Source of the DNA: Rhodococcus maanshanensis NBRC 100610
GTDB lineage: Bacteria; Actinomycetota; Actinomycetes; Mycobacteriales; Mycobacteriaceae
Direction: 5' to 3'
DNA: 64,000 nucleotides
Assembly: GCF_001894865.1 (NCBI RefSeq)
Contig: NZ_BCXA01000002.1
Location: forward strand, 124,001 to 188,000
Shown: one piece after another, positions 1 through 64,000 of the stretch
Position numbering within the stretch: position 1 is the stretch's first letter
Layout: each line of letters opens with the position of its first letter
Notes under the pieces: model-generated
What the model was told of the DNA's origin: nothing
Seen by the model: only the letters and a program-made list of their open reading frames with translations
Database searches by the model: none
Translations under genes and position numbers: made by a program

Positions 1-1
1 G

Positions 2-1231
2 CAGGGTGAGGTGTTCAATGAATTCGTCGAGGGCGCGTTCGAGGGTGGGGAGTTCGGCACCGGGGATGAGATCCTCGGCGCGCTGCGGCCGAACGATCCG
101 TTCTACGCCGAGCCGCCGCTCACCGGCGCCGAGAAGCCGGGCACCCTCCTCAAGACCAAGCGCGTCGACGTGATGTTCACCGGCTTCAAGCCGGCGAACC
201 TCGAGGCGTACAAGATCATGTACGTCACGACGGGGAACGACGGGGTGACCCCGACCATCAGCACTGGGATCGTGATGATCCCCGTCGACGGCGTGCCCGC
301 CTCGGAGAAGAAGGTCATCGGGTACCAGGAGGCCAACGACAGCGTCGGCGCCTACTGCCACCCCAGCACCCAGTGGACCGGCGGTGATCCTCTTGACGGG
401 GCGTCGTGGTCCGCGCTCGGCCCGCTGGCGCTGATGTTCGGCAAGGGGTACGCCGTGGTGATCTCCGATGTCGGCAACGACGCCGACCCCGATCCGCACG
501 GCGTCTTCGCGGCGAAGTTCGCCGGCCACGCCCAGCTCGACGCGCTGCGTGCGGCCACCTCTGGCGGCGCGACGGGGCTCGTCCCGCAGGCCCCGATCGC
601 ACTGTTCGGTATCGCGGGCGGCGGCGTCGGAGCGGCCTCCGCGGCGGAGATGCAGGCGGGCTACGCGCCCGAGCTGAACGTCAAATCCACTGTCCTCGAG
701 GGCATGGTGATCGATCAGCGGAACTTCATGCGGACCGCGGACGGCTCGGTCGGGTCGGGGTTCGCCTTCGCGACCCTGCTCGGACTCGAGCCCTGGTACC
801 CGGAGATGCGGATCGACGACAAGCTCAACCCGGTCGGCAGGGCGCTGGCCGACGAGTACCGCGGCCAGTGCCAGATGCCGGCCTACTTCACGGCGCCGTT
901 CGTGCCGCTCCGGCTGCTGTTCAGCAGCGGCCAGAGTCCCGCGGACATCCCCGAGTTCCAGCACGTCTACGACGACAACCGGCTCGGCGGCCAGGCGCCG
1001 AGGTCCAAGGTGCTGATCTCCTCCTGCAGCAAGGACGATTCACCGATGTCCCTTGTACCCGCACAGGATTCGCGTGATCTCGCGGCCCGCTACCGGGCGG
1101 GCGGTACCGACGTCACCTATGCGCCGAGCGACTGCGACCTGAAGCGGTTGTTCGCCGACCCGTACGGGTGGGGGACCGACCTGTTCGGCATGCAGACCAT
1201 CGACTGGATCGACCGGAACTTCGCGGAGTGA
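2..1231 (+). CDS. LIP-family secretory lipase homologue, probable pseudoenzyme (5' end may lie outside window)
   Basis: Alpha/beta-hydrolase of the secretory lipase (LIP) family, recognisable by alignment with the intact lipase at 48650. The nucleophile elbow, normally G-Y-S-G-G, reads G-I-A-G-G here (about 609-624), so the catalytic serine codon is GCG (Ala). The C-terminal Asp-His of the active paralogue (VDHVGG) is replaced by CDLKRL, so the catalytic histidine is also gone; the SKDD segment may retain the acid. No signal peptide is visible. The frame is open to the window edge; GTG at 11 is the first start codon but has no spaced ribosome site, so the gene probably begins upstream. Likely a non-catalytic binding or structural protein; the exact role is unknown. 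Confidence 0.8.
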   Translation, partial: QGEVFNEFVEGAFEGGEFGTGDEILGALRPNDPFYAEPPLTGAEKPGTLLKTKRVDVMFTGFKPANLEAYKIMYVTTGNDGVTPTISTGIVMIPVDGVPASEKKVIGYQEANDSVGAYCHPSTQWTGGDPLDGASWSALGPLALMFGKGYAVVISDVGNDADPDPHGVFAAKFAGHAQLDALRAATSGGATGLVPQAPIALFGIAGGGVGAASAAEMQAGYAPELNVKSTVLEGMVIDQRNFMRTADGSVGSGFAFATLLGLEPWYPEMRIDDKLNPVGRALADEYRGQCQMPAYFTAPFVPLRLLFSSGQSPADIPEFQHVYDDNRLGGQAPRSKVLISSCSKDDSPMSLVPAQDSRDLAARYRAGGTDVTYAPSDCDLKRLFADPYGWGTDLFGMQTIDWIDRNFAE

Positions 1232-2830
1232 CGCCGCGGCGCGGCCAACCCGTAAGAACCGGGCGGCGTCCGCGTCGATCCAGTCGTTCAACCAGCCGGC
1301 GGGCGGGTCCTCGAGCAGCTCGCCCGACTGCAGCCATTCATAAAGATCCGCATAGGTTTTCGTGGTGATCGCGTCGACGCGGCGGTTGAGCATGGACGGG
1401 CGCAGCTCGTCGAAACCGTCCAGGCCCATCGAGGCGATCAGCTGCTTCGCGCTGGCCACCGTCGACTTCTGGAACCGGTACACCCGGGCGGACTTGTCCG
1501 GCACGTCGATCGACCTCGAGCGGGCGCGGTCCTGCGTCGCGACCCCGACCGGGCAGTGGTTGGTGTGGCAGGCCTGGGCCTGGATGCAGCCGACCGCGAA
1601 CAGCATCGCCCGGGCCGCGAGGGTGAAGTCGGCGCCCTGGATGATGCGCTTGACGATGTCGCTGCCGCTGGCGACCTTGCCTGAGGCGCCGATCCTGATC
1701 CGGTCCCGCAGGCCGGTGCCGACCAGCGCGTTGTGCACGAGCATCAGGCCCTCGGTCAGCGGCATGCCCATGTGGTCCTCGAATTCGACGGGGGCGGCGC
1801 CGGTTCCGCCCTCCGAGCCGTCCACGATGATGAAGTCCGGCGCGGTACCGGTCTCCAGCATGGCCTTGCAGATGCCGAGGAACTCCGCCCGCGAGCCCAC
1901 GCAGAGCTTGAACCCGACAGGCTTGCCTCCGGAAAGGGCGCGCAGCGTCGAGATGAACTCGATCAGCTCGAGGGGCGTGTCGAAGGCGCTGTGCGCGGGC
2001 GGGGAGATCACGGTCACTCCCACCGGGACCCCACGGGTGTCGGCGATCTCCTGGCTGACCTTCGCGCCGGGCAGCACGCCGCCGAGGCCGGGCTTGGCAC
2101 CCTGGGACAGCTTGATCGAGATCGCCTTGACCTGGGGGTCGACCGCCTTCGCGGCGAAGATCTCCGGATCGAAACGCCCGTCCGGGGTGCGGCACCCGAA
2201 GTAGCCGGAGCCGATCTCCCAGATCAGGTCGCCGCCGTGCTTGCGGTGGTACGGACTGATGCCGCCCTCGCCGGTGTCGTGGGCGAACCCGCCGCGTGCG
2301 GCGCCCGCGTTCATCGCCTCGACCGCGTTGGCGGACAGCGAGCCGAAGCTCATCGCGGAGACGTTCAGCAGCGCGATGTCGTACGGCTGGGTGCAGTCCG
2401 GCCCGCCGAGCCGGACCGTCGGGGTCGCCTCGGGGGCGTGCCGTGCCCGCAGCGAGTGGGCCATGAACTCGTACCCGGGCGCGTGCACGTCCCGTTCGGT
2501 GCCGAAGGGCTCGTCGTCCTTGGTGCCCTTGGCCCGCTCGTACACGAGATCGCGGGTCTCACGGTCGAACGGCGTTCCATCGGTAGATGATTCGATGAAG
2601 TACTGCTGGATCTCGGGGCGGATCTTCTCGAGCAGGAACCGAGCGTGCCCGAGGATGGGGTAGTTGCGCAGGATGCTGTGTCGACGCTGGATCAGATCCC
2701 AGGTGCCGAGGCACGCGAGCGCAAGGGCGATCACGGCGAGAATCCACCATCCGGACCCGATGCCGAGGGCGAGTGCCAGCGCCGCCAGTCCGGCCAGCCA
2801 CACTCCGACAACGATCAGCCATCTCACCAC
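1040..2830 (-). CDS. FMN-binding glutamate synthase-like (GltB2 domain) membrane-anchored protein
   Basis: About 596 residues. Two N-terminal hydrophobic helices (roughly residues 2-42) are followed by a glutamate-synthase alpha-like FMN barrel (about 140-490). It carries the iron-sulphur cysteine motif CIQAQACHTNHCPVG and the flavin-site segments GGTGAAP and GASGKVASG. Stand-alone proteins of this type resemble the glutamate-synthase central/FMN domain; their substrate is generally not proven. Start chosen at GTG 2830 because AAAAGGA lies 7 nt upstream. The last 64 codons run antisense through the 3' end of the lipase-like gene and are not part of the family, whose members I recall as about 520-540 residues; the ancestral stop near 1232-1250 appears to be lost. 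Confidence 0.85.
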   Translation of the reverse strand: MVRWLIVVGVWLAGLAALALALGIGSGWWILAVIALALACLGTWDLIQRRHSILRNYPILGHARFLLEKIRPEIQQYFIESSTDGTPFDRETRDLVYERAKGTKDDEPFGTERDVHAPGYEFMAHSLRARHAPEATPTVRLGGPDCTQPYDIALLNVSAMSFGSLSANAVEAMNAGAARGGFAHDTGEGGISPYHRKHGGDLIWEIGSGYFGCRTPDGRFDPEIFAAKAVDPQVKAISIKLSQGAKPGLGGVLPGAKVSQEIADTRGVPVGVTVISPPAHSAFDTPLELIEFISTLRALSGGKPVGFKLCVGSRAEFLGICKAMLETGTAPDFIIVDGSEGGTGAAPVEFEDHMGMPLTEGLMLVHNALVGTGLRDRIRIGASGKVASGSDIVKRIIQGADFTLAARAMLFAVGCIQAQACHTNHCPVGVATQDRARSRSIDVPDKSARVYRFQKSTVASAKQLIASMGLDGFDELRPSMLNRRVDAITTKTYADLYEWLQSGELLEDPPAGWLNDWIDADAARFLRVGRAAASLREVPVDPVDGLHAEQVGPPPVRVGEQPLQVAVARRIGDVGTARPVAGREITRILCGYKGHR

Positions 2831-2906
2831 GGTGCATCCTTTTCGTGTCACGTCCATCGCCGGTCGGTTCGATCGAGTCTCGCACTCGGCCGTGCGGGGC
2901 GCCGAA

Positions 2907-2952
2907 AACGACACGGCGGCCCCGGAAACGAGTCCGGGACCGCCGTGTCGTT
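2907..2952 (-). terminator. Intrinsic terminator-like hairpin after the lectin/LysM gene
   Basis: Arms of 19 nt at 2907-2925 and 2934-2952 are complementary with one mismatch, and the loop is 8 nt. It lies 12 nt beyond the stop codon of the minus-strand lectin gene. There is no U-tract, as is usual in this genome. Confidence 0.8.
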
Positions 2953-2964
2953 GGAGCGGGTGTA

Positions 2965-3531
2965 CTACGCGGGGATGGTCAGAACCTGGCCGACGTTGAT
3001 GGCGTCCGGGTTCGGGATGCCGTTGGCATCGGCGATGCGCTGGTACTGGTTGCCGTCGCCGTAGAAGTGGGTGGCGAGGTCCCAGAGGGTGTCGCCGGGG
3101 GCGACGGTGTGGGTGCGCGGGGCCGGGGGAGCCGGGGGAGCTTCGGCGGCGGCCGGGGCGACGGGGGCGGGCTCGGGCTCCGGCTCGGCCGGGGTCTCGA
3201 CGGCGGTGTCCGATGCCCAGACGGCCTTGTCGCCCGCGTACAGCACCACGTTGCGGTCGTCCTGGACGACCAGCTTGACGTCGGAGTTGCCTGCGGTCTG
3301 GGAGGCCCACACGGCGTCGTTGCCCTCGGTGTACAGCACGAAGTTGCCGTCGTCCTGCAGGTCGGCCTTGACTGCGCTCTTGCCGTTGGTCTTGCTGGCC
3401 CACACAGCGTTGCCGCCCTCGCTGAGCACGAGGTTGCCGTCGTCCTGCAGCGTCAGCGTGTACGCGCCGTTGTTGGAGGTGATCGACTGTCCGGCCGTGA
3501 GGCTCGAACCGGCCTGCAAGGTGTCCGCCAC
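2965..3531 (-). CDS. Bulb-type (mannose-binding) lectin plus LysM protein
   Basis: 188 residues. Residues 1-110 form a bulb-type beta-prism lectin with three Q-x-D-x-N-x-V-x-Y-like sites (LQDDGNLVLSE, LQDDGNFVLYT, VQDDRNVVLYA), the third and second best preserved. An Ala/Pro/Glu linker (about 111-138) leads to one LysM domain (about 139-187, HTVAPGDTLWDLATHFYG) that should bind peptidoglycan or chitin-like glycans. No signal peptide or membrane segment is visible although both domains usually bind extracellular glycans. GTG 3531 is preceded by AAAGGGGAAC. Possible roles are a surface lectin released without a Sec signal, or a bacteriocin-like lectin; this is inference. Confidence 0.85.
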   Translation of the reverse strand: MADTLQAGSSLTAGQSITSNNGAYTLTLQDDGNLVLSEGGNAVWASKTNGKSAVKADLQDDGNFVLYTEGNDAVWASQTAGNSDVKLVVQDDRNVVLYAGDKAVWASDTAVETPAEPEPEPAPVAPAAAEAPPAPPAPRTHTVAPGDTLWDLATHFYGDGNQYQRIADANGIPNPDAINVGQVLTIPA

Positions 3532-3674
3532 GTTGTTCCCCTTTCAGAGGTGATCGTCGGTGAAGCGCTTGTAGTGCTGATCCACACGGGGACCACATGA
3601 TCCGGTCCTCGGCGTGCTCACCGAGCGTACGCGGCGCGAATGAGTTTCGCTGGGGCCGACGGGCCATCTGAACA

Positions 3675-3680
3675 TAGTCT
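3675..3680 (+). promoter_or_regulatory. -10 box TAGTCT, leaderless methyltransferase start
   Basis: TAGTCT ends 7 nt before GTG 3688, the spacing expected for a leaderless transcript; it supports the internal GTG start. Confidence 0.45.
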
Positions 3681-3687
3681 GAACAAT

Positions 3688-4266
3688 GTGACGCGCTGGG
3701 AGAACGAACGTGACGAAGAGCAATCACGCGCCTATATACGGCGTTTCGAGGAGTTGGCGGCGCAGGGCGTGGATCTGCACGGGGAGGCCCGGATGGTCGA
3801 TGCCGTCATCGCGCCGGGCTCGCGGGTGCTCGACGCCGGATGTGGCACCGGGCGTGTCGGCGTCGAATTGGCCAGGCGCGGACACCATGTGACGGCGGTC
3901 GACCTCGATCCGGTGTTGGTCGAGGCAGCGCGGGAACACCGGGAGTTGACCGTCCATCGGGCGGACCTCGCCGAGCTCGACCTGCCGGGAGAGGTGTTCG
4001 ACGCGATCGTCGCGGCAGGGAATGTGCTGATCTTCCTCGAGCCGGGAACGGAACGGACTGTGCTGCAACGGCTTGCCGCGCACCTGGCCGACGGCGGGGT
4101 ATTGGTGACGGGGTTCGCCACCGACTACCGGTACTCGGTCCGGGACTTCGACGCGGACCTGGAGGCGGCCGGGCTGGTGCTCGAGCAGCGCTTCGCGACG
4201 TGGGACCTGCGGCCATGGCGGGCGGACGCGACGTGGGCGGTCACGGTCGCGCGCAAGCGAGGGTAG
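3688..4266 (+). CDS. Class I SAM-dependent methyltransferase
   Basis: 192 residues from GTG 3688. The SAM-binding motif I is [12 protein letters not shown], followed by the acidic ribose-binding segment VTAVDLDP and a motif-IV region AIVAAGNVL. It is a single Rossmann domain, so a soluble small-molecule methyltransferase; the substrate is unknown. The frame opens at ATG 3640, but no ribosome site precedes that codon, whereas a TAGTCT box sits 7 nt before GTG 3688. It converges on the small exported-protein gene with an 8-nt gap. Confidence 0.85.
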
Positions 4267-4274
4267 CGGCCGCC

Positions 4275-4499
4275 TCAGACCCAACAGGCGATGGCGAGCG
4301 GCCCGGCGAACGGAATGAAGGCCAAGGGCGAGCAGGTCAGTGCGGCACCCAATGGGCCCTGCTGTGGATTGAGGGCTGCGGGCGAGACGGGTGTGGGGAC
4401 CGGTGGTGCCGGTGCCGCGGCGGCGATCGCAGGGCCGAACGCGATCATCGGAACCGTAGCCGCGGCCACTATTGCTGCGCGGAGTCGATTTCTGGTCAT
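4275..4499 (-). CDS. Small exported protein, unknown function
   Basis: 74 residues: a Sec signal peptide (RNRLRAAIVAAATVPMIAFG... cleaving after an AAA-A segment near residue 29), then a mature Pro/Ala-rich peptide of about 45 residues with two cysteines (Cys56 and Cys72) that could form a disulphide. The upstream AGGAGGAACACC-like stretch gives a strong ribosome site before ATG 4499. Comparable tiny exports are common in Mycobacteriales; no function can be assigned. Confidence 0.7.
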   Translation of the reverse strand: MTRNRLRAAIVAAATVPMIAFGPAIAAAAPAPPVPTPVSPAALNPQQGPLGAALTCSPLAFIPFAGPLAIACWV

Positions 4500-4713
4500 G
4501 GTGTTCCTCCTGGTGGCGGCCTTGGCGCACCGCGCCGTTCCGGTGGCCCTCGGATTGCGCTCTTCTTATTGTGAGCGTCAGACCTGGGCATGTCACGGCC
4601 GTGGGCTACCCGTTTGTCTGCCGCGGGTGGGGTCCGCGAGCCGGGAATGCTCCCACGGCACCCTGCTCGGTTAGGGTGCTTGCGCTGAATCCGAATGATC
4701 TTCAGGGGGGAAC

Positions 4714-5139
4714 ATGTCCGAGACCGAATTTGCGAGCGCGCCCAGGACCGCGGCGGCGCCGTCCTACGGGGCGCCCGCGTACCCGTCCTATCCGCAGCCC
4801 GCACAGGGCCCGCAGCCCATGCAGGCCCCGGCCCCGTACGGCGCTCCGGTTCCCGGCGCGGTGCCTGCGCCGCCGCCGTCGAACGCAGGCTGGGCGGTGG
4901 CCGCGGTCGTCTTCTTCTGGCCGCTGGCGTTCGCCGCGTTCAACCACTCGTCCTCGGTGTACCCGAGGTGGGCGCTCGGCGACTACCAGGGTGCGCAGTA
5001 CGCATCCGACCGCGCCAAGCAGCTCGGCAAGATCGCGTTGTTTGTGGCGGTCGGCCTGTCGGTGCTGTTCTTCATCCTCTACGGGGTGATCATCGCCGCC
5101 GCGATCAGCGGCATCGAGGACAGCACCAGCGGGTACTGA
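4714..5139 (+). CDS. CD225/dispanin-like two-helix membrane protein
   Basis: 141 residues. A Pro/Ala/Tyr-rich cytoplasmic tail (1-58) is followed by a re-entrant or membrane helix (about 60-78, GWAVAAVVFFWPLAFAAFNH), a polar loop with the ALGDYQGAQYASDRAKQL signature of the CD225/dispanin family, and a second helix (about 108-130). Bacterial members are of unknown function. AGGGGGG precedes ATG 4714 with normal spacing. Confidence 0.7.
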   Translation: MSETEFASAPRTAAAPSYGAPAYPSYPQPAQGPQPMQAPAPYGAPVPGAVPAPPPSNAGWAVAAVVFFWPLAFAAFNHSSSVYPRWALGDYQGAQYASDRAKQLGKIALFVAVGLSVLFFILYGVIIAAAISGIEDSTSGY

Positions 5140-5146
5140 TCCGCAG

Positions 5147-5191
5147 GTCTACGGACCGGCGTGTGCGGGGCGCCTGCACCGGTCCGTAGAC
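5147..5191. terminator. Inverted repeat between dispanin-like gene and ychF
   Basis: Perfect 13-bp arms GTCTACGGACCGG (5147-5159) and its complement (5179-5191) with a 19-nt loop. It lies just after the upstream stop codon, so it probably ends that transcript. Its right arm overlaps the ychF -10 box, so it could also be a binding site. Confidence 0.55.
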
Positions 5192-5192
5192 T
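5187..5192 (+). promoter_or_regulatory. -10 box of ychF, probable leaderless start
   Basis: TAGACT ends 9 nt before the GTG start of ychF. Confidence 0.45.
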
Positions 5193-5201
5193 CTGGAGAC
5201 C

Positions 5202-6281
5202 GTGAGCCTTACCCTCGGAATCGTCGGACTGCCCAACGTCGGCAAGTCCACCCTCTTCAACGCGCTGACCAACAACGACGTGCTGGCCGCGAACTACCCG
5301 TTCGCGACCATCGAGCCCAACGTCGGCCTGGTCGAGCTGCCCGATCCCCGGCTGGCCAAGCTCGCCGAGATCTTCGGTTCCGAGCGGCTGCTGCCCGCGA
5401 CCGTGTCCTTCGTCGACATCGCAGGCATCGTCAAGGGCGCCTCCGAGGGCGCGGGCCTGGGTAACAAGTTCCTGGCCAACATCCGCGAGGCCGACGCCAT
5501 CTGCCAGGTCGTTCGCGTGTTCGCCGACGATGACGTGGTGCACGTCGACGGTCGCGTCGACCCCGCCTCGGACATCGAGGTGATCGAGACCGAGCTCGTC
5601 ATCGCCGACATGCAGACGCTGGAGAAGGCCCTCCCGCGCCTGGAGAAGGAAGCGAAGAAGAACAAGGAGCTCAAGCCGCTGCACGAGGAGGCGCTCAAGG
5701 CTCAGGCGTTCCTCGACGAGGGCAAGACCCTGTTCAGCGTCAAGGACAAGCTCGACTTCGGCCTGCTCCGGGAGCTGAGCCTGCTCACCACCAAGCCCTT
5801 CCTCTATGTCTTCAACGCCGACGAGGCCGTGCTCACCGACGAGGCGAAGGTCGCCGAGCTGCGCGCCTCGGTCGCCCCGGCCGACGCGGTGTTCCTCGAC
5901 GCGAAGGTCGAGCAGGAGCTGCTCGAGCTGGACGAGGAGGACCGTCAGGAGATGCTCGACTCGATCGGCCAGTCCGAGCCCGGCCTGCACGCGCTCGCCA
6001 GGACCGGCTTCCACACCCTCGGGCTGCAGACCTACCTGACCGCGGGCCCCAAGGAGTCGCGGGCCTGGACCATCCACAAGGGCGACACCGCCCCGCAGGC
6101 CGCGGGCGTCATCCACACCGACTTCGAGCGCGGCTTCATCAAGGCCGAGATCGTCTCCTTCGACGACCTGGTCGCCGCCGGCTCCATGAACGCCGCCAAG
6201 GCCGCGGGCAAGGTGCGCATGGAGGGCAAGGACTACGTGATGGTCGACGGTGACGTGGTGGAGTTCCGCTTCAACGTCTAG
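5202..6281 (+). CDS. ychF: Redox-regulated ribosome-associated ATPase/GTPase YchF
   Basis: 359 residues, the normal family length. The P-loop is GLPNVGKST, switch II region DIAGIVKGASEGAGLGNKFL, and the altered G4 motif NADE fits the ATP-preferring YchF subfamily. A helical coiled insert (about 125-200) and a C-terminal TGS domain (about 275-358) complete it. YchF binds ribosomes and is linked to stress and redox control. The GTG start follows a -10-like box at leaderless distance, although CTGGAG could also serve as a weak ribosome site. A perfect hairpin follows the stop codon. Confidence 0.97.
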   Translation: MSLTLGIVGLPNVGKSTLFNALTNNDVLAANYPFATIEPNVGLVELPDPRLAKLAEIFGSERLLPATVSFVDIAGIVKGASEGAGLGNKFLANIREADAICQVVRVFADDDVVHVDGRVDPASDIEVIETELVIADMQTLEKALPRLEKEAKKNKELKPLHEEALKAQAFLDEGKTLFSVKDKLDFGLLRELSLLTTKPFLYVFNADEAVLTDEAKVAELRASVAPADAVFLDAKVEQELLELDEEDRQEMLDSIGQSEPGLHALARTGFHTLGLQTYLTAGPKESRAWTIHKGDTAPQAAGVIHTDFERGFIKAEIVSFDDLVAAGSMNAAKAAGKVRMEGKDYVMVDGDVVEFRFNV

Positions 6282-6290
6282 TTCCACGCC

Positions 6291-6349
6291 ACGAACGGGC
6301 GGTTTCCGGGACAAACGCCGAGTGCGCGTCCCGGAAACCGCCCGTTCGT
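6291..6349. repeat. Hairpin repeat R1 (bidirectional terminator-like)
   Basis: Perfect 22-bp arms at 6291-6312 and 6328-6349 around a 15-nt loop AAACGCCGAGTGCGC. It lies between the convergent ychF and small-export genes. Related copies with the same stem start ACGAACGGGCGGTT and the same loop core occur at 11429 and 13892, and a degenerate one at 39479. Confidence 0.85.
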
Positions 6350-6372
6350 CGTCGGTCCCGCTGCGACTCGTC

Positions 6373-6600
6373 CTACGACAGCGACTGCGGGAGTTCGAAC
6401 AACCGTTGACCGAACAGGTAGCAGGTGAGGGGCCGTGGAGGCTCCACCATGACCTTGCCGCAGAAGAACGGATGCTCCGTTGACCCTTCCGAGGATGTGT
6501 CGGCTGCGGAGGCGGTACCGGCCCCGGTGACGAGGCCGGCAGCCACCAGGGCGGTGGCGGCGATGGTGGATGCGATACGGCGATTCGTGACACGAGGCAC
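6373..6600 (-). CDS. Small exported protein, unknown function
   Basis: 75 residues from GTG 6600, which has GGAGAGGG upstream. Sec signal peptide (TNRRIASTIAATALVAAGLV ... AxA near residue 30), then a short mature chain with two cysteines (FFCGK, LTCYL) and a Phe/Leu-rich C-terminus. The frame is open much further upstream, but that part overlaps degenerate pseudogene sequence. It resembles the 4275 protein in plan but not in sequence. Confidence 0.65.
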   Translation of the reverse strand: MPRVTNRRIASTIAATALVAAGLVTGAGTASAADTSSEGSTEHPFFCGKVMVEPPRPLTCYLFGQRLFELPQSLS

Positions 6601-6777
6601 GGTTGAGCCCTCTCCATTCTGTGATTCCCGGCGAAGCTTCTGATTCCTCTGCCGGGAGGGCGATTCGACCCCGCGGGCACAGTAGCGTGGCGGCGCGAAC
6701 GCGGTGGCGGATTCGGGTTCATCTGTGGCACTTGACGTTTCGTATGACGCTACGAATGTCTTGTGGGTGCCGACGCA

Positions 6778-6940
6778 ACGATGCCGCCGCGGGGCTCGGC
6801 GCTTCTCACCGCCACGACGATCCTCCGTCGGGTCGCGGTCGAGTCTGTGGATCGGCGTCAGATCCGGATTGTCGAGGCAGGCCCGCAATCGGACGAGCGC
6901 CGACCCGCGCAGCTAGCGCCCGCTCGGCGTTCGACGACAG
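6778..6940 (-). pseudogene. Decayed fragment of an RluA-type pseudouridine synthase gene
   Basis: Bases about 6833-6930 align at high identity with 8550-8650 inside the intact pseudouridine synthase: both read CCGCAATCGGACGAGCGCCG, and the minus strand still encodes DNPDLTPIHRLDR against DNPDLAPIHRLDR of the intact gene. Similarity seems to extend weakly to about 6778. Frameshifts and stops leave no usable frame. The rest of the 6601-7014 interval shows nothing else except upstream sequence for the GH43-like gene. Confidence 0.7.
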
Positions 6941-7014
6941 CAGGCGGTAACGATCCGGTGTTACTACGGCCCAAGCTACGCGTGCTGCGCATACTCGGCG
7001 TGGATACTGCAGCG

Positions 7015-7986
7015 GTGACGCTCACCAAGCGAACCACCTTGTCGGCCGTATCGATGGTGATGCTCGTCGTCGCGGGCCTGCTGGTCGCGGCCCCGGGGAG
7101 CAGTGGCGCCGCACCACCCGCATGGCGCTACACGATGGTGGCGTTCAGCAACGTCAGCGACCGCGACTTGGATGTATACGAGTCGGCGGACGCCACTCAT
7201 TTCCAGCCCCTCCGACTGTCGGCGTATCGGCCCCCGTCAGGGGTGGTGCGTGACTCGAGCATCTTCCGGCACACCGACGGCTCCTACTACCTCACCTACA
7301 CGACCGTCGACGGGGCGAACATCGGCTTCGCGCGCAGCAGTGACCGGATCAACTGGACGTACCTGGCCTCCTGGCCGGTCCCGTTCTGCTGCGCCTTCCT
7401 GCCGGGCACCGGGGACGGCACCGGCTCGGCGAGCCCGCCGGGATCCTCGGGGTCGGCCGGGTTCAGCGACGGACCGTCGCTGTCGCCGTTCACCACGAAG
7501 GCCTGGGCGCCCGAATGGTTCGTGGACGGCGACCGCGTCAACGTCATCCTGTCGATGTCGACCGGTGGAGGATTCGTGCCTTATCTGATGACGGCGCTGG
7601 ACCCGTCGCTCCGGTTCTGGAGCCTGCCCGTCCCGCTCGACGGGATCGGCGCGGACCACATCGACACCACCGTGGTCAAGGTCGGGTCGACCTATCATGC
7701 GTTCACCAAGAACGAGACGAAGAAGGTCATCGAGCATGCGGTCGCATCGTCGGTGACGGGACCCTATTCGTTTGTCCCGCCAGGAAATTGGGGTTCGATG
7801 GTGGAGGGACCGGCCGTGGTCCAGTTGCCGAACGGTGTCTGGCGGATGTACCTGGACGCCTACACCGAAGGAAAGTACCTCTATTCCGACAGCACAGATG
7901 GGCTGAGCACCTGGTCGCCCGTGCAGGAGCTCCCGGGCCTTTCCGGGAAGGTGCGTCACGTCGGCGTGATGCGCGAGCCGGCGTGA
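7015..7986 (+). CDS. Secreted GH43-like five-bladed beta-propeller glycosidase
   Basis: 323 residues from GTG 7015 (alternatives GTG 6982 and 7000 in the same frame). A Sec signal peptide spans residues 1-33. The mature chain has the GH43/GH68 clan layout: an N-terminal aspartate in RDSSIFRHTDGSYYLTYT (candidate base), a middle aspartate in DHIDTTVVKVGSTYHAFTK, and the acid glutamate in the MVEGPAVVQ motif (EGP is typical of GH43). Family activities include arabinanase, arabinofuranosidase and xylosidase; the substrate here is unknown. The start was chosen because it opens directly on the basic n-region of the signal peptide. It converges on the pseudouridine synthase with a 21-nt gap. Confidence 0.75.
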   Translation: MTLTKRTTLSAVSMVMLVVAGLLVAAPGSSGAAPPAWRYTMVAFSNVSDRDLDVYESADATHFQPLRLSAYRPPSGVVRDSSIFRHTDGSYYLTYTTVDGANIGFARSSDRINWTYLASWPVPFCCAFLPGTGDGTGSASPPGSSGSAGFSDGPSLSPFTTKAWAPEWFVDGDRVNVILSMSTGGGFVPYLMTALDPSLRFWSLPVPLDGIGADHIDTTVVKVGSTYHAFTKNETKKVIEHAVASSVTGPYSFVPPGNWGSMVEGPAVVQLPNGVWRMYLDAYTEGKYLYSDSTDGLSTWSPVQELPGLSGKVRHVGVMREPA

Positions 7987-8007
7987 GCCGACTCGGTGCG
8001 TTCGGCG

Positions 8008-8979
8008 TCACTGCGTGGGCGCCTCGCTCAACGTTCGGCGGGTGACGAACCGTCGCGGCGTCCCCGACAGCGGATCGGTGAACTCCAGTTCCCGCGCGAG
8101 AAGTTGGAGCGGGAGGGAATGATCGTCCGGCGCCTCGGGTAGCAGGTCGGGGTATCGCCGGTCGCCCAGGATCCCGACGCCGAGCGCCGCCAGATGCACC
8201 CGCAACTGGTGCATCCGTCCGGTGTGCGGACGCAGGACCGTGTGCAGCACAGCACGTCCGGAGGCGCTGACGCCTGTCCCTCGTACCTCGACCGCCGTCT
8301 CGGCGTTGGGCTCACGGACGTCGTCGACGACGACCCGTAACTCGCCGCGCCGAGACTCGATGTGGTTGCGATAGATGAGGGGCACGGCCCGTCCGGCGAG
8401 CGCCGGTGCGTCCCGGTCCCAGCAGGGCGGTCGCGCCGACACTGCCTCGTAGACCTTCGCGACCCGCCGCTTCTCGAACAGTGACTGGTATGCGCCGCGC
8501 GTCGCGGGGCGGGCCGAGAACATCACCACGCCCGCGGTCCCGCGATCGAGTCGATGGATCGGCGCCAGGTCCGGGTTGTCGAGGCGGACCCGCAATCGGA
8601 CGAGCGCCGACTCGCGCAGATAACGCCCACTCGGGGTGGTGGGGAGGAAGTGCGGCTTGTCGATCACGACGAGGTCGTCGTCGATGTGCAGGATCTCCTC
8701 GTGGAACGGCACCGGGTCCTCGATCGGCAGGTCGCGGTGGTACCAGACGAACGGGTGCGCGCCCAGCGCCGTGCCGCGACCGACCGGACGGCCGTCGGTG
8801 CCCACGATCTCGCCGGCGTCGAACCGCCGGTACAGGACACCCGCGTCCAGGTGGTCGAACCGCGCGACGACGTACTCGGCGATCGTCGCCCACGGCCCGG
8901 ACGTCGGGACGCGCAGCCGCGTCGGTCCGATCCCGTCCTTGGCGGGCAGCGGTGAGGGCATCGGCACGTGGGTCATCAT
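8008..8979 (-). CDS. RluA-family rRNA/tRNA pseudouridine synthase
   Basis: 323 residues from ATG 8979. The catalytic aspartate lies in the motif PIHRLDRGTAGVVMF (HRLDR), followed by KVYEAV, the RPHTGRMHQLRVHLA motif and the GDRRYPD segment. The N-terminal part resembles the S4-less actinobacterial subgroup that begins with a MPSPLP..DG sequence. The frame is open to 9126, with ATG 9036 and ATG 8961 as alternatives; 9036 would place the start inside an inverted repeat belonging to the next transcription unit. A decayed fragment of a second copy lies at 6778-6940. Confidence 0.88.
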   Translation of the reverse strand: MMTHVPMPSPLPAKDGIGPTRLRVPTSGPWATIAEYVVARFDHLDAGVLYRRFDAGEIVGTDGRPVGRGTALGAHPFVWYHRDLPIEDPVPFHEEILHIDDDLVVIDKPHFLPTTPSGRYLRESALVRLRVRLDNPDLAPIHRLDRGTAGVVMFSARPATRGAYQSLFEKRRVAKVYEAVSARPPCWDRDAPALAGRAVPLIYRNHIESRRGELRVVVDDVREPNAETAVEVRGTGVSASGRAVLHTVLRPHTGRMHQLRVHLAALGVGILGDRRYPDLLPEAPDDHSLPLQLLARELEFTDPLSGTPRRFVTRRTLSEAPTQ

Positions 8980-9021
8980 CGCACCGGCGTCCGGCTTGGG
9001 CACGCCGCGGGCGGCGGCGAG

Positions 9022-9059
9022 CTGGTCGATTGACATTCTGAGGCCTGTCAATCGACCAG
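9022..9059. promoter_or_regulatory. 14-bp perfect inverted repeat upstream of GH5 copy A
   Basis: CTGGTCGATTGACA (9022-9035) and its exact complement (9046-9059), with a 10-nt spacer. It lies just upstream of a tentative promoter TTGAGA (9078-9083)/TAGGCT (9103-9108, 19-nt spacer). A decayed version precedes GH5 copy B at about 11529-11564. A regulator operator is the simplest reading. Confidence 0.5.
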
Positions 9060-9341
9060 AACGAAGTGTTGAACATTTTGAGACATCGCGGGCCGAGCCC
9101 TCTAGGCTTCCGCGGCGCGAGGTCAACTACGCCCCGCGTAGCGCTCATGTTGCATCGGATCTTCGCTGGTAGAGCAAACAACTCGGGCCGGACAGCTCGC
9201 CTGCCGGTGGGCGCAGCCCTCCCAGCACGAGATCCGCGTACTTCCAGGCCGCATTTGCCGCGTCCGTTTGGAGGTCATGGGAGCGACAGCCTGCTGTAGA
9301 GGCGTTGCGCCGCGTTCGCGCCCCGAGATGAGGAGAATGAG

Positions 9342-9416
9342 TTGACCCCTTCGGTTGGAGGCCACGCTGTACAGCTGGCCAATCGTGACGACGGCTTCGA
9401 GGGCGGTGTCCGGTGA
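9342..9416 (+). CDS. Possible 24-residue leader peptide of GH5 copy A
   Basis: TTG 9342 is preceded by AGGAGA at good distance. The frame reads MTPSVGGHAVQLANRD... and its TGA (9414-9416) overlaps the GTG start of the GH5 gene as GTGA, the classic layout for translational coupling. Copy B has the same frame with one Glu-to-Asp change; the other difference nearby is silent in this frame. The long leader (about 300 nt after the tentative promoter) otherwise shows no feature. The peptide is inferred only. Confidence 0.35.
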   Translation: MTPSVGGHAVQLANRDDGFEGGVR

Positions 9417-11356
9417 GAGCGACGGCCGCATTCCTCCTGACGGTCGGATTGCTCATCGCACCGGCAGTCCAGCTCGCTCCGGCGGCGGGAGCGGCTCCGG
9501 GCGGGTTCGGCAGCTCGGACTCCGGCTCGTCGAGCGGCAGCGTGAAACCCGGCGGTCCCGTCGATCCCGTCGATCCCGGCAACCCCGGCGGTCCAGTGGC
9601 AGGGAACCTGCGTGGCCCCCTGAGCACCAGTGGTCGCTACATCGTCGACGCAAGCGGAAACCGGGTGAAGCTGAAGTCCGGCAACTGGCACGGAGCCAAC
9701 GGCACCTGGGAGGGCAAGGGGGACGACGAGGACCCGGCCAACAACAGGTACCAAGAGGTGGGGCACCGCGCACCCCTCGGACTGGACCGGGTGCCGATGG
9801 AGACGCTCGTCCATGACTTCAAGGCCCTCGGCCTGAACAGTGTCCGGCTGCCGTTCTCCAACCAGATGATCCGTGACACCCGGCCGGTGAAGGGGCTGAC
9901 CGCCAACCCGGGGATGAACGGACTGACGCCGCTCGAGGTGTTCGACAATGCGGTCCATGCGCTGACCGGAGCCGGCCTGGCCGTCATCCTCAACAATCAC
10001 TCCACGTCCACTCGGTGGTGCTGTGGCCTGGACGGCAACGAGTTCTGGAATTCGGGTCAGAGCACTGACCAATGGGTGAACGACTGGGTGTTCCTGGCCG
10101 AGCGGTACAAGAACGATCCGGGCGTCGTCGGCGCCGACCTGCGCAACGAGGTGCGACGCGACTCCTTGTATGACCCGAACTGGGGGTGGGGCAACAATAC
10201 CGACTGGGAAGCCGCCGCCGAACTGGCGGGCAACCGGATCCTGAAGGACGCCAACCCGAATCTGCTCATCATGATCGAGGGCCTCAACTGGCAGGGCATC
10301 CCGTTGGACGGCTTTCCGCACGAACGCCCGATCCTGAAGCCGGTGAGGGTGAATTCGGTAACGCTGGTGCGCTCGCACAAGCTGGTCTATGCGGCCCACT
10401 TCTACGGCTTCATCGGGCCGAACCACACCGGCGCGTCGGGGATGGGCGAAACCCATGACCCCCGTTTCCGCGACCTGTCGCGCGAGGACCAGTTCAGGGC
10501 GATGGATGAGCTGGCCGGCTATGTGGCCACGACACCGGACCAGCATTTCACCGCACCGGTGTGGATCAGCGAGTTCGACGGCAGTAAGGGCGACGTAGGC
10601 AAGGACAAGGCCTGGTTCGAGAACATGATCGACTACCTGATCGATCGGGACCTGGACTTCGCCTGGTGGCCCATCGTCAGCTTCCGGCATGACGACCAGG
10701 ACGACTGGTCTCTGCTGCGCTACGACACCGACGGCAGCAGGCACAGCGTCTTCGACTCGGATGACTGGCGCGGTCCGCATGTGCGCCGGCTCTTGTCCGC
10801 GGGCGGCATGACGGGTCAGACCGATCCGGTTCGCAGTTGGTCCATGCTCTATGGGCCACACAGCGACGACAATGCCTCCCTGCGCGCCGCCAACGACTGG
10901 GACCCCGGTGCTCGCAAGCTGGCCTGCCCGGACGACCAGCGCCTGGTCGGTATCAGTAACAAGGGGCAGCGCGGGCTGTGCACCGACGCGACCCAGGGCG
11001 ATCTGTGGACGCCTGGCACCGAAGCGACCATGGTCAATCGCGAACAGCCGACCACCGACTGGGCTCCGGGCCTCACCAAGTACCAGTGCCCCGACGGGCA
11101 GTTCATGATCGGCTACAGCCTGCACGGCGACAACCTGTCGGCGATCCTCTGCGCACAAGGGCTCGTTCCGGTGGGCGCACCCGGCCGCACCCTGTGGGAC
11201 GACCGCGGGGACTCCCGCCCCGCGTCGGGTGAGGGCGGCGACTATGCGAGCGGCTACTCCAAGGCGCAGTGCGATGCCGACGAGTACGCCGCTGGGATCG
11301 CCTTCCGCAGTGGCGGCGGCCGCCCGGATGCCCTCTATTGCCGCTCTCTCAGGTGA
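9413..11356 (+). CDS. Secreted GH5-type glycosidase (cellulase-like), copy A
   Basis: 647 residues. Signal peptide 1-28; Gly/Ser/Pro linker (about 29-65); GH5 TIM barrel (about 66-450); C-terminal Cys-containing region (about 490-647). The barrel shows the GH5 landmarks: RLPFSNQM, VILNNH, the acid-base glutamate in GADLRNEVRR, HFYGF, and the nucleophile in VWISEFDG. Endo-beta-glucanase or mannanase activity is typical of the family, the substrate being unproven. The C-terminal region holds three repeats starting at about Cys505, Cys559 and Cys619, each with a second Cys 18-22 residues on. GTG start with GGGCGG 6 nt upstream. A hairpin and repeat R2 follow. Confidence 0.88.
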   Translation: MRATAAFLLTVGLLIAPAVQLAPAAGAAPGGFGSSDSGSSSGSVKPGGPVDPVDPGNPGGPVAGNLRGPLSTSGRYIVDASGNRVKLKSGNWHGANGTWEGKGDDEDPANNRYQEVGHRAPLGLDRVPMETLVHDFKALGLNSVRLPFSNQMIRDTRPVKGLTANPGMNGLTPLEVFDNAVHALTGAGLAVILNNHSTSTRWCCGLDGNEFWNSGQSTDQWVNDWVFLAERYKNDPGVVGADLRNEVRRDSLYDPNWGWGNNTDWEAAAELAGNRILKDANPNLLIMIEGLNWQGIPLDGFPHERPILKPVRVNSVTLVRSHKLVYAAHFYGFIGPNHTGASGMGETHDPRFRDLSREDQFRAMDELAGYVATTPDQHFTAPVWISEFDGSKGDVGKDKAWFENMIDYLIDRDLDFAWWPIVSFRHDDQDDWSLLRYDTDGSRHSVFDSDDWRGPHVRRLLSAGGMTGQTDPVRSWSMLYGPHSDDNASLRAANDWDPGARKLACPDDQRLVGISNKGQRGLCTDATQGDLWTPGTEATMVNREQPTTDWAPGLTKYQCPDGQFMIGYSLHGDNLSAILCAQGLVPVGAPGRTLWDDRGDSRPASGEGGDYASGYSKAQCDADEYAAGIAFRSGGGRPDALYCRSLR

Positions 11357-11388
11357 GCCGGCGGCACCCGTGATCGGGACGTCGCCGA

Positions 11389-11412
11389 GCCGGGCGATCT
11401 TCTTCGCCCGGC
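11389..11412 (+). terminator. Hairpin after GH5 copy A
   Basis: GCCGGGCGA and TCGCCCGGC form a perfect 9-bp stem with a 6-nt TCTTCT loop, 33 nt after the stop codon. Confidence 0.6.
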
Positions 11413-11428
11413 CGGTGTCGTAGATATC

Positions 11429-11489
11429 GACGAACGGGCGGTTCCCGGAGCAAACGCCGAGTGCGTTTCCCGGGAACCGCCCGTTCGTC
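11429..11489. repeat. Hairpin repeat R2
   Basis: Perfect 20-bp arms (11429-11448 and 11470-11489) with a loop containing CAAACGCCGAGTGCG, the loop core of R1. One stem pair differs from R1 by a compensating change (T-A to C-G). Bases 11490-11774 hold the duplication junction, the decayed operator and the tentative promoter of copy B. Confidence 0.85.
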
Positions 11490-11774
11490 GTGTCAGATGC
11501 TCTGGGGGCAGGCGCGCACGAACCCGAGCTATCGACTGACAATCTGCGCTTGTCAATCGACCAGATTGAAGTGTTGAACATTTTGAGACATCTCAGGCGG
11601 AGCGCTCTAGGCTTCCGCGGCGCGAGGTGAACCACACCCCACGCAGCGCTCATGTTGAAGTACGAGATCCACGCATCTCCAGGCCGCGATCGCCGCGTCC
11701 GTGGAGGTCATGGGAGCAACAACCTGCTGTAGAGGCGTTGCGCCGCATTCGCGCCCCGAGATGAGGAGAATGAG

Positions 11775-11849
11775 TTGACCCCTTCGGTTGGAGGCCACGC
11801 TGTACAGCTGGCCAATCGTGACGACGGCTTCGATGGCGGTGTCCGGTGA
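11775..11849 (+). CDS. Possible 24-residue leader peptide of GH5 copy B
   Basis: Same TTG-started frame as at 9342, with AGGAGA upstream and a TGA that overlaps the GH5 GTG start. One residue differs from copy A (Glu to Asp). Confidence 0.35.
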   Translation: MTPSVGGHAVQLANRDDGFDGGVR

Positions 11850-13819
11850 GAGCGACGGCCGCACTCCTCCTGACAGTCGGATTGCTCATCGCTCCGGCGG
11901 TCCAGCTCGCCCCGGCGGCGGGAGCGGCTCCGGGCGGGTTCGGTAGCTCGGACTCCGGCTCGTCGAGCGGCAGCGTGAAACCCGGCGGTCCCGTCGATCC
12001 CGGCGGTCCCGGCGGTCCCGTCGATCCCGGCAACCCCGGCGGTCCCGTGACGGGTAACCTGCGTGGCCCCCTGAGCACCAGTGGTCGCTACATCGTCGAC
12101 GCAAGCGGAAACCGGGTGAAGCTGAAGTCCGGTAACTGGCACGGATCCAGCGGCACCTGGAACGGCAGCGGAGACGACGACGACCCGGCCAACAACAACG
12201 CCGGGGAGGTGGGGCACCGCGCACCACTCGGGCTGGACCGGGTGCCAATGGAAACGATCATCCACGACTTCAAGGCCCTCGGCCTGAACAGCATCCGGCT
12301 GCCGTTCTCCAACCAGATGATCGACGACAGCCGGCCGGTGCAGGGGCTGACCGCCAACCCGGGGCTGAACGGACTCACGCCGCTCCAGGTGTTCGACAAT
12401 GCGGTCCATGCGCTGACCGGCGCCGGCCTGGCCGTCATTCTCAACAATCACACCACGTCCTCTAAGTGGTGCTGTGGTCTGGACGGCAACGAATTCTGGA
12501 ATTCGGGTCAGAGCACCGACGAATGGGTGAACGACTGGGTGTTCCTGGCCGAGCGGTACAAGAACGATCCGGGCGTCGTCGGCGCCGACCTGCGCAACGA
12601 GGTGCGGCGCACCACCTGGCACGACCCGAACTGGGGGTGGGGCGACAATCAGGACTGGGAAGCCGCCTCCGAACTGGCGGGCAACCGGATCCTCAAGGAC
12701 GCCAACCCGAATCTGCTCATCATGATCGAGGGCCTCAACTGGCAGGGCATCCCGTCGGACCTCTTCCCGCACGAACGCCCGATCCTGAAGCCTGTGAGGA
12801 CGATTTCGACAACGCTGGTGCGCTCGCACAAGCTGGTCTACGCGGCCCACTTCTACGGCTTCATCGGGCCGAACCACACCGGCGCGTCGGGGATGGGTGA
12901 AACCAAGGACCCCCGCTTCCGCGACATGTCGCGCGAGGACCAGTTCAGGGCGATGGATGAACTGGCCGGCTATGTGGCCACGACACCGGACCAGCATTTC
13001 ACCGCACCGGTGTGGATCAGCGAGTTCGGCATCGGCAAGGGCGCCGAAGGCAAGGACAAGGACTGGTTCCCGAACATGGTCGACTACCTGATCGATCGGG
13101 ACCTGGACTTCGCCTATTGGCCCATCGTCGGTTTCCAGAAGGACGACAAGGGCAACGACTGGGGCCTGCTTCGTTACGACACCGACGGCAGCAGGCGCAG
13201 CGTCTTCGACGCCGATGACTGGCGCGGTCCGCACGTGCGCCGGCTCTTGTCCGCGGGCGGCATGACGGGTCAGACCGATCCGGTTCGCAGTTGGTCCATG
13301 CTCTACGGGCAACACCGCGACGACAACGCCTCCCTGCGCGCCGCCGACGACTGGGACCCCGGTGCCCGCAAGCTGGCCTGCCCGGACGACCAGCGCATGG
13401 TCGGTATCGCCAGCGGGGGTAAGCGCGGGCTGTGCACCGACGCGACCGAGGGCGATCTGTGGAGGCCCGGTACCGAGGCGACCGTGGTCACCAAGGAACA
13501 GGTGACCACCGACTGGGCCACTGGCTTCACCAAATACCAGTGTTCCGAGGGGCAGTTCATGATCGGCTACAGCCTGCGCGGCGACGCCATGTCGGCGATC
13601 CTCTGCGCACCCGGTCGCATTCCGCTGGCCGGCGCCGGTCGCACCCTGTGGGACGACCACCAGGACACCCGCCCCGCGTCGGGTGAGGGCGGCGACTATG
13701 CGCACAACTTCCGCAAGGCGCAGTGCGATGCCGACGAATACGCCGCCGGGATCGCCTTCTCCCACAATGACCGTCGCGGTGGCCATCCGGATGCCCTCTA
13801 TTGTCGCTCTCTCAGGTGA
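11846..13819 (+). CDS. Secreted GH5-type glycosidase (cellulase-like), copy B
   Basis: 657 residues, close paralogue of the 9413 protein with the same layout: signal peptide, Gly/Pro linker, GH5 barrel, three-repeat Cys-containing C-terminal region. Acid-base Glu in GADLRNEVRR and nucleophile in VWISEFGIGKG are kept. The linker is longer by two PGGP-type triplets (PVDPGGPGGPVDPGNPGG). Changes cluster in the substrate-side loops (SLYDPNWGW/TWHDPNWGW, SEFDGSKGD/SEFGIGKGA), so the two enzymes may have begun to diverge in specificity. Own leader, promoter region and terminators. Confidence 0.88.
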   Translation: MRATAALLLTVGLLIAPAVQLAPAAGAAPGGFGSSDSGSSSGSVKPGGPVDPGGPGGPVDPGNPGGPVTGNLRGPLSTSGRYIVDASGNRVKLKSGNWHGSSGTWNGSGDDDDPANNNAGEVGHRAPLGLDRVPMETIIHDFKALGLNSIRLPFSNQMIDDSRPVQGLTANPGLNGLTPLQVFDNAVHALTGAGLAVILNNHTTSSKWCCGLDGNEFWNSGQSTDEWVNDWVFLAERYKNDPGVVGADLRNEVRRTTWHDPNWGWGDNQDWEAASELAGNRILKDANPNLLIMIEGLNWQGIPSDLFPHERPILKPVRTISTTLVRSHKLVYAAHFYGFIGPNHTGASGMGETKDPRFRDMSREDQFRAMDELAGYVATTPDQHFTAPVWISEFGIGKGAEGKDKDWFPNMVDYLIDRDLDFAYWPIVGFQKDDKGNDWGLLRYDTDGSRRSVFDADDWRGPHVRRLLSAGGMTGQTDPVRSWSMLYGQHRDDNASLRAADDWDPGARKLACPDDQRMVGIASGGKRGLCTDATEGDLWRPGTEATVVTKEQVTTDWATGFTKYQCSEGQFMIGYSLRGDAMSAILCAPGRIPLAGAGRTLWDDHQDTRPASGEGGDYAHNFRKAQCDADEYAAGIAFSHNDRRGGHPDALYCRSLR

Positions 13820-13851
13820 GCCACCGGCACCCGTGATCGGGGCGTCGCCGA

Positions 13852-13875
13852 GCCGGGCGATCTTCTTCGCCCGGC
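13852..13875 (+). terminator. Hairpin after GH5 copy B
   Basis: Same 9-bp GCCGGGCGA stem and TCTTCT loop as at 11389, 32 nt after the stop codon. Confidence 0.6.
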
Positions 13876-13891
13876 CGGTGTCGTAGATATC

Positions 13892-13952
13892 GACGAACGG
13901 GCGGTTCCCGGAGCAAACGCCGAGTGCGTTTCCCGGGAACCGCCCGTTCGTC
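13892..13952. repeat. Hairpin repeat R3
   Basis: Perfect 20-bp arms (13892-13911 and 13933-13952), sequence identical to R2. It lies between the convergent GH5 copy B and tetR genes and could terminate both. Confidence 0.85.
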
Positions 13953-13969
13953 GTGTCAGATGCGGTGGG

Positions 13970-14599
13970 TCAGGCGCGCACGAACAGGCGCATGGACTCC
14001 TCGACCACGGCGTCGCGGGTCCGGCCGTCGGGGTCGGTGTCCGGGCGCAGCCAGATCGAGGCGTGGTTGAGGATGCCGTGCAGGCAGTGCAGGGCAACGG
14101 ACGGGTCGGGGCAGTCGAACTCGCCCGCCTCGACACCGAGGTCGACGACGCGGCGGAAGAGCTGGTCGTGGCGACGGCGCATCGTCTTGATCAGCTCGCC
14201 GTGGTCCGGTGGCCACGGAGCGGGGAACGAGAACACCTTCCCGACCTCGGGGTAACGCACGGTGAGGATGTGCAGCTGCTCGGCGATCAGCGTGCGCAAC
14301 TGGTCTGTCGCGGATCGGTCCGCGGCCCCGTCGAGGGCCTCGCCCAGGCTGGTCAGCACGTCGGTGGTGAGCTTCTCCAGCGCCTCGGCGACCAACGCGT
14401 CTTTGCTCGGAAAATAGTGGTACAGAGTCGCTTTCGCGATGTCGGTGCGCTCGGCCACATCTTCGAAACGCATGCCCTGGTATCCGCTGCTGGAGAGGAT
14501 CTCGAGCGCGGCGGAGATCATCTCCGCCTTACGACGATCGCGACGGCGGGCGGCGCGTCCCGCCTGGGCGGCGGGTTCCCCCTCCACGGTCGAAGTCAT
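13970..14599 (-). CDS. TetR-family transcriptional regulator
   Basis: 209 residues from ATG 14599. The N-terminal HTH (about 22-70) has the TetR signature GMRFEDVAERTDIAKATLYHYFPSKDALV; the helical C-terminal ligand domain (TetR_C type) follows. It is divergent from the thioesterase-like gene, and a perfect palindrome lies in the shared intergenic region, so repression of that gene and autoregulation are likely. The open frame continues to 14707, but the upstream part overlaps the promoter region. Its 3' end is the edge of the GH5 duplication. Confidence 0.92.
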   Translation of the reverse strand: MTSTVEGEPAAQAGRAARRRDRRKAEMISAALEILSSSGYQGMRFEDVAERTDIAKATLYHYFPSKDALVAEALEKLTTDVLTSLGEALDGAADRSATDQLRTLIAEQLHILTVRYPEVGKVFSFPAPWPPDHGELIKTMRRRHDQLFRRVVDLGVEAGEFDCPDPSVALHCLHGILNHASIWLRPDTDPDGRTRDAVVEESMRLFVRA

Positions 14600-14698
14600 C
14601 GGCAAATCATATCGGGCGTCCGGGTCAGGACCTTCCGCCGCGATGTCGGACCTATTCAGCAACCGTAGAGGCGATCTTTCGACTCGATGGGATAAAGT

Positions 14699-14714
14699 TC
14701 GACCCAAGGGTCGA
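14699..14714. promoter_or_regulatory. Candidate TetR operator
   Basis: TCGACCCAAGGGTCGA is a perfect 16-bp palindrome between the divergent tetR and thioesterase-like genes. It sits directly after GATAAAGTT, a -10-like element for the plus-strand gene, and would overlap transcription initiation. Confidence 0.65.
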
Positions 14715-14736
14715 GAAATTGCGAAAGGTGCGTCCG

Positions 14737-15558
14737 ATGATCGAGGCGACAGGACACGGGGCCGGCTACTTCGAGCGGGTCTTCGACCATCGATTCGTCC
14801 CGACCCCGCACGCGATCGGTGCGTGGGCGGCCGACGAGCAGCACTTCAGCCCGGTGGCCGGGTTGGTCGTCCATGAGATCGAGCGGACGCGCGCGAGCGA
14901 GGGGCGTCCCGCGCTGCCGATGGGGCGCATCAGCTTCGACATCCTCGGCCGAATCGCTCTCGAGGAGTTCGACGTTCACGTCGAGATCGTCCGGCCCGGC
15001 CGGACCATCGAACTGGTCCAGGCGACGGTGGTCATCGCGGGCCGTGCCGTGGTCACCGCCCGGGCCTGGTACCTGGCCGACCTCGACACCGCCGCCGTCG
15101 CCGGGGGAGAACCCGCCACGCTGGCGGGCCCCGAGTCCGCCTCACCCTGGCCGATGGGCTCGGTGTGGCCCGGCGGCTACGTCGCCTCGCTCGACATCCG
15201 GCAGGTCGGCATGCCGAGCGCAGGACGCGCCACGGCCTGGGCGTCGACATCGGTGGATCTGGTGGTGGGCGAGCGAGCAGGCAGCCTGGCCTCATTCCTC
15301 GCCCTGGTCGATACCGCGAACGGAATCGGAGTGCTTCAGGACCCGACCAAGTGGATGTTCCCGAACCTGGACCTGACCATCCACTTGTACCGCCAGCCCG
15401 AGGGCGGGTGGACCGGGCTCGACACCACCGTGACCTTCGGCTCGACGGGGCAGGGGCTGACGAGCACGATCCTGCACGACGTCCACGGTCCCGTCGGCTG
15501 TGCGCAGCAGATCCTCACCGTCCGGCCGCTGCCGGAAGCCGCGGGGCTGACGAGCTAG
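14737..15558 (+). CDS. Thioesterase-like (double hotdog) protein
   Basis: 273 residues. Two hotdog halves are apparent (about 5-125 and 140-268), as in TesB/acyl-CoA thioesterase-like proteins. Motifs include HFSPVAGLVVHEIERTR, RISFDILGRI in the first half and GLTSTILHDVHGPVGCAQQ near the C-terminus. It probably hydrolyses or binds acyl-CoA under TetR control. ATG 14737 follows GAAAGG; ATG-like starts upstream lie in the operator. A perfect hairpin follows. Confidence 0.78.
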   Translation: MIEATGHGAGYFERVFDHRFVPTPHAIGAWAADEQHFSPVAGLVVHEIERTRASEGRPALPMGRISFDILGRIALEEFDVHVEIVRPGRTIELVQATVVIAGRAVVTARAWYLADLDTAAVAGGEPATLAGPESASPWPMGSVWPGGYVASLDIRQVGMPSAGRATAWASTSVDLVVGERAGSLASFLALVDTANGIGVLQDPTKWMFPNLDLTIHLYRQPEGGWTGLDTTVTFGSTGQGLTSTILHDVHGPVGCAQQILTVRPLPEAAGLTS

Positions 15559-15584
15559 GGCGCCAGGCCCCGCAACGTGAACAA

Positions 15585-15613
15585 GAATGGCCCCGCCGGA
15601 GGCGGGGCCATTC
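15585..15613. terminator. Intrinsic terminator-like hairpin
   Basis: GAATGGCCCCGCC, GGA loop, GGCGGGGCCATTC: perfect 13-bp stem between the thioesterase-like gene and the small minus-strand gene; it may serve both. Confidence 0.85.
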
Positions 15614-15666
15614 CAAGTTCGAGGCGTGCGCCAAACCGCACGGATCGGCACGCTCTCGCACGTCCG

Positions 15667-15801
15667 TCAGATCACGGCACCCTCGAAGAACACGCTGTAC
15701 AGCCCGCCGATGACGAACGCCGCGACGTAGAGCGGCCCCCTGATCGGATCCCCGGCACTCGCCCCCGCCTGTAGCCAATTCATGATCTCGATCGAACCCA
15801 T
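15667..15801 (-). CDS. Very small membrane-type protein, 44 residues
   Basis: ATG 15801 has GAGGAG 7 nt upstream. The peptide begins MGSIEIMNWLQAG and has one hydrophobic helix (about 25-37, LYVAAFVIGGLYSVFF) before a short EGAVI tail. It ends 54 nt from the hairpin at 15585-15613. No family recognised; strong ribosome site and sensible composition favour a real gene. Confidence 0.55.
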   Translation of the reverse strand: MGSIEIMNWLQAGASAGDPIRGPLYVAAFVIGGLYSVFFEGAVI

Positions 15802-16042
15802 GTCCCCACTCCTCATGTCATGTCGAACCGATCTCTCGCATCGATATCGCCATCGCGCGGGCCGACGTTACCGGCAGCGGGTCTGTTCCGAGGGCGAAAC
15901 CCGGTGTTGGGCAGTAGCCCCACGCCCACTTCCGGTGGGCGGACCGAAGCCCACTAGGTGAACAGCGGGGAAATAACTGCGGAACAGATCATGGACGTCT
16001 AGGGTCATCTGGAATTTGTCCCTACCGCACCTGAGGTGGCTT

Positions 16043-17725
16043 GTGTCCTTTCCGCCCAGTAACGTCTCCCGCCGCGCCTTTCTGGCCGGCCTGTCCGTAC
16101 TCGGTGGCGCGAGCCTGCTGCCGGCCGCCGCGAACGCCACCCCCGTCCTGCGTCAGGCCCCCGACGGTGGCGCGGGACTGATCCGGAACCCCGAGTTCGG
16201 CAACGGCGTGATGGCCGGGGTGCCGCGTACCGACGGCGCGACATTGTGGACGCGCGTCGGCGCGGCGGGGGGTACCGGCAGCGTCAGTACCGGCAGCATC
16301 GGGACGGGCAGCCTCGGCAGTGGGAGTGCCGGGAGCAGCGGCACGGGCGGCGAGTTGGCGCTGATCGTCTCGAAGCGTGAGGACCTGTCCAGCCCGGTTC
16401 TCGCCGAACGGGTTCAGGTCCGTGAAGATGCCGACGGTACAGTGCATTTCGATGTGAACGGCCTGGCGCCGGGTGAGACCTACTACTACCAGTTCCGGGG
16501 TAACGGGGGCGAGTCACCGGTCGGTCGGTTCCGGACTCTGCGGCCCGCCGATTCCAACGAGCCGGTCCGCATCGGCTGGTTCACGTGCCAGGGCTTCGAG
16601 GAGGGCTACTACGCGGCGCACCGGCATCTCGCCGCGGAGGACCTCGACTTCGTCGTGTGCCTGGGCGACTACGTGTACGAGTTCACCAAGCCGGGCGTCC
16701 GGGGTGTCGCGACCAACGCGTTCCCGCAGACGATCGACGGCATGCGGGACAAGTACCGCCAGTACCGCACCGACGCGGATCTGCGGCTTATGCACAGCCA
16801 GCACGCGTTCATCCCGATCTGGGACGACCACGAGTTCCGCAACAACTACAGCAAGGACGGCTGGACCTTCCCGGTGGTCTCGGACATCGACGCCGCGGTC
16901 GGGTTCCAGCAGAAGAAGCAGTGGGCGTGGCAGTCATGGTTCGAGCACATGCCGGTTCCCCGTTTCGCCAACGACCCGACGCGCACCTACCGCTCGCTGC
17001 GTGTGGGAAAGACGGTGGAGCTGTTCGCGCCGGACACCCGCCAGTACCGCGACAAGCAGGCCTGCGACGACGCCGAACTCGTCGTCTGCGCCGAGGCCGA
17101 TGCGGCCAGCCGGACCATGCTCGGCGCGACGCAGAAGCAATGGCTGCTCAACGGGCTGACCGGATCGGATGCGCGATGGAAGGTGATCGCGAACGCCAAC
17201 ATGATGATGGGCATGGTGGTGGCGGACGACGGCGCCCGCGCCTACATGGACACCTGGGACGGTTACGGCGCCGAGAGGACCGAGATCCTGTCCACCGCGG
17301 CGCAATCGGTGGACAACCTGGTCCTGGTGACCGGGGACGACCACGACGGCTGGGCGGGCGAGCTGTGGGACACCGGGTTTGCCCCTGGCACGCCGAGCGG
17401 TACCCAGGGGAACGCGCCCGGCACCCGGCGCGCGGGCGTCGAGTTCGTCGTCCCGTCGGTCACCTCCGCCAACACCGGGGACGGCGGAGCCACCGGCAGC
17501 AGTGACACGGGCGCGGCGCGGGCCGAAGAGGCGAGCAGGCGCGCCAAGAACCCGCACCTGCGGCACGCCAACATGGTTGATCACGGCTACGGGGTTCTCG
17601 AGGTCGACGCGTCCGAGGCGCGCTTCCAGTTCCGTACCGTCGACAAGCTGAATCCGAACTCGGGCGTGGAGACGACGAAGGCGCTGCGCACCCCGGCCGG
17701 GCAGTCGGTGATCGAGACCCTGTGA
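16043..17725 (+). CDS. PhoD-like alkaline phosphatase/phosphodiesterase, Tat-exported
   Basis: 560 residues from GTG 16043, preceded by GAGGTGG. Tat signal SRRAFLAGLSVLGG; Ig-like N-terminal domain (about 50-165) and a PhoD metallophosphoesterase domain (about 170-555). Metal-binding motifs are CLGDYVYE, IWDDHEFRNNY, NANMMMG and TGDDHDGWAG. PhoD enzymes cleave phosphomono- or diesters outside the membrane with Ca/Fe. Residues about 75-105 are a Gly/Ser/Thr repeat (GSVSTGSIGTGSLGSGSAGS) not expected in the family. Phosphate control is likely, but I see no clear Pho box. Confidence 0.9.
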   Translation: MSFPPSNVSRRAFLAGLSVLGGASLLPAAANATPVLRQAPDGGAGLIRNPEFGNGVMAGVPRTDGATLWTRVGAAGGTGSVSTGSIGTGSLGSGSAGSSGTGGELALIVSKREDLSSPVLAERVQVREDADGTVHFDVNGLAPGETYYYQFRGNGGESPVGRFRTLRPADSNEPVRIGWFTCQGFEEGYYAAHRHLAAEDLDFVVCLGDYVYEFTKPGVRGVATNAFPQTIDGMRDKYRQYRTDADLRLMHSQHAFIPIWDDHEFRNNYSKDGWTFPVVSDIDAAVGFQQKKQWAWQSWFEHMPVPRFANDPTRTYRSLRVGKTVELFAPDTRQYRDKQACDDAELVVCAEADAASRTMLGATQKQWLLNGLTGSDARWKVIANANMMMGMVVADDGARAYMDTWDGYGAERTEILSTAAQSVDNLVLVTGDDHDGWAGELWDTGFAPGTPSGTQGNAPGTRRAGVEFVVPSVTSANTGDGGATGSSDTGAARAEEASRRAKNPHLRHANMVDHGYGVLEVDASEARFQFRTVDKLNPNSGVETTKALRTPAGQSVIETL

Positions 17726-17777
17726 CCTGCATCGAGATCAAGTGAGCCGCAGGCACACGTAGCGGAGCGGTGTACAC

Positions 17778-17813
17778 AGTCGCCCCTTACCCGTATTCGG
17801 GTGAGGGGCGACT
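17778..17813. terminator. Intrinsic terminator-like hairpin after the PhoD-like gene
   Basis: AGTCGCCCCTTACCCG (17778-17793) pairs with 17798-17813 with one G-U position. Confidence 0.75.
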
Positions 17814-17908
17814 TCTGTAGATGGCCAGCTGAGCCCTGTGGTGTTCCGCCGGGCATACTTGCTCGGCGAGGTGCGCTGTATCTGCGGCGGGTCGAGAGGG
17901 GTGAGTCG

Positions 17909-18406
17909 GTGAATCCGAAAACCGAGGCGCGACGGATGCGCATCAACCACTGGAACGACGAGGACAATGTCATCCACTTTCCGGTCAACCCGTTCGAGAT
18001 CGCGAAAAGCCTTGGCATCGACGTTCACCGGGTGCACCTCGACGACTCTCTTGCCGGCTTCATCGTGCGGGAGGAGCACGGGGGCCCGGTCGAAATCTAC
18101 GTGAACAAGTCGGACAGTCCCGTTCGACAGCGGTTTACCGTCGCCCATGAGTTGGGACATTTTGCGCAGCGTGAGGGGGACAAGGAGCCGATGGGGTTCG
18201 TCGATGAGCGCGCCGAACTCGCGTCGGCTGGAGCGGATCCCCATGAGGTCTGGGCGAACAACTTCGCTGCTGAACTGCTGATGCCTGCCGCCATCGCCAA
18301 GAAATGGTGGGCGAAGGGATCATCCGTCGACGAACTCCGGAGAAAATTCAATGTCTCGACGCCGGCGATGAATTATCGGCTCGCCAACCTGGGCCTACTG
18401 AAATGA
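17909..18406 (+). CDS. ImmA/IrrE-type zinc metallopeptidase
   Basis: 165 residues from GTG 17909 with GAGAGGGG upstream. Zincin motif VAHELGHFAQRE, with the downstream acidic ligand region EVWANNFAAELLMP, both diagnostic of ImmA/IrrE (M78) peptidases. Unlike many homologues it has no N-terminal HTH; a C-terminal winged-helix-like segment (SSVDELRRKFNVSTPAMNYRLANLGLL) follows. Such proteases typically cleave a repressor. It is coupled (ATGA) to a membrane protein and has no HTH partner beside it, so the target is unknown. Confidence 0.88.
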   Translation: MNPKTEARRMRINHWNDEDNVIHFPVNPFEIAKSLGIDVHRVHLDDSLAGFIVREEHGGPVEIYVNKSDSPVRQRFTVAHELGHFAQREGDKEPMGFVDERAELASAGADPHEVWANNFAAELLMPAAIAKKWWAKGSSVDELRRKFNVSTPAMNYRLANLGLLK

Positions 18407-18930
18407 GCACGGAGGTAGACGGCCTGTCGGGGAGCGGCGGAACGACGCAGCTGTCGGGCGAGGACGAGACGACGCGGGTGTGGCAGGCGTCGGTACTCGA
18501 GAAACTCCAGCGTGCCGAAGAGCTGGAAGACGAGGCGAAGCGGGCCCGGCCTGCGGGCCGAGCCGGGGGTGAGGCTCCCGACGGCGACTCGAGTGAGAGC
18601 TCCGATGCGGAGCAGGACACCCGGACCGCCCTGGAGGCCCAGAAGCTGCGCATCCAGACGTTGAAGGCGGAGAACCGGCAGCAGGACATCCGCCTGCGTA
18701 AGCGCCTCGCGTACTGGGCGATTGCCTTCGTGGGCGCGCAGTTGGTTGCCTCGAACATCTTTTTCGGTGTGTACATCTTCTCGAACAGGGCCGACGCCAG
18801 TTCTCAGGTGATGACCGCCTGGCTGGCGGCATCAGTGATCGAGGTGATCGGCATCTTGCTGGTGATCGCACGCAGCTTGTTCCCGGTGAAGGGCGGGAAC
18901 GGAGGCGGTTCGGCGTCGAAGGCCGAGTAG
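18403..18930 (+). CDS. Coiled-coil, two-helix membrane protein coupled to ImmA-like protease
   Basis: 175 residues; ATG 18403 overlaps the protease stop as ATGA. Residues 1-80 are polar and acidic, about 80-105 a coiled coil (ALEAQKLRIQTLKAENRQQD), then two membrane helices (about 107-130 and 140-163) and a short basic tail. Layout resembles membrane effectors of phage-defence or toxin modules, or a plain sensor; no family recognised. Confidence 0.75.
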   Translation: MSTEVDGLSGSGGTTQLSGEDETTRVWQASVLEKLQRAEELEDEAKRARPAGRAGGEAPDGDSSESSDAEQDTRTALEAQKLRIQTLKAENRQQDIRLRKRLAYWAIAFVGAQLVASNIFFGVYIFSNRADASSQVMTAWLAASVIEVIGILLVIARSLFPVKGGNGGGSASKAE

Positions 18931-19063
18931 CAGAGCCCAACCACGACCTCGGGCCATCGCGGTGCCCGTGGTTTCGCCTCAGGCGGCGAGGGGAGTTGGT
19001 TGCGCCGGTTGTGGGCCGGCACTGGTTGTCGGTGGGGGTCGACCCAGGGTGGTGGGGTGAACC

Positions 19064-19101
19064 TGGGGGTCCCCCCTGGACGAAGTCCTTGGGGGAGGGT
19101 G
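19064..19101. repeat. Mini hairpin element, copy 1
   Basis: 38 bp, GGGGGTCCCCCCTGGACGAA...GGGGGAGGG. Palindromic core GGAC-GAA-GTCC inside C5/G5 arms. 31 of 39 aligned positions or more match copy 2 at 19218. It lies in the 3' end of the HNH pseudogene. Confidence 0.65.
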
Positions 19102-19217
19102 TTTGTCTTTGCTGATGGTCACAGTCCAGTCGCCGCGGTGGATGGTGGTGTGGTGGAAGCGGCAGAGCAGCACCAGGTTTGACAGGTTGGTGGGGCCGCC
19201 GTTGGACCAGTGCTGGA

Positions 19218-19256
19218 TGGGGGTACCGCCCTGCACGAAGTGCTTGGGGGAGGGTG
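19218..19256. repeat. Mini hairpin element, copy 2, inserted in HNH domain
   Basis: 39 bp homologous to the element at 19064. Its core reads TGCACGAAGTGCTT where copy 1 reads TGGACGAAGTCCTT: both arms of the stem changed together (G-C to C-G). It interrupts the GHH motif of the HNH domain and shifts the frame. Confidence 0.7.
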
Positions 19257-20522
19257 GCCTTCGGTCCAGGCGGCGGGTCGGCCGCAGCCGGGGAAGGCGC
19301 AGCCGCAGTCTCGGGCGTTCAGGGCGCGGCGGAGTTTGCGTGGGATGAGCCGGGTGGTGCGTCCGACGTCGATGGGGTTGCCGTCGGGGTCCATGGTGAT
19401 GGGGGTGATGTCGGCGTCGTAGGAGATCCGGGCGGCGAGGTCGAGGGTGATCGGTCCGAGCCAGGGCATCCAAGCGGGTCCGCGCCGTCGACCCTGACCG
19501 CGTTCGCATTGGTGGTGGTTGTCGGTGGTGGCGGCGAGGTCGTCGGCGTCGACGAAGACGTTGATGTGGGGTTTTTCGCCGCCTTCGGTGGGGGCGTGTG
19601 CGGTGTCGAGGTGGGTGCGGATGATGGGGGTGAGGGCGTCGGCGCGGCGTTGGGCGGGGGTGCGTTGGTCTTTGCCGGTTTGTCCGTCGCGGTTGTCGGC
19701 GCCGGGGTGTGGTTTGGAGAGGGCGGAGAGGGCGGTGAGGAGGGCTTCGCCGGAGGCGGCGTCGAGGTGTCCTTTGAGGTGGACGCGGCCGCCGAGTCCG
19801 GGTGAGGCGTGGAACTCGCTGAGTTCGGCGTTTTCGGAGTCGGGGTTCTTCTTGTCTCCGTTGAGGATCAGTTCGAGTGCCTTGGCTCGGCGGGCGAGGG
19901 TGGTGGAGTCTTCGGTGCGGGCGGCGTAGAGGAGGTAGCGGGCGCAGGCCTGGGTTCGGGTGGCGTCTGCTCCGACGATGTCGAACACCTTCTCAGCGTC
20001 ACCGTCGGCCTCGGGCGTGGTGGTGCCGGTGGCATTGTTGTCGGGGCGGGCCGGGGAGTCGCCGTCGGGGACCTTCGCGAGGAGTTCGACGATCACGCGC
20101 ACCTGGTCGTAATCGGTTTTCCCGGAGTCGAACTCGGCGGCCACCTCCTGGTGCTTGGCCAGCTCCCGCCCGAGTTTGACGATCCGGTTCGCGTGGCCGG
20201 GGGTCATGGTGGTCGCGCCCGCGAGCCAGTTGCCGGGCGAGGACGCCCCGACCTGCTCGGCCACGCAGCGTTGGTCGACCTGGTGCATGAGGCGGACCCG
20301 CAGCGCCTCGAGCTGCCGCATCCGCAGGGACAACTCGGGAATCAGCCGTAGGAGATCGGCGTCGGCGAGCTGCCATGCGGCCACATCTTGTGGCGCGGTG
20401 AGTATCTCGTCGATAGTCGGGGGACTCGCCGACGCGGCCGGCGATGTGGCTGTCGTGGTGATAGGAGGCGAGGTTTCAGCCCGCCGCGCGGCGGGCGTCA
20501 CAGCAGGTTCGGCGAGGCGCCG

Positions 20523-20945
20523 TCACGGCACGTAGAACGTGGCAAGGCCGGGGGTGATGATCCCGGCCACGGGATTGAGGATGACGGCGACCTGCCCGAT
20601 CCCGGTGTTCACCGTCGCCTGTGCCGGGATCCCGTTCAAGCCATCCGACAGGTGAGTGGTTCCGGTCGCGCCCGTCGACAGGTTCAGCCACTGCACCTGG
20701 GAGGAGAGTGGGCAGCCCCAGCCGCCCGGCTTCCCGCCGGTGATCACCACGACACCGGGTCGGTCACCGATCACCGCCGCGCATTGGGTCGCGGGAGCGT
20801 CGAAGCTCCCGTTCGGATTCCCGTACGGGGCCGGATTGATCTGAAACGGAACGGTCACCGGAGCCGCCGCAGCAACCCCCGCCGCCGACAACCCCAACGC
20901 CGCGACAGCCGTGGCGCACAATCCGAGCCTACGAGCGAATTTCAC
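20523..20945 (-). CDS. Exported protein of unknown function
   Basis: 140 residues from GTG 20945, with AGGAG 7 nt upstream. Signal peptide KFARRLGLCATAVAALGLSA ending near residue 26 (AAA-AP). The mature domain (about 114 residues) has two cysteines (ATQCAAVIG, WGCPLSS) and a beta-rich sequence (GVVVITGG, VQWLNLSTGATGTTHL, TGIGQVAVILNP). Conserved-looking small secreted proteins of this size are frequent in rhodococci; no named family recognised. It ends 22 nt before the HNH pseudogene. Confidence 0.75.
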   Translation of the reverse strand: MKFARRLGLCATAVAALGLSAAGVAAAAPVTVPFQINPAPYGNPNGSFDAPATQCAAVIGDRPGVVVITGGKPGGWGCPLSSQVQWLNLSTGATGTTHLSDGLNGIPAQATVNTGIGQVAVILNPVAGIITPGLATFYVP

Positions 20946-21103
20946 AACAGATCTCCTGCATGCTGGCGGGCCCGACCCGGACAGTGCCCAGCGTATCGCG
21001 CGCGTACTGGACGGTCCGCATGTTGACGGGCCGGTGTGTCCGGTCGACACTGCCCTGAGGCCGGACTGGGCCGCGCCGCCAGCAGGAGAGAGGTCTCGAT
21101 CCG

Positions 21104-21358
21104 ATGCCGATGCAACAAGCGCAGGCGCGTATGTTCCTGGCCATGCTCCGGCGGGAGGTCGAGGACCTGGCGGCCGGCATCGAATCGGCCGAGGCTGACG
21201 CGGTCCGCGCCCGGGGCGCAGGCAACCTCGACCGCCAGGCCGAACTGCTCGTCAGGGCGGGGGCGCTGGATCGACGCATGTACGAGGTGCACCGAATGAT
21301 CGCCAGGCTGCAGACGCGGTTCCCCGACGCCGACGACCTCGCGCCCGAGCCCGCCTGA
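21104..21358 (+). CDS. Small helical protein, unknown function
   Basis: 84 residues, almost entirely heptad-like helix (REVEDLAAGIESAEADAVRARGAGNLDRQAELLVRA is helical throughout), with an acidic Pro-containing tail. AGGAGAGAGG lies 10-12 nt before ATG 21104; ATG 21110 is an alternative. No family recognised. Confidence 0.6.
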   Translation: MPMQQAQARMFLAMLRREVEDLAAGIESAEADAVRARGAGNLDRQAELLVRAGALDRRMYEVHRMIARLQTRFPDADDLAPEPA

Positions 21359-21390
21359 CCCAGACCAACGGTGCCGTGAGTGCTCGTCGC

Positions 21391-22263
21391 TCAGGCGGCC
21401 CTGCTCGTCAGGCGCCTCGCGGGCTGGACTCCGAACGTCGCCTGCACCTGGATCCATTGCGCCAGCACCTGGCACCCGGTCAGCCCGCCCGCGTCCAGTG
21501 GTTCGGTGGCGTATGCGACGTGCCGCCCGCCCCGCGGGTTGCTCAGCCGAACGCCGCCCCAGGTCAGGCGTGCGGGCAGGTAGCCGAGTACCTCGAGTGC
21601 AGCGGTGCGCAGGCGCCGCAGATCCGTGCGCCACTGTCGGACGCTCAGTCGGGTTTTCGTCGCGTTCTGGAAGCTGTTGTCGCGGAGCAGTTCCCAGAGC
21701 TTGCCCAACCAGGTGCGGGGTTCGCGGAGCGACATCCAGCGGGTGAGGTCCGCGATGTCGCGCACATAGCTGTCGTCGCTGGCGTTGCAGATCATGTCAT
21801 CGGGATGCCCGACCCACAGGGAGGGGATCGAGTCCGGCGTCGCCGGTCCCGCCCCGGCGACACCGTGCCCGCGGCAACCCGGCACGGCGCCGTCCGGCTG
21901 CTCGGGGTCGGAGATCAGCCCGACGGCGGCGATGCCGTCCGCAGCCAGGCGCCCGGAAGCGATGTGTCCCAGCACCTCACGGATGACCGTGCAGCCCTGC
22001 GAGTAGCCGATGAGCATCACCTGGCCCTCGGTCTCCGCGACCGCCTCGATCACCCTGCGCACGCCGACCTCGGTGCTCTGCCGGTAGCTGAGCCCGCCGA
22101 CGGCGACCGGGCCGTAGGAGGCGGGGTAGCCGACCCAGCGTGCGACGAAGCGGCCGTCGAGCGCGTCGGTGACCTCGCGCAGCAGCCCGGACACCTCCGT
22201 GCGGCGGTCGTCGGGATGCGATTCCCCGGTACCCCCGACGGCGAGAACGGTTATCTGCGACAT
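21391..22263 (-). CDS. LysB/cutinase/PE-PPE-type serine esterase
   Basis: 290 residues from ATG 22263. Opens with the strand-loop ITVLAVGGTGES, has the nucleophile elbow LIGYSQGCTV (GYSQG), a DPEQPDGAVPGCRGHGVAG segment typical of PE-PPE/LysB esterases, WVGHPDDMICNASDD (candidate acid) and a C-terminal HVAYATEPL histidine. Related phage LysB enzymes cut mycolyl-arabinogalactan esters. No signal peptide, so it is cytosolic, phage-derived, or exported another way. Confidence 0.8.
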   Translation of the reverse strand: MSQITVLAVGGTGESHPDDRRTEVSGLLREVTDALDGRFVARWVGYPASYGPVAVGGLSYRQSTEVGVRRVIEAVAETEGQVMLIGYSQGCTVIREVLGHIASGRLAADGIAAVGLISDPEQPDGAVPGCRGHGVAGAGPATPDSIPSLWVGHPDDMICNASDDSYVRDIADLTRWMSLREPRTWLGKLWELLRDNSFQNATKTRLSVRQWRTDLRRLRTAALEVLGYLPARLTWGGVRLSNPRGGRHVAYATEPLDAGGLTGCQVLAQWIQVQATFGVQPARRLTSRAA

Positions 22264-22343
22264 GCGTCCACGATGCCCGCGCCGGGTAAGGATCCGTTCA
22301 GGGACGCCTGAGAAGATCCTGGCAATCGAGGTCCGGCCCGGCT

Positions 22344-22349
22344 TAGGGT
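22344..22349 (+). promoter_or_regulatory. -10 box of VOC gene, leaderless
   Basis: TAGGGT ends 7 nt before ATG 22357. Confidence 0.4.
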
Positions 22350-22356
22350 CGAGGCC

Positions 22357-22722
22357 ATGACCCGTCCCGACATCGGTATCGAATACCCGGTCCTGGATTG
22401 TCCCGATCCCGGCGCGTTGGCCGCCTTCTATGGCGCGGTGCTCGGCTGGGAGGTCGCGCGGGCGGACGACCACTGGGTGGTCCTGCAGGGGCCGGGCGCA
22501 CTCCGGATTGCGTTCCAGCTCGCGCCCGACTTCGTCCCGGTCGACTGGCCGGCGCAGGGCGTCCGGGTGCACCTGGATCTGCGGATCGACGACATGGCTG
22601 CCTCCACGAGGTGGGTGCTCGGGCTCGGTGCCGAGCTCGTCGAGGGACCGGCGGACCACCCGGATTTCACGGTGTTCCGGGATCCGGCGGGGCACTACTT
22701 CTGCCTCTGCCTCAACGACTGA
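22357..22722 (+). CDS. VOC (glyoxalase/bleomycin-resistance fold) protein
   Basis: 121 residues with the two beta-alpha-beta-beta-beta halves of one VOC module: PVLDCPDPGALAAFYGAVLGWEV at the start and DFTVFRDPAGHYFCLCLND at the end. The second-half Phe-Arg-Asp-Pro-x-Gly-His is typical. Metal ligands are not fully preserved, so it may be a binding protein. No ribosome site; a -10-like box lies 7 nt upstream. Confidence 0.85.
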   Translation: MTRPDIGIEYPVLDCPDPGALAAFYGAVLGWEVARADDHWVVLQGPGALRIAFQLAPDFVPVDWPAQGVRVHLDLRIDDMAASTRWVLGLGAELVEGPADHPDFTVFRDPAGHYFCLCLND

Positions 22723-22731
22723 GGGCGGCGT

Positions 22732-23214
22732 TCAGCCGGCCTTCGCGAGCAGCGCGTCGAGTGCCGCGTAGCTGGCGTTCATGCCGTCCTCCATGCCGGA
22801 CTGCAGCATGCCGTCGCGTTCGGCGGCGGTGAAGTACTGGCTGTCGATGACGACCTTGGTGCGGCCGTCGCCCAGGTCGACGAATGCGACGGAATCGATG
22901 CACACGTGCGCGGGCATGCCGTCCCACTCGAAGGAGTAGACGATCCGCTCCTTCGGCGTTATCTCGCGGAACCGTCCCTCGAAGCCGTCGGTTCCGCCCT
23001 CGTGGTGCTCGACGAACCGCCAGTGGCCGCCGCGCTCGAACTCCCAGCGTTCGACGTCGAGCGGGTTTCCGCGACCCCACCACTGGGCCAGTTGATCGGG
23101 TTCGGTGTATGCGGCCCAGACCCGGTCGCGGGTGGCGTTGAAGACGCGCTCGACGTGGATGTCCCGGTCGCCGGGGGTGGATACGGTTGCGGCGGGGGTG
23201 TGTTGCGTGGTCAT
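22732..23214 (-). CDS. SRPBCC/AHSA1-type protein
   Basis: 160 residues. START/AHSA1-like fold: VERVFNATRDRVWAAYTEPDQLAQWWG at the N-terminus, WRFVEHH, RIVYSFEWDG, and a C-terminal helix (ERDGMLQSGMEDGMNASYAALDALL). ATG 23214 lies directly after the ArsR stop (GAGGAGTAACGATG provides the ribosome site), so the two form an operon, the usual ArsR/AHSA1 arrangement. Ligand unknown. Confidence 0.9.
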   Translation of the reverse strand: MTTQHTPAATVSTPGDRDIHVERVFNATRDRVWAAYTEPDQLAQWWGRGNPLDVERWEFERGGHWRFVEHHEGGTDGFEGRFREITPKERIVYSFEWDGMPAHVCIDSVAFVDLGDGRTKVVIDSQYFTAAERDGMLQSGMEDGMNASYAALDALLAKAG

Positions 23215-23216
23215 CG

Positions 23217-23543
23217 TTACTCCTCCATGCGGTTGAGGAACTGTCCGAGACGGTCCAGGCGGCCCTCGATCTCGAGCTGGTGACCCCGGATCCAGGCGAG
23301 CTCGCGGTCGAGCGGGTTCGTGCCGAGTCGGCAGTGGCGCACGCGGCCGCGTTTCTCGGTCACGACCATGCCCGCGTCCTCGAGGAGGCGCAGGTGCTTC
23401 GTGATGCCGGTGAGGGTCATCTCGAAGCGCTCCGCCAGCTCGCTGACCGTGGCGTCCGTCCGGCCGAGGTGTTCGAGGATCCCGCGTCGGGTGGGATCCG
23501 AGAGCGCCGCGAACGAGGCGTCGAGCCGTGAATACTGAACCAT
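23217..23543 (-). CDS. ArsR-family winged-helix regulator
   Basis: 108 residues; winged helix with LSDPTRRGILEHLG, SELAERFEMTLTGITKHLRLLEDAGMV and a wing KRGRVRHCRL. No paired metal cysteines, so the metal-free class that controls AHSA1 genes. ATG 23543 lies inside the operator palindrome and 7 nt after the -10 box, so the mRNA is probably leaderless. Confidence 0.92.
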   Translation of the reverse strand: MVQYSRLDASFAALSDPTRRGILEHLGRTDATVSELAERFEMTLTGITKHLRLLEDAGMVVTEKRGRVRHCRLGTNPLDRELAWIRGHQLEIEGRLDRLGQFLNRMEE

Positions 23544-23579
23544 CTAGTTCAGTATCAGCTCCCGGTGTCGCGGTGTCAA
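23532..23579 (-). promoter_or_regulatory. ArsR promoter and operator
   Basis: Minus strand: TTGACA (23574-23579), 17-nt spacer, GATACT (23551-23556), then 7 nt to ATG 23543. Inverted repeat ATACTGAAC-N6-GTTCAGTAT (23532-23555) covers the -10 box and the start codon. ArsR binding here would block initiation of its own leaderless operon. Confidence 0.75.
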
Positions 23580-23620
23580 TGGAGGGGTCGATCAGAACCC
23601 GGAGCGGTAGCGTCACGGGC

Positions 23621-23833
23621 ATGACTGAGCCAGTGAAGGGTCCGGCGTCCTACTTCCCCTCGATCGAGCAGAAATACGGCCGACCGATCGCGGAGTGGCA
23701 GACCGTGATCCGGTCCTCGGACCTGACCAAGCACAAAGAACTCGTCGACTGGCTCAAGGGCGAGTACGGGATGGGACATGGGCACGCCAACGCCCTGGTC
23801 AAGCACACCCTGGACGAGGACGCGGCCGGCTAG
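23621..23833 (+). CDS. DUF4287 domain protein
   Basis: 70 residues. Sequence SYFPSIEQKYGRPIAEWQTVI then HKELVDWLKGEYGMGHGHANALV matches the small DUF4287 domain, often linked with DUF5655 proteins in actinobacteria. Soluble, helical, no known function. Confidence 0.85.
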   Translation: MTEPVKGPASYFPSIEQKYGRPIAEWQTVIRSSDLTKHKELVDWLKGEYGMGHGHANALVKHTLDEDAAG

Positions 23834-23870
23834 GTCGGCCGCGGACGCGACGGACTGAGGAGGCGGCGCC

Positions 23871-24458
23871 GTGCTCCCGCTGTTCGCGTCCGACCCCGCC
23901 GCCGGAGCGATCCTAGCGGCGGCGTTCACGGCATTTGTGTTCTCGGAGTTCTGGATCGGGCGTACCCGGCCCGGTAGCGCCGAGCGGGATCAGGATGCCC
24001 GCAGCGGGCTCGCGGTCGGGCTGGGGCTGCTGGCCGCCTACGGAGGCGGGCTGGCGATCAGCCTGCTCGTCACGTCGACGGTGATCACCACGGGCGCGGT
24101 CTGGTATTTCGTTGCGGGCCTGACGATCGCGGCCACAGGTCAGGGCATGCGCCTGCGTGCGGTGTACGAACTCGGGGCCGCCTTCACGTTCAAGGTCCAG
24201 GTCGCGCCCGGTCAGACGGTGGTGGACACCGGCCTGTACCGGTGGATCCGGCATCCGTCGTACACCGGTGCGCTGATCTGCGCACTGGGGTTCACGATCG
24301 CGTACACCAACTGGCTCGCACCCCTCGCGGTGCTCGGGCTGGTGCTCGGCTACGTGGTGCGGATCCCGCACGAGGAGCGGACGCTGGCCGAGGGTCTCGG
24401 CGAGCCGTACCGGCAGTACATGCGCCGGACCAAGCGGCTGATCCCGTTCGTCTTCTAG
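23871..24458 (+). CDS. ICMT/PEMT-type isoprenylcysteine methyltransferase-like membrane protein
   Basis: 195 residues, about five membrane helices. C-terminal signature DTGLYRWIRHPSYTGALI and the HEERTLAEGLGEPYRQYMRRTKRLIPFVF tail are characteristic of the ICMT/phospholipid-methyltransferase group (SAM-binding loop between). Bacterial substrates are unknown. GTG start, preceded by GAGGAGGC. Confidence 0.85.
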   Translation: MLPLFASDPAAGAILAAAFTAFVFSEFWIGRTRPGSAERDQDARSGLAVGLGLLAAYGGGLAISLLVTSTVITTGAVWYFVAGLTIAATGQGMRLRAVYELGAAFTFKVQVAPGQTVVDTGLYRWIRHPSYTGALICALGFTIAYTNWLAPLAVLGLVLGYVVRIPHEERTLAEGLGEPYRQYMRRTKRLIPFVF

Positions 24459-24473
24459 GCCCCGACCGGATCC

Positions 24474-24522
24474 GTCTGCCCTCGGCAGACAAATCGATTC
24501 GCCACCGCGCCAAGCGGATACA
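24474..24522 (+). promoter_or_regulatory. PopR-type box and promoter of the clpP pair
   Basis: GTCTGCC-CTC-GGCAGAC (24474-24490) contains TCTGCC-N3-GGCAGA, the palindrome I recall for Streptomyces PopR at clpP3-clpP4. GATACA (24517-24522) is a -10 candidate 9 nt before ATG 24532; the -35 position (about 24494-24499, TCGATT) matches poorly, as expected for an activator-dependent promoter. The palindrome centre lies near -48. Confidence 0.7.
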
Positions 24523-24531
24523 ACGGAATGC

Positions 24532-25134
24532 ATGACCGCGACACCAGCCCTGACCTATCGAGACCAACTCACCGACCGACTGTTCCGGCAGCGCACCGTG
24601 ATGCTGACCGGTGAGGTGAACGACGAGATGGCCGAGCGGGCCTGCGCGGAGCTGGTGCTGCTCGCCACTGCCGACGCCGAGCGCGACGTCGTCGTCTACA
24701 TCAACTCTCCCGGCGGCTCCGTGCTGGCCGGGCTCGCCATCTACGACACCATGAAGCTGATCCCCAACGACGTGGTGACCGTCGCGCTGGGGTTCGCCGC
24801 GAGCATGGGCCAGGTGCTGCTCGCCTCCGGCACCCACGGGAAGCGAATAAGCCTGGCGCACAGCCGGATCATGATGCACCAGCCGTCGGCAGGCATCGGC
24901 GGCACGGCGATGGACATCGCCATCCAGGCCGACAACTGGGAGTACATGAAGCGACAGTCGGAGGAGATCCTGGCGGCCGAGACAGGCCGCACGGTCGAGG
25001 AGATCGCCGCCGACAGCGACCGGGACCGCTGGTTCACCCCCGAGCAGGCACGCGAGTACGGGATGGTCGATCACGTGGTCGGATCGTTCGCACAGATCGC
25101 GCCGTTCGCGACCGCACGACGGATGGGGCTGTAG
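24532..25134 (+). CDS. clpP: ATP-dependent Clp protease proteolytic subunit (ClpP3-type)
   Basis: 200 residues, normal ClpP length. Catalytic Ser in [15 protein letters not shown], His in [11 protein letters not shown], Asp in the later [11 protein letters not shown] region; YINSPGGSV is the oxyanion/handle region. First gene of a tandem pair 2 nt from the second, forming a two-component ClpP barrel with an AAA+ partner encoded elsewhere. The location beside a PopR/ClgR-type regulator and the operator upstream suggest the inducible clpP3-clpP4 pair rather than the essential clpP1-clpP2. Confidence 0.93.
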
Positions 25135-25136
25135 TC

Positions 25137-25733
25137 ATGGCGCAGTACTCGATTCCCAGCGTCATCGAGCGGACCCCCGCGGGCGAGCGCTCCTTCGACG
25201 TGTTCAGCCGACTGCTCAACGAACGGATCATCTTCCTGGGCACCGAGATCGACGACGGCGTCGCGAACGTGGTGATGGCGCAACTGCTGCACCTCGAGGC
25301 GGACGCGCCGGATCGGGAGATCGGCCTGTACATCAACTCGCCTGGTGGCTCGACCACCGCGATGCTGGCCATCTACGACACCATGCAGTTCCTGCGCCCC
25401 GCGGTCGCCACCTATTGCATGGGTCAGGCCGCGTCCGCCTCGGCGGTGCTGCTCGCCGCGGGCGCGCCGGGGCGCAGGCACGTGCTCGCGCATTCGCGGG
25501 TGCTGTTGCATCAACCGTCCGCTCAGGGTCAGGGCACCATCTCCGATCTCGCCCTGCAGGCCGCGGAGGTGCTGCGGGTCCGGGCGCAGACCGAGGAGAT
25601 CCTCAGCGCGCACACCGGCCAGGACGTGACGCGATTGCGCAGGGACACCGACCGGGACCGGATCTTCACTGCCCAGGAGGCGCTCGACTACGGCCTCGCG
25701 GACCAGATCATCGTCTCCAGGGACGCGGCGTAA
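25137..25733 (+). CDS. clpP: ATP-dependent Clp protease proteolytic subunit (ClpP4-type)
   Basis: 198 residues. Catalytic Ser in [19 protein letters not shown], His in [11 protein letters not shown], Asp in [12 protein letters not shown] follows the first clpP stop after two bases, so the pair is co-translated. About 40% similar to its neighbour by eye. It converges on the regulator gene with a 16-nt gap. Confidence 0.93.
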
Positions 25734-25749
25734 CGGACGGCGCCGCCGA

Positions 25750-26124
25750 TCAGGCGGCCATCAGCTCCACCCGCGGCGGACCGGTCACCGTGTGCTGACC
25801 GGTGCGCCGCGGGGCCGACAGTCGCCGCACGCTCCGGGCCAGCAGGTTCTCCAGCGGCAGGCCGAGTGCGTCGCACACCGAGCGCAGCATCTCCGACGAC
25901 GGCTCCTTGCGTCCGCGCTCCATCTCGGAGAGGTACTGCTTGGACATGCCCACCGCCCGCGCCACGTCGTCGAGGGTGCGGTCCTGATCGCGGCGCTCGT
26001 CGCGCAGGATCTCGCCGTAGACCTGCCGCAGCAGGGGAGCGGGCCCGTCGCCGCGGTCCTGGCGTCGGCCGTCGCGCCGCCTGGTGGCGATGTCGACGAC
26101 GACCGGACGGTCCGCAGCTGCCAT
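25750..26124 (-). CDS. PopR/ClgR-type Cro/CI (XRE) activator of clp genes
   Basis: 124 residues. XRE HTH with the ClgR/PopR signature DVARAVGMSKQYLSEMERGRKEPSSEMLRSVCDALGLPL. The chain ends ...RVELMAA; two C-terminal alanines are the feature that makes PopR a ClpP1P2 substrate in Streptomyces (recalled knowledge). It should activate the adjacent clpP pair through the TCTGCC palindrome and be removed by the housekeeping protease. PopR fits better than ClgR because of the operator type; the two are paralogues. Confidence 0.85.
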   Translation of the reverse strand: MAAADRPVVVDIATRRRDGRRQDRGDGPAPLLRQVYGEILRDERRDQDRTLDDVARAVGMSKQYLSEMERGRKEPSSEMLRSVCDALGLPLENLLARSVRRLSAPRRTGQHTVTGPPRVELMAA

Positions 26125-26211
26125 GACCGCAAGCCTGCCACCGGGTCTGATGTTCGGCGCACTTGTTCACTCAGGGCGGACCCGGCGGCGAGATTCGCTG
26201 ACGATTGACCG

Positions 26212-26260
26212 CCGATGTAAAGCGTGCTTGACTCCGTACGACAAGCACGCTTTACATCGG
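26212..26260. promoter_or_regulatory. Perfect 19-bp inverted repeat before the membrane protein/XRE pair
   Basis: CCGATGTAAAGCGTGCTTG (26212-26230), 11-nt spacer, exact complement (26242-26260). Each arm itself contains AAGCNNGCTT, so two operator dimers could bind. A promoter TTGACT (26228-26233)/TTTACA (26251-26256), 17-nt spacer, lies inside it. The GGAGG ribosome site begins at its last two bases. Autoregulation by the XRE protein is inferred. Confidence 0.7.
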
Positions 26261-26268
26261 AGGCATGA

Positions 26269-26709
26269 ATGGCGCGAACTCAGCAGGCCGGGCGCGTGTG
26301 GCGAGCGCCGGTGGCGCACTACGTGTTGGCGGCAGTCTTCGGCGTGATCGCCACCGCCGTCCTGTCGACGATCTCGGGTCTGACGAACCCCGGCGGTTTC
26401 CGGCCCACGTTCGCGATCACCGCGCTCTGCGCGGCCTACCCGGCTTTCGCGCTCGGCGTGAAGATGTTCGTCACCGGTCACACCGTGACGGTGGATGCGC
26501 ACGGGGAACAGAGCATCGAGGTGCGATGGATGGAGCGGGCCGGCGCGGGCGCATTCCTCGACGTGCTCGTCGCGACAACACTCGGCGCCGCGGCTCTGCT
26601 CATCACCGGGTTCGAGGTCCAGGCCGTCGCGGCGCTGATCGGCGTCGCCGCCTTCTCGGTGGTGGATGTCGGCCTGCGCTATCTCATCATCAAGCGGCAG
26701 GCGTCCTAG
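26269..26709 (+). CDS. Four-helix membrane protein in an XRE operon
   Basis: 146 residues, four hydrophobic helices (about 15-35, 48-68, 98-118, 120-140). No catalytic motif. GGAGG 5 nt before ATG 26269. Stop overlaps the GTG of the XRE gene (TAGTG). Small membrane proteins paired with a tiny XRE regulator are widespread, with unknown function. Confidence 0.75.
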   Translation: MARTQQAGRVWRAPVAHYVLAAVFGVIATAVLSTISGLTNPGGFRPTFAITALCAAYPAFALGVKMFVTGHTVTVDAHGEQSIEVRWMERAGAGAFLDVLVATTLGAAALLITGFEVQAVAALIGVAAFSVVDVGLRYLIIKRQAS

Positions 26710-26912
26710 TGCGGAACGACCTGGCGTCGCGCCGCGCCGAGCGAGGCTGGTCCCAGGCCGAGTTGGCAGCGCGGCTCGGGGTTTCGCGCCAGACAATCAT
26801 CTCCATCGAGCGCGGACGGTTCGATCCCTCGTTGCCTCTTGCCTTTTCCATCGCCGAGGTCTTCGGCTGCAGGATCGAGGACGTCTTCACGCCTGCCGCG
26901 CGGACCGAATGA
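26709..26912 (+). CDS. Small XRE-family (YozG-like) regulator
   Basis: 67 residues, essentially only an HTH: RRAERGWSQAELAARLGVSRQTIISIERGRFDPS followed by LAFSIAEVFGCRIEDVF, the compact domain class. GTG 26709 overlaps the upstream stop. It probably controls the operon through the 26212-26260 repeat. Confidence 0.88.
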   Translation: MRNDLASRRAERGWSQAELAARLGVSRQTIISIERGRFDPSLPLAFSIAEVFGCRIEDVFTPAARTE

Positions 26913-27005
26913 GCCGCCCTGGCGCGTTCGGTGGCGACCGACCGTTGCGGGGTGGAGAATTCGGCGAGAGCCCGGCCGTCGGGCGCAATGGAAACGGAGA
27001 CCTGC

Positions 27006-27482
27006 ATGGCACCCGAGAGCAAGGACAGCTTCCTCGTGGAACGCTCCCTCGACGTCGCCGCGAGCCCGGCCACGCTGCACGGCCTGATCGAGGATTTCCG
27101 TCGCTGGCCCGACTGGTCGCCGTGGGAGGAGCTCGACCCCACCATGACCCGCACCTACGGCGGGGCCGACCGCGGAGTCGGCGCCACCTACTCCTGGTCG
27201 GGCAACCGCAAGGCGGGTTCGGGATCGATGGTGATCACCGAGTCGGTGCCAGGGCAGAAGGTGGTGCTGGACTTGGCGTTTCTGAAGCCGTTCAAGGCCG
27301 AGAACGTCACCACCTTCCTGCTGGAACCGAGCGGCGGCGGCACCACGGTGCGCTGGCGGATGACCGGCAAGAAAACGTGGTTCTTCAAGGTCTTCGGGTT
27401 CGTGTTCAGCATGGACAAGATGGTGGGCAAGGACTTCGAGAAGGGCCTGGCCAAGCTGAAGGCCCTCGCCGAGGCCGGATAG
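27006..27482 (+). CDS. SRPBCC/polyketide-cyclase-like protein
   Basis: 158 residues from ATG 27006 (GGAGA 5 nt upstream). START-like fold: FLVERSLDVAASPATLHGLIEDFRRWPDWSPW at the N-terminus, VGATYSWSGN, and a C-terminal long helix KMVGKDFEKGLAKLKALAE. The open frame extends to 26931 but without a ribosome site. Ligand unknown. Confidence 0.85.
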   Translation: MAPESKDSFLVERSLDVAASPATLHGLIEDFRRWPDWSPWEELDPTMTRTYGGADRGVGATYSWSGNRKAGSGSMVITESVPGQKVVLDLAFLKPFKAENVTTFLLEPSGGGTTVRWRMTGKKTWFFKVFGFVFSMDKMVGKDFEKGLAKLKALAEAG

Positions 27483-27542
27483 GCTCCCGAGCCCGCCACG
27501 GCAGGTGCGTCGGCTACGGGCGGTCGGTGATACCTTCCGTCG

Positions 27543-28952
27543 GTGCCGCGGATGAGTCCCCCTGATGCGCAGACGTACTGGATCTCCACCAAGATCCACA
27601 GCGACCAGTTCCTGCTCTACTGTTTCGAGGACCCGGCCGACTCGACGGCCGAGATGCGCCGGTCGCTCATCGCGCGCGCCGCGCTCGTCCCGGACCTGCG
27701 GCTCAAGGTCCGCGACGTCCCGTTCCACGCCGACTACCCGTACTGGGTCCCGATGGACGTCGGCGCCGACCACGTGGTGGCCCACGAGCCGCTCGGGAGC
27801 TGGCCGGACTGCCTGCTGGCGGTGGGGGAGCTGCTGACCGAGCGCCTGGAGTCACGCGAATCGCCGTGGCGACTGCACCTTTTCGCGGTCAGCCGCGGTT
27901 CGCCGCGGTGCGGTGACGCACCCGCGGTGGTCGCGGTGCTGCAGGTCGCGCACGCCCTGGCCGACGGCCGGGGCGCCTCGGCGCTGGCCAGGGCCCTGTT
28001 CGGCGGGCAGGCCGTTGCCGCGCGGCGTTCGCCGGGCCCCGCGCCGTGGCGACCGGCCCCGGCGCTCGCGTTGGCGGCCGCTCGACTGCCCGCGCAGCTG
28101 GCCTCCCTGCTGGTCGCCGCGGTGCCGGCCCACCGGACCCACCGAGAACTCGAGCGCGACACCGCCGCGGGGGTGCTGCCGCCGCAACCGACGAGCCTGC
28201 CCAAGGGGCCGACCAACGCCCGGCCGGACGAGCGCCGGTCGGTGCGGATGGTGGTCCGCGACGCCGCGGACTTGCGCGGGCCCGGCGTCACCGTCACGGT
28301 GGGGGCGATGACCGCGATCTCGCTGGCGCTCACCCGGTACCTGAGGGCACAGGGGAGCGAGCCGCCCGCGGACCTCGCCGCGGAGGTGACGGTCGCCAAG
28401 TCTGGGCAGGCGCACGCGCGGAACCACTTCCGCAACGTCGCGGTCGACCTGCATCCGGACCTCGCCGACCTGCGGGAGCGAGCCGAGGCGATCGCCGCCT
28501 CGATGGCATCGCGCCGGGTCCGCGGCGAGCACCCGGCCGCGGCCGCCGCGGACCGCGCGCTGCGCTCGGTTCCCGGTCCGCTGGTGCGGTGGGGCGTCGA
28601 GCAGTTCGATTTCGGCGCGATTCCCGACACCGTCACGGGCAACACCGTGGTCTCCAGCGTCGACCGCGGTCCAGCCGATCTGTCCCTCGGCGGCGGGCCG
28701 GTGCGTTTCACGGCCGGGTTCCCGGCGTTGTCCCAGTTCATGGGGCTGACCCACGGCGTGCACGGCATCGGTGACACCGTGACGATCGGCGTCACCACCA
28801 GTGCGTCGGTGCTGGCCGACCTCGACGCCTACGAGGCGATGCTGCACGAGGCGATAGACGAGGTCGGCGCCGCAATTGGAGCGATCGGGTGGCGAGGCGC
28901 GCCGTCCCCCGATACCCTGCATTCGGTGTCGGAAGCTCCGGCAGAGCAGTGA
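27543..28952 (+). CDS. WS/DGAT-like acyltransferase
   Basis: 469 residues in the wax ester synthase/diacylglycerol acyltransferase fold. The active-site motif HHxxxDG reads AHALADG (QVAHALADGRGAS): the first His is Ala, the second (catalytic in the CoA-dependent acyltransferase superfamily) is kept. The C-terminal WS/DGAT signature GNTVVSSVDRGP fits the SNVPGP-type region. GTG start. Possible storage-lipid enzyme; activity is doubtful because of the altered motif and should be tested. Confidence 0.75.
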   Translation: MPRMSPPDAQTYWISTKIHSDQFLLYCFEDPADSTAEMRRSLIARAALVPDLRLKVRDVPFHADYPYWVPMDVGADHVVAHEPLGSWPDCLLAVGELLTERLESRESPWRLHLFAVSRGSPRCGDAPAVVAVLQVAHALADGRGASALARALFGGQAVAARRSPGPAPWRPAPALALAAARLPAQLASLLVAAVPAHRTHRELERDTAAGVLPPQPTSLPKGPTNARPDERRSVRMVVRDAADLRGPGVTVTVGAMTAISLALTRYLRAQGSEPPADLAAEVTVAKSGQAHARNHFRNVAVDLHPDLADLRERAEAIAASMASRRVRGEHPAAAAADRALRSVPGPLVRWGVEQFDFGAIPDTVTGNTVVSSVDRGPADLSLGGGPVRFTAGFPALSQFMGLTHGVHGIGDTVTIGVTTSASVLADLDAYEAMLHEAIDEVGAAIGAIGWRGAPSPDTLHSVSEAPAEQ

Positions 28953-28983
28953 CGACTCGACGAGTCATCGAAGGAGTACCCAG

Positions 28984-29073
28984 ATGTCGACCTACATTTA
29001 CGATGCACTGGTTCCCTATGTCGGACCGGCCGAGGCCGCGAACCTGGCCACCTTGCTGGCCGTCGGACCGTAA
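28984..29073 (+). CDS. Very small protein, 29 residues
   Basis: ATG 28984 with AAGGAG 7 nt upstream; the peptide begins MSTYIYDALVPYV and ends LATLLAVGP. Starts 31 nt after the acyltransferase stop and is followed by a perfect terminator hairpin, so it is the last gene of a transcript. No family recognised. Confidence 0.5.
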   Translation: MSTYIYDALVPYVGPAEAANLATLLAVGP

Positions 29074-29090
29074 GGACCACACACCCTCAC

Positions 29091-29128
29091 GTGAGGCCCG
29101 GTGGAGCGTTTGCTCCGCCGGGCCTCAC
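29091..29128 (+). terminator. Intrinsic terminator-like hairpin
   Basis: 17-bp perfect stem (29091-29107 with 29112-29128), loop GTTT, 17 nt after the stop of the 29-residue gene. Confidence 0.88.
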
Positions 29129-29257
29129 GCATATCCGGCTCCGGGTCGCACGTTGGTGATGCCCGGACGGGCCGTCGCGGGACCGGCGTAATATTCCGAC
29201 GACGAATCTGGTGTCGAGGTCCGACGTCGAGGGCCTCGGCTGTCGAAGGGAATCGGA

Positions 29258-31186
<1,929 letters not shown>

Positions 31187-31188
31187 TC

Positions 31189-31216
31189 GGGTCGGTCGAT
31201 TCCGGTCGACCGACCC
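31189..31216 (+). terminator. Intrinsic terminator-like hairpin after htpG
   Basis: GGGTCGGTCGA (31189-31199) and TCGACCGACCC (31206-31216), 6-nt loop, starting 3 nt after the stop codon. Confidence 0.8.
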
Positions 31217-31285
31217 CCGGTCGCGGTGCGCCGCGCCGAACTCGCGGGATCGCGAATCGGCGCGGCGCCCTCGCGCTGTGGCGGC

Positions 31286-31291
31286 TACAGT
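31286..31291 (+). promoter_or_regulatory. -10 box, leaderless
   Basis: TACAGT ends 6 nt before ATG 31298. Confidence 0.45.
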
Positions 31292-31297
31292 GCGGGT

Positions 31298-31648
31298 ATG
31301 TCTGTCGTATACAACGTCTTCGTCGCCATCCACCTGCTCGGCATGGCCGCCATCGTCGGTGGCTACTTCGCCGTGCTGGCGGAGCCGCGGGTGTCCGAGG
31401 TCATGGTGTGGGGCGCCCGGGTCCAGTTCCTGACGGGCCTGATCATCGTCGGGATCGGCGAGGCCGCGCTGGACAAGGAGTACATCACCGCCAAGATCGC
31501 GACCAAGCTGGTGCTCTCGCTCGTGGTGGTCGCGCTTGCCGAGATCGGTCGCGCCAAGCAGAAGCGTGGCGAGGGGAACCCGAACCTGGCGCACGCGGCC
31601 GGTGTGCTCGCGATCATCACCGCTCTGATCGCCGCGCTCTGGACGTAG
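31298..31648 (+). CDS. Small four-helix membrane protein
   Basis: 116 residues: four hydrophobic segments (about 1-26, 43-58, 65-84, 98-115). Conserved-looking SVVYNVFVAIHLLGMAAIVGGYF start; no catalytic motif. The leaderless -10 box supports this start over the longer frame from 31226. Confidence 0.75.
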   Translation: MSVVYNVFVAIHLLGMAAIVGGYFAVLAEPRVSEVMVWGARVQFLTGLIIVGIGEAALDKEYITAKIATKLVLSLVVVALAEIGRAKQKRGEGNPNLAHAAGVLAIITALIAALWT

Positions 31649-31682
31649 CCACGGGCGGTACGGCCCCAGGCAGGTCATCTCG

Positions 31683-33038
31683 GTGAGACCCGAAACCAGA
31701 ACCCGCACAGAGCGACTCGACGAACTCCCGTTCACCCGCCGGCACGGCAGGTTGCTGGTCGGCTCCGGGATCGGTTGGGCGCTCGACGCGATGGACGTCG
31801 GCCTCATCTCGTTCGTGATGGCGGCGTTGGCCGTGCACTGGGACCTGAGCAAGACGCAGCTGTCCTGGGTCGGTTCGATCGGCTTCGTCGGGATGGCCAT
31901 CGGGGCCAGCGTCGGTGGGCTGCTCGCGGACCGCATCGGCCGCAGGCAGGTGTTCGCGGCGACCCTGCTCGTCTATGGGCTCGCCACGGGAGCAACCGCG
32001 CTTGCGGGGTCGTTGGCGGTGCTCATCGCGCTCCGCTTCGTGGTGGGGCTCGGGCTGGGCGCCGAGCTGCCGGTCGCGTCGACGCTGGTCAGTGAGTACG
32101 CGCCGCGAAAGCAGCGGGGCCGCATGGTGGTTGCGCTCGAGGCGTTCTGGGCGGTGGGCTGGATCCTGGCCGCCCTGATCGGCTACTTCGTGGTGCCGCT
32201 GTCCGACGACGGCTGGCGCTGGGCGCTCGCGGTCGGCCTCGTGCCCACCGCCTATGCGGTGGTGGTCCGGGTGGGCCTGCCCGAATCTGTGCGCTTCCTC
32301 GAGAGCCGCGGCAGGTATGCCGAGGCGGAGGCGGCCGTGCGGTCCTTCGAGGAGTCGGCGCCGATCGGCAGGGCGCGGGAGACCGGGACCGATGTCGCTG
32401 CCGAGCCGGAGGCCGGGGAACCGGATCCGCAGTCCGGCGGCACCGCCGTCGAGTCGATCTGGTCGCCACGGCTGCGCAGGCGGACGGGCGCGCTGTGGGT
32501 GGTCTGGTTCTGCATCAACCTGTCCTACTACGGCGCCTTCATCTGGCTGCCGAGCCTGCTGCTCGCGCAGGGCTTCGACCTGGTGAAGTCCTTCCAGTAC
32601 ACGCTGGTCATCACCCTCGCCCAGCTGCCCGGGTACGCGGTCGCGGCCTGGCTGATCGAGGTGTGGGGCCGCCGCGGCACCCTGGCGACCTTCCTCCTCG
32701 GGTCCGCGCTCGCCGCCGGCCTGTTCGGGTTGGCGGACTCACCGACGCAGATCGTCGCGGCGGGTATGGCGTTGTCGTTCTTCAATCTCGGCGCGTGGGG
32801 CGCCCTGTACGCGATCGGTCCGGAGCTCTATCCCACGACGGTGCGGGGAGCGGGCACCGGCGCGGCGGCGGCCTTCGGACGGATCGCGTCGATCATCGCG
32901 CCGCTGATCGTGCCGTGGCTGCTGACCGGCGGCGGCAACGGACTGGTGTTCGGGGTGTTCGCGGTGTCCTTCGGGTTCGCCGCGACCGCGACCCTCGCGC
33001 TGCCCGAGCTCAAGGGTCAGGCGCTGGCCGAGCGCTGA
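31683..33038 (+). CDS. MFS transporter, metabolite:H+ symporter-like
   Basis: 451 residues, 12 membrane helices in two halves with the loop 2-3 motif GGLLADRIGRRQV and the family signature LGLGAELPVASTLVSEYAPRKQRGRM (sugar porter/aromatic acid type), and PTTVRGAGTG in the second half. Resembles the niacin/benzoate-type 'putative metabolite:H+ symporter' group; substrate unknown. An acidic Gly-rich loop (about 225-260) is longer than usual. GTG start. Confidence 0.85.
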   Translation: MRPETRTRTERLDELPFTRRHGRLLVGSGIGWALDAMDVGLISFVMAALAVHWDLSKTQLSWVGSIGFVGMAIGASVGGLLADRIGRRQVFAATLLVYGLATGATALAGSLAVLIALRFVVGLGLGAELPVASTLVSEYAPRKQRGRMVVALEAFWAVGWILAALIGYFVVPLSDDGWRWALAVGLVPTAYAVVVRVGLPESVRFLESRGRYAEAEAAVRSFEESAPIGRARETGTDVAAEPEAGEPDPQSGGTAVESIWSPRLRRRTGALWVVWFCINLSYYGAFIWLPSLLLAQGFDLVKSFQYTLVITLAQLPGYAVAAWLIEVWGRRGTLATFLLGSALAAGLFGLADSPTQIVAAGMALSFFNLGAWGALYAIGPELYPTTVRGAGTGAAAAFGRIASIIAPLIVPWLLTGGGNGLVFGVFAVSFGFAATATLALPELKGQALAER

Positions 33039-33054
33039 CGAACCCGGCCTCCTC

Positions 33055-33675
33055 TCAGGCCATCTCCGGTACGTGTAGGTGGGCGATGGCCAGTTCGAAC
33101 TCGCACACCTCGAGGATCTCGCCGCCCATCTCGCGGACCGCTGCTGCCCGGATCTCCTGGGCCAGCTCGCGGTTGTTGTCCATCGCCTCGTGGCTGTCGA
33201 AGGTCACCGAGGACACCCCGCGCCCAGCCGCGTGGTCGACCAGCAGGCTGGCGCTGCAGAACCCCTCGAGGTCCTCCATCGCGGGCATGGACACCATCTT
33301 GTAGACGTCGATGGCGTGGTCCATCCGGCCCGGCTCGAGCTTGAGCCACACGGCCCGCACGCAGGCACCGTGGCCCGAATGGTGGTCGCGGTGCAGGACC
33401 GCGATGTCCCAGCGCTCGACCGTGGTGGTGCCACCGAAGACCTTGGCGGCCTCGTCGCGGAGCTGCAGGACTGGCCCCTCGCTCCTGCGCAGCGATTCCT
33501 CGTCCATCCAGGAGCTGGTGGCGATGCAGCGTCCGCTGTCGTGGTCGACCAGCAGGGACAGTCCCGCGCAGCCCTCGAGTTCGGCGAGTGCAGGCATCAC
33601 CGTGTCGCGAATGTGTTTGATTCCCGCGTCGATGAACGACGGGTGGGCCTGGATAGTGGTTGAGCGTGCAAACAC
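33055..33675 (-). CDS. Tandem ABM-domain (dimeric alpha-beta barrel) protein
   Basis: 206 residues containing two ferredoxin-like ABM modules (about 1-100 and 105-206), each with a LLVDH motif (AGLSLLVDHDSGR, SASLLVDHAAGR). Start is GTG 33675 with a perfect AAGGAGGTG site. It is convergent with the MFS gene. Antibiotic-biosynthesis monooxygenase family proteins can be enzymes or haem-binding; unknown here. Confidence 0.8.
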   Translation of the reverse strand: MFARSTTIQAHPSFIDAGIKHIRDTVMPALAELEGCAGLSLLVDHDSGRCIATSSWMDEESLRRSEGPVLQLRDEAAKVFGGTTTVERWDIAVLHRDHHSGHGACVRAVWLKLEPGRMDHAIDVYKMVSMPAMEDLEGFCSASLLVDHAAGRGVSSVTFDSHEAMDNNRELAQEIRAAAVREMGGEILEVCEFELAIAHLHVPEMA

Positions 33676-33789
33676 GATCCACCTCCTTGTTCTCGAGGCA
33701 GCACCCGGCGGGCGCCACCGGTCAACCCCCCTCCATGCCTCACCTTCCTCCCACCGGGTGCGCATGGCAATGGTGGATCGTCAACGACA

Positions 33790-33825
33790 GAGGCCCGGCG
33801 GAGCGTGCGCTCCGCCGGGCCTCGG
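33790..33825. terminator. Intrinsic terminator-like hairpin
   Basis: Stem GAGGCCCGGCGGAGCG and CGCTCCGCCGGGCCTC around a TG-containing 3-nt loop, between the ABM gene start and the fumarase stop. It resembles the 29091 terminator stem (GAGGCCCGG.GGAGC). Confidence 0.75.
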
Positions 33826-33841
33826 GTTCTGCCGTCTCAGC

Positions 33842-35539
33842 TCACAGGCCCGGACGCTTGCCCACCGTCAGGGTGACCTCGCCGGTGTGCGCGAAGAAGT
33901 CGTTGCCCTTGTCGTCGACCACGATGAAGGCAGGGAAGTCCTCGACGTCGATCTTCCAGACCGCCTCCATGCCGAGCTCTTCGTACTCGACGACCTCGAC
34001 CTTCTTGATGCAGTCGAGCGCCAGCCGCGCCGCCGGCCCGCCGATGGAACCGAGGTAGAAGCCGCCATGCGAGTTGCAGGCGTCGGTGACCTGCTTGGAC
34101 CGGTTGCCCTTGGCCAGCATCACCATCGAGCCACCCGCCGCCTGGAACTGCTCGACGTACGAGTCCATGCGGCCTGCCGTGGTGGGGCCGAAGGAACCGG
34201 ACGCCAGGCCCTCGGGGGTCTTGGCCGGACCGGCGTAGTACACCGGGTGGTCCTTGAGGTACTGCGGCATCTCCTCGCCTGCGTCGAGACGTTCCTTGAT
34301 CTTCGCGTGCGCGATGTCGCGCGCGACGACCAGCGGGCCGGTCAGCGACAGCCGGGTCTTGACCGGGTGCTTGGACAGCTCGGCGAGGATCTCGGGCATC
34401 GGCTTGGTGAGGTCGATCTTGACCGCGGCGCCCTTGCCGGTGCCCGAGATGCCGTCGGTCTCGGCGTCGAGCTGGGTGTCGGTGACCTCCGGCAGGAACC
34501 GGCCCGGGTTGAACTCGAGCTGCTCGAGGAAGATGCCCTCGGGGGTGATCTTCGCCTTCGCCTGGCGGTCGGCCGAGCAGGAGACGGCGATCGCGACGGG
34601 CAGCGACGCACCGTGGCGGGGGAGCCGGACGACGCGGACGTCGTGGCAGAAGTACTTGCCGCCGAACTGCGCGCCGATGCCGATCTTCTGGGTGAGCTCG
34701 AAGACCTTCTTCTCGAGCTCGTGGTCACGGAAACCGCGACCCGTGATCGCGCCCTCGGTCGGCAGCTCGTCGAGGTAGTGCGCGGACGCGTACTTGGCCG
34801 TCTTGAGCGCGAACTCGGCGGACGTGCCGCCGACGACGATCGCGAGGTGGTACGGCGGGCAGGCCGCGGTACCGAGCGAGCGGATCTTGGCCTCGAGGAA
34901 CTGCATCATCGAGTCCGGGTTCAGGATCGCCTTCGTCTCCTGGAACAGGTAGGACTTGTTGGCGCTGCCGCCGCCCTTGGCCATGAACAGGAACTTGTAC
35001 GAGTTCTCGTGGCCCTTGGCCGTGTCCGCGTACAGCTCGACCTGCGCGGGCAGGTTGCTGCCGGTGTTCTTCTCGTCCCACATGGTCACGGGGGCCATCT
35101 GCGAGTACCGCAGGTTCAGCTTGGTGAAGGCGTCGTAGACGCCGCGCGAGATGGCCTGCTCGTCGTCACCGGGGGTGAGGACCTGCTGGCCGCGCTTGCC
35201 CATGACGATGGCGGTGCCGGTGTCCTGGCACATCGGGAGCACGCCCGCTGCGGCGATGTTCGCGTTCTTGAGCAGGTCGAGCGCAACGAACTTGTCGTTG
35301 TTCGACGCCTCCGGGTCGTCGAGGATGCTCGCGAGCTGCGTCAGGTGGTCGGTGCGCAGGTAGTGCGAGATGTCGTGCAGTGCGGTCTCGGTGAGCAGCC
35401 GCAGCGCCTCGGGCTCGACGGTCAGGAAGGTGCGACCGTCCGGTCCCTCGACGGTGGACACCCCCTCGGTGGTCAGCAGCCGGTACTCGGTGGTGGCGTC
35501 ACCGATCGGCAGCAGGTCCTCATAGAGGAAGTCGGCCAT
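33842..35539 (-). CDS. fumA: Fumarate hydratase class I (Fe-S)
   Basis: 565 residues from ATG 35539 (ATG 35542 is too close to the AGGAG site). TCA-cycle fumarate-malate interconversion with an oxygen-sensitive 4Fe-4S cluster. Cys-containing motifs [36 protein letters not shown] and [17 protein letters not shown] match the class; the C-terminal beta-domain (about 385-560) completes it. Soluble. Confidence 0.95.
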
Positions 35540-35646
35540 CATCTCTCCTGTACACGGGGCGTGCGATGCACGTTCAGGCTAGCGGCGTGGCTCCCGAGCC
35601 CCGATCCGGGGGCGGGAACGAGCCCGTCGCCGGTCGGGGCGGTCCG

Positions 35647-35652
35647 TACACT
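35647..35652 (+). promoter_or_regulatory. -10 box, leaderless
   Basis: TACACT ends 7 nt before ATG 35660. Confidence 0.45.
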
Positions 35653-35659
35653 TGATGAA

Positions 35660-36376
35660 ATGCACACCCACCCCCGGCTGCACGCCTACCTCGACGTTGC
35701 CGTCGTGGTGCTGGTCCTGGTGGGAACCAACCTGATCGCGCACTTCACCAACGCCTGGGCGAGCATCGCCACCGTGCCGATCGCCGCGATCGTGCTGGTC
35801 GCGATGATCCGCCGTCGGGGTCTTGGCTGGTCGGAACTGGGCCTTTCGCGGCGGCACTGGCGCACTGGATCGCTCTACGCGCTCGCCGCGGTCGGGCTGG
35901 TGGTCGCGGTCGTCGCCATCGGGGCGCTGCTCCCGATCACCCGGCCGTTCTTCATGGCCGATCGCTACGCCACCATCTCGGGTGCCCTGATCGCGTCGAT
36001 GATCGTCATCCCGCTGCAGACCGTGATCCCGGAGGAACTCGCGTTCCGGGGGGTGCTGCACGGCACCCTGAACCGCGCCTGGGGCGCGCGCGGGGTGTTC
36101 GCCGCGGGGTCCCTGCTGTTCGGACTGTGGCACATCGCGTCGTCGCTGGGGCTGACGAGCGGGAACCGCGGGCTGACCGGGATCCTCGGCGGCGGGCTGT
36201 GGGGGCAGGTACTCGGGATCGCGGGCGCGGTGCTCGCCACCGCCGCGGCGGGATTCGTCTTCACGTGGCTGCGCAGCCGCAGCGGCAGCCTCATCGCGCC
36301 GATCGCGTTGCACTGGTCGCTCAACGGGGCAGGCGCACTCGCCGCCGCCGTGGTGTGGCAGATGTCCGTGGCCTGA
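35660..36376 (+). CDS. CPBP-family intramembrane glutamic protease
   Basis: 238 residues, six to eight helices. Motif 1 PEELAFRGVLHG (EExxxR), motif 2 FGLWHIASSLG, motif 4 HWSLNG. CPBP/Abi proteases resemble CAAX prenyl protease 2; bacterial members process peptides or bacteriocins. A much longer frame on the same strand is antisense to the fumarase; the -10 box fixes the start at 35660. Confidence 0.88.
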   Translation: MHTHPRLHAYLDVAVVVLVLVGTNLIAHFTNAWASIATVPIAAIVLVAMIRRRGLGWSELGLSRRHWRTGSLYALAAVGLVVAVVAIGALLPITRPFFMADRYATISGALIASMIVIPLQTVIPEELAFRGVLHGTLNRAWGARGVFAAGSLLFGLWHIASSLGLTSGNRGLTGILGGGLWGQVLGIAGAVLATAAAGFVFTWLRSRSGSLIAPIALHWSLNGAGALAAAVVWQMSVA

Positions 36377-36429
36377 CCCCGGGCCGACGCCAGGCAGGCA
36401 AACCGCCGTCGGCGTGCATCGACGCTGAC

Positions 36430-36435
36430 TAGGCT
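36430..36435 (+). promoter_or_regulatory. -10 box, leaderless
   Basis: TAGGCT ends 8 nt before ATG 36444. Confidence 0.45.
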
Positions 36436-36443
36436 GGCCCAGT

Positions 36444-38516
36444 ATGACGGCCGGCGATCGCCGGCTTCTCGCGGCGACGGGGCTGCGCTCGGCCGGGACC
36501 GCCGCGGGTCGCTGGGTGAAGCATGCGAGCTACCTCAAGAAATGGCTGGTGCTCGGCACCGCCATCGGCATCATCGCCGGGCTGGGCGCCGTCGTCTTCT
36601 ACCTCGCGCTCTCCGAGGCCACCCACCTGTTGCTCGGCGTGCTCGGCGGCTACACGCCGCCGGAGGCCGCGGGGGACGGCGGCGGCGCGGGCAGCGGCGA
36701 CTCGACCCGCCCGTGGGCGATCCCGATCGTGGTGTGCCTCGGTGGGATGGCCTCGGGTGTCATCGTGTTCACCTTCGCCCCTGAGGCACAAGGGCACGGC
36801 ACCGACGCGGCCATCGAGGCCATCCACAGGAACCCGCGGATGATCCGCATGCGCGCGGTGCTGGTGAAGCTCGTCGCCTCGGCGATCATGATCGGCTCGG
36901 GCGGCTCCGGTGGCCGCGAGGGCCCGACCGCCCAGATCTCCGCCGGGTTCGGCTCCCTGCTCGCGCGCACCCTCGACCTGTCGCCGAAGGACGGCAGGGT
37001 CGCCGTCGCGGTCGGCATCGGATCCGGCATCGGCGCGATCTTCGGGGCGCCGCTCGGCGGCGCCCTGCTCGCCGGGTCGATCGCCTACAAGGACGACTTC
37101 GAGTTCGACGCGGTGGTCCCTGGGCTGATCACCTCGATCGTCGGCTACACCGTGTACGGGTCCCTGCTCGGTTTCGGGCCGCTGTTCGGCTACGCCGCGG
37201 CAGACTACCGGTTCGACGACCCCCTTCAGCTGGTGTGGTTCGCGGTCATCGGCGTGCTCGGGGGCCTGGTCGGGCTGCTCTACAGCAAGACCTTCTACGG
37301 CACCGTCGCGGTGTCCGACCGGGTGCCGTGCAGCCGGATCCTCAAGCCGGCGATCGGCGGACTCCTGGTCGGGCTGATGGCGCTGGTGCTGCCCGAGGTG
37401 CTCGGCAGCGGATACGGCTGGGTGCAGCAGTCGCTGGACCGCGCGGGCCTGCTGGCGATCCCGCTCTGGGTGGTACTGGTGTTGCCGCTCGCGAAGATCC
37501 TCGCCACCTCGCTCTCGATCGGGACGGGGGGATCGGGTGGCATCTTCGGGCCCGGCATGGTGATCGGCGCCTTCACCGGTGCGGCGGTGTGGCGGCTGCT
37601 CGAGCCGATCGCGCCCGCGGTCCCTGACTCGCCCGCGCCGTTCGTCATCGTCGGGATGATGGCCTGCTTCGGCAGCATCGCCCGCGCACCGATCGCGGTG
37701 ATGCTGATGGTCGCCGAGATGACCGGCAGCCTCACCATCCTCACGCCTGCGATGGTCGCGGTCGGGCTGGCCTACCTGATCGTGCGCCGCTCCGGCGAGA
37801 CGATCTACCGGGCCCAGTTGGGTACCCGCGAGGACGCCCGCGCGGCGCGGCTGATGGCGGGGATGCCGCTGCTGGGCCGGGTCGGCGTCGGTGAGGCGAT
37901 GTCGCCCCCTCGGCTGGTCCTCGACGGCGGCACCGACGTCGCCGACGCACTGGTGCGGCTGCGGGAGGCAGGAGTGCCAGGGGCGCCGGTCGTCGACGGC
38001 GAGGGGCGCTTCCTCGGCGCGGTCTCGCCGTCGGACCTCGCGAACGCGGCACCGGGCGCGGCCATCGCACGGCGCGCCGACGCGGGGGCCCCGACGGTCG
38101 ACGTCACCGCGAATCTCGACGAGGCGCTGGAGGCGATGCCGGATGAGTCCCGGTGGCTGACCGTGCTCGGCGGGGACAGGCGGGTGTGCGGCATCGTGTC
38201 GGTGCCGGACGTCGTCCACGGCTATCGGACCGAGGTCCTGGCCGAGCAGCGACGGGTGGAGAGGGTCGGGACCCATGTCGAGGTGCTGGAGGTGCGCGCG
38301 GCCGCGGACTCGCCAGTGCTCGGGAAACGGCTGGCGGACAGGGCCCTTCCCGCGGGTTCGCTCGTGGTCTCGGTGCGGCGCGGAGACGCGGTGCTGCCCG
38401 GCACCGCGGCGACCCGGCTACGCGCCGGTGACCTGGTCACCGTTCTGGTTCCGCCCGAGCGGAGCGAGTCGGTCCGACTGCTGGTCGAGGGCGGATCCTC
38501 GGACGGCGACCGATGA
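36444..38516 (+). CDS. ClC-type chloride channel/antiporter with CBS and RCK-C domains
   Basis: 690 residues. ClC membrane domain (about 30-455) with GSGGSGGREGP (selectivity and gating Glu), IGTGGSGGIFGPGMVIG and PVIVIARAP-like segments; two CBS domains (about 470-580); a C-terminal TrkA-C/RCK-C module (about 605-675, PVLGKRLADRALPAGSLVVSVRRG). CBS and RCK-C suggest nucleotide gating. Its stop overlaps the next ATG (ATGA). Confidence 0.92.
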   Translation: MTAGDRRLLAATGLRSAGTAAGRWVKHASYLKKWLVLGTAIGIIAGLGAVVFYLALSEATHLLLGVLGGYTPPEAAGDGGGAGSGDSTRPWAIPIVVCLGGMASGVIVFTFAPEAQGHGTDAAIEAIHRNPRMIRMRAVLVKLVASAIMIGSGGSGGREGPTAQISAGFGSLLARTLDLSPKDGRVAVAVGIGSGIGAIFGAPLGGALLAGSIAYKDDFEFDAVVPGLITSIVGYTVYGSLLGFGPLFGYAAADYRFDDPLQLVWFAVIGVLGGLVGLLYSKTFYGTVAVSDRVPCSRILKPAIGGLLVGLMALVLPEVLGSGYGWVQQSLDRAGLLAIPLWVVLVLPLAKILATSLSIGTGGSGGIFGPGMVIGAFTGAAVWRLLEPIAPAVPDSPAPFVIVGMMACFGSIARAPIAVMLMVAEMTGSLTILTPAMVAVGLAYLIVRRSGETIYRAQLGTREDARAARLMAGMPLLGRVGVGEAMSPPRLVLDGGTDVADALVRLREAGVPGAPVVDGEGRFLGAVSPSDLANAAPGAAIARRADAGAPTVDVTANLDEALEAMPDESRWLTVLGGDRRVCGIVSVPDVVHGYRTEVLAEQRRVERVGTHVEVLEVRAAADSPVLGKRLADRALPAGSLVVSVRRGDAVLPGTAATRLRAGDLVTVLVPPERSESVRLLVEGGSSDGDR

Positions 38517-39460
38517 GCGCCGCGACGGCCGTCACGGTGTTCCACCGGACGTCCGACGCCGCCGGCTTCGCCCTGTGGGCCGACCGCATGGGTGCCGCCG
38601 CGCGGGGCGACGACGGCTTCGTCGACGCCAGGGTCGCCGCCTACCGGGCAACCGAACTGGACTGGGCGGTGTCCGTGACATTCGATTCCGAGGAGCACCT
38701 GCACCACTGGCTGGATTCGGCCGGACGGGCGGGGCTGATCTCGGCCGGGGCGGGCCTGGGATTCCGGAGCGCGATTGCGGACCTGATCCTGCTCGAGGGT
38801 TGTCTGCCGCCAGGAACCGCGGTCTTCGAGCACCCGGTCGTGCAGGGGCGGGAAGCCGCCTTCGAGGCGGCGCAGGTCCAGCTGTCGGCCTTGGTCGCCA
38901 CCTTCCCCGGGTTCCTTGGCACCACGGTGCTTCGCCCGACGGGTTCGGGCGCCTGGATGTCGGTGCTCCGGTTCCGCACCGACCGGCAGCTGGCGGACTG
39001 GATGCACTCGAAGCAGCGCACCGAGGCGCTACCGGAGCTCCGCTCCCACCTGTTGGAGGACTTCTCGGTGGTCGCGCGAAGCACCCCGTTCGGGTCGATC
39101 CTGCGGGTGCAGGACGGCACAACGCGGATCACGCCTCGGTGGCGGACGGCCATGCTGGTCCTGCTGGTGCTCTACCCGACCGTGATGACGCTCTCGCGAT
39201 TCCTCGGCCCGCTGCTGAACGAGCGGGGTGTGCCGCCCTGGCTGGCGATGTGGCTCAGTCAGATCGTCAGCGTCGGGCTGATGACCTGGCTGCTGATGCC
39301 CGCGGTCACCCGGTGGTTCCGCCGCTGGCTCGATCCCGTGGACGGCGCGGGGTCGCGCGTGGGCCTGATCGGGGCGGCCGCGGTCGCGGTGGTGTACGCG
39401 GCGACGCTGACCACGTTCGCGTCGGTGCACTGGCTGCAGTTCTGGGACTACATGGACTGA
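38513..39460 (+). CDS. ABM-domain protein with C-terminal membrane helices, coupled to ClC
   Basis: 315 residues. Two ferredoxin-like ABM repeats (about 5-95 and 105-200) followed by three membrane helices (about 215-235, 245-265 and 280-305). ATG 38513 overlaps the ClC stop, so the two are co-translated. Such 'antibiotic biosynthesis monooxygenase plus membrane' proteins are unassigned. Downstream is a degenerate copy of the hairpin repeat. Confidence 0.8.
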   Translation: MSAATAVTVFHRTSDAAGFALWADRMGAAARGDDGFVDARVAAYRATELDWAVSVTFDSEEHLHHWLDSAGRAGLISAGAGLGFRSAIADLILLEGCLPPGTAVFEHPVVQGREAAFEAAQVQLSALVATFPGFLGTTVLRPTGSGAWMSVLRFRTDRQLADWMHSKQRTEALPELRSHLLEDFSVVARSTPFGSILRVQDGTTRITPRWRTAMLVLLVLYPTVMTLSRFLGPLLNERGVPPWLAMWLSQIVSVGLMTWLLMPAVTRWFRRWLDPVDGAGSRVGLIGAAAVAVVYAATLTTFASVHWLQFWDYMD

Positions 39461-39478
39461 GCGTCCGGCCGTCGCGAC

Positions 39479-39533
39479 GAACGGGCGATCTCCGTGGCAT
39501 CCGTCGAGTGACGGAGCGGGAAACCGCCCGTTC
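39479..39533. repeat. Hairpin repeat R4 (degenerate)
   Basis: Outer arms GAACGGGCG and CGCCCGTTC match R1-R3, the inner arms CTCCGT/ACGGAG form a second stem, and the loop keeps CGTCGAGTG. It sits between two convergent genes, like R1 and R3. Confidence 0.6.
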
Positions 39534-39546
39534 ACGGTTGCTCAGC

Positions 39547-40683
39547 TCAGCGGAGCGCCTCGCGGTGTTCGTTGGCGTATGGCACGTGCTCGTCGACGCG
39601 TCCGTCCCGCAGCTTGTTCACCCACTCAGGGTCGGCGAGCAGCGCCCGTCCGACGGCGACGAGGTCGAACTCCTCGTTCTCGTACTGCTCGAGCACGCGG
39701 TCGATGCCGACAGTGTTCGAGGCGGCGTCGGCGGAGAACGCCGTGGTGAACACCTTGTCGAGCCCGACCGAGCCGACCGTGATCGTCGGCAGCCCGGACA
39801 GCTTCTTCGTCCATCCGGCCAGCCCGAGCTTTCCGTCGGCGCCGCCCTGCTCGGCGAACGCGGGTTCCCAGTGCCTGCGGGTGGACGCGTGCAGCACGTC
39901 GACGCCTGCGGCGACGAGCGGGTCGAGAACCTGCTCGAGCTCGGCGGGTGACTGCGCGATCTGTGCGTCGTAGTGGTTCGACTTCCACTGGGAGAAGCGG
40001 TAGACGATCGCGAAGTCGTCGCCGACGGCGGCGCGGATGGCCGCAACGACCTCGGCGGGGAACCGGGTCCGCGACTGCAGGGAGCCGCCGTATCCGTCCG
40101 AGCGCTGGTTGGTGCCTGCCCAGAGGAATTCGTCGAGCAGGTAGCCGTGCGCACCGTGCAGTTCGATGCCGTCGAATCCGACGTCCTTGGCGTTGACCGC
40201 GGCAGCGACCCAGGCCTCACGCAGGTCGTCGAGGTCGCCCGCCGTCAGCGCACGCCCGACCGGCGAGCCGTCCAGCCCGAGGCCGGACGGGCTGACGGTG
40301 GCCGCCTCCGGGTTGAGGTGTGGGGTCTGACCGCGCTCGGCCCCGAGGTGCCAGAGCTGCGGGATGATCGCGCCGCCCTCCGCGTGCACCGCGTCGACGA
40401 CGCCGCGCCAGCCCGCCAGGCTCTCGGTGCCGTAGAGGTGCGGCACCCGGGTGTGCGGGCCAGCGGCCGGGTCCGGGATGTAGGTCCCCTCGGTGATGAT
40501 GAGGCCGACCCCACCCGCGGCGCGGCGACGGTAGTACTCCGCCACGTCCGCGCCCGGGACCCCGTCCGGCGAGAAGGCCCGAGTCATCGGCGCCATCGCA
40601 AAGCGGTTCTTCAGGTTCAGGGACTTGACCGCGAACGGTTCGAAGAGTCCGTCGACGGGAAGGGGGACGTGTGATTCGGTCAT
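39547..40683 (-). CDS. NADH:flavin oxidoreductase/alkene reductase (Old Yellow Enzyme family)
   Basis: 378 residues from ATG 40683. FMN TIM barrel: NRFAMAPMTRAF, the substrate His/His-type motif ELHGAHGYLLDEFLWAGTNQRSD, and phosphate-binding VGSVG plus VAVGRALLADPEWV. Reduces activated C=C bonds with NAD(P)H. A direct repeat (GCAACT spaced 16 nt) upstream may bind a regulator. Confidence 0.93.
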   Translation of the reverse strand: MTESHVPLPVDGLFEPFAVKSLNLKNRFAMAPMTRAFSPDGVPGADVAEYYRRRAAGGVGLIITEGTYIPDPAAGPHTRVPHLYGTESLAGWRGVVDAVHAEGGAIIPQLWHLGAERGQTPHLNPEAATVSPSGLGLDGSPVGRALTAGDLDDLREAWVAAAVNAKDVGFDGIELHGAHGYLLDEFLWAGTNQRSDGYGGSLQSRTRFPAEVVAAIRAAVGDDFAIVYRFSQWKSNHYDAQIAQSPAELEQVLDPLVAAGVDVLHASTRRHWEPAFAEQGGADGKLGLAGWTKKLSGLPTITVGSVGLDKVFTTAFSADAASNTVGIDRVLEQYENEEFDLVAVGRALLADPEWVNKLRDGRVDEHVPYANEHREALR

Positions 40684-40733
40684 GACCCTGGGCAACTACG
40701 TGCAGACGCAACTTATTCCAGGGGTGGCCTCGG

Positions 40734-41108
40734 CTAGTCGGGGTCGCGCTGCCGGCGCTCGCGTTCGATCTGCTGCTGCTTGGCGATCCGGCGCTGTTCC
40801 TCGGCCCGCTCGCGGCACTGCCGCAGGAAGGCCTCGTCGTCATCGGGATTCTGTGGGAGCTGCCTGCCGGGGCGGTCGTACTCGGCGTAGGCGGAGGCGT
40901 GCGGTCGCCCGCTCTGTTGGCGCACCGTGCTCTGCGGGCGGCCGAGGATCAGCCACAGCAGTGATCCGACCGTCGGGATCAACAGCACGATCAGGATCCA
41001 GCCGATCCGGGGGAGGTGGCGTACCTGGTGGTCCTCGCAGGTGAGCACGTCGACGATGCAGAAGACCCACAGCGCCAGCATCACGAGACCGAAAGCCGCG
41101 TACGGCAT
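40734..41108 (-). CDS. Small membrane protein with PLDc_N (cardiolipinase N-terminal) domain
   Basis: 124 residues. Two membrane helices (about 3-20 and 36-56) with the PLDc_N motif WVFCIVDVLTCEDHQVRHLPRIGWILIVLLIP; then a charged, coiled tail (RERAEEQRRIAKQQQIERERR). Role unknown. ATG 41108 follows GGGGAGGACG. Confidence 0.85.
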   Translation of the reverse strand: MPYAAFGLVMLALWVFCIVDVLTCEDHQVRHLPRIGWILIVLLIPTVGSLLWLILGRPQSTVRQQSGRPHASAYAEYDRPGRQLPQNPDDDEAFLRQCRERAEEQRRIAKQQQIERERRQRDPD

Positions 41109-41256
41109 GAAAAACGTCCTCCCCAGTTCAGCGCAGCGCCCTGTTGCGCTGCGTCACCCGGCCGCGCGCGGATGGCTGCGGTGCCGAGATGACCCCCGCG
41201 GGGAGGATACGTGCCGAGGGCGCCGATTCGTGAGCTTTGCTCAGATTGTGGTCAGA

Positions 41257-41484
41257 TCAGCCCTCGTCGAGGGCGATCCACTTGCCGAAGGGCGGTGGTC
41301 CCTCGCCGTGGACCTTGATTCGCTGCTCGGTGGCATCGGGGTGTTTGACGTGCATCCACTCATAGCCGTGCAGGACGTGTTCCTCGGCCGCGGATTCGTC
41401 CACCACCACCATGTCGCCGTTGGGGCGCTGCTCGAACGCGAATCCACTCTCGGGCGCGATGACCCACCACGTCTGATTGCCCAT
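41257..41484 (-). CDS. Small soluble protein, unknown function
   Basis: 75 residues from ATG 41484 (ATG 41499 also possible). Begins MGNQTWWVIAPESGFAFEQ; compact beta-rich sequence without export signal. No family recognised. Bases 41500-41743 hold nothing further I can support. Confidence 0.65.
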   Translation of the reverse strand: MGNQTWWVIAPESGFAFEQRPNGDMVVVDESAAEEHVLHGYEWMHVKHPDATEQRIKVHGEGPPPFGKWIALDEG

Positions 41485-41743
41485 GACCTCGAGTCCCATC
41501 CGGGAGAAGTTGTGCGGACAGGTCAGACGTTACCGCCGATCGGCGCCGGGCGGGCGTCCCGATTCGGCGTCGAAGGGCCCTTACGCTGCGGCGACGCCGC
41601 AACAGGTGTTGCTAGAGATACGAATGTGACTGGCGACACCAGAGTGATTGTGATGGAATGGCCGAAACCATCCAGGTCACCGTGGCCCCTCGTCGGCAGG
41701 CGGGCGTGCCGGTGACGACAGCAATCAGTGATGTGAGGGCGTC

Positions 41744-42469
41744 GTGCAGGTTTCCCGTCGAGAACTCTTCAAGTACGTGGCCGCCGGATCCGCCGCTCTC
41801 GGTGTCACGGCGCTCGGATCCAACTCCCTGCTCGCGCAGGCCTCCCCGAACCTCGGCACGCTGATCGACTACGCGGGCGGGGTTCCCTCCGCGGAGGCCA
41901 TCCTCGCCGCCGGACACGTGGGGGCCATCCGTTACGTCTCGGACCGTCGGCCCGGGGCGCAGTGGATGGAGGGCAAGCCGATGCTGGAGGCCGAGGCGAC
42001 TGCGCTCGCGGAGGCCGGGCTGGAGGTCGTCTCCTGCTACCAGTTCGGCAAGGCGGACACCGCGGACTGGCGCGGCGGATTCGAGGCGGGTGTCGAGCAC
42101 GCCGAGCGCGGGCTCGAGTTGCACCTGGCCGCGGGCGGTCCGGAGAACCGGCCGATCTACGCCTCCATCGACGACAACCCGAGCGAGGACGACTTCACCG
42201 AGCTGATCGCCCCGTACATCCAGGGCTGGGAATCGGTTGTCGGGCACGAGAACACGGGCGTCTACGCGAACTCCCCGACCCTCGACCTGCTGGTGGCCGA
42301 GGGCCTGGGGGCGTTCTACTGGCAGCACAACTGGGGCACGCCTTCGGGTTTCGTGCACCCCGAGGCGCATCTGCACCAGTTCGAGATCGACAAGCGCGCC
42401 GTCGACGGTGTCGGCATCGACCTCAACGCGATCCTCAAGGCCGACTACGGCCAGTGGTCACTGGCCTGA
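41744..42469 (+). CDS. Rv2525c-like, Tat-exported DUF1906 (glycoside hydrolase-like) protein
   Basis: 241 residues; GTG start. Tat signal SRRELFKYVAAGSAALG. The mature domain (about 35-240) is the DUF1906 TIM-barrel with LIDYAGG, RYVSDRRPGAQWMEGKPM, EVVSCYQFGK, DNPSEDDF, WQHNWGT and HQFEIDKRAVDGVGIDLNAIL, as in mycobacterial Rv2525c, a cell-wall-related glycosidase-like protein. Confidence 0.92.
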   Translation: MQVSRRELFKYVAAGSAALGVTALGSNSLLAQASPNLGTLIDYAGGVPSAEAILAAGHVGAIRYVSDRRPGAQWMEGKPMLEAEATALAEAGLEVVSCYQFGKADTADWRGGFEAGVEHAERGLELHLAAGGPENRPIYASIDDNPSEDDFTELIAPYIQGWESVVGHENTGVYANSPTLDLLVAEGLGAFYWQHNWGTPSGFVHPEAHLHQFEIDKRAVDGVGIDLNAILKADYGQWSLA

Positions 42470-42476
42470 CCGAACG

Positions 42477-42502
42477 CCGCCGAGCCCTGGCGGGCTCGGC
42501 GG
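42477..42502. terminator. Bidirectional terminator-like hairpin
   Basis: CCGCCGAGCCC and GGGCTCGGCGG, 4-nt loop, between convergent genes. Confidence 0.75.
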
Positions 42503-42512
42503 GGCCGGGCGG

Positions 42513-42998
42513 TCAGCAGGCCGGCTTGGCGATGTTGTAGATCTGCTGTGCCTGGTCCGGGGTGGCCTTGACGCCATTGTTCTCGGCGCTGGACTCGAGG
42601 CCGGAGACGATCTCCTGCTCGGACTTGCCGGAGTCGATGGCGGCGCAGGTCTCCGCGAGGATGTCGGCGATGGCGTCGTCGTCGAGGCCCGAGGCCAGGT
42701 CCGGATTCGCGAGCTTGAACGCCGCGGTGAAGGTCGCGACCTTCGCGCTGTCGAGGGCGCCCTTCGCCTTCGAGACGGCGGTACTGGCCGCGGCGTTCGC
42801 CGAGGACATGGCTCCCTCCGCGGCATTGGCGGCGGATGTCATGGCGCTGCCCGCGGCGCCTGCGGCGGACGACATCGCGGCCGATGCCTTGTCCTTGGCG
42901 GTCTGGGCGTTGTCGCTGGATTCGTCGGAGCTACAGCCGGCGAGGGCGAGCGCGAGGACGGTGGCGGAGGCGGCGAGCACTGCTGCTGCTTTTCTCAT
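42513..42998 (-). CDS. Lipoprotein with DUF732-like C-terminus
   Basis: 161 residues. Lipobox LALAGC (Cys22). A low-complexity Ala/Ser stretch (about 35-85, ASAAMSSAAGAAGSAMTSAA) precedes a helical DUF732-like domain with two cysteines (ETCAAID and KPAC at the C-terminus). Surface anchored; function unknown. Confidence 0.8.
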   Translation of the reverse strand: MRKAAAVLAASATVLALALAGCSSDESSDNAQTAKDKASAAMSSAAGAAGSAMTSAANAAEGAMSSANAAASTAVSKAKGALDSAKVATFTAAFKLANPDLASGLDDDAIADILAETCAAIDSGKSEQEIVSGLESSAENNGVKATPDQAQQIYNIAKPAC

Positions 42999-43069
42999 GC
43001 GATCGAGCCTAGCCGCGACGGCAAGGGATTCGGCGCAGTCCGATCACGACTCGATGACAGACTTCTCGC

Positions 43070-44311
43070 ATGGGTATCGGTCGCTACGCCGCCTTGCTGG
43101 CACGCCAGCCGGTCCGCAGACTGATCCTGGTCGGGATGATCGCGCGGCTGCCGCATTCCGCGGCCGGGCTCATCCTCACCCTGCACGTCGTGCAGACCCT
43201 CGACAGGGGATACGCGGCAGCGGGACTCGCGGCGGCGGCCCTGACCATCGGCATCGCGGTCGGCTCGCCATGGCGTGGCAGGCTGATCGACCGGATCGGG
43301 CTGCGAAGGACGTTGCTTCCCTCGGTGATCGCCGAGGGCGTGCTGTGGCCGATCGCCGCGTTCGTGCCCTATGAGGCGCTGATCCCGGTCGCCTTCGTCT
43401 GCGGGGCCTTCGCGCTGCCGATCTTCACGGTCGTCCGCCAGAGCATCAGTGTGCTCGTCGGCGAGGCCGATCGGCGGACCGCATACGCGCTCGACTCGAT
43501 CGGTACCGAGCTGGTGTTCATCGTCGGCCCGGCGACCGGGGTCTTTCTCGGCACCCACTTCAGCACCCGGTTCACCCTCATCGCGATCGGTGCGTCCGTC
43601 GTGATGGCCGGGCTGTTCCTGATGTGGTTCAACCCGCCGACCCGCAGCGAGACCGCCGCCGTCGCGGCGGGTGCCGAGGCGGCGGTCGCACCCGCGGTCG
43701 ACGACGCTACGGCCGCCACCCTCAGCGCCGCTGTGCGCCCCGGCTGGCTCACCGCGGCAACTGTCGGGGTGTTCGCGGCCTCGGCGGGCGCCACGCTGAT
43801 CCTGGCGGGCACGGACGTCGGCATTCTCGCCGCCCTACGGGCGAGCGGGGAGGTGCAGTCCCTCGGCATCGTGTTCTTCTTCTGGTGCGCGTCCTCGATC
43901 GTCGGCGGCCTGATCTACGGCGCGATGCACCGTCCGGTGAGCCCGGCGCTGCTGCTGTTCCTGCTCGGCCTCTTCACGCTCCCGATGGCCTTTGCCGGCT
44001 CGACCTTCACGCTGGCGGCCCTCGCCATCCCGGCCGGGCTGTTCTGCGCGCCGGTGATGGCGGCGACGGGGGAGGCGATCGCGGACCTGGTTCCGGAGGA
44101 CCGGCGGGGCGAGGCGATGGGCTGGCAGGGCACCTCGTTCACCCTCGGCGGTGCGATCGGTTCGCCACTCGCGGGCGCGATGGTCGACCGTGCCGGACCG
44201 GCGGCCGGGTTCACCGCGGTCGCGGTACTCGGCATGGTGATCGGCTTGGCAGGGTACGTGGCCAGGCTCTGGGTCAGGGCCGTGCGCGCCGGCCGACACG
44301 ACCGCGGGTGA
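43070..44311 (+). CDS. MFS transporter
   Basis: 413 residues, 12 helices. Motif A-like GSPWRGRLIDRIGLRRTLLPS; a second half with AEAIADLVPEDRRGEAMGWQG. The Ala-rich central loop (about 185-215) is typical. Substrate unknown; DHA1-like drug exporter is the nearest resemblance. Confidence 0.85.
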   Translation: MGIGRYAALLARQPVRRLILVGMIARLPHSAAGLILTLHVVQTLDRGYAAAGLAAAALTIGIAVGSPWRGRLIDRIGLRRTLLPSVIAEGVLWPIAAFVPYEALIPVAFVCGAFALPIFTVVRQSISVLVGEADRRTAYALDSIGTELVFIVGPATGVFLGTHFSTRFTLIAIGASVVMAGLFLMWFNPPTRSETAAVAAGAEAAVAPAVDDATAATLSAAVRPGWLTAATVGVFAASAGATLILAGTDVGILAALRASGEVQSLGIVFFFWCASSIVGGLIYGAMHRPVSPALLLFLLGLFTLPMAFAGSTFTLAALAIPAGLFCAPVMAATGEAIADLVPEDRRGEAMGWQGTSFTLGGAIGSPLAGAMVDRAGPAAGFTAVAVLGMVIGLAGYVARLWVRAVRAGRHDRG

Positions 44312-44371
44312 GCACCGCGGTCGGGCCAGGGCCGGTAGCGTCAGCGGAACCGATACGAGAGAGGGACAGAC

Positions 44372-44476
44372 GTGGAAGCACTCATCAACATCCTGTACGC
44401 CGTCGCGGCGAACATCTACGACAGCGTGTCCGGGTCGAGCGGATCCGCGGCCCCGCAGGAGCCGCAGAACCCGTAG
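44372..44476 (+). CDS. Very small protein, 34 residues
   Basis: GTG 44372 with GAGAGGG 7 nt upstream. Begins MEALINILYAVAANIYDSV, ends in a Pro/Gln tail. Only 60 nt after the MFS stop. No family recognised. Confidence 0.5.
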   Translation: MEALINILYAVAANIYDSVSGSSGSAAPQEPQNP

Positions 44477-44486
44477 GGCACGCGCC

Positions 44487-45008
44487 CTAGGCGCCGCCCA
44501 CCGCGGAGAGCCACTGGCGGGCCTCGTCCGGAAGTCCTCCGGACGACTCCGCGGCGCGGCACCATTTCTTGGCCATCTTCAGGAACTTCATCGGGTTGTA
44601 GACGTCCTCCTCGCAGGACCACAGCCCGTCGCCCGCGTAGTGCAGGATCGTCAGGTTCGATGCCTCGTGGATCGTGCCGTCGCCCGGATCGCGCATCGGG
44701 TTACGGATCTCGCAGATCACCCAGCCGCGCTCCTCGTCGATCGTGTGCCAGGCCGCGGGGAACTCCGTCATGTGGCTGCCGGGGAAGCTCGTCATCGTCC
44801 GGATCACCCACTCCCGGATCTCTTCCCGGCCGTTGAAGTTCCCATAGGCGTGCTCGATGTAGGTGGCGTCCTCGGTGAACATGTCAGCGAACAGGTTCCA
44901 GTCGCCCGTCGCGGTGGCCTTCTCCACGGTGCGCTGGTAGCCCTCGAAGGCCGACTCCAGTTCGGCCCTCGTCCACGTCCGGTTGTCGGTCTGGTCCGCC
45001 TCGGTCAC
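44487..45008 (-). CDS. SnoaL/NTF2-like protein
   Basis: 173 residues from GTG 45008; GGAGG lies 6 nt upstream, so ATG 45014 is less likely. Cone-like NTF2 fold: YQRTVEKATATGDWNLFADMFTEDATYIEHAYG, GREEIREWVIRTM, and ASNLTILHYAGDGLWSCEEDVYNP. Polyketide cyclase-like family; ligand unknown. Confidence 0.88.
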   Translation of the reverse strand: MTEADQTDNRTWTRAELESAFEGYQRTVEKATATGDWNLFADMFTEDATYIEHAYGNFNGREEIREWVIRTMTSFPGSHMTEFPAAWHTIDEERGWVICEIRNPMRDPGDGTIHEASNLTILHYAGDGLWSCEEDVYNPMKFLKMAKKWCRAAESSGGLPDEARQWLSAVGGA

Positions 45009-45072
45009 GTGCATCCTCCGTCGAATTGTCTTGTGCGGCTGTCGGGTTCTGGGTGAGCGGCGTCGGTATCGC

Positions 45073-45408
45073 TCAGGTCTGGGTGTGCGACGTCGGCGAT
45101 TCGGCGAGTCCTGGTTCTTCCGCCAGCACGTGCAGCGGGCGGTCGGCCGGGCTCGCCATGTCGGCCCGCCAGGACAGCACCGACCACTTCGACAGTCCGG
45201 ACAGTGCCGAACCGAGGCTGCCGAACGAGCCGGAGGACAGGGCGGAACCGGCCGAGCCGATGGAGCCTATCGAGAGGATCGAGCCGACGCTGCCGATCGA
45301 GAGAATCGAGTAGGCCGAGCCGATCGAGAGGATGGAGCCCTCGGATCGGATGGACAGGATCGAGCGGCGCGAGTGCACGGACTTCCTCGAATGCGATGCG
45401 GAGGCCAT
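45073..45408 (-). CDS. Ser-Ile-Leu repeat protein, unknown function
   Basis: 111 residues. Residues about 16-55 are nine-residue repeats SILSIGSxx (SILSIRSEG, SILSIGSAY, SILSIGSVG, SILSIGSIG) followed by degenerate SAL/SVL repeats to about residue 78. Periodic Ser with alternating Ile/Leu is what a small beta-solenoid would show. N-terminus is basic (SHSRKSVHSRRS); no signal peptide. Weak ribosome site. No family recognised. Confidence 0.6.
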   Translation of the reverse strand: MASASHSRKSVHSRRSILSIRSEGSILSIGSAYSILSIGSVGSILSIGSIGSAGSALSSGSFGSLGSALSGLSKWSVLSWRADMASPADRPLHVLAEEPGLAESPTSHTQT

Positions 45409-45438
45409 GGCTGAGGTTTACCACAGGGCCGGGCAAAG

Positions 45439-45475
45439 CAGAAGGGCCCCTTCGCGATGCGAAGGGGCCCTTCTG
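45439..45475. terminator. Intrinsic terminator-like hairpin
   Basis: Perfect 17-bp stem, GAT loop, 14 nt after the minus-strand stop at 45490. Confidence 0.9.
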
Positions 45476-45489
45476 AGGTGACTGGTGAC

Positions 45490-46248
45490 CTACGGAACGA
45501 CAACCATTCCGACGGTCGGCAGGAAGCTGCAGGTGATCGGCGCGGCACCCTCGGCCTGAGTGGTGAGGGAACCGGAGATCACCGCGAGAACGCGGCCGCG
45601 GCCGGTGTCGGCGATGGCGGACAGGGTGGCCGGTCCGTCGGGGTTGATCTTCGACTCGGCGGTCAGGTTCTGGGTCGCCGACTTCTGGTTGTCGATGTTG
45701 ACCCAGCTGACGGTGAGCGGGGTCGGCTGCACGGCGGCGGGCTTCTTGGTGCCCAGCGCGGTGAAGACGAACCCGGCCTGGCCGGCCTTCGGTCCCGGCG
45801 GGGGCAGGTGCGCGGGGCCGGGGACGGCCAGCGCGGTACCAACCGAGTCGGCGGTGGCCGAGATGCAGCCCTTGCCGAGGGTCGGGTAGAGGAACTGGGC
45901 GATCACGGGGCCACTCTCGGGCGGGAGCTCCGGTCCGCCGCCGCCGCTGCCGTCGAGGAAGGTGATGACCCTGGCGAGGGTCGCCTTCGTCGACTCGGGC
46001 AGGTTGGAGGACTCGAGCAGCGTGCGCGCCTGGGCGAGCAGGTCCGCCTGCGGTCCGCCTGCGATGTCGGACGGGCCGGCCGCGGCACCGATGATGGCCG
46101 GTGCCAGCGAGGCCAGCGCCTCGATGTTGAGGCCCTGGGGGAGCACGGGCGCCGGCTGCGCCACAGCGTTGGTCGGAGCAGCCAAGGCAGCGGCCGCGGC
46201 TATCGCTAGCGCGGTGATCGTTCTGCGCGGTCCTCGCGTACGAAGCAC
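45490..46248 (-). CDS. Exported protein of unknown function
   Basis: 252 residues from GTG 46248, with GGATGGGA upstream. Signal peptide ends near residue 30 (AVA-QP). Mature part: helical N-terminal half (IEALASLAPAIIGAAAG, DLLAQARTLLESSNLPE) and a beta-rich C-terminal half with a Cys pair (KGCISAT, ITCSFLP). The sequence looks conserved in plan with secreted proteins of other Mycobacteriales, but I cannot name the family. Confidence 0.78.
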   Translation of the reverse strand: MLRTRGPRRTITALAIAAAAALAAPTNAVAQPAPVLPQGLNIEALASLAPAIIGAAAGPSDIAGGPQADLLAQARTLLESSNLPESTKATLARVITFLDGSGGGGPELPPESGPVIAQFLYPTLGKGCISATADSVGTALAVPGPAHLPPPGPKAGQAGFVFTALGTKKPAAVQPTPLTVSWVNIDNQKSATQNLTAESKINPDGPATLSAIADTGRGRVLAVISGSLTTQAEGAAPITCSFLPTVGMVVVP

Positions 46249-46600
46249 AGTCGTCCCATCCTTATTTCTTCAAGCGTCGGTTGGCCTGCAGGCCCCCAGC
46301 GGTAACGAGGGGCCACTCTATGCAGGCCATCAGGCGGTTGTACAGCGCTAGCCGAGACAACCCTGTTATTTCATCGTCACCCGAGGGTGACGTCGTGTCG
46401 GGAGTCTATGGCAATGCTGGGCCGGATGATGCTTGCCCGGTGACCATATCTTGTGACTAGAGTGAAAATTGAGATTGTTGATGCAACTGTTATCGACAAT
46501 TTTCGGGGAGATTCAGCGGTCGCCGCGGCTGCCGTTAGGCTCGCTGTCGAACGCTTCGGGTTCCACCCGTCGGCCCACACCACACGGGAGAACGCGAGAC
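46249..46600. other. Divergent intergenic region with structured leader
   Basis: 352 bp between divergent genes, AT-richer than its surroundings. A nested inverted repeat (TGGCCTGCA 46282-46290 with 46321-46329; GGCCCC 46291-46296 with 46309-46314) lies 34 nt before the minus-strand GTG. A 65-codon frame (46453-46650) overlaps the next gene and is not called. Confidence 0.4.
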
Positions 46601-47872
46601 GTGTCCGAGATGCCAACCGCACCGCAGACTCGGGATGCTCGCACCGGTAGCCGGTCGGCGTCGGTCCTCCGCTTCGCCCCGTTGCTGTTGGCGGTCTCCG
46701 TCGCGGTGCGGATGGCGTGGGTGTTCCTGAGCCCGAACGGCATGAACCTGGTCGATCTGCACGTCTATGTGGACGGCTCGGCCGCGCTGCTCAGCGACAA
46801 CCTCTACGACTTCACCTACGCCGAGCTGACCCCGGACTTCCCGCTCCCGTTCACGTACCCGCCGTTCGCCGCGTTGGTGTTCTTCCCGCTGCACTACCTG
46901 CCCTTCCCCGTGGTGGGGGTGTGCTGGACGCTGCTCACCATCGCGGCGCTGTTCCTGGTGATCCGCATGAGCCTCGAACTGATCTACGGCGCGGCGGCGA
47001 GGGAACCCCGCTGGACCGCGATCGCCCTGACCTGGACAGCGGTCGGGATCTGGACCGAGCCGGTCCGCACCACGCTCGACTACGGGCAGGTCAACGTCTT
47101 CCTGGTGCTCGGCGCGATGGTCGCCGTCCGCAGCACCCGGTGGTTGATCGCGGGCGGGCTGGTCGGCGTCATCGCGGGTATCAAGCTCACCCCCGCCATC
47201 ACCGGCCTCTACTTCGTGGCGCGCAGGCAATGGAAGGCCGCCGTCTTCTCCGCGGTCTCGTTCGGGCTGACGGTGGCGGTCAGCTACCTCTTGATCGGCC
47301 CCGCGGCGCGCGAGTACTTCGAACACCTGCTCGGCGACGCGTCTCGGATCGGTCCTGTCGGGTCGGTGTGGAACCAGTCGGTGCGCGGCGCCCTGAGCCG
47401 GGTGCTCGGGCATGACGTGGAGAGCGGCTGGCCCTGGCTGGTGGCGGTGGCGGTCGCGGCGCTGCTCGCCTTCTTCGCGTGGCGTGCGCTCGGCGCCGAC
47501 GACCGGCTCGGCACCCTCGTCGTGGTGCAGCTCTTCGGACTGTTGATCTCGCCGATCTCGTGGTCGCACCACTGGGTGTGGCTGATCCCGATGCTGATCT
47601 GGCTCGTGCACGGACCGCTCGCGGGGTTGCTGGGATCGAAGATCCTCGCCGGCTGCTGGCTGGCGTCGACCGTCATCGGGGTGCCGTGGGTGCTGTCCTT
47701 CTTCCAGGACTCGATCTGGCTGATCTCGAGGCCGGCCGTGCTGGCCTGGCTGGGCGCCGTGAACGTGGTGGGCGCGGTCGCGTTCTACGCCTGGGTGATC
47801 TACGCCGGCCGACTCAGTCCTCGGCAGCCAGACGATCGATCTCCCGCGCAAGGCCAACGTCCAGATCGGTGA
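46601..47872 (+). CDS. GT87 (DUF2029) polyprenyl-phosphate-mannose alpha-1,2-mannosyltransferase-like
   Basis: 423 residues from GTG 46601 (ATG 46610 possible). About ten membrane helices; GT-C fold with the acidic motif in the first loop (GMNLVDLHVYVDGSAAL), YPPFAALVFFPLHYLP and SWSHHWVWLIPMLIW typical of GT87. These transferases elongate mannans (PIM, LM/LAM) from C50-P-Man outside the membrane. The last 59 nt overlap the pterin dehydratase gene antisense. Confidence 0.88.
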   Translation: MSEMPTAPQTRDARTGSRSASVLRFAPLLLAVSVAVRMAWVFLSPNGMNLVDLHVYVDGSAALLSDNLYDFTYAELTPDFPLPFTYPPFAALVFFPLHYLPFPVVGVCWTLLTIAALFLVIRMSLELIYGAAAREPRWTAIALTWTAVGIWTEPVRTTLDYGQVNVFLVLGAMVAVRSTRWLIAGGLVGVIAGIKLTPAITGLYFVARRQWKAAVFSAVSFGLTVAVSYLLIGPAAREYFEHLLGDASRIGPVGSVWNQSVRGALSRVLGHDVESGWPWLVAVAVAALLAFFAWRALGADDRLGTLVVVQLFGLLISPISWSHHWVWLIPMLIWLVHGPLAGLLGSKILAGCWLASTVIGVPWVLSFFQDSIWLISRPAVLAWLGAVNVVGAVAFYAWVIYAGRLSPRQPDDRSPAQGQRPDR

Positions 47873-48104
47873 TCCCGCCCATGGAATGGGTGGCGCAGGT
47901 GAAGGTGAGCGTGCGCCAGCGGATGTCGATGTCCGGGTGGTGATTGCGGCTCTCGGCGGCCGCCGCGACCCGATCGACCAACGCGATGGCGGCGGGAAAG
48001 GTCGGGCACTTCAGTGTCCGGGTGATCGACGCGCCCGCCCGCTGCCAATCGGGTAGCGATCCCAGCGCGGCTTCGACCTCGGCGTCCGACAGCAACTCGG
48101 CCAT
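47814..48104 (-). CDS. 4a-hydroxytetrahydrobiopterin (pterin-4a-carbinolamine) dehydratase
   Basis: 96 residues from ATG 48104. PCD/DCoH fold with the signature ESRNHHPDIDIRWRTLTFTCATHSMGGIT, containing the two active-site His (NHHP) and a third (THS). Dehydrates the pterin carbinolamine after aromatic hydroxylation. The 3' end overlaps the mannosyltransferase gene by 59 nt. Confidence 0.9.
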   Translation of the reverse strand: MAELLSDAEVEAALGSLPDWQRAGASITRTLKCPTFPAAIALVDRVAAAAESRNHHPDIDIRWRTLTFTCATHSMGGITDLDVGLAREIDRLAAED

Positions 48105-48119
48105 GACAATGATGGTGCC

Positions 48120-48536
48120 ATGCATGGAGCCCGGGTGGACACGAATGCGGTGCGGGAGGTCGCGGCGGCGGCGATCATCGCGGGCGGTCGGCTGTTGCTC
48201 GCGCAGCGGGTGGCGCCGCCCGAACTGGCAGGCATGTGGGAGCTGCCCGGCGGCAAGATCGAGCCGGGGGAGACCCCGGCGCAGGGCCTGCGCCGCGAGC
48301 TCCGCGAGGAACTGGGTGTGGACACCGCGGTCGGCGACCGGATCGGGGTGGACGTGCCGCTGCCGAAGGGAATGGTCCTGCGCGCATACCTGGTGTCACT
48401 GCGCGACGGGACCCCGACCGCGCTGGAACATTCCGCGGTGCGCTGGGTGGATGCGGCCGAACTCGCCGCAGTCGACCTGGTGCCGAATGACAGGGCGTGG
48501 CTGGCCGAGTTGACGGCGGTCCTGCGGGCGGGCTAG
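48120..48536 (+). CDS. mutT: NUDIX hydrolase, MutT (8-oxo-dGTPase-like)
   Basis: 138 residues. Nudix box GGKIEPGETPAQGLRRELREELGV complete, flanked by LLLAQRVAPPELAGMWELP. Sanitises oxidised nucleotides. Divergent from the dehydratase with a 15-nt gap. Confidence 0.9.
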   Translation: MHGARVDTNAVREVAAAAIIAGGRLLLAQRVAPPELAGMWELPGGKIEPGETPAQGLRRELREELGVDTAVGDRIGVDVPLPKGMVLRAYLVSLRDGTPTALEHSAVRWVDAAELAAVDLVPNDRAWLAELTAVLRAG

Positions 48537-48649
48537 CAGGGGGCCGTTGGCGCGTCCATCGCGTGTCGCGTCGGGAGAACCGTTGGCCCCAGCCGTTTCC
48601 GTGCCACGCTGATACCCGTCCATCGGCGAATCGAGGGAAGGCGCCAGCC

Positions 48650-49858
48650 ATGAGGCGATCGGCGAGAGCAATTCTGGGTCTGATGGTGGCGGTCGCCGCG
48701 CTGACCCTCGGAGTGACGCCCGCGGCGGCCGCCGAGCCGCTGCCCGGCCCGATGCCGTTGGCGGACAACTGGTTCCAGGGGCCCGCCGACCTCTCCGGGT
48801 ATGCAAACGGCGACGTGATCCGCAGCCGTCCCGTGGAGGTCCGCTTCCCGGCGAACACGGCCTGGCCGGTGGTCAAGACCACCCAGCTGCTCTACCGCAC
48901 CTCCGATTCGTTCGGGGCTCCGGTGACCACGGCCACGACGGTGATGATCCCCGACCGCCCGTGGACCGGTCCGGGGGCGCGCCCGCTGCTCTCGCAGCAG
49001 CAGGCCATGGACGCCCTCGGCCTGCAGTGCAATCCGTCGGTGACCCTGCCCGCGGGCAAGTCCCAGGACCTGGCCCTCATCTCGCCGATGCTCGCGCTCG
49101 GCTACGCGGTCGTCACATCCGACTACCAGGGCCCGGAGATGGCCTGGATTGCCGGACGACAGACCGCGCACGGTGTGCTCGACGGGATCCGCGCCGCGCA
49201 ACGCTTTGAGCCGCTCGGACTCTCGCAGTCTCCGGTCGTCCTGTACGGCTACTCGGGCGGCGGGCACGCGACCGCGTGGGCGGCGGAGCAGAAGGCCACG
49301 TACGCACCGGAACTCAACATCATCGGAGCAGCCGAGGGCGGGGTCCCCGGCGACCTGGCCGGGCTCAGCGAGAAGCAGCCCGCGGTCGGTTTCACCGCCT
49401 GGGGCACCCTGCTCGGTCTGTCGAGGGAGTACCCGGACAAGATCAGGCCGCAGGACTACCTCAACCCCGAGGGGATCGAGTTCGCCAAGGCGTTGACCGA
49501 CGGGTGCCTGCCGGACCTGCTCGGCAAGACCAAGGGCGTCAGCCTCGCGCAGTACTCGAAGGTGGGGGACATCCTCACCATCCCGAGCGTCAAAGCTGTG
49601 ATCGAGGAGAACTCGTTGGCACGCACCGCCGCAACGCCGGACATGCCGCTGTTCGTCTTCCATGACACCAAGGACGTGTTGATCCCGGACTGGGGGATGA
49701 CCGGCGTGGTCCGCGAGTACTGCAACCGAGGGGTGGACGTCCAGTTCGCTCCCGGGCTCGGCGTCGATCATGTCGGTGGGGCGTTCGTCGGGATGCCGCC
49801 GGCCTACAAGTGGCTCGACGATCGCGTCGTCGGCCGTCAGACCACGCCCAACTGCTGA
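48650..49858 (+). CDS. LIP-family secretory lipase
   Basis: 402 residues from ATG 48650, GAGGGAAGG upstream. Signal peptide 1-28 (AAA-AEP). Nucleophile elbow VVLYGYSGGGHATAW; acid in FHDTKDVLIP; His in GVDHVGGAFVG. All catalytic residues present. Family members hydrolyse triacylglycerols and fatty esters. Paralogue of the inactive homologue at the start of the window, which helps identify what is lost there. Confidence 0.92.
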   Translation: MRRSARAILGLMVAVAALTLGVTPAAAAEPLPGPMPLADNWFQGPADLSGYANGDVIRSRPVEVRFPANTAWPVVKTTQLLYRTSDSFGAPVTTATTVMIPDRPWTGPGARPLLSQQQAMDALGLQCNPSVTLPAGKSQDLALISPMLALGYAVVTSDYQGPEMAWIAGRQTAHGVLDGIRAAQRFEPLGLSQSPVVLYGYSGGGHATAWAAEQKATYAPELNIIGAAEGGVPGDLAGLSEKQPAVGFTAWGTLLGLSREYPDKIRPQDYLNPEGIEFAKALTDGCLPDLLGKTKGVSLAQYSKVGDILTIPSVKAVIEENSLARTAATPDMPLFVFHDTKDVLIPDWGMTGVVREYCNRGVDVQFAPGLGVDHVGGAFVGMPPAYKWLDDRVVGRQTTPNC

Positions 49859-49885
49859 GTCCGAGGGCACGCCACGGGGAGGGGT

Positions 49886-50062
49886 TCAGGAGGCGCGAGC
49901 CTTCTTGAGCCCCTTCTTCAGGTCCTTGCCCTTGACGCCCTCGTTCTCGAGCTTCTTCATCCGCATGATGACGACGGGACACTTGAGGCACCGCGTCTTG
50001 CTGCGGCAGCACTTCTTCTTCGGCTTGAGGCTCGAGACCTTCTTCGCCTTGACCTTGCCCAT
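49886..50062 (-). CDS. Small lysine-rich Cys protein
   Basis: 58 residues, about one third Lys/Arg, starts MGKVKAKKVSSLKPKKKC and has four cysteines (KCCRSKTRCLKC), a possible zinc knuckle. GGAGGG lies 10 nt before ATG 50062. Conserved-looking basic protein of Mycobacteriales type; RNA or ribosome binding is a guess. Confidence 0.65.
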   Translation of the reverse strand: MGKVKAKKVSSLKPKKKCCRSKTRCLKCPVVIMRMKKLENEGVKGKDLKKGLKKARAS

Positions 50063-50214
50063 GTCGGCACGGCCCTCCTGCCCGGGTCGGAAACCGGATC
50101 ATCTCCGGCCTTCCCGAGGTTAGCGTAGCCTCAGAAATCGGCTCGGACGAGGTGCGCCGACTGCCGCGAGGCCGGCACGGACGGGCCCACCACCCGACCG
50201 CACCGGCCGATCCG

Positions 50215-51615
50215 TCAGCCCCCGACCGGGTAGTTGCCCCGAACCAGTCCTGCGGGATCGGTGGACCGCTTGATGGCCCGGAGCCGCGCGATCGTGGCGT
50301 CGTCGAAGGCCGACGATGCGGGGTCCCCAGAGCTGAGCATCGAGAGCACGGAAGGGCCGGATGCCCACGGGCCGAGCGTGTTTCGAAGCGTCGACAGTGC
50401 GGCGGCGACCGGATCGCGCAGTGCGGGATCCGGCAACATCGCGAGCGCCACCGCCAGATAGTCGCCGTGGATCGGTCCGGCGCAGCCACGCCCGGCGCGC
50501 CGCAGCGCCCCACCGAGGTGGCGCAGCTGCACCTGGAACAGCGGGGTCGCGACGCCTGCCCCCGCGAGCCCGAGTACTCGGTCGATGAGGTTCTCGTCGA
50601 CGACGGTCACGGCCATCGCGGTGTGGGTGGCGGCGGAGGGGTCCTCGGGCTCCTCGCAGACCGCCCCGAGCTCGGATGGCAGTAGCGGCCGGACGGTGTC
50701 GCGGAGCACCGGGCCCGCCGCCCGGATCGGCGCCAGCAGGGCGCCCAGCTCCTCGGGCCCGCCGAGGTGGACCGCGTCCACGAAACAGAAGGAGCGTCCG
50801 CGGATCTCCTCCGGCAGGAACGGCAGTGGCGGGAAATGGGTCACCGACGCCCACAGGCTGAGCGTGTCCGGCGCGACACTGGTCACCTCGCCGAACGCGC
50901 GCAACACCTCGCCTGCGTCCTCGGCGGGGAACGCCAGCCGTCCGCCGGTGATCTGCGGAGCGGGGAACAGATCGATCTCGACCGCGGTGACGATCCCGAA
51001 GTCCCCGCCGCCGCCGCGCAGCGCCCACATCAGGTCCGGGTCCCGTTCCTCGGTGACCCACCGGTGCATGCCGAGCGGGTCGACGAGCTCGACCGCACGC
51101 AGGGAGCTCGCACCGGTACCGAATCTGCGTGAGAACCAGGACATCCCGCCGCCGAGGCAGAAGCCGACGACGGAGATGCCAGGGCTCGAGCCCGCGAGCC
51201 CGACCAGTCCGGTGCCGTCGAGGGCCTGCATCAGCGCACCCCAGGTCACACCCGCGCCCACCCTGGCGACCCGGGACTGGGCGTCGATCCAGACGTCGTC
51301 GAGGGCGCCGGTCCGGATGAGGACGACGTCCTCGAGCGAGTCCGTGGCTCCGTGTCCGCTGGGCTGTGCGCTGACCCTGAGTCCATGGGTGTGCGCGAAA
51401 CGGACTGTCCGCACGACGTCCTGGGCGGTCGAGGCGAGCACCACGGCCTGCGGGCGCTGCTCGACGCTCCTGTTCCACGGGGCGGCCGACTCCTGGAAGT
51501 CCTCGTCGTGCGGGCGCAGGACCGTGCCGTCGAGCATCGGACCGAGATCGGCGAGCGGGTCGACGGCGGAGAGGACCGGATCGCCCCCGCGGGGAGATTG
51601 CTGTGTGAAGGTCAT
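50215..51615 (-). CDS. FAD-binding (PCMH/BBE-like) oxidoreductase
   Basis: 466 residues. PCMH FAD domain with VSAQPSGHGATDSL (His for covalent FAD), SPGISVVGFCLGGGMSWFSRRFG, and GGGGDFGIVTAVEIDLFP; substrate domain; BBE C-terminus NYPVGG. No second cysteine of the bicovalent type at the usual SSPG site. Oxidises sugars or alkaloid-like compounds; substrate unknown. Divergent from a LuxR regulator. Confidence 0.88.
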   Translation of the reverse strand: MTFTQQSPRGGDPVLSAVDPLADLGPMLDGTVLRPHDEDFQESAAPWNRSVEQRPQAVVLASTAQDVVRTVRFAHTHGLRVSAQPSGHGATDSLEDVVLIRTGALDDVWIDAQSRVARVGAGVTWGALMQALDGTGLVGLAGSSPGISVVGFCLGGGMSWFSRRFGTGASSLRAVELVDPLGMHRWVTEERDPDLMWALRGGGGDFGIVTAVEIDLFPAPQITGGRLAFPAEDAGEVLRAFGEVTSVAPDTLSLWASVTHFPPLPFLPEEIRGRSFCFVDAVHLGGPEELGALLAPIRAAGPVLRDTVRPLLPSELGAVCEEPEDPSAATHTAMAVTVVDENLIDRVLGLAGAGVATPLFQVQLRHLGGALRRAGRGCAGPIHGDYLAVALAMLPDPALRDPVAAALSTLRNTLGPWASGPSVLSMLSSGDPASSAFDDATIARLRAIKRSTDPAGLVRGNYPVGG

Positions 51616-51674
51616 GGATCAACCGTCGCGGAGCCGGCGGCCTCGGACCATCCCAGTGCCCGGGGGACCCGGAC

Positions 51675-51690
51675 CCCCAGAATTCTGGGG
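51675..51690. promoter_or_regulatory. Perfect palindrome in divergent oxidase/LuxR intergenic region
   Basis: CCCCAGAATTCTGGGG, 16 bp, 60 nt upstream of the oxidase start and 37 nt before the LuxR start. Candidate binding site of the LuxR protein. Confidence 0.65.
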
Positions 51691-51727
51691 TTCCCCCTTC
51701 ACGTTCGGCGCTGCAGAATTTCCTTCC

Positions 51728-52846
51728 ATGGCGACCATGCGCGCGGAGACCGTCCGCACCCGGCTCGACGCGTTGTCCCGCGCGGGACTGTCGTGGGGTG
51801 AGTTCGGCGAGAACGCACTCCAGTTGCTCACCAAGGCGGTGCCGTTCGACTCCGCGTGCTTCGGCACCATCGACCCGGCGACGACGATGGTCACCGGGTC
51901 GGTGAAGACCGGCCTGGACGACCCGTGTGAGGCCGAGTTCGCACACCACGAGTACGTGGAGGACGACGTCAGCCTGTTCTCCGACCTGGCCCGGCGCAAC
52001 GTCGGGGCGAGCATCCTGCACGAGGAGACCGGGGGCGACCCACGCAGGAGCTCTCGATTCCGCGACCTGTTCGAGCCGGTGTTCGGACTCGGACACGAGA
52101 TGCGGGTGACGCTGAGGACCGGCGGCGACGTCTGGGGCGGCCTCGCGATCTATCGGCGCTCCGGTGGCAGCGGCTTCAGCCCGGCCGAGGCGGACTTCAT
52201 CGACGGGCTGTCCGGGATGCTCGCGCTCGGGGTGCGGGCGGGCCTACTCGTCGGTGCCGCCGAGCGCCAGGAGCTGTGCGACTCGGCGGACGGGCCCGCT
52301 GTGCTGACGTTCGATCACACCAATGCCGTCTGTCAGGCGACCGTTGCGGCGGAGAGGCGGATCGAGGAACTCGGCGGCGCAGTCTGGGGGGAGTTGCCCC
52401 AGCCGGTGCTCGCGATCGTCGCGACCGCGCGTGCGCTCGGAGCGGGCCGGCTCGGGGTGGTGCCGAGCGTGCGGGTGCGGTCGCGGGCGGGCCGGTGGCT
52501 CACCGTGCACGCATCCCCGCTCAGCGGTCGCGGTGACACCCCGACGCAGGTCGTGGTCACCATCGAGCTGTCCGGCGCCCCCGAGGTGGTGCCCCTCGTG
52601 GTCGCCGGGTTCGGGCTCACCGCGCGCGAGCGGGATGTGGTCGACGGGGTGCTGCGCGGCGCGACCACGGCCGAGATCGCCAAGTCGCTGCACCTGTCGC
52701 CGTACACCGTCCAGGACCACCTCAAGGTGGTGTTCGACAAGGCCGGGGTGTCCAGCAGGAGGGAGCTGACGTCGAAGGTCTTCTTCGACCACTACGCCCC
52801 GAGGATCGGCGGTTCGCTGAGTCAGTCCGGGTGGTTCGCCGAGTAG
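51728..52846 (+). CDS. GAF-LuxR-type transcriptional regulator
   Basis: 372 residues. GAF-like sensory domain (about 15-165), a linker domain, and a LuxR HTH at the C-terminus (GLTARERDVVDGVLRGATTAEIAKSLHLSPYTVQDHLK). Divergent from the FAD oxidoreductase and probably controls it. Start fixed by proximity to the palindrome. Confidence 0.9.
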   Translation: MATMRAETVRTRLDALSRAGLSWGEFGENALQLLTKAVPFDSACFGTIDPATTMVTGSVKTGLDDPCEAEFAHHEYVEDDVSLFSDLARRNVGASILHEETGGDPRRSSRFRDLFEPVFGLGHEMRVTLRTGGDVWGGLAIYRRSGGSGFSPAEADFIDGLSGMLALGVRAGLLVGAAERQELCDSADGPAVLTFDHTNAVCQATVAAERRIEELGGAVWGELPQPVLAIVATARALGAGRLGVVPSVRVRSRAGRWLTVHASPLSGRGDTPTQVVVTIELSGAPEVVPLVVAGFGLTARERDVVDGVLRGATTAEIAKSLHLSPYTVQDHLKVVFDKAGVSSRRELTSKVFFDHYAPRIGGSLSQSGWFAE

Positions 52847-53028
52847 CAGATCCAGGGTGATTCACAACTCGTTTTCGGCGGAATTGCCGAGGACGGGTAG
52901 TATCTAGCTGGCCGCAATGCCTGCACAGGCCGTCCTGTGCTGATGGATTCGCATTCGCGACGCGGCCGCCCGAGCCGTGCGAGCCTAGGTTTCGCGTGGC
53001 TGAATCAAGCCAGCCAGGAGACCGCAGC

Positions 53029-54924
53029 GTGCCCAGCACCACCTTCCGCAATGTTGCCATCGTCGCACACGTCGACCATGGCAAGACCACCCTCGTCGAC
53101 GCCATGCTCCGGCAGTCCGGCGCATTCGCCGAGCGTGCCGAACTGGTCGACCGCGTGATGGACTCCGGTGACCTGGAGCGCGAAAAGGGCATCACCATCC
53201 TCGCGAAGAACACCGCCGTGCATAAGCACAACGAGGACGGTTCCGTCACCATCATCAACGTGATCGACACCCCCGGCCACGCCGACTTCGGTGGCGAGGT
53301 CGAGCGCGGCCTGTCCATGGTCGACGGCGTCGTGCTGCTGGTCGACGCGTCCGAGGGCCCGCTGCCGCAGACCCGCTTCGTGCTGCGCAAGGCGCTCGCC
53401 GCGTCGCTGCCGGTCATCATCGTGGTGAACAAGACCGACCGTCCCGACGCCCGCATCGAGGAGGTCGTGGCCGAGTCCCAGGACCTGCTCCTCGACCTGG
53501 CGTCCGACCTCGACGACGAGGCCGCCCAGGCCGCCGAGGCGCTGCTGGACCTGCCGGTCCTGTACGCGTCGGGTCGCGAGGGCAAGGCATCGCTGAACCA
53601 GCCGGAGAACGGCCAGGCTCCCGACACCGAGAACCTCAGCGTCCTCTTCGACGTGCTGATGGAGCATGTCCCGGCCCCGAAGGGTGACGCCTCGGCGCCC
53701 CTGCAGGCTCACGTCACCAACCTCGACGCCTCCGACTTCCTCGGCCGCCTCGCGCTGGTCCGCATTCACAACGGCGAGCTGCGCAAGGGCCAGACCGTCA
53801 CGTGGATGCACGCAGACGGCGTCAAGAACGTCAAGATCACCGAGCTGCTCAAGACCGTCGGCGTCACCCGTGAGCCCGGCGAGAGCGCGACCGCCGGTGA
53901 CATCGTCGCCGTCGCAGGCATCCCGGAGATCATGATCGGCGACACCCTCGCCGACACCGAGAACCCGGTCGCGCTGCCGACCATCACCGTCGACGAGCCC
54001 GCGATCTCCGTGGTCATCGGCACCAACACCTCCCCGCTCGTCGGTCGCGTGAAGGGCCACAAGCTGACCGCCCGCATGGTCAAGTCCCGCCTGGACTCCG
54101 AGCTGATCGGCAACGTGTCGCTGCGCGTTCTCGACATCGGCCGCCCGGACGCCTGGGAGGTGCAGGGCCGCGGTGAGCTGGCGCTGGCCATCCTCGTCGA
54201 GCAGATGCGTCGCGAGGGCTTCGAGCTCACCGTCGGCAAGCCGCAGGTCGTCACGCGTCAGGTCGACGGCAAGGTGCACGAGCCGTTCGAGGAACTGACC
54301 ATCGACACCCCCGAGGAGCACCTCGGCGCGATCACCCAGCTGCTCGCGAACCGCAAGGGCAAGATGGTCCAGATGACCAACCACGGCACCGGCTGGGTGC
54401 GGATGGAGTTCATCGTCCCGTCGCGTGGCCTGATCGGTTTCCGCACCGACTTCCTCACCGAGACCCGCGGCACCGGCATCGCCAACGCCGTCTCGCACGG
54501 CTACGGCCCGTGGGCGGGCGAGATCCGCGCCCGCCACACCGGCTCGCTGGTCTCCGACCGCACCGGCTCGGTGACCCCGTTCGCGATGATCCAGCTCTCG
54601 GACCGCGGCACGTTCTTCGTCGATCCGGGCGCGGACACCTACGAGGGCATGGTCGTCGGTATCAACCCGCGCGCCGAGGACCTCGACATCAACGTCACCA
54701 AGGAGAAGAAGCTCACCAACATGCGTTCGGCGACCGCCGACGCCACGGAGACCCTCGCGAAGCCGATCGAGCTGACCCTCGAGAGCGCGATGGAGTTCTG
54801 TGCAGGCGACGAGTGCGTCGAGGTCACCCCGGAGGCGATCCGCGTGCGCAAGGTGCACCTGTCCCAGACCGACCGCGCCCGCGAGCGTTCGCGCGCGAAG
54901 TCCCGCGACAAGGCCGCGCTGTAA
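53029..54924 (+). CDS. typA: Translational GTPase TypA/BipA
   Basis: 631 residues from GTG 53029 (AGGAG 8 nt upstream), shorter than the open frame from 52996. G1 [11 protein letters not shown]2 region [10 protein letters not shown]3 [15 protein letters not shown]4 NKTDRPD; EF-G-like domains and the BipA-specific C-terminus. Ribosome-associated stress GTPase. First of the typA-lpqW-mshB block known from mycobacteria. Confidence 0.97.
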
Positions 54925-54940
54925 AGTTGCGCTTCGCGCA

Positions 54941-54984
54941 CTGTGCGCGTGTCTCACCCCGATCGGGGTGAGACACGCGCACAG
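54941..54984. terminator. Perfect 22-bp palindrome after typA
   Basis: Symmetric, no loop apart from the central GATC; ends at 54984 before lpqW. Strong hairpin without a U-tract. Confidence 0.85.
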
Positions 54985-55016
54985 GCGGCGCAGCCGCAAT
55001 TCGAAAGGGACAGCCA

Positions 55017-56804
55017 GTGCACGAAGCGGGACCAGCCGGGCGAAGATTCCGACAGATCCTGCCGATTGCGACAGTCCTCGTCGCCGGCCTCGTGCTGGCG
55101 GGCTGCACCGCGAACCCGCCACCCCCGGTGGAGAGCACCGACAGTCCCAAGCCGACGACGACGGTACCGACCAAGAACACGGTCGTGGTCGCGATCGACG
55201 AGTTGGGCCTCGGCTTCAACCCGCACCTGGTCTCCGACCAGTCCCCGGTCACCTCGGCGGTCAGCTCGATGGTGCTGCCCAGTGCCTTCCGTCCTGTGCC
55301 CAGCCCGACCCGGCCCGGCGGCACGGACTGGCTCCCCGACGAGTCCCTGCTGATCTCCGCGGACGTCACCTCGCAGAATCCGTTCACCGTCACGTACCAG
55401 CTCCGCAACGAGGCGCAGTGGTCCGACAGCGCGCCGATCGCCGCCGAGGACTTCCGCTACCTGTGGCGGCAGATGATCAGCCAGCCAGGGGTCGTCGACC
55501 CGGCCGGCTACGGACTCATCACCGACATCGGCTCCTCGGGCGGCGGCAAGACCGTCACCGTGACGATGAGCTCGCCGTATCCGGCCTGGCGCGAGCTGTT
55601 CACGGACCTGCTCCCTTCGCACCTGGTGAAGGACTCGCCGGGCGGGTTCACCCGCGGACTGGCCGAGAACATCCCCGTCTCCGGCGCCGACTTCCACATC
55701 AAGTCCATCGACCGCGGCCGCGACGAGATCCTGCTCGAGCGCAACGACCGGTTCTGGGGTAAGCCCGCGACCCCCGACCAGATCCTCATGCGTCGCGGTG
55801 GTTCGTCCGCGCAGTTGGCGGACTCGATGCGGTCCGGTGACGCCCAGGTCGCGCAGGTTCGGGGCAACGGCCCCCTGCAGGCGCAGTTGGCCGCCATTCC
55901 CTCGGTACGCGCCGCCGTCACCCCCGCACCCCGGGTGCTGGAGCTGACCATGAACGGCAGGGTGCCCGCGCTCGCCGACCAGCGGCTGCGCCGCGGCCTG
56001 ATGGGGCTGCTCAGCCCCGACCTGTTGGCCTCCGTCGGTACCCCGACCGGCGCGAACGCGACGCCGGCCCGGGCCCAGGTGCTGGCACCGTCCGATCCGG
56101 GTTACGTCCCGACCGCCCCGCCCGCCCCGAGCCGTGAGCAGGCGCTCGGGTTGCTCGCCGAGGCGGGCTGGGTTCACACGTCCGTCGACGGCCCTGGCGA
56201 GACGGCCCAGTCCGAGATCACGAAGGACGGCGAACAGCTGGCCCTGGTGATCGGCGCACCGGAGGGCGACGACTCGGCCATCGCCGTCGCGAACACCGCT
56301 GCCGACCAGCTGCGCGGCGCCGGGGTGGATGCGACGGTGACGACGATGCGTCCGGATGAGCTGTACGGCAAGTCGCTCGTCGAGGGCGAGGTCGACGCCG
56401 TGGTCGGCTGGGTGCGCGCCGGCTCCGATCCGGCGACCTCGATGGCCTCCCGGTTCGCCTGCCCGCCGCCTGCGGTGCCTGCCCCGGCTCCCTCCGGCAC
56501 CGACGAGTCGACGGACGCCGAGCCCGACGTCGTGCCCGATCCGCTTGCCCCGAGCAACCTGTCGGGGCTCTGCGATCCCGCCCTGCAGGTGGGCATCGAC
56601 GAGGCGCTTCGCGGGACCGCGGATATCGGGCACGTGATCGCGCAGGCCGAGCCGAAGCTGTGGGATCTCGCCGCCGTGCTGCCCGTCCTGCAGGACACGA
56701 CCGTGGTCGCGGCCGGGCCGGGCGTCCAGGGCGTCTCGCTGACCGGCGCGATCCAGGTCGGCATCTTCGCCGATGCCGCCGGCTGGTCGAGGAGCCCGCA
56801 GTGA
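55017..56804 (+). CDS. lpqW: LpqW-like lipoprotein (peptide-binding fold)
   Basis: 595 residues. Lipobox LVLAGC (Cys30); then a Thr/Pro linker and an SBP_bac_5 periplasmic-binding fold (about 55-590). In M. tuberculosis LpqW (Rv1166) sits next to typA and steers mannan (PIM/LM/LAM) synthesis; this position and size match. GTG start with GAAAGGGAC. The stop overlaps the mshB GTG (GTGA). Confidence 0.85.
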
Positions 56805-57679
56805 GCGAACGTCGACTGCTGCTGGTACACGCCCATCCCGACGACGAGACCCTCACCACCGGGGGCACCATCGCGCGGTACGCCGCCGAGGGCGCGCGGG
56901 TGACAGTGCTGACGTGCACGCTCGGCGAGGAGGGTGAGGTGATCGGTGAGCGGTGGGCAGGCCTCGTCGCCGACCGCGCCGATCAGCTCGGCGGCTACCG
57001 CATCCTCGAGCTGACCGAGGCGCTCGCGAGGCTGGGTGTCGACGGACCCAGGTTCCTTGGCGGGGCGGGACGCTGGCGGGACTCCGGGATGATCGGCACC
57101 CCGTCAGCCGCCAACCCGCGCGCCTTCGTGAACGCCGACCCCGAGGTGGCGATCGAGGCCCTCGTCGCGGTGATCCGGGAGGTTCGTCCGCACGTGGTGG
57201 TCTGCTACGACCCCGACGGCGGCTACGGCCACCCCGATCACATCCAGGCGCACCGCTTCACGATGGCCGCGGCCGCGGCCGCGGGCACAGACGCATACCC
57301 CGACGCGGGCACGCCATGGGCGCCGGCGAAGGTGTATTGGACTGTCACCGAGGCGAACTCGTTGTCACGGGGGATCGAGTGCATCACCGAGATCCCGTCG
57401 TCGTGGCGGATGCCGGAGCCGGGGGAGTTGCCCTGTGTGCCCGACGAGTCGGTGACCGCCGCGGTGGACGTGCGGGCGGCGCTCGATGCCAAGCGGGCCG
57501 CACTGGCCGCGCACGCGACGCAGGTGACGGTGTCGGAGACCGGGTCGGAGTACGCGCTGTCGAACAATGTCGCGCAGCCGATCCTGGCCGAGGAGCACTA
57601 CGTCCTGGTGCGCGGCGTCCGCGGCGAGGCCGACGGCGACGATCGCGAGCGGGACCTGTTCTCCGGCATCGCTTTCTAG
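56801..57679 (+). CDS. mshB: N-acetyl-glucosaminyl-inositol deacetylase MshB (mycothiol synthesis)
   Basis: 292 residues. Zinc site: HAHPDDET (His and Asp ligands) and [13 protein letters not shown] (His ligand). GTG 56801 overlaps the lpqW stop; GAGGAG lies 6 nt upstream. Removes acetyl from GlcNAc-inositol, second step of mycothiol biosynthesis. Position after typA-lpqW matches mycobacterial Rv1165-Rv1170. Confidence 0.95.
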
Positions 57680-57826
57680 AGAGCGTGACCCCGGAGCTTC
57701 GCGTCCGGCCCACGGTGTGACTCGATCCGGGTTACCCTCGGGGTGCTTCATCAGTCGTTCCTGAGTTCTTTCGCGCGTGTATGCAGATCGAATGTCGATT
57801 TCGCCGATCACGGAGGGATGAGCCCG

Positions 57827-59203
57827 ATGGCGTTGCACAGGGTCACCGACAGGGGCGGGGACGTCCAAGACATCTACTCGACGCCGCTCAGCCGAGAAGT
57901 GCTGCCGAAGTACCAGATGCCGGACGGACCATCGGACCCACGGATCGCCTACGCGCTGATCCACGGCGAACTCCAGCTGGACGGCAACTCCTCGCAGAAC
58001 CTCGCGACGTTCTGTTCGACCTGGTCAGAGGACGAGGTCCACCGGCTGATGAACGACTGCCTCGACAAGAACATGATCGACAAGGACGAGTATCCGCAGA
58101 CCGCGGAGATCGAGTCCCGGTGCGTGCACATGCTGGCGGACCTGTGGAACTCGCCTGCCGGACGCGAGACCATGGGGTGCTCGACCACCGGATCGAGCGA
58201 GGCCGCCATGCTCGGCGGGCTGGCCCTCAAGTGGCGCTGGCGCCAGCGGCGGCAGGCGGAGGGCAAACCGACGGACCGCCCGAACCTGGTGTGCGGGCCG
58301 GTGCAGATCTGCTGGGACAAGTTCGCCCGGTATTTCGACGTGGAGTTGCGGCAGGTCCCGCTCGAGCCGGGCGCGACGGGGATACGTCCGCACCAGTTGC
58401 GGGAGTACGTCGACGAGAACACCATCGGCGTCGTCGCGATCCTGGGCGTCACGTACACCTGCGACTACGAGCCAGTCGCGGAGATCGCGGCGGAGCTGGA
58501 CGCGATCATGGCGGACACCGGGCTGGACGTGCCCGTACACGTCGACGCGGCCAGCGGGGGGTTCATCGCCCCGTTCGTGCAGCCGGAGTTGGTGTGGGAC
58601 TTCAGGATCCCGCGAGTGGCCTCCATCAACACCTCCGGTCACAAATACGGGCTGGCCCCGCTGGGGGTCGGCTGGGTGGTGTGGCGGTCGGCGGACCTGC
58701 TGCCAGAGGACCTGGTGTTCCGGGTGAGCTATCTCGGCGGCGACATGCCGACCTTTGCGCTCAACTTCTCCCGGCCGGGCGGGGAGATCGTCGCCCAGTA
58801 CTACCTGTTGCTTCGCCTCGGCCGCGAGGGCTACCGGATGATTCAGCAGACGTGTGCCGAAATCGCCCAGGCCCTCGCCGAGGAGATCAAGACGATGGGG
58901 CCGTTCACCTTGCTCTACGACGGGACCGGCGGGTTGCCCGCGGTGTCCTACACCCTGACCGACCCGGCGACCGCGGGCTTCTCGCTCTACGACCTCAGCG
59001 ACGAGCTGCGCAGGCGCGGCTGGCAGGTGCCCTCGTACCCGCTGCCCGCGAACCGTCAGGAGACCGTCATCCAGCGGGTCCTGGTCCGGCACGGGATCTC
59101 CCGCGACGTGATCTCCCTGCTGGCCGAGGACATCCGTCGATCGCTGGCGCGACTGGCAGGAGGTGCACCGTCAGACGAGGCCCGGTCCGGGTTCCATCAC
59201 TGA
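57827..59203 (+). CDS. gadB: Glutamate decarboxylase
   Basis: 458 residues from ATG 57827 (ATG 57818 lies too close to GGAGGG). PLP lysine in [29 protein letters not shown] and [16 protein letters not shown] typical of GadB. Converts glutamate to GABA with proton uptake (acid resistance). Inserted between mshB and the Rv1171-like gene. Confidence 0.93.
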
Positions 59204-59311
59204 CGGGTTCGGGGTCCTTCCCGGGACACGGGGTCGGCTGTGGCGGCCGACACCCATCCGACTAGACTGTGACATGGGTCATAGTCGGGTCGGGCTGACG
59301 GAAGGGTGTCG

Positions 59312-59470
59312 ATGTACAACTGGAGTGTTCAGAACGCGATCGTGGCATTCGTGGATTCGCTGCGCCCCCACTCGGAGCAGCATCACGAGATGTACATGAA
59401 CGCGCTGTACAACTTCGTCGACATGCAGAGTCACCTCCTCACGCTCCTCGGCTACCCGCCGGTGGGCTGA
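59312..59470 (+). CDS. Very small protein, 52 residues
   Basis: ATG 59312 with GGAAGGG 5 nt upstream. Amphipathic helices, MYNWSVQNAIVAFVDSL then YNFVDMQSHLLTLLGY; no signal. A TAGACT box lies about 44 nt upstream. No family recognised. Confidence 0.55.
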   Translation: MYNWSVQNAIVAFVDSLRPHSEQHHEMYMNALYNFVDMQSHLLTLLGYPPVG

Positions 59471-59481
59471 AGCCCCCGGCC

Positions 59482-59487
59482 TACGAT
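59482..59487 (+). promoter_or_regulatory. -10 box, leaderless
   Basis: TACGAT ends 7 nt before ATG 59495. Confidence 0.4.
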
Positions 59488-59494
59488 TGGTGCC

Positions 59495-59914
59495 ATGACT
59501 TCCGGCACCAGCCCCGCACCGACCGGGCGTCGCATCCTCGACTCGGCAATTCTCGGTCTGCTGATGTTCGACGGCGCGCTCACGGCCGTGCTGGCCGTGC
59601 TGTTCCTGCCCACCTACCTGGGTTCGGTGCCGTTTCCGATCAGCGCGCTCGTCGCGGGCGTCGTCAACGTGTTGCTGGTGCTCGGGGCCCGTACCGTGAC
59701 CGACCGGGCATCGATGGCGGCGCTTCCACTGGTCGGCTGGTTCCTCGGCTTCGTGCTGTGCATGTTCGGCGGTCCCGGCGGGGACGCACTGTTGCTCGCG
59801 AGCCCGCTGACCCTGGTGCTGCTCGGGTTCGCGGTGGTGCCCGCAGGGCTGCTCTTGCTGAGGTTCGCCTCCGAGGAGGCCGTCGCGCGCGGCAGCTCCG
59901 TCAGGCGGGCCTAG
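59495..59914 (+). CDS. Small membrane protein, Rv1171-like
   Basis: 139 residues, four helices (about 15-35, 45-68, 76-95 and 100-122). Similar size and position to the membrane protein that follows mshB in mycobacteria. Function unknown. Confidence 0.8.
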   Translation: MTSGTSPAPTGRRILDSAILGLLMFDGALTAVLAVLFLPTYLGSVPFPISALVAGVVNVLLVLGARTVTDRASMAALPLVGWFLGFVLCMFGGPGGDALLLASPLTLVLLGFAVVPAGLLLLRFASEEAVARGSSVRRA

Positions 59915-60013
59915 CGCGCCCGGCGGGGGTTCGATTCGTCAATCGCCGGTCGGAGTGCACGACGGACTGTTAGCGTGCCTCGACCGCAGCAGTGCGACGA
60001 GTGGAGCAGACAA

Positions 60014-61336
60014 GTGACCGAGGCTTCGAGCCCGTTGATCGGTGTCCGTCGGATGGGTTGTGCCGCAGCGGCGATGGCGGCCGCGGTCGCCGCAACTCTG
60101 CTCGGCACCGGCGTGGCAGGCGCCGTCCCACCGCCGGCGGGCCTCGACGAGGTCCTGTTCGTCGGGAACAACTGGGAAGGCACGGCCGACGTCATCGAGT
60201 CGACCGGCGGCTACGCCAAACTCGGCCGGGTGAACATCATCCCGGACAAGGAGGAGCGGCTGCGGGAGATCTACCTGAACCCGATCAAGCTGGGCTTCTT
60301 CCTCGGGATCCGCGAGACCGCGGGCGAGGGGCACGACCAGTTCGTCGACGACATGTACACCACCCCGGACGGGTCCGCGGTCGTCGCCTCCCGGCCCAGC
60401 TTCGCCGACGTCGTCTCGATCGATCTGGTCAGCGGAAAGGTCAACTGGCGCTTCCCGGTATCCGGTTTCCGGGCAGACCACATGGCCGTCTCGCCGGACG
60501 GCGGCCGGGTCGCGGTCTCCGCGTCGACCAGCAACACGGTGCACGTGCTCGACATCCGCACCGGCGCGCAGGTCGGGTCGTTCAGGACGGGGGACAAGCC
60601 GCACGAGAACGTCTTCACCGACGGCGGCCGGTACCTGTGGAACATGTCCATCGGTGAGGTGAACACCCCGCTGGACGCGCCCTCGCAGGACTCGACCAAG
60701 GGCGACCGCAGGATCACTGTCGTCGATGCCCAGACGTTCCAGACGGTGAAGGTGATCGACATGCGGGATCGGCTGGACGCCTTCGGCCGGAAGGACCTCT
60801 CGGACTCGGTACGGCCCGTCGCGTTCGCCCCGGACGAGAGCAAGCTGTACTTCCAGGTGTCCTTCTTCAACGGCTTCGTCGAATACGACATCGCCTCGGA
60901 CACGATCACCCGGATCAAGGAACTGCCGAAGAACCCGAACACCAACCCGGATCGGACCACCTGGGTCAACGACTCCCGCCACCACGGCATGTCGATCAGT
61001 CCGGACGGCCGCAAGCTGTGTATCGCCGGGACCATGGACGACTACGTGACCGTCGTCGACACGGCCACATTGCAGGAGACCCCGACCGTCCCGGCCGGAA
61101 AGCCGTACTGGGCCACGGTCAACGGTGACGGCACGCACTGCATCATCTCCGAGAGCGCCGACGACTCGGTGAGCGCGATCGACTTCGCGACCGGCCAGAA
61201 GGTGGCGACCGTGCCCGTGGGCGATCACCCGCAGCGGGTGCGCATCGGGCACGTCCCCGACGGCTGGGCCGGTACCCCCGACGGGGGGACGGGCACGGGC
61301 AGCCTCGAGGGTGCGCTGGGAAGCGTGGGCTCCTAG
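60014..61336 (+). CDS. Secreted YncE-like beta-propeller protein
   Basis: 440 residues from GTG 60014. Signal peptide about 1-38 (GTGVAGAV). WD/YVTN-like seven-bladed propeller with repeated SPDG motifs (AVSPDGGRVAVS, SISPDGRKLCIAG) and blade strands. No enzyme motif. The stop abuts the UdgB stop with no gap. Confidence 0.85.
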   Translation: MTEASSPLIGVRRMGCAAAAMAAAVAATLLGTGVAGAVPPPAGLDEVLFVGNNWEGTADVIESTGGYAKLGRVNIIPDKEERLREIYLNPIKLGFFLGIRETAGEGHDQFVDDMYTTPDGSAVVASRPSFADVVSIDLVSGKVNWRFPVSGFRADHMAVSPDGGRVAVSASTSNTVHVLDIRTGAQVGSFRTGDKPHENVFTDGGRYLWNMSIGEVNTPLDAPSQDSTKGDRRITVVDAQTFQTVKVIDMRDRLDAFGRKDLSDSVRPVAFAPDESKLYFQVSFFNGFVEYDIASDTITRIKELPKNPNTNPDRTTWVNDSRHHGMSISPDGRKLCIAGTMDDYVTVVDTATLQETPTVPAGKPYWATVNGDGTHCIISESADDSVSAIDFATGQKVATVPVGDHPQRVRIGHVPDGWAGTPDGGTGTGSLEGALGSVGS

Positions 61337-62059
61337 CTACTCCTGTGGCAGCAACCCCGCCGCTCGACCGGCCTCGGACAGCACCGCCTCGACCATCGCC
61401 GGGGTGAGCCGACCGGTGAAGGTGTTCTGCTGGCTGACGTGAAAGCAGCCGAACAGGTGCAGGTCGTGCCCGCTCCCCGATGCGGGGAGCACGACGTGCG
61501 CGCCGTGCCCGAACTTCGGCCGCGGCCGCGGGATAGGCCACCCGGCGTCGGCCAGCGCGGGCAGCAGCGCCTGCCAACCGAATCCGCCGAGCACCACCAC
61601 CGCCCGCAGGGTGGGGCTGAGCAGCCGCAGTTCCTCGTCGATCCAGCGCCTGCAGGTGTCCCGCTCGGTGGGGGTCGGCTTGTTGTCCGGGGGCGCGCAG
61701 TGCACCGGTGCCGTGACCCGGGTGCCGCGCAGTGTCAGCCCGTCCCCGATGTGAATCGAGGTCGGTTGGTTCGCCAGGCCGACCGCGTGCAGCGCCGCGT
61801 ACAGCACGTCCCCGCTGCGGTCGCCGGTGAACATCCGGCCGGTGCGGTTGCCGCCGTGCGCGGCCGGAGCCAGCCCGACGATCAGCAGTGCCGCGTAATC
61901 CGGGCCGAAGCCGGGAACGGGCCTGCCCCAGTACGTCTCGTCGCGGAACGCGGCACGTTTCTCCACGGCCACACGCTCGCGCCACTCGACCAGGCGTGGG
62001 CAGCGCCTGCAGTCGACGAGCTCGCCGTCCATCTCGGCGAGGGTGGCATGGGCTTCCAC
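61337..62059 (-). CDS. Type 5 uracil-DNA glycosylase (UdgB)
   Basis: 240 residues from GTG 62059. Four cysteines of the 4Fe-4S cluster (DCRRCPRL, APVHCAPPDNKPT, FGCFHVS); motif A GLAPAAHGGNRTGRMFTGD; motif B HVSQQNTFTG. Removes uracil and hypoxanthine from DNA. Matches mycobacterial Rv1259. Confidence 0.93.
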   Translation of the reverse strand: MEAHATLAEMDGELVDCRRCPRLVEWRERVAVEKRAAFRDETYWGRPVPGFGPDYAALLIVGLAPAAHGGNRTGRMFTGDRSGDVLYAALHAVGLANQPTSIHIGDGLTLRGTRVTAPVHCAPPDNKPTPTERDTCRRWIDEELRLLSPTLRAVVVLGGFGWQALLPALADAGWPIPRPRPKFGHGAHVVLPASGSGHDLHLFGCFHVSQQNTFTGRLTPAMVEAVLSEAGRAAGLLPQE

Positions 62060-62099
62060 AGATCCGACGGTACCCGCGCGGTGGGCCCGCAGTCCGGAT

Positions 62100-63101
62100 C
62101 TAACCGGAGCAGGGGACGGTGCCGGCGAGCGTCGGGTCGAGGGCCTTGCGGGCGAGGAAGATCGGAGCCGAGTAATCGAGGAGCCCGGCCTGGGGATTCG
62201 GGCCGGTGTCGAAACTCTTCCGAGAGTGCCCGACAAAGAGGTCCTGGTTCTGGCACTCGTCCTGTACGTACATGTTCTGGACGGACGTTCCGGGGGCGGC
62301 ATTGAGGAACGAGCCCGTGTACGGGGTGATGGTCCTGTCGGTTCTCGTCGCGATGACGGTGTAGTCGATCCCCGGGAAGGTCTCCTGTCCGGCGTTGAGC
62401 TTGGTAAGGAACGCCGATCCGATGATCTGCTGCTGCGACGCAATCGAGGCACCCGCAGCCTTGGCCGCGTCGACGGACAGGTATTGATCGCGGTAGTTCG
62501 ATCCATGGGTGGACGGCGCGAGCATGACAAGGGTGTGCACCTTGTTGTTCGCGGGGTTCTCCTGGTCCGTGCCGCCTGCGAACCGGAGGTACTGCCGGGT
62601 CACCGTGGCGCCCTGCGAGTGCCCGACGACGTCGACCTGCGCGGAGCCGGTTTCCGCCCGAACCTTCTCGATGAACCCGTTCAGCTCGACCGCCGCGTCC
62701 TCGATCGCCGCGTGTCCCCACCAGTCCCGGCCCGCCGGGATGGGTATCGGACCAAGGAAGAGGGAGGGGGCGAAGCCATAGTTCAACGCGAAGACGCAGT
62801 ACCCATCGTCCTTGAGCGGTTTGATCAGCGGGCCCTGGTCATTCGGGTTCTCCGCGTTGCCCCAGCTCTCCTGCATGCTCCTCCCGGTACCGTGCACCAG
62901 CACCACCGGTCGAGGGTGCTGCGGCGACGGCTCGCACTCCCAGTCGTTCGCGCCGGCGAGAGTGCCCTGTTCGGGCGCCCCGGCAGAACCGGTCACAGAT
63001 GACTGGGCTGACGCGGTGGCCGGCGGGAGGGTCGCGGTGGTGAGGGCGAACAGTGCGATGGTCGCGACGCTCGTCGCGATCGCGCGGAGCCGGTCGTTCA
63101 C
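62100..63101 (-). CDS. Secreted alpha/beta-hydrolase lipase (GHSQG)
   Basis: 333 residues from GTG 63101 with AGGAG 8 nt upstream. Signal peptide about 1-32. Nucleophile in VVGHSQGATVTRQYL; oxyanion region VVLVHGTGRSMQESW; Asp in RTDRTITPYTG and His in LFVGHSRKSF. Triacylglycerol lipase/esterase EstA-like family. Cysteines in WECEP, DGYCVF, DECQN and VPCSG suggest disulphides. Confidence 0.9.
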   Translation of the reverse strand: MNDRLRAIATSVATIALFALTTATLPPATASAQSSVTGSAGAPEQGTLAGANDWECEPSPQHPRPVVLVHGTGRSMQESWGNAENPNDQGPLIKPLKDDGYCVFALNYGFAPSLFLGPIPIPAGRDWWGHAAIEDAAVELNGFIEKVRAETGSAQVDVVGHSQGATVTRQYLRFAGGTDQENPANNKVHTLVMLAPSTHGSNYRDQYLSVDAAKAAGASIASQQQIIGSAFLTKLNAGQETFPGIDYTVIATRTDRTITPYTGSFLNAAPGTSVQNMYVQDECQNQDLFVGHSRKSFDTGPNPQAGLLDYSAPIFLARKALDPTLAGTVPCSG

Positions 63102-63200
63102 GTGAGTAACTCCTGAGGCTGGGTCCGGGAAGTACGAAACAGTGCAGCCGTCATCTGTAACACCTCGGAGTGGGGCGGCGCAGCAGAATGCCCTGTTCGG

Positions 63201-64000
63201 TCAGTCCGATGCCGCGTGCACCCGCAACGTCAGCACCTGGAACGGCCTCAACGTCACGGTGATCGCGTCGCCGTCGAGGACGATGCCGGTGGGGTCGTCG
63301 ACCGGTCGCTCGAGCAGGTCCACGAACTCGGCGCCCGTGTGGGGGAGGTCGAGGTCGATCCTCGCGGTCGACCTGGCGCCGGTGGATTCGTACAGCCGGA
63401 CCACGACGTCGCCGCTGCGGTCCTCGGCGAGCTTGACCGCCTCGACCACCACCGCTGGATTCGACACCCGCAGCAGCGGTTCGACCGGCGCGCCACCCGT
63501 GATCGTGCGCGGCGGCAGGTTGATCCGATAGCCCTCGGTGACCGCATCGCCGATCGTGGCACCCGGACGTACGGAGACCCGCAGCGTGTGCGTGCCCTGA
63601 TCGGAGGTCGGGTCCGGGTACAGCGGCGCGCGCAACAGCGACAGGCGAACGGTGGTGGTGCTGCCGCCGTCCGGCCGGGCGGAGCGTGCGATGTCGTGGC
63701 CGTAGGTGGAGTCGTTGGCCACCGCGACGCCGTACCCGGGCTCGCCGACGTGCACCCAGCGGTGCGCACAGATCTCGAACTTCGCGAAGTCCCAGGAGGT
63801 GTTGGAGTGCGTCGGACGGAAGACGTGCCCGAACTGTGTCTCCGCGGCGCTGCGATCGGCGTGCACGTCGAACGGGAAGGCCAGCTTGAGCAGCTTCTGC
63901 CGCTCGTGCCAGTCGATCACGTTGCTGATCTCCAGCGCACGGGCTCCGGGGGCGAGCTCGAGCCGTTGCACGACCGTCGAGTCGCCGAACGACCTGCGCA
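63201..64000 (-). CDS. Alpha-mannosidase (GH38-type), C-terminal part, continues beyond window
   Basis: Minus-strand frame open to the window end. The sequence matches the C-terminal beta-rich domain of GH38 alpha-mannosidases: FGHVFRPTHSNTSWDFAKFEICAHRW, VAVANDSTYGHDI, LRAPLYPDP, RLYESTGARSTARI and VLTLRVHA. The catalytic N-terminal domain is outside. Close family in mycobacteria is Rv0648. Confidence 0.85.
   Translation of the reverse strand, partial: RRSFGDSTVVQRLELAPGARALEISNVIDWHERQKLLKLAFPFDVHADRSAAETQFGHVFRPTHSNTSWDFAKFEICAHRWVHVGEPGYGVAVANDSTYGHDIARSARPDGGSTTTVRLSLLRAPLYPDPTSDQGTHTLRVSVRPGATIGDAVTEGYRINLPPRTITGGAPVEPLLRVSNPAVVVEAVKLAEDRSGDVVVRLYESTGARSTARIDLDLPHTGAEFVDLLERPVDDPTGIVLDGDAITVTLRPFQVLTLRVHAASD

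Follow-up and report, generated by a model that had tools for sequence, protein, structure and literature searches.

A predicted PopR-type proteolytic feedback switch for a spare clpP3-clpP4 pair in Rhodococcus maanshanensis

Does the PopR/clpP3 clpP4 circuit of Streptomyces lividans (Viala 2000; Viala and Mazodier 2002; summarised in PMC9775585, PMC9765437 and PMC12607617) have a counterpart in Rhodococcus maanshanensis NBRC 100610, where two clpP genes face a gene of the XRE family? Streptomyces PopR binds a site built from TCTGCC and GGCAGA half-sites and induces clpP3P4 (PMC9775585, PMC9765437, PMC12607617). It is broken down by ClpXP1P2 in vitro, and no ClpP3 appears as long as ClpP1P2 is functional (PMC9765437, PMC12607617). 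The locus was analysed within a window of 64,000 nt (contig NZ_BCXA01000002.1, positions 124,001 to 188,000), to which all coordinates refer unless another contig is named. The following features were assigned:

24474 to 24490, no strand assigned: predicted PopR-type operator, palindrome GTCTGCCCTCGGCAGAC, with its centre about 50 nt upstream of the clpP3 start codon
24519 to 24524, forward strand: weak -10-like hexamer TACAAC, separated from the ATG by 7 nt, recognised from the sequence
24532 to 25134, forward strand: ClpP3-type protease subunit ClpPa, with Ser-His-Asp motifs; groups with Streptomyces-type ClpP3 (98/97)
25137 to 25733, forward strand: ClpP4-type protease subunit ClpPb, with Ser-His-Asp motifs; groups with Streptomyces-type ClpP4 (98/97)
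25750 to 26124, reverse strand: PopR-type XRE gene (predicted activator) for a protein of 124 aa ending in VELMAA, convergent with the clpP pair
25750 to 25758, reverse strand: terminal Ala-Ala codons and stop, a putative degron; AA kept in 76 of 80 relatives
26165 to 26181, reverse strand: ClgR-like or hybrid box GTCCGC-N5-GTGAAC, 40 nt upstream of the popR start codon, a candidate ClgR or PopR site

The clpP pair pointed out in an initial annotation of this DNA was confirmed as two open reading frames separated by 2 nt, and so was the convergent XRE gene ending in AA. The operator TCTGCC-N3-GGCAGA, which the annotation had placed ahead of the pair, is present as TCTGCC-CTC-GGCAGA at 24475-24489, within a 17-bp palindrome (GTCTGC-N5-GCAGAC) that reads GTCTGC-CCTCG-GCAGAC at 24474-24490. 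The clpP3 ATG lies 50 nt from the operator centre and 41 or 42 nt from its end, for the 17- or the 15-bp form, respectively. Without mismatch, GTCTGC-N5-GCAGAC has a single copy in the whole 5.67-Mb genome, which is the clpP3 site, while TCTGCC-N3-GGCAGA has two (reversed-pattern control, 0), the other lying within a gene that encodes a large LuxR-type regulator. Inspection of the sequence revealed no recognisable -35 element for the clpP3 promoter, and the annotation's remark that there is "no good -35" was thus correct. Because the -10-like TACAAC lies 7 nt from the ATG and the spacing to the ATG is fixed in relatives, the clpP3 transcript is probably leaderless, with its start at 24532. Given this start, the operator centre would fall at about -50, adjoining the absent -35, which is the position expected for an activator.

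We then consider where the housekeeping ClpP1P2 is encoded. A PF00574 search of the genome yielded four ClpPs, namely the window pair and another pair on contig C17 in the gene order trigger factor (tig)-clpP1-clpP2-clpX; the check for ClpP1P2 elsewhere in the genome, proposed along with the annotation, was therefore positive, and the idea that the window pair might be the sole clpP genes was rejected. A separate ClgR, whose C-terminus is also AA, was found at C52 beside pgsA and cinA. Upstream of clpP1, TTCACGCCAATAGCGAAC (C17, 79447-79464) fits the corynebacterial ClgR consensus WNNWMGCYNNNRGCGWWS (as quoted in PMC2905415), and no PopR-type box was found in the region before clpP1. Judged by these sites, the ClgR circuit of clpP1P2 and the PopR circuit of clpP3P4 look separate at the operator level.

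Could the XRE protein of the window itself be the genome's ClgR? Its score against the NCBIfam ClgR equivalog model was 80.5 bits, below the cut-off of 170, but this cut-off alone is not decisive, since the genome's real ClgR (142 bits) is also under it. In the tree, however, the window protein falls outside the ClgR clade (99/94), and its gene is not at the pgsA-cinA-clgR locus; with ClgR sitting at C52, this identity was rejected. The AA terminus alone cannot identify a PopR, because ClgR ends in AA as well. The deep branches of the tree that unite different PopR-type groups, including Streptomyces PopR, are weakly supported for this short protein, so that kinship with Streptomyces PopR is drawn from synteny, operator and partner genes. 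The PopRs closest to that of the window come from the cassettes of two Streptosporangiaceae genomes (Microbispora, L103; Microtetraspora, L104) and are nested among those of the Mycobacteriaceae, which suggests that the whole PopR cassette has moved horizontally.

To see how far these features are conserved, we scored 80 distinct actinobacterial clpP-clpP-popR loci, which were chosen by PopR similarity and not by box or C-terminus; the fractions thus test conservation but are not prevalences. The convergent clpPa-clpPb-popR order is found in Rhodococcus, Antrihabitans, Nocardia, Microbispora, Microtetraspora, Nocardioides, Agromyces, Cellulomonas, Actinoplanes, Gordonia, Amycolatopsis, Ilumatobacter and others, as well as in Streptomyces-type genomes, which we assigned to this type from their four or five ClpPs and from the operator form in three of eight loci given below. 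The popR gene is convergent in 80/80 loci, and the PopR C-terminus is AA in 76 despite a variable linker, the other four ending in VA, VA, AS and AG. GTCTGC-N5-GCAGAC precedes clpP3 in 53 of the 80 loci, compared with 0.16 on average (at most 2) in Markov shuffles and 0 in the coding control, and in 38 loci the box ends 40-43 nt from an in-frame start codon; under this strict pattern, 27/80 relatives have no box before clpP3. Rhodococcus boxes read GTCTGCCGTGAGCAGAC or GTCTGCCCACAGCAGAC, some genera carry a second copy 15 nt farther out, and in three of eight Streptomyces-type loci the operator is exactly TCTGCC-N3-GGCGAATCTGCC-N3-GGCAGA, the form published for the Streptomyces PopR site (PMC9775585). 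As the inner pair is unpaired in many Rhodococcus boxes, TCTGCC-N3-GGCAGA is too strict as a motif: it is exact in the window but slightly too narrow for relatives, whose core is GTCTGC-N5-GCAGAC. The exact 15-bp form occurs in 34 of 151 family genomes, with few of these occurrences at clpP loci outside the genus of the window.

Presence and absence within the genus and the family were also compared. Four of the six genus members (G000, G001, G003 and G005) possess a PopR orthologue, the box and four ClpPs, while the remaining two (G002 and G004) have no PopR, no box and two ClpPs only; a weak PopR match in G002 turned out to be its ClgR and was rejected. Because the search at E<=1e-18 also picked up ClgR (e.g. 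L016), PopR presence was judged by strong matches and synteny. A PopR match above 120 bits was obtained in 19/151 family genomes, and all 19 have four ClpPs, these genomes not being phylogenetically independent. Four ClpPs were present in 60 of the 151 sampled Mycobacteriaceae genomes (about 40%), and two in nearly all others. The annotation had called the arrangement notable outside Streptomyces; this view was not supported, given the spread of the cassette over many actinobacterial genera and the four ClpPs in those 60 family genomes. The layout is common across actinobacteria and not a rarity. No description of PopR outside Streptomyces was found in the literature searched, the coverage of which was incomplete.

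With the S. lividans PopR system, the window has in common a clpP3-clpP4 pair with a convergent XRE gene, the TCTGCC-N3-GGCAGA half-sites, the C-terminal AA, and clpP1P2 and clgR located apart from the cassette. The cassettes of Rhodococcus, Antrihabitans and Nocardia (L045-L059, L105-L119) share with it the gene order, GTCTGC-N5-GCAGAC, the 41-42 nt spacing, the AA terminus and intact ClpP4 motifs, whereas their inner box bases differ (e.g. CCGTGAG, CCCACAG). What is less ordinary in the window is its single operator, its intact ClpP4 triad and the conserved ClgR-like or hybrid box about 40 nt before popR. In contrast to the single copy here, the Streptomyces operator is tandem, and the distance to the likely start, 41-42 nt from box to ATG in the window, is longer in Streptomyces-type loci, which have a leader. 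At the catalytic His position of ClpP4, the window and Rhodococcus read LLHQP, while the Streptomyces-type sequences read LLGQP (8/8). Since the His is kept here, both subunits of the spare ClpP3P4 core of the window may be functional. In the eight Streptomyces-type loci (L083-L090), Gly replaces this His throughout, and their backup core may depend on ClpP3 alone.

Overall, the window very probably holds a PopR-type proteolytic feedback switch for the spare clpP3-clpP4 pair. The PopR-like arrangement claimed in the annotation was borne out by the operator, the convergent PopR-type gene with its AA end, the separate clpP1P2 and ClgR, and the kinship of ClpP3 and ClpP4; as the same parts occur in the same layout as in Streptomyces, the same mechanism is the best reading. 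Extrapolated from Streptomyces, PopR would activate transcription and be unstable, its C-terminal Ala-Ala acting as the degron. As long as the housekeeping ClpP1P2 works, together with ClpX or ClpC, PopR would be degraded and clpP3-clpP4 would stay off, because the promoter lacks a -35. Once ClpP1P2 activity drops, PopR would build up and bind the palindrome at 24474-24490, which directly precedes the -35 region, and the bound protein would recruit RNA polymerase and switch on the spare ClpP3P4 core as a backup. Changing the terminal AA of Streptomyces PopR to Asp reportedly raised its level. Streptomyces relatives require the AA end to be degraded, and Streptomyces ClgR and Lon reached higher levels after the AA-to-Asp change (PMC9775585).

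Several other explanations have to be weighed against the PopR-type switch. The box before clpP3 might be read mainly by ClgR, with clpP3-clpP4 being a ClgR target and the XRE protein acting elsewhere. ClgR is present in the genome, and the ClgR regulon of Corynebacterium, Mycobacterium and Streptomyces, like PopR, involves a paralogous XRE activator with an AA terminus and a half-N5-half site. The ClgR site has the layout GTTCGC-N5-GCG (PMC9775585), and the PopR core has the same layout with the half-site changed; the ClgR regulon further differs in its pgsA-cinA-clgR locus and its target clpP1P2. The half-site before clpP3, however, is GTCTGC and not GTTCGC, and ClgR-type boxes at this place are near background (4/80 loci versus 1.7 expected). 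Moreover, G002, which keeps ClgR without PopR, has neither the box nor the ClpP pair. We thus regard a reading by ClgR as very unlikely.

It is also quite improbable that the XRE protein represses clpP3-clpP4, or activates it constitutively, with its level not set by proteolysis. Many XRE proteins are repressors, and sequence cannot tell the effect of binding; but a box at a fixed distance upstream of a -35 region whose -35 is absent is in keeping with an activator, 76/80 loci retain the AA terminus, and the Streptomyces PopR is an activator degraded by ClpP1P2. As for a chance palindrome beside an ordinary duplicated clpP operon, the only point in its favour is that TCTGCC-N3-GGCAGA has a second genomic copy, which lies inside a coding gene. 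Against it, the box is found in 53/80 related loci versus 0.16 expected, with fixed spacing, and the 17-bp form is unique in the genome; this explanation, of nearly negligible probability, was rejected.

The PopR-type switch might itself stand under the control of ClgR. Each of the four genus members with a popR gene carries the pattern GTCnGC-N5-GYGAAC 39-41 nt upstream of the popR start codon, and the pattern occurs once in the window, both strands considered; one half of this hybrid box resembles the PopR half-site and the other the ClgR half-site. Among 83 loci, ClgR-type sites (at most 1 mismatch) precede popR in 20, where 2.7 are expected. Many of these sites, which belong to Rhodococcus, Nocardioides and Nocardia-type loci, lie at 38-41 nt from a start codon, and in several Rhodococcus loci the box is nearer the ClgR consensus than that of the window. 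PopR-type sites precede popR in 14/83 loci (0.12 expected), chiefly in Agromyces. The conserved hybrid box hints at a cascade from ClgR through PopR to ClpP3P4, in which ClgR would turn on clpP1P2 and, via the hybrid box, popR, and PopR would then turn on clpP3P4. As the site in the window departs from the ClgR consensus at two positions, we put forward this two-tier cascade tentatively, as a possibility somewhat short of even. If it is true, the loss of ClpP1P2 would be sensed twice in series, since ClgR and PopR would both be limited by the same ClpP1P2. In loci of Agromyces (L121, L122, L140, L144, L145 and L156) and Gordonia (L139), the PopR-type box lies before popR and not before clpP3, which suggests a different wiring with autoactivation of popR.

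In actinobacteria, ClpP is a target for antibacterial compounds. Should PopR-type switches operate throughout Rhodococcus, Nocardia and their relatives, ClpP1P2 blockers would themselves be expected to induce the spare ClpP core there. In addition, any actinobacterial genome can be screened for the circuit in a simple way from its sequence, by the conserved box, its 41-nt geometry and the AA tail of PopR.

Some minor observations concern related loci and the region upstream of popR. A solo PopR-like gene ending in ALAAA occurs in Tsukamurella-type genomes with four ClpPs (L060, L070), and no clpP was found in the 6-kb locus that holds it. In L158 and L173 (Micromonospora) and in L094, a ClgR/PopR-like gene precedes a single co-directional clpP, and tandem TCTGC-N5-GCRGA boxes separate the two genes; this is a one-subunit variant of the cassette arrangement. 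Upstream of popR in the window, an inverted repeat with 22-nt arms (CCGCCGATGTAAAGCGTGCTTG) and an 11-nt loop spans 26209-26263; it is absent at this place in the closest genus member. The repeat stands just before a membrane-protein ORF (26269-26709), the end of which is overlapped by a small XRE gene, and is probably the operator of this membrane-protein/small XRE pair.
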